20,427 nucleotides of DNA, taken from IMG/VR virus record IMGVR_UViG_3300046804_000508, positions 1 to 20,427 of that record; one strand, written 5' to 3'. The stretch is from a virus. The position numbers and the translations under genes are program-made. The stretch's first letter is position 1, and each line of letters opens with the position of its first letter. Shown piece by piece: positions 1 through 20,427 of the stretch. The notes under the pieces are model-generated. The model saw only the letters and a list, made by a program, of their open reading frames with translations, was not told the DNA's origin and did not search any database.

Positions 1-54
1 GATTTTAACAACATCCGTGTAGGGGCTACGCTCGTTATTTGCAAGTTGTGGCAT
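1..54 (-). CDS. Partial phage gene following the capsid gene (N-terminus only)
   Basis: An ATG at 54-52 opens a frame that stays open to the left edge and gives 18 residues, MPQLANNERSPYTDVVKI. The ATG is preceded by AAAGGA about eight bases upstream, one of the better ribosome binding sites in the window. It lies 34 bp beyond the stop of the major capsid gene on the same strand, so it is probably the next gene of the head/tail module. Head completion or connector genes commonly occupy this position, but too little is visible to assign a product. Confidence 0.6.
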   Translation of the reverse strand, partial: MPQLANNERSPYTDVVKI

Positions 55-88
55 AATATATTTTCCTTTCTTTAGTGTTTAATTGCGA

Positions 89-1075
89 TTAGTAAGCGAT
101 CTTGCCGTGTGCGCCTGGGTGCTTACAAACAAGCGTACCAACCATGTCCACGAAGCCACGCTCGCCACCACCTTGGTTTTCAAGACGGGTCGAACCCATC
201 GGTATGAGGGTGTTGAAGCCGAGATACTTAGGATTCACAACATAGCCGCGATTGGCACTTGGCATGCAAGCTGGGTTAGCGTTGATGACATTGACGATAC
301 CAAAGTCGGACTCATACAGGGTAACAGAGTGAGTAACCTTCTTGGCCGAGGCATCTTGGTTAACGCGATACACGGCTTCAGAAGAAGCAGTACCGGCTGA
401 ACGGGTGAAGTTGCTGATCACCTTGCGGAGGGCAACACCAGCGATAAGGGTGAGGTTATTAGCTTCGCCATTGACGGTGTAGATCGACGCGATGATGTCG
501 TTGAAGGTCGTCTCGTTCGGTTGCGAAGTAGCAATCGAAGCCGAAGGAGTGCGATAGGCAGCAGGAACATCCGAAGGTCCAGACGAGCTGAGCCAGTTAC
601 CAAGGCCACGGAGGGCGTATGGAGTACCAGCACCGTTCTCAACGGAACGATCGTTGTCTGAGCAGATAGCAGCTTCAACATCGCGCTTCAGTTCACGCAT
701 CGACTTAGCTTCAGCTTGAGCAACATTTGCAGGGCCAACGGAGCTAACAGCTTGTTGAAGGTTCGACACGATGTAGTCGCGGCGGAAGATCTGGGTGTAG
801 TTGCCAAGACGAGCGCGTGAAGCAAACTTGTCATCAAAGGCAGTCACATCCGTACCTTCAGAGATACCAGCAGTCGAAGGAGCCGAAAGAACATCGGCAG
901 TCCACTCGTTGAAAGTACCGCTTGATTTACCCTTGGAGCAAAGGCTGAGGAGCGGGGTTTCTTCTGGAGCAAGGAGAGTCAGCTCGTTGCTGAGATCCTC
1001 GCGGTTGGAGATAGCGGAACCCGTGCCGAGCTTGGCTTGGGGCGCATTTGGTTGATAGGTATTCGAGATACTCAT
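89..1075 (-). CDS. Major capsid protein (SU10/DUF5309-like)
   Basis: This 328-aa protein has the size and character of the SU10-type (DUF5309) major capsid family, which forms the icosahedral head shell. Features recalled for that family and visible here are a TPLLSLCSKGKSSG segment near residues 36-49, an EGTDVTAFDD segment near residues 73-82, and a GNYTQIFRRDYIVSNLQQAV stretch near residues 91-110. The ATG at 1075 has no convincing Shine-Dalgarno sequence. The gene starts 19 bp after the scaffold gene stop, the classic scaffold-then-capsid order, and its product is expected to assemble on that scaffold. No protease gene is visible. The assignment rests on sequence character and position, not on a search. 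Confidence 0.85.
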   Translation of the reverse strand: MSISNTYQPNAPQAKLGTGSAISNREDLSNELTLLAPEETPLLSLCSKGKSSGTFNEWTADVLSAPSTAGISEGTDVTAFDDKFASRARLGNYTQIFRRDYIVSNLQQAVSSVGPANVAQAEAKSMRELKRDVEAAICSDNDRSVENGAGTPYALRGLGNWLSSSGPSDVPAAYRTPSASIATSQPNETTFNDIIASIYTVNGEANNLTLIAGVALRKVISNFTRSAGTASSEAVYRVNQDASAKKVTHSVTLYESDFGIVNVINANPACMPSANRGYVVNPKYLGFNTLIPMGSTRLENQGGGERGFVDMVGTLVCKHPGAHGKIAY

Positions 1076-1094
1076 AATAGTGATTTAATAAAGA

Positions 1095-2141
1095 TTATTT
1101 TAACTTAGCGATTCGTGATGCAACCCAATCGTCGACTGAACCAGTCGTTTCAAACCTGCTGTATGCGTCTTTGACTTTTGCTTTGGTATTTGCGCTAGAC
1201 CGTGCCGCGCCAGATCCAACTGGGGAAGCGGGTGGTGACACCTTCAACTTATTCCCAGCTCCAGCTTGGACAGCCTTAGCCTTTTTCCCAAAGATTGATC
1301 TTGCCGCATGAGCAAGAATGTATTCAATTTGCATCCCAATTTCGGGGATTTCGCTTTTAACTCTCGCAACAAGTGGGTCTTCGACTAGCACCTTGTAGTT
1401 CTTTCCAATCTCGGATTCTTCATCCTGGATCTCTGGAACTTCTTTCTTGGCGGCCTCGGTGTACTGCTTTGCCATCTCGCCAAACTGGGCAACCTTAATC
1501 AGTTGCTGTTGTTGTGCTGGGATGAACTTGGTCAGTGCCTCCTTAGCGTTCCTATTGGCTTTGCGGATCTGCCTCTTGGTGAACTCTTTATCGCCCACGG
1601 TGATGATGTCATCTGGCCCGTAGTCTTCATGTTCGTCCAAGATCTCGTCCGTTGACTCCAGAGTCTTCGTCATTTCGTCGTAGAAGTCCTTGAGGTTCTC
1701 GAAAGTATTCAGCTTTCGGATTGCCTCTGGGATTTCATTCTCCTCGACTTGGCGATTCATCTGTGGCTGTGCCGCCAGCTTTTCCTCAAGACTACGCTTT
1801 TGGGCGGTGAGTTCCCCGATCCGTTGAAGGAGTCGGCTCTTGCCCTTCTTGGCTAGGTCTTGGATCTGCTCTGGGGTCAGATTCAACAGGTCTATGTCTG
1901 ACTGCTCTTGGGATTCTTCAGATTCCTCTTCGGATTCTTCCTCGGTTTCCTCCACCTCTTCCTCGTCGTCTTGACTGGCAGGTTCAGCTTCTTCGGGTTC
2001 CTCGGCATCCTGGGGTTCCTCTTCGGTTTCCTCTGGTGCAGTTTCTTGCCCAATTCTGCGAGCGATAAGCTCCTCAAAACTGAGATTGTCGGACACCGAT
2101 TTGTCAGCTTCGGCGGTAGCTTGATTGGTATTGTCTGTCAT
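1095..2141 (-). CDS. Capsid scaffold protein
   Basis: This 348-aa protein is very acidic. Residues of roughly 35-85 are almost entirely Glu, Asp, Ser, Pro and Gln, followed by a helical, coiled-coil-prone segment (residues 85-125) and further charged helices. The C-terminus is basic, with many Lys and Arg residues in the last 60 or so, including a KVKDAYSRFETTGSVDDWV segment and ending RIAKLK. An acidic, helical protein with a basic C-terminal end, placed directly before the major capsid gene, is typical of phage scaffolding proteins, which guide capsid assembly and leave before or during DNA packaging. It is the first minus-strand gene after the plus-strand island, so it should have its own promoter within 2142-2782. 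I did not find a convincing minus-strand promoter there. Confidence 0.75.
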   Translation of the reverse strand: MTDNTNQATAEADKSVSDNLSFEELIARRIGQETAPEETEEEPQDAEEPEEAEPASQDDEEEVEETEEESEEESEESQEQSDIDLLNLTPEQIQDLAKKGKSRLLQRIGELTAQKRSLEEKLAAQPQMNRQVEENEIPEAIRKLNTFENLKDFYDEMTKTLESTDEILDEHEDYGPDDIITVGDKEFTKRQIRKANRNAKEALTKFIPAQQQQLIKVAQFGEMAKQYTEAAKKEVPEIQDEESEIGKNYKVLVEDPLVARVKSEIPEIGMQIEYILAHAARSIFGKKAKAVQAGAGNKLKVSPPASPVGSGAARSSANTKAKVKDAYSRFETTGSVDDWVASRIAKLK

Positions 2142-2248
2142 TTTTGTACGCTGGTTAACGCCCTGCGGCGGCGATGAGTGGAGTCAAGCATTTAATCCTT
2201 ATTAAGTCAAGTAGTTTGGTAAGGTATTAGATTTCGGATTATTTCTCA

Positions 2249-2276
2249 TTGACTGGACGCAAAAACCGTGCATTAT
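2249..2276 (+). promoter_or_regulatory. Candidate sigma-70-type promoter with inverted repeat
   Basis: TTGACT (2249-2254, five of six to the -35 consensus) is followed after 16 bp by CATTAT (2271-2276, four of six to the -10 consensus). A start of transcription would fall near 2283, just before the 5' arm of the long pairing at 2287-2298. An 8-bp perfect inverted repeat, GACGCAAA/TTTGCGTC (2256-2263/2276-2283), covers the spacer and the end of the -10, so it could be an operator as well as a hairpin. This is a visual match only. Confidence 0.35.
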
Positions 2277-2282
2277 TTGCGT

Positions 2283-2735
2283 CGACAGGAAGTCAGAAAT
2301 CTGTCACCAATCACCCCTCCGGAGCGTTAAGCAAAGGATATAAGGGCTAGCGCGGGTTCTGACTTCCTCGTGCTAGCCCTTTGTTTTACCCAGAGGTATA
2401 GCAACATAGACAGGCAACCGAGGAACGCTCAAACGACCGCACGGAAGCTAGGTAAAAGTCTCACGGGTACTACGCTTGAAGTCAGTTGCGGCGTAGCTAA
2501 ATAGAGCGTGACGATCAAGGAGCTTGATGCAGACTTACAGCCTCAACCCTCTGCTATCCTTGGTTCCAGCCTAGCTGGTGTGTGAATGTCCTTTCCGAAG
2601 AATATACGGGAGTATCTACATAGTTTAGCCGCTTAAGGCGAACTATGCCTTAGAGCCTTACTCGAATGCCGGGAGTCAAGTGTAAGTCAACTTAACGGTA
2701 GGTAGTACTAAGTACGACAAAAAATAATTCAAATT
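2283..2735 (+). ncRNA. Candidate structured RNA or long structured leader
   Basis: Downstream of the candidate promoter at 2249-2276 the sequence can form a series of stems. AGGAAGTCAGAA (2287-2298) pairs perfectly with 2357-2368. AAGGGCTAGC (2342-2351) pairs with 2372-2381 in an interleaved, pseudoknot-like order. CTACGC hairpin 2470-2496 can be enclosed by ACGCTC/GAGCGT (2425-2430/2504-2509). Further hairpins are ATCAAG/CTTGAT (2514-2528), CCAGC/GCTGG (2566-2578) and CATAGTT/AACTATG with an inner GCC/GGC (2619-2647). The GCTTAA loop of this last hairpin is complementary to TTAAGC at 2327-2332. I looked for tmRNA ends, tRNA T-loops, group I intron core motifs and a hammerhead core and found none. 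It could be an independent RNA or a 5' leader of the gene at 2783. Strand and boundaries are inferred. Confidence 0.35.
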
Positions 2736-2739
2736 ATTC

Positions 2740-2767
2740 TTGAGTCTGGTAAGAATTCCCATAAAAT
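2740..2767 (+). promoter_or_regulatory. Candidate promoter for the sigma-like gene
   Basis: TTGAGT (2740-2745), a 16-bp spacer and TAAAAT (2762-2767) match four and five positions of the sigma-70 consensus hexamers. Transcription would begin about 8 bases before the ATG at 2783, giving a very short leader without a Shine-Dalgarno sequence. If this promoter is used, the structured stretch upstream is a separate RNA and not the leader of the gene. Confidence 0.35.
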
Positions 2768-2782
2768 AACGCCACCAAACAG

Positions 2783-3274
2783 ATGAATGCTGAACAAATA
2801 CAGAAAGAAATTAGGTCAATAGATAAGAAGATTGAGTTCGAGAAGGGTAAGATTACTAGGATTAACCATATCATTGACGAAATAAGAGGAAACATTGGGA
2901 GACTTGACCTTGAGAAGTGGCAGTTAAAGCAGAAGCTAAAGTTTGCCCAGAAGGCTGAAAAACTTCCATCGCACTTCAGTATTGATCTTGGCGGGTTCTG
3001 GCAGAAAATACTAGAATCTGGGATAGATCACAGAGAGATCTTTATGCTTCAGAACATGGATATAAAGGCCGCCGAACTTGGTAGGCTGCTTGGAATTAGC
3101 ACTGGAAGGGCTTATCAGATTAGAGAGCATGCCATACGAAAAATGAGACATCCACACAGAATAGAAATTATGAGTGATTTCCACGAAGACATTGAGTATG
3201 CCAATCACATCAAGGACTTCAATCGGCTCATTGAAGAAGAGGATGCTCTTGATAAGATGTTTCTAATCGCATAA
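2783..3274 (+). CDS. Sigma-70 region 4-like DNA-binding protein
   Basis: This 163-aa protein is the only plus-strand gene in the window apart from the intein-embedded endonuclease. Residues 1-58 are rich in Lys, Glu, Ile and Leu with heptad-like spacing, suggesting a coiled coil. Residues 82-127 resemble region 4 of sigma-70 factors, with the helix-turn-helix AAELGRLLGISTGRAYQIRE followed by the ending HAIRKMRHPHR, close to the ALRKLRHP ending of housekeeping sigma factors. In those proteins this domain binds the -35 element and the RNA polymerase flap. No regions 2 or 3 are present, so it is not a complete sigma factor. It may be a transcription regulator that acts with host polymerase, perhaps for late genes. 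It converges on the gene at 3403 and diverges from the scaffold gene. The A/T-rich codon usage differs from the portal and capsid genes. No clear ribosome binding site precedes the ATG. Confidence 0.7.
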   Translation: MNAEQIQKEIRSIDKKIEFEKGKITRINHIIDEIRGNIGRLDLEKWQLKQKLKFAQKAEKLPSHFSIDLGGFWQKILESGIDHREIFMLQNMDIKAAELGRLLGISTGRAYQIREHAIRKMRHPHRIEIMSDFHEDIEYANHIKDFNRLIEEEDALDKMFLIA

Positions 3275-3279
3275 AAGAA

Positions 3280-3313
3280 ACACCCTCGAGAGATTTTAAC
3301 CTCCCGAGGGTGT
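3280..3313 (-). terminator. Rho-independent terminator between convergent genes
   Basis: ACACCCTCG (3280-3288) and CGAGGGTGT (3305-3313) form a 9-bp stem, extended after one mismatch by GAG/CTC. Read on the minus strand the hairpin is followed at once by TTTCTTTTA, a good U-tract, so it should end transcription of the packaging operon arriving from the right. On the plus strand it follows the stop codon of the sigma-like gene by six bases but lacks a U-tract. Confidence 0.75.
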
Positions 3314-3379
3314 CAACCCAAACTGAAACAATGAACTAAACGAAACAAAACACGCAACCGAAGTTGAATGCGAGAAATA

Positions 3380-3395
3380 GCTAGACTATTCTAGC
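3380..3395 (-). terminator. Possible weak terminator hairpin
   Basis: GCTAGA (3380-3385) and TCTAGC (3390-3395) form a perfect 6-bp stem with a 4-base loop. On the minus strand it is followed by TATTTCTC. It lies just after the stop of the small gene at 3403 and upstream, in the direction of transcription, of the stronger terminator at 3280-3313. The stem is short and the U-tract imperfect. Confidence 0.35.
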
Positions 3396-3402
3396 GGATT
3401 TG

Positions 3403-3606
3403 TCAAGAGAGGACTGAGAGTAGCTCGTCAAGGGTAGCGATAGAACCTGCGATCTTCATCACATCGTTAGAGGATTCTGCTTGGCGTAGATCTCCGAAGA
3501 ACTTTTCGCGCTCGTCGCGGATGAACTGGACGATGACATTGAACTCGTCGCGGTCACGAAGGGCTTCTACGGCGGTCTGGATGTCTGGTTTGGGTATTGG
3601 TGTCAT
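3403..3606 (-). CDS. Small conserved-type phage protein
   Basis: From the ATG at 3606 this encodes 67 aa beginning MTPIPKPDIQTAVEALRDRD, with a helical, charged core (FNVIVQFIRDEREKFFGDLR) and a Leu-rich end. I do not recognise a named family, though short helical proteins of this type are common between portal and capsid genes. The frame continues upstream to an ATG at 3678 and a TTG at 3693. The extra residues are low-complexity (Ser, Arg, Lys), neither start has a ribosome binding site, and the extension overlaps a palindromic tract (3624-3691). I therefore prefer the ATG at 3606. It is the last gene before the terminators at 3380 and 3280. Confidence 0.6.
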   Translation of the reverse strand: MTPIPKPDIQTAVEALRDRDEFNVIVQFIRDEREKFFGDLRQAESSNDVMKIAGSIATLDELLSVLS

Positions 3607-3732
3607 AGTGGTGTTAGATTGGCGGCCCGTTAACTCGGAAGCGGATTTAGAATCCGATGACCGTCCCCATTTGATCATAGCTCGACGGGCCAAGCGAGCA
3701 TAGCCATGGGAATTGACCTTGTTAGGATAGGG

Positions 3733-3864
3733 TTACTTGCGCTTAGCGGCCTTCTTAGGCGCACGGCTCATCTTGATATCGATCTCGACATAGCCCTTAC
3801 CTTTGCCTTTGCCTTTACGCTCCATCTTTTCGTGGCCGCAGCCACATGATTTTCCTTTTTTCAT
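3733..3864 (-). CDS. Lys/Gly-rich mini-protein with a CGCGH motif
   Basis: This is a 43-aa frame from the ATG at 3864 to a TAA at 3735-3733. It begins MKKGKSCGCGHEKMERKG, continues with an alternating Lys-Gly run and ends in a basic tail (RAPKKAAKRK). The CGCGH cluster could bind a metal, but no family is recognised. It starts only 2 bp after the stop of the DUF6496-like gene and so looks translationally linked. Very basic short proteins in a packaging module may bind DNA; that role is inference. Confidence 0.55.
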   Translation of the reverse strand: MKKGKSCGCGHEKMERKGKGKGKGYVEIDIKMSRAPKKAAKRK

Positions 3865-3866
3865 AA

Positions 3867-4055
3867 TTACTTTCGCTTCTTGGACATGCCAGCTTGAGAC
3901 ATAGCAATCGCCACGGCTTGCTTGCGATTCTTAACGATAGGAGCTTTCTTCGGGCCTTTGGGATCACGACCAGCGTGGAGAGTACCTGCTTTGTACTCGC
4001 TCATGACCTTTCCAATTTTGGCTTGTTTGGCTGCTTTTGATTTTGGTGTCTTCAT
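3867..4055 (-). CDS. DUF6496-type small basic protein
   Basis: This 62-aa basic protein matches the pattern I associate with the DUF6496 family of phage and bacterial proteins: KIGKVMSEYKAGTLHAG, then a Lys/Pro stretch, KNRKQAVAIAMSQAG, and a Lys/Arg tail. The function of the family is unknown. The ATG at 4055 has AGGG about eight bases upstream. It sits 3 bp after the portal stop, and the 43-aa basic protein follows directly, so the two small basic proteins form a pair behind the portal. Confidence 0.75.
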   Translation of the reverse strand: MKTPKSKAAKQAKIGKVMSEYKAGTLHAGRDPKGPKKAPIVKNRKQAVAIAMSQAGMSKKRK

Positions 4056-4058
4056 AGA

Positions 4059-6128
4059 TTATCCCTGTTGCATTCCTTGAGTAGTCACTCCGCCCATTTG
4101 AGCTGGAGAGGTTCCGATGCGACCGATCTCTGCGTTCTGCATTTGCTGAAGCTGGAATTGATACTGAGCCATATATTTCTGAAGACGCTGACCAAATGCC
4201 TCATCTTGCTGTGCGCGAGCTGCAACATCTGGTTGCTGGACATATGCCTGAATCATCTGCATTGCCATCTGTGCGCCATTAGGCTGGGCTGGAACCTCGA
4301 TGCCGGCAAAGATCTTAGCAAGGTCATCCGTGACATTCTTGGTCACTTTCTGCTGAGCTTCCTCGGCTGGCTGAAGAACATAGTCAGCAAAGATCGGATT
4401 GATACTTGATGCCGTAAACTCAAGCAACTTATTCACATCCATGATGCCATTGCGGTCGAGTTGGACGAGCGACACCATGTTCTTAAGCTGAGTTTCAGCC
4501 GTCTCTGGGTCGTTTGATTGCGAGTCAAAATTGACCACGATAGAGAAGTTCTCGTCAGCCGAACCCTTGGTCATTACTTGTGGGTTCGGGTTGCCAGTAA
4601 CTTGGAAGAAAACCTCATCTGGCCCCATGCGCTGATACAACTTCCATGCCATATTCAACACATCGCGGACATGATCCAAGAACTTGGATACCACAAATTG
4701 CTGGCGGGAAGCGGATATTGGATTAGCCATATCCAGACCAACAGCACGATCAGCCTGTGCGGTCATGGATACCTCAACCTCAATAGAACCATTGTCACCT
4801 GGAGGTGGTGGCCCCCATTGGATCTCACCAAGACGGCGATATGGAACCCTTACGCCTGGTCCCCAATCAGAGGGAGGACGACCAGCCGGGTGCAGTAATG
4901 GAGGGAGAGTAGCCAAAGAAGCACGATCAATACGAGAATCGCGCTCGGTCTTGATTTGCATTTGCGCTCCACGGAGGATGTCCGAGAAGGTCTGCGTTTC
5001 GTACATGCGCTTCTGGTCGTTCGATAGGCGCGTAACCACAAAGGGGTAGTCGTCATAGCCGTTAAGCAGTTCGTGTTTTGCGTAGCCCTCGGTTGTAGGG
5101 TGGAAGACCGTGCAATAGATACCCTCAGATCCATCCTCCTCGTCAATGAGGCGTTGGTAGCCGTAGACCACCATCACGAGGTCATTGTCGTCCGTGATAG
5201 GCAGGCGGTCAATTGTCTTGAGCTTCTCGCCATCAATGTACATAGAATCCTTTCCACGCAGGGTTTGGATAGCGTTTTCAACCCAATCGGCATCCCATCC
5301 TTCGGTAGCTACCTTCTTCTCAAGCTCTTGAGCCGTCATGAAGGTACGCCAGAATACATATGGAGAACGCTGCGGATCAGTCACATAGGCAGGGAAAAAC
5401 ACCTCGCCATCGGGGGCGCATGAGTAAACTACTGGGCAATCTACCGATGTGCGAGGAATAGAAACTTCAGCAAACCCCTTGGTGCGGAGATCAAGGATAG
5501 CTTTCTTTGTGCGTTTGTCGGATAGATCTGGGAATGCTGTCTGAAGCATACCCTTAACCATCTCGTCATCTGCGCCGCTGGCAATAAGTTCTGCTAGATC
5601 GGGGGAGACTTGTGCGATTTCCTCGATGGATACTCGTTGCAAATATGTCCTTTTTTCTCGCTTCCATCCGACATATGACACCATCAGCCCCTTCTCTAGC
5701 AGATAATTCGCACCCAATTCCATCTGTTGACGGAAGTTTGGGATGTAGGTAGACCTCATCCATTTAAGGAATCCAGACACCATCGAGGCGCGTGGCATGG
5801 ATGCCATAGATGTCGGGAATGCCTTGATGTGGGAACGCTGCAAGGCTTGGTCTAGGATAGACACAAACGCGTTGATACGCTCCCCAATAACATTGACCTC
5901 AATATCTGATGCCCCCTGCCAAGGGAAGGCATTTGCTCCTTGTTTACGGAGGTCGTCAGATTTCCCAGGCCACAGGTTGCGGCGGTCGTCATAGGAACGA
6001 AGGCAAGCCTCGAAGTATTCCTCTAAGTCAATAAGACATTTGTCATATGCGTTAACCAACGCCATGACATTTGGGCCTTCCTCGACATAGATCATCGACT
6101 CTTCTTGCTCTTCTGTTGGTGCGCTCAT
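4059..6128 (-). CDS. Portal protein (P22-like)
   Basis: This 689-aa protein has the length and order of features of podovirus portal proteins, which form the dodecameric ring at one head vertex through which DNA is packaged and ejected. The N-terminal half holds a WPGKSDDLRKQGANAFPWQG segment (near residues 53-72) and long helices. The middle carries a VPYRRLGEIQWGPPPPG segment, as in the clip/stem part of the family. The last 80 or so residues are Gln- and Met-rich and strongly helical, resembling the C-terminal barrel of P22-type portals. It follows the terminase genes, as expected, and its ATG overlaps the stop of the AT-hook gene (ATGA), which suggests coupled translation. Confidence 0.85.
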   Translation of the reverse strand: MSAPTEEQEESMIYVEEGPNVMALVNAYDKCLIDLEEYFEACLRSYDDRRNLWPGKSDDLRKQGANAFPWQGASDIEVNVIGERINAFVSILDQALQRSHIKAFPTSMASMPRASMVSGFLKWMRSTYIPNFRQQMELGANYLLEKGLMVSYVGWKREKRTYLQRVSIEEIAQVSPDLAELIASGADDEMVKGMLQTAFPDLSDKRTKKAILDLRTKGFAEVSIPRTSVDCPVVYSCAPDGEVFFPAYVTDPQRSPYVFWRTFMTAQELEKKVATEGWDADWVENAIQTLRGKDSMYIDGEKLKTIDRLPITDDNDLVMVVYGYQRLIDEEDGSEGIYCTVFHPTTEGYAKHELLNGYDDYPFVVTRLSNDQKRMYETQTFSDILRGAQMQIKTERDSRIDRASLATLPPLLHPAGRPPSDWGPGVRVPYRRLGEIQWGPPPPGDNGSIEVEVSMTAQADRAVGLDMANPISASRQQFVVSKFLDHVRDVLNMAWKLYQRMGPDEVFFQVTGNPNPQVMTKGSADENFSIVVNFDSQSNDPETAETQLKNMVSLVQLDRNGIMDVNKLLEFTASSINPIFADYVLQPAEEAQQKVTKNVTDDLAKIFAGIEVPAQPNGAQMAMQMIQAYVQQPDVAARAQQDEAFGQRLQKYMAQYQFQLQQMQNAEIGRIGTSPAQMGGVTTQGMQQG

Positions 6129-6412
6129 GATGGCATGTATTCGTAGAACTCCTCGCCTACTTCGGGGCGAATCATAGCAACTTTTATGGGTTTGCCAACT
6201 AGTTTGTGCGATACCCTAGGTGGACACTTAACTGGAACTGTCTCCCCATCCATCCGAACCATGACCCAGCTTGGATTTGGGCATTTACGGATGACTAAAT
6301 AATCCCCTTCATAACTGAAACCATTTTGAGATTCCAAGATAGAATCTTGGGTTTCTGGTTTAATCTTGGGTGGGCGGCCTCGCTTAACTGCTGGTTTCGT
6401 CGTCGTCTTCAT
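6125..6412 (-). CDS. Small protein with AT-hook-like motif
   Basis: This 95-aa protein begins MKTTTKPAVKRGRPPKIKPE. RGRPPK at residues 11-16 is the core of an AT-hook, which binds the minor groove of A/T-rich DNA. The rest appears to be a compact beta-rich domain (GDYLVIRKCPNPSWVMVRMD). It overlaps the 59-aa gene before it by 29 bp and the portal gene after it by 4 bp. The location between terminase and portal and the DNA-binding motif suggest a packaging or head-assembly role, but this is inference and I do not recognise the full protein. Confidence 0.65.
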   Translation of the reverse strand: MKTTTKPAVKRGRPPKIKPETQDSILESQNGFSYEGDYLVIRKCPNPSWVMVRMDGETVPVKCPPRVSHKLVGKPIKVAMIRPEVGEEFYEYMPS

Positions 6413-6563
6413 AGTTAATAGATGATTGGATTGTGATCTCGATAGCCTTCATTGCAAGAACCCCAATGACCGAGGCATAGCTCAAGTCAAACTCTTGGGT
6501 AAATCTGTCAATGGCGGCATCAAGCGTGTCGCTGAATGCTTGTGTTTGTTCTAGATTGTCCAT
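6384..6563 (-). CDS. 59-aa conserved-type phage protein after TerL
   Basis: The ATG at 6563-6561 overlaps the TAA of the terminase gene by one base (TAATG), and AGGAGG six bases upstream is the best Shine-Dalgarno site seen in the window. The product starts MDNLEQTQAFSDTLDAAIDR, has a helical segment FDLSYASVIGVLAMKAIEI at residues 25-43 and an acidic end (YEDDDETSS). Short helical proteins with an LSYASVIGVL-like core occur in many phages near terminase, without a known function. The stop at 6386-6384 lies within the next gene. Confidence 0.65.
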   Translation of the reverse strand: MDNLEQTQAFSDTLDAAIDRFTQEFDLSYASVIGVLAMKAIEITIQSSINYEDDDETSS

Positions 6564-9046
6564 TAGTAGCCTCCTGCTCCTTGTCTTGTAGCAAAATTAC
6601 GAGTTTCGTCAACATGATCTATTCCTGCAATTGCAGCGTAGCGGAGCACATCGACTGGATCTTTCCATGCTTCCTTTAGGCCACCATCACCAGTGTATTC
6701 GCTCAAGGCTTGGATAATGTTCTCGCAGTCGGAGCTAACATAGAAGTGCGGTCGGTTGACTGAATCTGCTGGCTTTGTTGTATCCCATGACATCTTGCCA
6801 ATAAGTGCTTGGAGTCCATCGTCAATGTCTAGGCCAGGAGCTGGAAGGCACACCATACCAGCGTCATTCAAGTCCTCGATAATGCTCGATGCGCCATCGG
6901 ATGATTGGTATTTAGCAGCCCCAAGTCGAGGGTCGATTAGCCTCTCAAAGATCTTTTCGTCGCCCTCAAGCTCGGCAATCAAGTCCATGTAGTCACGGAT
7001 ACCAAACCCTTGGCCTTTAGCACCTTGCCCCGGCATCCACTTGCCGCCCTTCCATTCAGCCCAGTCACCAACCTCAACACCTGGCCACTCGCGGTAGACC
7101 CAGAATGTCCCAGAGGCATCTACGGCAATCCACGCCATAAACCAGTTCTTTGAACCTGCTGGGTCAATGATATGATAACGCGTGATGTTATTAGTCGGAA
7201 TCTTGTCAGGCGATACGACATTAACCTCCTTGTTGAACTTGGGAAACTTGGTGGCGTGGGACTTAACTGGAACCCCGTACGCACGAATTAGGATCTCCTC
7301 CCGAGGCCGCCCAACTAGGGTTTCCTTGATTCGCTCGTAGCCACCGAAAGGATTGTCCTTGGAATGGAAGTAATGGACGGATGCGTTGCGCTTCTTGCTG
7401 CGTTGGACATAGGGGACAAGCTCTCCATTGAGCAACTCCGCCTCTTTGCTGCACACGCTAACCGCACCATCTAAGTATTCCTTAATAACTTCAGTCCATC
7501 CATCAATGGGTGTGAAGGTCACCAGCATCTTGGAGTTGCGGGTCGCTAGACGGAAGCGCAGGGTGTCAATAAGCTCGTTGCCTAGAAGGTACTCATCGAG
7601 CCAAACACCGATATTGTGCCACTTTGGGTCACGACTCCCAAGCTCCGCGCCCTCTAGGATCGTAGGATTGTTCTGGTATTGTGAATAAGTCTTGAAGATA
7701 ATCTGCGATCCATTGGGCAGGATCAGCGAGTTATCCGTGAAGCCATTCTTTTTCGTATACGAGATGTAGGCGTTGGCAGATGTCTGCTTGGTGCGCATCT
7801 CCGCTGGAAGCCACTCCCATACCGCGCTTTGTTGCTGGCGGATGCTAACCTCCGATGTCTGAGCAAAGCACATGATCTCTGACTTTGGGTTCTCAATGGC
7901 AGCTTTAACCACGCAGAATGATCCCCACGCAGTTTTGCCCGAGTTGTGATGGGGAACCCCTGCTACAATATAGTTATTGTAGATTGGTACATGGAAATCC
8001 CAAACATAATCTTCTCGGAGGTAATTAATCTTGACAACTCGGCGGGAATAGATAGGGTGTCTGTATGCCGAAGCACAACTCAATAACTTACCCAGTAGAT
8101 CAAATACGCCAGTGGATTGCTGAAGGATGGACTCAAGCGAATATCGCGGAAAAGCTGGCAAAGGAGCTAGATCCACGAGTGACTGCGAAGTTGATTTACA
8201 AGGTTTGCAAAAAGCACGGAATAAAATGTCAGCGGACAGGGCCACGAAGCGGCGAAGGACATCCCGAATGGAAAGGTGGCAGGATTGTGAACAAGGATGG
8301 GTACATTGAGATTTACTTCCCGAATCACCCGAACGCTCGCAAGCACACGCGCTACATCCTTGAGCATCGCCTTGTGATAGAGAAGCATCTTGGTCGGTAT
8401 CTGACACGAACTGAGGTTGTTCACCACAAGAACGGAGTGAAAGACGATAATCGGATTGAGAATCTTGAGTTGTTTGAGAGCAATGCTCGCCATCTTGAGG
8501 TGACGCTGAAGGGTTGCGTCCCGAACTGGACTGAGGATGGCAAACGCAGAATGCGCTTGAAAGCTCGTCGTTCAGCTTGAGATTACCAACTGGCATCCAT
8601 CCCAGCTTGTGCAAGACAAGGTGCGATTTAGAGCATTTAAACAATTCCCCGTTGTCTAGGATAACCTCATAGATCTCCTGCTTGTTTTTTCTAAATGACG
8701 GAAAGGCTCTGGCTACAACCACTTTTTTGCCGTCCCAAGCATGCACATAAAAATCCGAACCAAGCTCATCAACCCGCTTGCTTTGCTTTAGGATTGGATC
8801 ATATATTTCCTGCTCTGGAGCAAGACACCTGTTGCCCCCAAGTGCAAGGATCTCCGATACCTCTTGCAACTGCTCTTCTGCCTTTTCCCAATGCGGAAGC
8901 CTAAAGCCATAGCGGAATGGGTCTTTCTCGGCGTTATCAATAGCCTCATGGTAAACCCTGTGGAGTTCCACAAGTTCATCTGGCTCCATTATTGCCACCT
9001 CGTCGTCAGCAGGGGGCTGGAGGATTGGGTGCTTACGCCATTGCAT
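6563..9046 (-). CDS. terL: Terminase large subunit interrupted in frame by an intein
   Basis: This 827-codon frame encodes the packaging ATPase/nuclease that drives DNA into the head and cuts it, with an intein at residues 74-368. Removing the intein leaves a 532-aa protein of normal size. Walker A is split: GGNR (70-73) precedes the intein and SGKT (369-372) follows it, joining to GGNRSGKT after splicing. Walker B is IGVWLDE (479-485) and VTFTP (509-513) is the likely coupling motif. The RNase H-like nuclease domain has acidic candidates in HIIDPAG (Asp628), IDPRLG (Asp705) and WKDPVDVLRY (Asp796, Asp799). Without splicing the P-loop is broken, so ATPase activity should depend on splicing. 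The ATG at 9046 overlaps the stop of the zinc-ribbon gene (TAATG). Confidence 0.92.
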   Translation of the reverse strand: MQWRKHPILQPPADDEVAIMEPDELVELHRVYHEAIDNAEKDPFRYGFRLPHWEKAEEQLQEVSEILALGGNRCLAPEQEIYDPILKQSKRVDELGSDFYVHAWDGKKVVVARAFPSFRKNKQEIYEVILDNGELFKCSKSHLVLHKLGWMPVGNLKLNDELSSAFCVCHPQSSSGRNPSASPQDGEHCSQTTQDSQSDYRLSLRSCGEQPQFVSDTDQDASLSQGDAQGCSACACERSGDSGSKSQCTHPCSQSCHLSIRDVLRRFVALSADILFRAFCKPCKSTSQSLVDLAPLPAFPRYSLESILQQSTGVFDLLGKLLSCASAYRHPIYSRRVVKINYLREDYVWDFHVPIYNNYIVAGVPHHNSGKTAWGSFCVVKAAIENPKSEIMCFAQTSEVSIRQQQSAVWEWLPAEMRTKQTSANAYISYTKKNGFTDNSLILPNGSQIIFKTYSQYQNNPTILEGAELGSRDPKWHNIGVWLDEYLLGNELIDTLRFRLATRNSKMLVTFTPIDGWTEVIKEYLDGAVSVCSKEAELLNGELVPYVQRSKKRNASVHYFHSKDNPFGGYERIKETLVGRPREEILIRAYGVPVKSHATKFPKFNKEVNVVSPDKIPTNNITRYHIIDPAGSKNWFMAWIAVDASGTFWVYREWPGVEVGDWAEWKGGKWMPGQGAKGQGFGIRDYMDLIAELEGDEKIFERLIDPRLGAAKYQSSDGASSIIEDLNDAGMVCLPAPGLDIDDGLQALIGKMSWDTTKPADSVNRPHFYVSSDCENIIQALSEYTGDGGLKEAWKDPVDVLRYAAIAGIDHVDETRNFATRQGAGGY
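8031..8058 (+). promoter_or_regulatory. Candidate promoter for the antisense endonuclease
   Basis: A perfect TTGACA (8031-8036) is followed after 16 bp by TAGGGT (8053-8058), which keeps only the first, second and sixth positions of the -10 consensus. Transcription would start at or very near the ATG at 8065, giving a leaderless or nearly leaderless message. The -35 lies inside the codons for the C-terminal splicing domain (VVKIN on the minus strand). The weak -10 makes this tentative. Confidence 0.25.
8065..8580 (+). CDS. HNH homing endonuclease encoded antisense within the intein
   Basis: This 171-aa protein lies on the strand opposite to terL. Residues 9-50 look like a helix-turn-helix (VDQIRQWIAEGWTQANIAEK), and residues 78-145 form an HNH domain of the HNH_3 type common in phage: DGYIEIYFP, EHRLVIEKHLG, VVHHKNGVKDDNRIENLEL, then a final His143. 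Likely catalytic or metal-binding residues are His120, His121, Asn133 and His143. It probably cuts intein-free terL alleles and so spreads the intein; the target is inferred from position only. The ATG at 8065 has a weak AGGG eight bases upstream. Its last codons are antisense to a conserved part of the intein splicing domain. Gene orientation implies expression independent of terL. Confidence 0.88.
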   Translation: MPKHNSITYPVDQIRQWIAEGWTQANIAEKLAKELDPRVTAKLIYKVCKKHGIKCQRTGPRSGEGHPEWKGGRIVNKDGYIEIYFPNHPNARKHTRYILEHRLVIEKHLGRYLTRTEVVHHKNGVKDDNRIENLELFESNARHLEVTLKGCVPNWTEDGKRRMRLKARRSA

Positions 9047-9408
9047 TAGTCCATTTTGTACGCGCCAGTCTCCATTAAAATGTCCTTGATGTGATAAACG
9101 CTATCACACTCCTCACACGCAAAGGCATCTTCTTCTGGTGGGAATGACCCACGATTACCGCTGGAAAAGTGGAGGTTGCGGTACTTCTTGCGCTTAAGAC
9201 AATGCAAGCATACGCCGATAAATGGCTTCATGAATTTCTCAAGCACCACATTCCAGATCTTTGAGTTAAACTTCTCGGCTAGATACGAGGCGTAGCACAG
9301 AGTATGACATGGGTAGTCAACGCCATCGTGAGTAACCTTGTAGTGACGGACTAAGTCGCCGCCATCTTTGAGGCGGTTTGCGTATCTGGATTCTGGTTCT
9401 AGTATCAT
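9046..9408 (-). CDS. Zinc-ribbon-like protein between the terminase subunits
   Basis: This 120-aa protein has two Cys-x2-Cys pairs, CLHC (residues 67-70) and CEEC (98-101), separated by 27 residues, the pattern of a zinc ribbon. Further Cys residues are at 34 and 38. The N-terminal part (VTHDGVDYPCHTLCYASYLA) is not recognised. It overlaps the TerS gene by 4 bp (ATGA) and the TerL gene by one base (TAATG), so the three are probably translated together. The context suggests a packaging accessory or DNA-binding role, which is inference. Confidence 0.7.
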   Translation of the reverse strand: MILEPESRYANRLKDGGDLVRHYKVTHDGVDYPCHTLCYASYLAEKFNSKIWNVVLEKFMKPFIGVCLHCLKRKKYRNLHFSSGNRGSFPPEEDAFACEECDSVYHIKDILMETGAYKMD

Positions 9409-9956
9409 TCTATGATCTCTGCTTCAACTGCTTGAGCCTTGACTTTATTAGCAATGCGAGACTTCGCCTCTGCAATCATCTTGGCAGCATCGTCAATAGA
9501 TGGCCCCTTACGATGCTCGACAATAGTACTCGCCATACCAGAAAGCTGTCCAGCCTTATCGGTCATAATGCCAATAGTTAACGCCAATCGGTCTGGGGAG
9601 ATTGCCTTGAGTTGGTCTGGATCTCGGCTCAACTGCTCGGCCTTCTCAAACAATAGGTCTGTGTACTCAGCGGCGGCAATAGCGTAGCGTTTGGAAAACT
9701 CCTTGCGCTTTGACTCCAGCGTGTCGTTATGCCTCCACTCAAGCGAGCGGACAGTCTCATGGCTAACCTTGCATTTCTGGGCAATGACGCTGATACGACC
9801 GCCCTGCGCCAGCATCCAGAGAATCTGTGCCGCCACATTCGGGTTGTAGTTCTCGATAGTATTTCGAGGGAATTGTTTAGCCCTTTCCTTTACCTCAAGG
9901 AAGAACTCTTTCATTGCCTCTTTACTATCAATCGCTGATAGGTCTTCGTCGCTCAT
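9405..9956 (-). CDS. terS: Terminase small subunit (probable)
   Basis: From the ATG at 9956 this gives 183 aa. Residues 41-76 contain a helix-turn-helix, AAQILWMLAQGGRISVIAQK followed by SHETVRSLEWRH, and the rest is helical with an acidic C-terminus (AEAEIIE-like end). TerS proteins recognise the packaging site through such an HTH and oligomerise through central helices; position two genes before TerL fits. A TTG at 9971 in the same frame would add five residues and has TAAGG about five bases upstream, so it is a real alternative start. The ATG at 9956 has no clear ribosome binding site. The gene overlaps the next one by 4 bp. Confidence 0.75.
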   Translation of the reverse strand: MSDEDLSAIDSKEAMKEFFLEVKERAKQFPRNTIENYNPNVAAQILWMLAQGGRISVIAQKCKVSHETVRSLEWRHNDTLESKRKEFSKRYAIAAAEYTDLLFEKAEQLSRDPDQLKAISPDRLALTIGIMTDKAGQLSGMASTIVEHRKGPSIDDAAKMIAEAKSRIANKVKAQAVEAEIIE

Positions 9957-10000
9957 TTGGTTTGCAAGCAAGCCTTAGCGTTTATTTCTATAGAACGCAA

Positions 10001-13000
10001 CTACTTTTGCATCGACTGATTCTTGTCAATCGTTTCTTGAGCCTCAATCTCACTCTGATTCATTGTCGCTGCAAATTTTTGAAGCTCTGCGGCAACCCTT
10101 GGATCATTTCTTGACTGTTCCATTAAGGCTTGAATTCCAGCCCTTGTTCCAATCGTGTATTTAACGGCCTTTCTAAACGCTTCTTCCGTCTTTTTTGGCC
10201 CAGCATCACGCGCAATAAATTTAAGCAAGCCAGAACGATCTGCCGCTTTAGATCCAAGCATTGCGGAATAGAATCCATTTCTGGCAAACGATGTTAATCC
10301 ATCAGCAAGATAGAAGCTAAATCCACCAAGCCCAGCGGTAAACCTTAATTGATCTTTGGGTGGGGCATTACTTATGGATGTAGCGTCCATTACACGCGAT
10401 ATATCAATAAACTCTTGGGTTTTCTCTGGCCCAAGAATCCTTTCCATTTTTTGCACAAGGTCAGACTTACCTTTTGGTGTATCAATGTCTTTAAGAAATC
10501 TTTTTGCGTCCCAGAATGTTGCGTATGGAGCACGACTCATTGGAACTCCACCAGGATAATTATTAAGCAGCTCGCGCATAAAGTCGTTTGCAAGCACTTG
10601 CTTTTCTTCGTCTGGCATTTTTGACAAAACTCTTCCGACTTCACGATATGAAGTCGTATTTGAAATTAACGCTTTAGGCAAAGAATCCCCATCAAGAAAC
10701 TCCCATTTACCCTTTAATGCAAGCTCGACAACCTTATTATTTGTAAATCTATCAAGGTCGTCTTGAGCCTTTGCTTTTGAGATCATTGCATTTGCCAAAC
10801 TTTTTGATGAATTTTCATCAAGCGTTTGAAAGTATGCGTTAATGTCATCTGGGCCAATATCTTTAATTGGAACTTTGGCGTCAGCAAATGCTTTGTTCAA
10901 GTAGTTCAGCTTTTGAACAATTCTATTTCCAGCAAGTTCGTTGATATTTCCTTTTCTATCAACCCCCCACAAAACCCTTGCAACTTCTGGGTTGAAGTCT
11001 ACTTGGCTTGCACCAATGCCGGGTTTTCTACTTAATCCAATTGAATCAAGATAAATGTCTTGCACCTGCTTTCTAAGAGCTGGAAGTTGACTTGTTATTC
11101 TTTGGTCTGAAGACCTACTAAGAAGATCAAAAATTTGTCTTGTTTTTGCCGGGTCGGAAATCAATGTATTTACCACTTGTGATGGTGTCATAACATCATC
11201 CCCAAATATGGTTTTCATCATTTTTGATGGAGTGTTTCCTTCAAACGCCATTCTGTCTTGCATTTTCAACCTAGCGTTTGCCCAAGCTCCAGACATGTTG
11301 TCACGCTTGTAAATTCCATCTCTAAATTGCTGAAGTCTAGCCGATGCCATATCTGCAACTTGCTTTGGAATAGCTTGCCCTGTTGTCCCACCTTCTGGAA
11401 CTTCTTCTGCAATTCTCTCAATATACACATTCATCGTTGCGTAATCAAGCGGCCCAGATTGCATTTTAAGATCATCAAGATGCCTTCTAATTACAGCGGG
11501 ATCTCCTTTTATTTCCCCACTTTTAACGGATTTCAGGAAAGCGTTATATTCTCTTCTCTTGAATTTTCTTTGCCTTAACTCTTGTTCAATAGCATCAGTG
11601 GCAGGGTTTCTTTTTCCCTTCATCTCTTTTCTGACGCTCAACAAAACATCAGCCATTTGATCTGGATCAACCTTTAGCTTGTTTTTGTTTGCTATTGAAT
11701 AAAACTCTCCAAAAGCCTCACTTTTAGCTACATTTGCTTCTTCTTCTGCAATATCTAGGAACTGCTTAAAGAAATTGCCAACCGGTTCCCTGTTTGGAAC
11801 TTCAACTTGAAGAGCATCAATTCTTTTTTTGAGATTTGATTGAATGAGATTTTTGATTTGCTGATCGTCTCCAGCTATTTGATTAACAAGAGCATCGTGG
11901 TCTTTTTTAAGACTTTCAATTGTTTTTTGATAGACTCCGTTCTCATTTGGCAACCCATTAAGAAGGGCGTTGTTATAATCTAACAATTGCTCTTGGGTTT
12001 TTTCTATCCTTCTGAGTAATTTACCTTTTTTCTGTAATGCTAGAATCTTTTGTGTTTCTTGACCAGCTGGGCCAAATCTAATTCCGGCAGGAACATCAAA
12101 TTCCATGCCTTGCTTTTTAAGCCTCTCAATAGATTGTAAGGTGGCATTTTGAGCCTCTTTCAATGAATTTGCACCAAGCCGCCTTGATAGAAACTTCCCA
12201 CTTCCAGCTGTTACCAAGTCAATTGGCAAGGCGATGAGAGCTTCCTTTCCTCTATCAGTAAATGTCTTTACTGCTGGTTGGTCAACTCCAGTAAGCCATT
12301 GAACAAATGCGTCTTGAGCCGTACCAGCAGCTGTGTATCCAATTGCCGCGCCAATTGGGCCAGTAACAAAACTTCCAGCACCAGCTCCAGCTGGTACTCC
12401 AATTGCCGTTCCTCCAATAGCCCCTGCCATTGGGAATGCCTCAGACGCTAAACCACCAGTAATTGCTAAAGCATTTTCAATAGATCCGCCACTACCGGTA
12501 GAAAGAGAAACTTTTCCGTCATTTGTTTTCATTGCAAAGACTTGCTCGCCATCGACAACAAGTTCTGCGGAATTATCTGGATAGTTCTTTTTGATATATT
12601 CTGATTTTAAATCAGGATTTCTAAACCAGTCCAAAGCTATTCGGTCTAATACAGGAAAACTTTCTTTGAGGTCAACCTTATCTTGCGATACTCCCAATGC
12701 TTGTGCAATTTGAGTCGAAAGATTTTTTTCAGTTTCGTCTTTTTTGACTGACTGAATTGTTCCAGTTTGAAATCGAACCCCGCCATATGGGAAGCTAACC
12801 TCAGTACTTGGTTTTTCTTCGTAAACCTTATATGCTCCAGTTGCAAGCGATTCCCTCGCTGCCTGTTGAGATGACTGCTGTGGCTGATGCATTTGCAACA
12901 TCATTTCAGCCCTTTGCTGCTGAATACTTGCCGCTTCCTGCTCAAGAGTTAAAATATCAGAGGTGATTTGAGCAACGGTATTTTGATTGCCAGACGACTC

Positions 13001-13093
13001 AGCTTGAGATAAAGCACCTCCAAGTGTTTCCATTGCCGAGCTAATCTCGTCAATTTTCAACTTAAACTCTTGATCTAGTTTTTGATCAGCCAT
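10001..13093 (-). CDS. Large internal virion / DNA ejection-type protein
   Basis: This 1030-aa protein is the longest gene in the window. Residues 5-70 are helical and Gln-rich. Residues 205-262 form a Gly/Ala-rich hydrophobic segment with glycine-zipper spacing (AGAIGGTAIGVPAGAGAG), able to insert into membranes. Residues 310-470 are long charged helices with coiled-coil character, and helical domains continue to a polar C-terminus. This architecture fits internal virion proteins of short-tailed phages that enter the host envelope to build a DNA channel. No lytic transglycosylase motif is obvious. Its A/T-rich codons contrast with the terminase and portal genes. The ATG at 13093 has no clear ribosome binding site and lies 5 bp after the previous stop. 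Confidence 0.6.
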   Translation of the reverse strand: MADQKLDQEFKLKIDEISSAMETLGGALSQAESSGNQNTVAQITSDILTLEQEAASIQQQRAEMMLQMHQPQQSSQQAARESLATGAYKVYEEKPSTEVSFPYGGVRFQTGTIQSVKKDETEKNLSTQIAQALGVSQDKVDLKESFPVLDRIALDWFRNPDLKSEYIKKNYPDNSAELVVDGEQVFAMKTNDGKVSLSTGSGGSIENALAITGGLASEAFPMAGAIGGTAIGVPAGAGAGSFVTGPIGAAIGYTAAGTAQDAFVQWLTGVDQPAVKTFTDRGKEALIALPIDLVTAGSGKFLSRRLGANSLKEAQNATLQSIERLKKQGMEFDVPAGIRFGPAGQETQKILALQKKGKLLRRIEKTQEQLLDYNNALLNGLPNENGVYQKTIESLKKDHDALVNQIAGDDQQIKNLIQSNLKKRIDALQVEVPNREPVGNFFKQFLDIAEEEANVAKSEAFGEFYSIANKNKLKVDPDQMADVLLSVRKEMKGKRNPATDAIEQELRQRKFKRREYNAFLKSVKSGEIKGDPAVIRRHLDDLKMQSGPLDYATMNVYIERIAEEVPEGGTTGQAIPKQVADMASARLQQFRDGIYKRDNMSGAWANARLKMQDRMAFEGNTPSKMMKTIFGDDVMTPSQVVNTLISDPAKTRQIFDLLSRSSDQRITSQLPALRKQVQDIYLDSIGLSRKPGIGASQVDFNPEVARVLWGVDRKGNINELAGNRIVQKLNYLNKAFADAKVPIKDIGPDDINAYFQTLDENSSKSLANAMISKAKAQDDLDRFTNNKVVELALKGKWEFLDGDSLPKALISNTTSYREVGRVLSKMPDEEKQVLANDFMRELLNNYPGGVPMSRAPYATFWDAKRFLKDIDTPKGKSDLVQKMERILGPEKTQEFIDISRVMDATSISNAPPKDQLRFTAGLGGFSFYLADGLTSFARNGFYSAMLGSKAADRSGLLKFIARDAGPKKTEEAFRKAVKYTIGTRAGIQALMEQSRNDPRVAAELQKFAATMNQSEIEAQETIDKNQSMQK

Positions 13094-13098
13094 TTATA

Positions 13099-14142
13099 TT
13101 ATTTCTTTTGATTTTGCAGTGCTTTAGCTCTTTCAAGTGCGCTTGATGCGCCTGGGCTCAAGTTTATTGATGGCTGTTGAGTTGCCTGCTGGCCCTGTTC
13201 CATGAGTTGAGGGAACTTTTTAGTTACCTTTTCAACAATAATATCACTATCAATTATATTGTTTACCTCTTCTTCAATTTGATACGGATTCTTTCCTTCC
13301 TTCCTGCCTCTAAGAACAGTATCTCTAATCATTTTGTTTTTTTCAGCTCCAGCTTTATAAAACTCAATGATCATTTTATTTCCCTCTGGTGTCAAGCCAA
13401 CAGATGGGGATATTTTATCAACAAGCAGCGCTCTATCGCCATCTGACATGCTACCTTTTAATTTTTGACCGAATGTTAAAGCAAGTTGCCCGGAAATAGC
13501 TCTAAATTGCTCTTGGCTTGGGACATCACCAACATTTACTCCTAAGTCAGTAGCAAATTGCTTTAGTGGTAAGATTGCATTTTGAAATTTACCTGTTTGA
13601 ACCCCACTATCCAGTAACTTATTAAGTTGATTTAATTCTGGTGTTATTTTAAGAAATGATTCCGCTTCTTTTTTAATATCTCCTAATGTTTGGTCTGCCG
13701 CTTTCAGTTGTTCAAGTCTAAGTTGTTCTTCTGGGCTTGCATATGTTCTACTTGGCTCAATTCTTTCTGGTTTGCCACCAGCACCTTTTCTTACATATGT
13801 TCCCTCAAGCGGCCCACCATATTGTTGGATTTCTTGCTCTGGAGTGATGTATGTGTACGGTTCATCTGGTTGTGGGGCTTTTTCGAGAGTTGTTTTAGAA
13901 AGCGACTTCAGTCCTCCAATCATTCCTTCAATACTTGATGCAATGGCCATTACTTCTTTTGGGCTTTTTGCCATTTTCCCAAGTTTGACTTGAGAAATAA
14001 TTTTGTTTCTGTAATCTTGAGCCTGTTTATTGTAACCGGAATATTCAAGATCGGAAATAAGAACATCAGCCTCCATTAACTTACGACCAAATGGCGAAGA
14101 TTCTGGAAGAAGACTCGATAATGATTGAACTTGTTCAGCCAT
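13099..14142 (-). CDS. Virion-associated helical protein (probable internal protein)
   Basis: I take the ATG at 14142, which leaves 1 bp after the previous stop and gives 347 aa starting MAEQVQSLSSLLPESSPFGR. The frame is open upstream to 14250, but that part lies over the C-terminus of the neighbouring gene. The protein is mostly helical with charged segments, a Pro/Glu-rich section near residues 90-135 (YTYITPEQEIQQYGGP, then VRKGAGGKPERIEPSRTYAS) and a Gln-rich end. There is no recognised domain. It sits directly before the 1030-aa internal protein in the same A/T-rich block and is likely a partner of it in the virion. Confidence 0.6.
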   Translation of the reverse strand: MAEQVQSLSSLLPESSPFGRKLMEADVLISDLEYSGYNKQAQDYRNKIISQVKLGKMAKSPKEVMAIASSIEGMIGGLKSLSKTTLEKAPQPDEPYTYITPEQEIQQYGGPLEGTYVRKGAGGKPERIEPSRTYASPEEQLRLEQLKAADQTLGDIKKEAESFLKITPELNQLNKLLDSGVQTGKFQNAILPLKQFATDLGVNVGDVPSQEQFRAISGQLALTFGQKLKGSMSDGDRALLVDKISPSVGLTPEGNKMIIEFYKAGAEKNKMIRDTVLRGRKEGKNPYQIEEEVNNIIDSDIIVEKVTKKFPQLMEQGQQATQQPSINLSPGASSALERAKALQNQKK

Positions 14143-14143
14143 A

Positions 14144-14626
14144 TTAGTAGGGTTGTCCTGTAAATAGGTTAATGTTTGATGAATCTTCTCCACCATCACC
14201 GCCTGCTTGCGATGCGGCAAACTTTTGCTTACGCATATCCATAATGGCATTTTGGTTGATTAGGTTTTGAACATCAAACCCAACCTTCATTGTGCCAAAT
14301 AAAGACTCGGCGGCAGAAATACGCTTAGAAAGCGGGATTTCTTGATCGTCAAGGACTGCTTTTAATTGTCCAATTCCAGGAACCAAGTCTGGTGCTTTTG
14401 CTTCAAGCAATCCCGCAATACGACTGGCCGTATCAACAGACTTGGCTTTTTCCTTTTGTTGCTTGAAGTAATCACCTACTTGAGCAACACCTTGTCCAAT
14501 ACCAGCTCCTAAGTTAGCAAGTCCTTGTGCTTGGATCTCCGCAGCCCTTGTGAAGCCAGAGTAATCCTGTACAAACATCCGTGGGTCTACACCCGCTCCT
14601 AGCATCTGTCCTTGTCCGTATGGCAT
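14144..14626 (-). CDS. Small virion-type protein, unknown function
   Basis: This 160-aa protein begins MPYGQGQMLGAGVDPRMFVQ and has a Gly/Ala-rich amphipathic stretch (LANLGAGIGQGVAQVGDYFK, residues 37-56) followed by a helical region and a Gly/Asp/Ser tail. I do not recognise a family. The amphipathic Gly/Ala helix and its place between two likely internal virion proteins suggest a structural or ejection component. The ATG at 14626 lies 4 bp from the stop of the PAPS-reductase-like gene. Confidence 0.6.
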   Translation of the reverse strand: MPYGQGQMLGAGVDPRMFVQDYSGFTRAAEIQAQGLANLGAGIGQGVAQVGDYFKQQKEKAKSVDTASRIAGLLEAKAPDLVPGIGQLKAVLDDQEIPLSKRISAAESLFGTMKVGFDVQNLINQNAIMDMRKQKFAASQAGGDGGEDSSNINLFTGQPY

Positions 14627-14630
14627 ATTA

Positions 14631-15437
14631 TTAGTCTTTCATGAAAGATGGAATACTTTGGTCAAACCAAGAAACCCGTTGTGAAATGTTTTCAATTGTA
14701 CAATCCAGCTTTGGACAATACACAAATTTAGGGGCCGACTCCCTACGGTCAATACAAGCGGTGCAAGCGTGTACATAGTCACAATTGTGCGTTCTGTCAA
14801 CCTTCTCTGACCATTTACCATTTACCTTTTCATATCGGCTTGTCTGGATCGGCACATTGTTTTCCTCACAATACTTGAACACATCGTCATGTGTCCAATT
14901 GCGCATTGGATAGAAAGCATTGCATTGACCTGGGTTAACCCGAACATCTACGCGAACGCCTGCATCACCACCATAGATCGGGTCAGAGTCACAGAGTTTG
15001 TGACCAACTAGCATCCCATCCCACCCAGCGATAATACCCGGATTCTTTGGGCGGTTGTAAATATCCATCGCACAGACCCATGGCTTTCCATCTTCTATTG
15101 GCGTGATGCCAGTAGGGCAAGTCATATCAGTGTTGTCGAAAATGTACTTATTCTGTACCTCAAACTCATCTCCAGTTTGTTGGAATGAAAAAAATGTTGG
15201 ATGCCATGTGTACACCTCAAGACCCCATTCCTCAATGATGCGATTCTGGAATGCGTATTTACTAGGCTGCCATTGCTCTCGGTAGAATACGACTGGAACT
15301 TTTACTCCTACCTTCTTAAACACAAGGTCAAGCAATGCCATGCTATCTTTGCCACCGCTCCAAGCAAGGCACGGTTTTTTAGAGACACTTAAACATGTCT
15401 CAATGTTCTTGATAGCGTTTTGTACCTTTTTAAACAT
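14631..15437 (-). CDS. PAPS-reductase / ATP-pyrophosphatase family enzyme
   Basis: This 268-aa protein has the ATP-binding PP-loop SGGKDS at residues 27-32, the signature of the PAPS reductase and N-type ATP pyrophosphatase superfamily, and a GHKLCDSD segment further on. The C-terminal part is Cys-rich (HNCDYVHACTACIDRRES, then YCPKLDC), suggesting a bound metal or Fe-S cluster. Family members reduce PAPS or activate substrates by adenylation, including sulfur-transfer enzymes; the substrate here cannot be told. It is embedded among virion genes, with TAATG overlap to the gene before it, so it is made late with structural proteins. No other sulfur-metabolism or DNA-modification gene is visible in the window. 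Confidence 0.85.
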   Translation of the reverse strand: MFKKVQNAIKNIETCLSVSKKPCLAWSGGKDSMALLDLVFKKVGVKVPVVFYREQWQPSKYAFQNRIIEEWGLEVYTWHPTFFSFQQTGDEFEVQNKYIFDNTDMTCPTGITPIEDGKPWVCAMDIYNRPKNPGIIAGWDGMLVGHKLCDSDPIYGGDAGVRVDVRVNPGQCNAFYPMRNWTHDDVFKYCEENNVPIQTSRYEKVNGKWSEKVDRTHNCDYVHACTACIDRRESAPKFVYCPKLDCTIENISQRVSWFDQSIPSFMKD

Positions 15438-16252
15438 TAGATTGCAACAATCGCAGCCCCACCAATAGCTCCACCAGCAGACATTAGTCCAGCACCATAA
15501 GATGCTTGCGCTTGTGCGTTAGCCGCTTGAGCGTTGACGATATTCTGCCTATTGGCTGCACCAAGATTGAGCGCGGACCCAATATCAAATAGCTGTGGCG
15601 TACCAGCACCAATAGCGCCGAGTCCAAGACCTATCATCTGCTGACCAGTCTGGTAAGATAGTGGTTGGGAACCAAGAAGTTGAAGACCCGGCTGCGTGTA
15701 GAATTGTCCAGCAAGATTGTACGCTTGTTGACCAGCTTGTGCTGCCTCGGCTCGTTTCTGAGCAAGTACATTCTCACGCCCCATAACTTCTGACGCAATA
15801 GCAGCATTTCCACCAAGACGACCGGAAGCCTGCGCTGCCTCTCTAGCAGTCTGTTGATACATGCGTTGCTCCTGTGGTGTTACACCTTGAGCAGATGCGT
15901 AAGCTCGTTGCGACTCTTGCTGCGCTTGTTGAACTGCTGCCGCTTGTTCTGGAGAAAGGGAAGCCATTAACCCGCGAGTAAGACCAGCTTGCCCCGTCAT
16001 CTGACCAAGCTCGGCTTGTCTGGCTGCGCCAAGTTGCTCTGCTGTTCCTTGTGTGAATTGCGGGGCAAGACCCATTATTCCAAGACCAAACTGAGAAACA
16101 TCGCCAAGGTTAAGTTGTTGGAGTTCTGGTCTATATTGCTGTTCAAACGACAATATTCCGGGCATTGACTGCTGGTATGCAGACAACATTTTTGATAGAT
16201 CTCCAGATGGATCAAATTTAGGAGGTTTAACCGCTTTAGGTTTACTGGCCAT
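15437..16252 (-). CDS. Ala/Gln-rich virion protein
   Basis: This 271-aa protein is rich in Ala, Gln and Gly. It starts with a Lys/Pro-rich stretch (KPKAVKPPKFDPSG), has long Gln/Ala helices at residues 75-175 (LSPEQAAAVQQAQQESQRAY) and ends in a Gly/Ala hydrophobic segment (GLMSAGGAIGGAAIVAI) that could insert into a membrane. Such composition is typical of small internal virion or head-tail proteins in environmental podoviruses, but I recognise no named family. Its TAA overlaps the next ATG (TAATG). Confidence 0.6.
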   Translation of the reverse strand: MASKPKAVKPPKFDPSGDLSKMLSAYQQSMPGILSFEQQYRPELQQLNLGDVSQFGLGIMGLAPQFTQGTAEQLGAARQAELGQMTGQAGLTRGLMASLSPEQAAAVQQAQQESQRAYASAQGVTPQEQRMYQQTAREAAQASGRLGGNAAIASEVMGRENVLAQKRAEAAQAGQQAYNLAGQFYTQPGLQLLGSQPLSYQTGQQMIGLGLGAIGAGTPQLFDIGSALNLGAANRQNIVNAQAANAQAQASYGAGLMSAGGAIGGAAIVAI

Positions 16253-16256
16253 TGAA

Positions 16257-16595
16257 TTAACTTTCTTTTAACTTTGAATAAAATTTGTACATATCTCGTA
16301 CTCTTATTTGATCAGAACTCTTAAATGATCGCTGGAATGCAATAAAGTCGTAGCATTGAATGTATTTTTGCAATGCTTTACGCATGTCTCCGGTTGTGAA
16401 TGTAACAAACAATGTATCTCCTTTATCAATGTGTACTGCCTGTGTTGGGTCTTCTTTGTAGCAACTAAAGCCCATAGCAAAGCAATCCATATCGCAAACA
16501 ACAATACCATGACATAAGTGCCATGTGAGAAATTGTTGGAAGTCGATATTGTCTTGCTCATAAATTGCTATTGCTTTGGCTAGGTGCTGGTTCAT
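16257..16595 (-). CDS. Small conserved-type phage protein
   Basis: This 112-aa protein contains a Cys-containing core (HGIVVCDMDCFAMGFSCYKE) and the segment DTLFVTFTTGDMRKALQKYI, and ends in a basic helix. The pattern is familiar from short phage proteins next to tail or internal virion genes, but I cannot name the function. The codon usage is strongly A/T-rich, like the adjacent fibre gene. Its ATG overlaps the stop of the fibre gene by 4 bp (ATGA), so the two are probably translated together. Confidence 0.6.
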   Translation of the reverse strand: MNQHLAKAIAIYEQDNIDFQQFLTWHLCHGIVVCDMDCFAMGFSCYKEDPTQAVHIDKGDTLFVTFTTGDMRKALQKYIQCYDFIAFQRSFKSSDQIRVRDMYKFYSKLKES

Positions 16596-17452
16596 CCAAT
16601 AAACGCTACAGATATTTCAGACGAGTTTCTATCATTTGAACCAGAATCAACACATTTTAATTGAATAGACGATGTTGATTTTGCTCCAAGTAAAGCCGCT
16701 CCAATTGTAACATCTCCATTATCATTGATGTCTCTACCGCCGCCAAAGAATGCATAATTTGCATTTGGCATTGCAGTTGTAAAATTAACGGTAAAAGCTC
16801 CAGTTGCAGTTTTTGTTATACTTGAGATGTTTCCGCTGGAATAAATATATCTATCGGTGTTGTTCAAATTTGATGATCCAGAAGCATCTCTAGTCATGTC
16901 AAATACAACCCAAGCCCTAATTCCATAAATAGGAGTAGATCCAGATGGGATTGGCATATTAGCTGATCCGAATGTAACTCCACCAGTGGAAGATAATGTA
17001 ATAGCACCAGTTCCTGTGTTGATAATGTTAAAGTCGCCATTTATACCAGCATCTCGCCTTAATCTACACTCAAAGTCGGTAGGGGTTGCTGCGGAATGGA
17101 AATCAACAAAGCATGCGTAGTCTGAAACAGTGCTTGTTCCTACCTCAATAGCGTTTTGCTGAACGGCGAATACACCCCCAGTTGCCGTGCTTGTCCAGCT
17201 TGGCCCATTGGTTGAAAGTTTTGTTGGCGTCACAGAACCATCCGTAATTGCAGTGGTGGTTACCGAGTTTGCCGCCATCTCATTGGATGTGATTCCACTA
17301 CCTCTAACAGCCAATTTACCAGAAACAACTTGAAGCGTTGTTCCTTGAATCGCATCTCCAGTAAAAGTAGTCTCGTCGATAAGGTTATTCAGCTTATCGC
17401 TTGTAACCGTATCGGTTCCATTAAATGTGTAAGTGGTATTTACAACGCCCAT
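16592..17452 (-). CDS. Tail fibre or receptor-binding-type protein
   Basis: This 286-aa protein is Thr-, Ser-, Gly- and Asn-rich, as phage fibres are. The N-terminal 85 residues contain short shaft-like repeats ending in ITDGSVTPTKLS, a motif frequent in fibre proteins. The C-terminal part (residues 165-286) is beta-rich with an IYSSGNISSITKTATGAFTV stretch and ends in a hydrophobic strand, like a trimeric tip domain. It lies 5 bp after the nozzle-like gene, consistent with a tail-attached adhesin. There is no enzymatic (depolymerase) motif that I can see, so simple binding is more likely than degradation of a polysaccharide. Confidence 0.65.
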   Translation of the reverse strand: MGVVNTTYTFNGTDTVTSDKLNNLIDETTFTGDAIQGTTLQVVSGKLAVRGSGITSNEMAANSVTTTAITDGSVTPTKLSTNGPSWTSTATGGVFAVQQNAIEVGTSTVSDYACFVDFHSAATPTDFECRLRRDAGINGDFNIINTGTGAITLSSTGGVTFGSANMPIPSGSTPIYGIRAWVVFDMTRDASGSSNLNNTDRYIYSSGNISSITKTATGAFTVNFTTAMPNANYAFFGGGRDINDNGDVTIGAALLGAKSTSSIQLKCVDSGSNDRNSSEISVAFIG

Positions 17453-17456
17453 GAGA

Positions 17457-20153
17457 TTATTTCTGTGATATAATTTGTCTATTAGTTATAGAACCAAAAA
17501 CTTGAATAGAGTGGATCTTAGGGGAACCAATAGTTCTTGTCAATGTCATGGTTCCTGTGTACCCGCGCACGCCACCAAGCCTACAACGGATGCTTGCAGT
17601 TTCAGACTCACCTGCTCCATTTGCAATTAGCGTGGTTCCACCGAGGAATGTGGTGGTGCTTCCTATATTTACCGAGGAGTCTGGATCTTCAGCCGCAAAT
17701 GCAATGTCGTACTCGGCCTGCTCGTTTACAAGTGCCTGCATTTGAACTTGAGCATCGGTGAATCGCTTGCGCTCAAGCGTGCCAATGTCGTATCCTCTGC
17801 TTACAAGATACGAATTTATTGCAGCAGACTGGCTGTTACTGGTGTTATCCACTCCAAGGTAGTCTGTATTAGATTCGCTAGACTCCATCTTGTGTAAACC
17901 TCCATTGGCTGCGATAGCATAGAGGTCATTACGCACACCCGCAGTGGCAACCACAAAGTCTTCGATCAAAAACCTAGAATCTCCGTATGTATCCACTGAT
18001 TCCCAGCCTTTATTGAGGAAATTATACACCAATACTGCGTTATTTCCACGCGCATCGTTGCCATTTGGCACGGAATCTAGCGGCACTGCGATGTAGTATC
18101 GGTTATCGTGGAGGATTGCTACAGACTTGTCGGCCAAATTCTTATTGATTCGGTCAATGTACGGCTGGATGTTCTTTGAAAGCGGCTCCTCTGTGCCGCG
18201 AAGATTATAATCGTTAAGGAAGGTGAGTCCATAAACCCCGTTATCCGACAGGAATAGCATGTCAGCACCACGCATGACCACCGTCTTACGAGCCAAACAG
18301 CCAACTTCGCCAGTCAATTCGGTCACCACGGTGTCTGCTAGACTTCCCTGTGTGCCTTTAACTTGGTGGATGCTGTTTCGGTTAAGCACAATCAGCGCAT
18401 CCTCGTAGAATCCGTGCATAGCCACCACATAGTCTGCCGTGCCACCAGAGATTCGGAACTGGTTAGCAATCTGGTCGAATGTGGTGGTATCCAGAATGTC
18501 GGATGCCACGATCTCATCGGTGATTTTTCGGCTAGTGTAGGTAGGGGCTAGGTCTGTCCCGCCTTGCTCGTAGTAATATGGAACCCAGATTCGACGCTGG
18601 AAGTAAGTACCCCAAGGCGCACCGGGTTGGTGCATAAAGCCACCTCCAACAGAAAATCTACCACCAACCTCAATTTGTTGCGAACTAGATCCAGAACTAA
18701 CATTTGAAACTGGGGCGTAAAATTGAAGTTGCGTAGTAGTTGCCGAAACTAATTGGAGGCTTTTCCCAACTAGTGACGAAAAATCTGGGATTGTGCATTT
18801 GTAAACAGTAACGATATCACCAGCAATAAGTGTTGTGTTGCCAGTAATAGTCATGGTCACTAATCCATTTGTCGCAACGATATTGCTTCCGTTTGCGCTG
18901 AATGTCTGTGGTTGGGTGTACGGGCCTCCGGGTGACAGGGTGAACCCATCAGTTATGGTGGCATCTATAATTCCAAAAGTAACTGTCTGACTTGTAGGCC
19001 CAACATATGTAAATGTATCCTTATCGATGATGGACGCTACGGTAAATGTACCGTTAGGTGGCGTGCCACCAGTAAGTCCCGCAATCACTACAGATGCTCC
19101 AGCGGTCAACCCATGCTCACTGACGCGCATGGTAACAGTCGTGGTTCCAGCTTGTGAGGAGGAAATCACAGGTCGTCCATGTGGATACCACTCCAACGCC
19201 TGCTGTCCGTCACGGAAAAGCATGACCTTATCAAAGCATTGGATCATGTCGCAGTTCTGACCAACTGTAGCACCAACTGGGTACGACAAGGTCGTTGCCG
19301 TCATGGGTGTGGTGGAGATGTCGATCTTCTTAGCCAGAGTCTCTAGAGCAACGATGATGTACTCCTTGTTGGAGTCGTTGGGGTCAGAGAATACGCAGGA
19401 GGCTAGAACCTCGCTGGCGGCAGCATCGTTGATGTTAATCTGTGTGATGCGTGGAGTGGCTCCAAGAGCAACCGCAGTGACCCCAGTAACAGGGAAGGTA
19501 AGGGTATTTGCCGTAGCCGCAGTAACAGCCTTGATGCCATTATTGTCCGTGCCAGTAAAGGTAATCCCAGAAATTGCAAGGTTGCCCGGAACACCAATAG
19601 TCAACCCATGCCCAGCCACCGTAATGGTAACGACATTCGAGGCGTAGGATACAGCGGTGATTGCCCTAAAGTTCTGAGTGAGGTTGCTAGCAGTCGTACT
19701 GGCACTTGTAGTATAAGACCCATCAGCTCCAGTAAGCGTGTACTGGAATGTGTTGGTGGCCACGCCAGAAATGGTAAATGTACCATTTGGATTTGTTCCG
19801 CTAGTGTAACTAACACCAGAAATGTACACAGAATCACCATTGGCAAATCCGTGAGACGCAGCAGTTACCGTAATAGTAGTCCCAGATCGAGTAACGCTTG
19901 TGACTGTCTTCTGAACCACAAGCACATGGAACGGAAGCTGAAGCGGATTGCCACCAGTAGTCAATGCAGGGCTAACCAATTGGACATTCTTCCGAGGCTT
20001 CCAAAACCCCTCCATGCGACCATTTACGCTCTCGCGAACCTCTCCGGGCTGGAGCTGGTTAAGCTGTAATCGCTGGTTGACGGAAACAAACCCACGATCA
20101 CCATCTGCGGCGATAGGGTCGTCTAAGCCACCAGCCGAGCGGTATTGGGACAT
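17457..20153 (-). CDS. Tail nozzle-like protein with inserted beta-repeats
   Basis: This 898-aa protein has a beta-propeller-like second half (residues 500-780) with strands such as DALIVLNRNSIHQVKG, DMLFLSDNGVYGLTF and NNAVLVYNFLNKGWESVD, resembling tail tubular protein B/nozzle proteins of podoviruses. Four modules of about 55-60 residues are inserted in the first half (about 84-142, 166-224, 330-385 and 420-480). The first three share a pattern of HGF or HGL, a V-x-I-x-G strand, then NGTFTI or a similar strand; the fourth is more diverged. Such repeats occur in many environmental phage tail proteins and may decorate the tail or bind a surface. It follows the small structural gene with TAATG overlap. 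The nozzle assignment is by resemblance of the strand pattern. Confidence 0.65.
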   Translation of the reverse strand: MSQYRSAGGLDDPIAADGDRGFVSVNQRLQLNQLQPGEVRESVNGRMEGFWKPRKNVQLVSPALTTGGNPLQLPFHVLVVQKTVTSVTRSGTTITVTAASHGFANGDSVYISGVSYTSGTNPNGTFTISGVATNTFQYTLTGADGSYTTSASTTASNLTQNFRAITAVSYASNVVTITVAGHGLTIGVPGNLAISGITFTGTDNNGIKAVTAATANTLTFPVTGVTAVALGATPRITQININDAAASEVLASCVFSDPNDSNKEYIIVALETLAKKIDISTTPMTATTLSYPVGATVGQNCDMIQCFDKVMLFRDGQQALEWYPHGRPVISSSQAGTTTVTMRVSEHGLTAGASVVIAGLTGGTPPNGTFTVASIIDKDTFTYVGPTSQTVTFGIIDATITDGFTLSPGGPYTQPQTFSANGSNIVATNGLVTMTITGNTTLIAGDIVTVYKCTIPDFSSLVGKSLQLVSATTTQLQFYAPVSNVSSGSSSQQIEVGGRFSVGGGFMHQPGAPWGTYFQRRIWVPYYYEQGGTDLAPTYTSRKITDEIVASDILDTTTFDQIANQFRISGGTADYVVAMHGFYEDALIVLNRNSIHQVKGTQGSLADTVVTELTGEVGCLARKTVVMRGADMLFLSDNGVYGLTFLNDYNLRGTEEPLSKNIQPYIDRINKNLADKSVAILHDNRYYIAVPLDSVPNGNDARGNNAVLVYNFLNKGWESVDTYGDSRFLIEDFVVATAGVRNDLYAIAANGGLHKMESSESNTDYLGVDNTSNSQSAAINSYLVSRGYDIGTLERKRFTDAQVQMQALVNEQAEYDIAFAAEDPDSSVNIGSTTTFLGGTTLIANGAGESETASIRCRLGGVRGYTGTMTLTRTIGSPKIHSIQVFGSITNRQIISQK

Positions 20154-20413
20154 TAGGCGTAGTACGCAACAACCGTACCAGAGCTAATCCGCACCTTGGT
20201 GAAGATACCACCAAGACCAGCACCCGCAGGAATGGTCTTTCCATCGAGGTTGATGATGTCCGCTAGGTTGCCAGCAGTCTCGCCAGAATCGGCCAAAAGT
20301 ACGCTGTCCTCAATCGCTTGAATCCAACGGAAATTGCCAGTAGCACTGTCAGCACCAGTAAGCACAATGCCTCCCTGCTGACCCTGTAATTCATAACTAT
20401 CTCCTCTTGGCAT
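20153..20413 (-). CDS. Small structural protein, unknown function
   Basis: This 86-aa protein starts MPRGDSYELQGQQGG and is made of short beta-strands and glycine turns (IPAGAGLGGIFTKVRISSG). The size and composition resemble small capsid decoration or tail-associated proteins, but no family is recognised. The ATG at 20413 is the only in-frame start. A purine-rich AGAGGAG lies within its first codons, not upstream, so its ribosome binding site is uncertain. The upstream region is cut off by the window edge 14 bases away. Confidence 0.55.
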   Translation of the reverse strand: MPRGDSYELQGQQGGIVLTGADSATGNFRWIQAIEDSVLLADSGETAGNLADIINLDGKTIPAGAGLGGIFTKVRISSGTVVAYYA

Positions 20414-20427
20414 ACTTGACTTTTTCT

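Follow-up and report, generated by a model that had tools for sequence, protein, structure and literature searches.

In textbook mobile inteins, the endonuclease is carried inside the spliced protein. Fractured genes have also been reported, in a study attributed to Dassa in 2009, where free endonuclease genes are said to lie between the splicing halves of split inteins. In mycobacteriophages, the terminase TerL carries the P-loop inteins TerL1-a and TerL1-b, for which splicing and endonuclease activity have been shown (Kelley 2016, PMC5050341). A phage methylase gene conceals an HNH endonuclease that is read from the same strand but out of frame, without a splicing domain (PMC11855218). According to Johansen 2006, as cited in PMC13182076, the group I intron S956 of Didymium has an antisense homing endonuclease gene. 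On the overlapping reading frames of actinophages, PMC11855218 cites a recent preprint, "Actinobacteriophage Inteins: ... Non-Canonical Architecture" (bioRxiv 10.1101/2025.01.02.630785). As far as this citation goes, the actinophage inteins treated there might include endonucleases overlapping inteins.

The DNA analyzed here (the window) is the whole 20,427-nt stretch of the IMG/VR virus record IMGVR_UViG_3300046804_000508. An intein interrupts its terL gene, and an HTH-HNH endonuclease gene lies on the opposite strand within this intein (Table 1). The in-frame linker of the intein does not contain any Pfam domain, and so it is not an ordinary large intein with the endonuclease fused between blocks B and F. 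The systems attributed to Dassa reportedly also have the endonuclease gene outside the intein frame and between the splicing halves, but with the host gene and intein in separate ORFs. In the window and its homologues the host gene is a single open ORF, which is not the structure of a split intein or a fractured gene; intein and host gene are contiguous, and the two strands truly overlap.

The insertion is in Walker A of TerL, as in the mycobacteriophage TerL1 inteins (PMC5050341), and the P-loop sites are similar. The endonucleases tested in the mycobacteriophage TerL inteins are in-frame LAGLIDADG proteins, whereas that of the window is an HNH protein encoded on the opposite strand. The endonuclease of Thibault gp6, which we checked, is in frame. 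The ShiLan methylase insertion (PMC11855218) also has a hidden HNH over an insertion open in the host frame, and the HNH query of the window matches the ShiLan locus. However, the ShiLan-type HNH shares the strand of its host gene, is read in a different frame and is not accompanied by a splicing domain, while the HNH here is on the opposite strand and within an intein. The window thus does not belong to the ShiLan type. Didymium S956, to the extent that the citing paper presents it, resembles the window in that the endonuclease is expressed opposite its self-splicing carrier. It is a eukaryotic rRNA intron, for which an open frame is not required; an intein has to be free of stops. The endonuclease being on the opposite strand, one DNA stretch must stay open both ways. 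Opposite-strand coding also allows each function to be expressed, or lost, without the other.

Table 1. Features of the terL locus in the window, with their positions, strands and the evidence for them.
Feature	Position	Strand	Evidence
terL precursor with intein, 827 aa	6563..9046	-	ORF; Pfam Terminase_6N (below cut-off), Intein_splicing
N-extein, GGNR at its end; Arg-1 codon AGG at 8828-8830	8828..9046	-	junction comparison with intein-free TerL
Intein, 295 codons, Cys1 to Asn295	7943..8827	-	Pfam, AF2, profile and Foldseek matches
N-terminal splicing part, residues 1-95	8543..8827	-	AF2 pLDDT 93-98; alignment; codons 1-80 pN/pS 0.10
Antisense-coded linker, residues 96-258, predicted disordered	8054..8542	-	AF2 pLDDT about 30; pN/pS about 2
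C-terminal splicing part, residues 259-295, blocks F and G, HN end	7943..8053	-	AF2 pLDDT about 95; last 40 codons pN/pS 0.07
C-extein, SGKT at its start; Ser+1 codon TCG at 7940-7942	6563..7942	-	junction comparison with intein-free TerL
HTH-HNH homing endonuclease gene, 171 aa	8065..8580	+	Pfam HNH_3, PHROG, AF2/Foldseek; pN/pS 0.12
Putative HNH promoter	8031..8058	+	TTGACA 8031-8036, 16 nt, TAGGGT 8053-8058, 6 nt before ATG

The terL ORF starts with ATG and stays open for 827 codons. The intein is inserted between GGNR and SGKT of Walker A. It begins with Cys1, has His69 in block B, ends with His294-Asn295, and is followed by Ser+1, which are the residues of a class 1 intein. C1, H69, H294, and N295 are invariant in the alignment of 24 family members. 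When the flanks are joined, the result is a TerL of 532 aa with the Walker A GGNRSGKT, and 528 of its 532 positions are identical to those of the natural intein-free TerL of L131. The intein with its splicing residues and the normal 532-aa TerL expected from its excision had both been read from the sequence in the initial annotation, and both readings agree with these results. Pfam assigns Intein_splicing (PF14890) to the intein alone (E 3.6e-9, 37.0 bits; cut-off 35.8). Terminase_6N matches the precursor with E 2.6e-4 and 21.2 bits, slightly under the cut-off of 22, and the PHROGs search with the TerL precursor gave no match.

In the AlphaFold model, residues 1-94 and 260-295 have pLDDT >93, and the linker, residues 96-258, has about 30. 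PDB inteins are matched by profile at E 1.7e-13 with the intein as a query. For the confident part of the intein, the Foldseek matches include RecA and DnaB mini-inteins, with E of about 1e-6 (1.4e-6). With its splicing residues and these matches, the insert is a class-1-type intein with a HINT fold, and protein splicing is predicted.

The HNH gene is located opposite residues 83-255 of the intein, and thus fills nearly exactly the disordered linker. Pfam detects HNH_3 (E 4.9e-11) in the plus-strand ORF, while the match to the winged HTH domain HTH_33 is weak and under the cut-off. These matches bear out the earlier reading of a complete HTH-HNH gene on the plus strand within the open minus frame, with HTH as the weaker part. 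PHROG HNH families also match the ORF, and the H and N columns are invariant in the HNH alignment. The top Foldseek match of the HNH model is I-HmuI, an intron homing endonuclease, with prob 0.97 but a weak E of 0.16.

The putative promoter of the HNH gene has a poor -10 box (TAGGGT) in the window; the relatives L086 and L087 have TATTAT at the same place. Because of this poor box, the strict promoter scan of the window gave no plus-strand match. The promoter evidence comes instead from the family as a whole. TTGAC[AT] is seen at most 60 nt before the HNH start in 22 of 65 clusters, against 1.5 expected. The two-box promoter score is at least 10 in 17/65 clusters, compared with 1.2% for stretches drawn at random from these loci. 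A Shine-Dalgarno-like sequence precedes the HNH start in 39/63, compared with 8.4%, and it is clear in L274, L316, and L205 among others. The HNH gene of L115 has both a TTGACC-17-TATAAT promoter and a Shine-Dalgarno sequence. In the lineage of the window, the spacing between the putative promoter and the ATG suggests that the HNH message is leaderless.

The two strands differ in selection. Among 27 distinct close relatives, pN/pS of the HNH frame is 0.12, and that of the antisense linker frame of the same DNA is about 2. In the same relatives, it is 0.10 for the intein N part (codons 1-80), 0.07 for the C part (last 40 codons), and 0.10 for the extein. Five other groups show 0.22-0.39 for the HNH frame versus 1.0-2.0 for the antisense frame. 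According to this pattern, the HNH protein is functional, as are the two splicing halves, and the amino acids of the linker are free to vary. When synonymous codons were redrawn for the HNH protein of the window, the antisense phase was open in 0 of 4000 draws, and for 18 lineages the observed antisense phase was open with a probability of at most 0.00125. The linker is open despite this low chance, which indicates selection against stops. According to the codon redraws, stops would in most cases be avoided more easily in phase 2. The phase is constant across homologues, indicating common ancestry. Among intein-bearing alleles, nucleotide diversity dips across the HNH gene and the C-intein next to it. 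This dip could be due to overlap constraint, promoter constraint, or recent spread.

The layout is widespread. With the intein as a query, 42 contigs with the 295-codon layout were found, two of them ending at contig ends. The same layout in some 40 other contigs rules out a sequencing artefact, which the initial annotation had named as a possible objection. The HNH query gave 80 loci with 54-96% identity, and in 80/80 the HNH gene is antisense, in one relative phase, to a long ORF with an intein. A second HNH clade was reached via Pectobacterium phage Ymer and Pseudoalteromonas phage PHS3, and 80/80 of its loci have the antisense layout. The third HNH set is more distant, and 44/44 loci are antisense. 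In total, HNH is antisense, always in one relative phase, in an open terL ORF in about 200 IMG/VR loci from two HNH clades, the locus counts including a few second cuts of one contig. The cultured phages with the element are the Pectobacterium phage Ymer group and Pseudoalteromonas PHS3, and the bacterial genomes with it are those of Enterobacter cloacae DSM 26481, Acinetobacter sp., and E. coli MEI003. The host TerLs span Terminase_6 and Terminase_3 types. In L324, L331, L333, and L335, the insertion is at an alternative position of Walker A, after GK. No junction was seen within the stretch checked in L320 and L337. Among the viral-contig homologues examined, neither sense-strand nor free-standing members of the HNH family were found. 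More distant, free-standing phage relatives are GiJojo gp115, MulchMansion, and isolate ctXG6705.

Several loci show further peculiarities. L085:1-2241 lacks the N-terminal half of the intein (block B region) and has an intact HNH, a possible case of decay or an assembly artefact. In L044, L061, and L109, the nuclease part of TerL contains another large intein (AWKD/C...GN/CIDVLRY, junctions shown by slashes), near the C-terminus and open in the TerL frame. In the C-terminal part of L115 terL, a second HINT-like insert is present before CDALRY, beside the antisense-HNH intein. The terL of E. coli MEI003 (L347:2483-4888) is one open frame with the intein, and RefSeq labels it as a pseudogene without the N-terminus. 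The terL of PHS3 is annotated as truncated in GenBank. Annotation thus misreads terL genes with the antisense-HNH intein, such as these two.

The element is present in some alleles and absent from others. Among the 80 nearest TerLs, 55 have empty sites, 17 have the antisense-HNH element, and six have a mini-intein of 136 codons without HNH at the same terL site (L141, L155, L156, L157, L182, and L183). Direct deletion from the 295-codon intein was considered as the origin of the mini-inteins and rejected, as they are a separate lineage with about 35-37% identity. The carrier is thus present or absent at one site in close relatives, as in homing elements. The C-extein tree contains 21 changes of intein state. 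TerLs of L120 and L290 are 96.7% identical, and their HNH proteins are 60% identical; conversely, L088 and the window share 36% identity in TerL and 71% in HNH. The AU test did not significantly reject one HNH clade for the window-type TerLs (p 0.062), and as a formal test, the incongruence between the TerL and HNH trees is no more than suggestive, so that the comparison relies on the identity contrasts. A related terL match is present in 782 E. coli genomes, and one of them has the element. A co-conversion tract was sought against the nearest empty relatives, and only a small dip of about 10% is present near the site in L131-L133.

Junction codons were compared between 40 empty and 33 intein-bearing alleles (73 in all). 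Ser+1 is encoded by AGC in 29 of the 40 empty alleles and by TCN in all 33 intein-bearing ones. The Arg-1 codon also differs between empty and full alleles; the difference is weak at +2, and the remaining flank codons show far less of it. On the TerL tree, the Ser+1 type and the intein state switch together in 11-12 of 12 independent pairs, with no pair in the opposite direction (p 0.0005). The pattern is compatible with cleavage at the junction, whether donor codons were co-converted or empty sites became resistant through synonymous changes. The association could, however, stem from co-conversion during homing and not from the cut site as such. Synonymous resistance, rather than co-conversion, as the source of the codon association (TCN with the intein, mostly AGC without) is a possible reading that we lean slightly against. 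In its favour, the signal is concentrated in two junction codons and is weaker at +2; on the other hand, 11 to 14 empty alleles also have TCN, and co-conversion by itself could give the same codon pattern.

These data very probably represent a mobile intein with two jobs on opposite strands, for which splicing, antisense transcription, cleavage, and the exact cut site are deduced from the sequences. On the terL strand, the class-1-type intein would splice out of the ATPase P-loop and restore GGNRSGKT. The linker between the splicing halves would be merely the stop-free antisense of the endonuclease gene, with no role of its sequence. On the plus strand, the HTH-HNH homing endonuclease could be expressed from its own sigma-70-type promoter within the C-terminal splicing part, from a message that may be leaderless in the lineage of the window and may use a Shine-Dalgarno sequence in many other lineages. 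The target of the endonuclease would be terL without the intein, cut close to or at the Arg-Ser junction of Walker A, and the whole element would spread as the break is repaired from an intein-bearing copy. The contiguous intein, the passive antisense linker, and the endonuclease from its own message proposed in the initial annotation are thereby supported, as far as comparative sequence data can speak.

It may be supposed instead that the plus-strand HNH is a dead remnant, which would leave the intein with splicing as its sole function and a long linker of no use. The HNH-less mini-inteins at the same site and one stop within the HNH match of the distant relative L321 could be read in this way. 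The initial annotation had itself raised a decayed HNH lacking conservation, and this is contradicted by the HNH frame, with pN/pS of 0.12-0.39 in six groups and an unconstrained antisense frame. The HNH ORF is moreover complete in nearly all loci of the first and second HNH sets, and the promoter and Shine-Dalgarno signals are enriched. A dead remnant is thus very improbable. Another possibility is that HNH is kept for another phage job, for example as an HNH packaging partner of TerL, and not for homing. Terminase-associated HNH proteins of phages are known (Kala 2014, as cited in PMC12613952), and the gene is within terL. HNH is missing, however, from the 55 of the 80 nearest TerLs that have empty sites, and since most near-identical TerLs are without HNH, packaging does not depend on it. 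A selfish element is in keeping with the patchy distribution and with the contrasts between TerL and HNH identities, and another phage job is improbable.

Removal of the insert at the RNA level, which would make it a group I intron with an endonuclease gene inside, has a probability close to nil. Antisense endonuclease genes in group I introns do have a precedent in Johansen 2006, in the form cited in PMC13182076. Nevertheless, the frame is open throughout the homologues, and the insert has the splicing residues of class 1 and a HINT fold. The Rfam search gave no intron match at E<=1, and group I intron identity was rejected on this ground.

Returning to the mobile intein with its two jobs, the antisense-HNH intein is a real and widespread variant of mobile inteins, whereas its priority is uncertain. 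The initial annotation called it unusual and perhaps undescribed. The former does not stand well, as every viral-contig homologue examined shares the layout and related prior art exists. The latter agrees with the searches of open papers, in which no account of an antisense endonuclease gene within an intact intein was found. It can be speculated, though this is less likely than not, that antisense-nested P-loop inteins form a large undescribed class in several terminase families, with both functions under selection. Opposed promoters may then separate the endonuclease from late terL expression, and escape may occur by synonymous recoding of Arg-Ser (CGC/AGC) at the cut site. The locus offers a natural example in which selection on antisense overlapping genes can be measured cleanly. 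Since occupied and empty alleles are present in E. coli genomes, homing, its cost, and silent-codon resistance are directly testable.

Two other ORFs of the window deserve mention. The ORF at 2783-3274 (+) encodes 163 aa on the plus strand among minus-strand structural genes and, by eye, contains a coiled coil and an HTH. The ORF at 14631-15437 (-), between structural genes, looks by eye like a PAPS-reductase or an adenine nucleotide alpha hydrolase.
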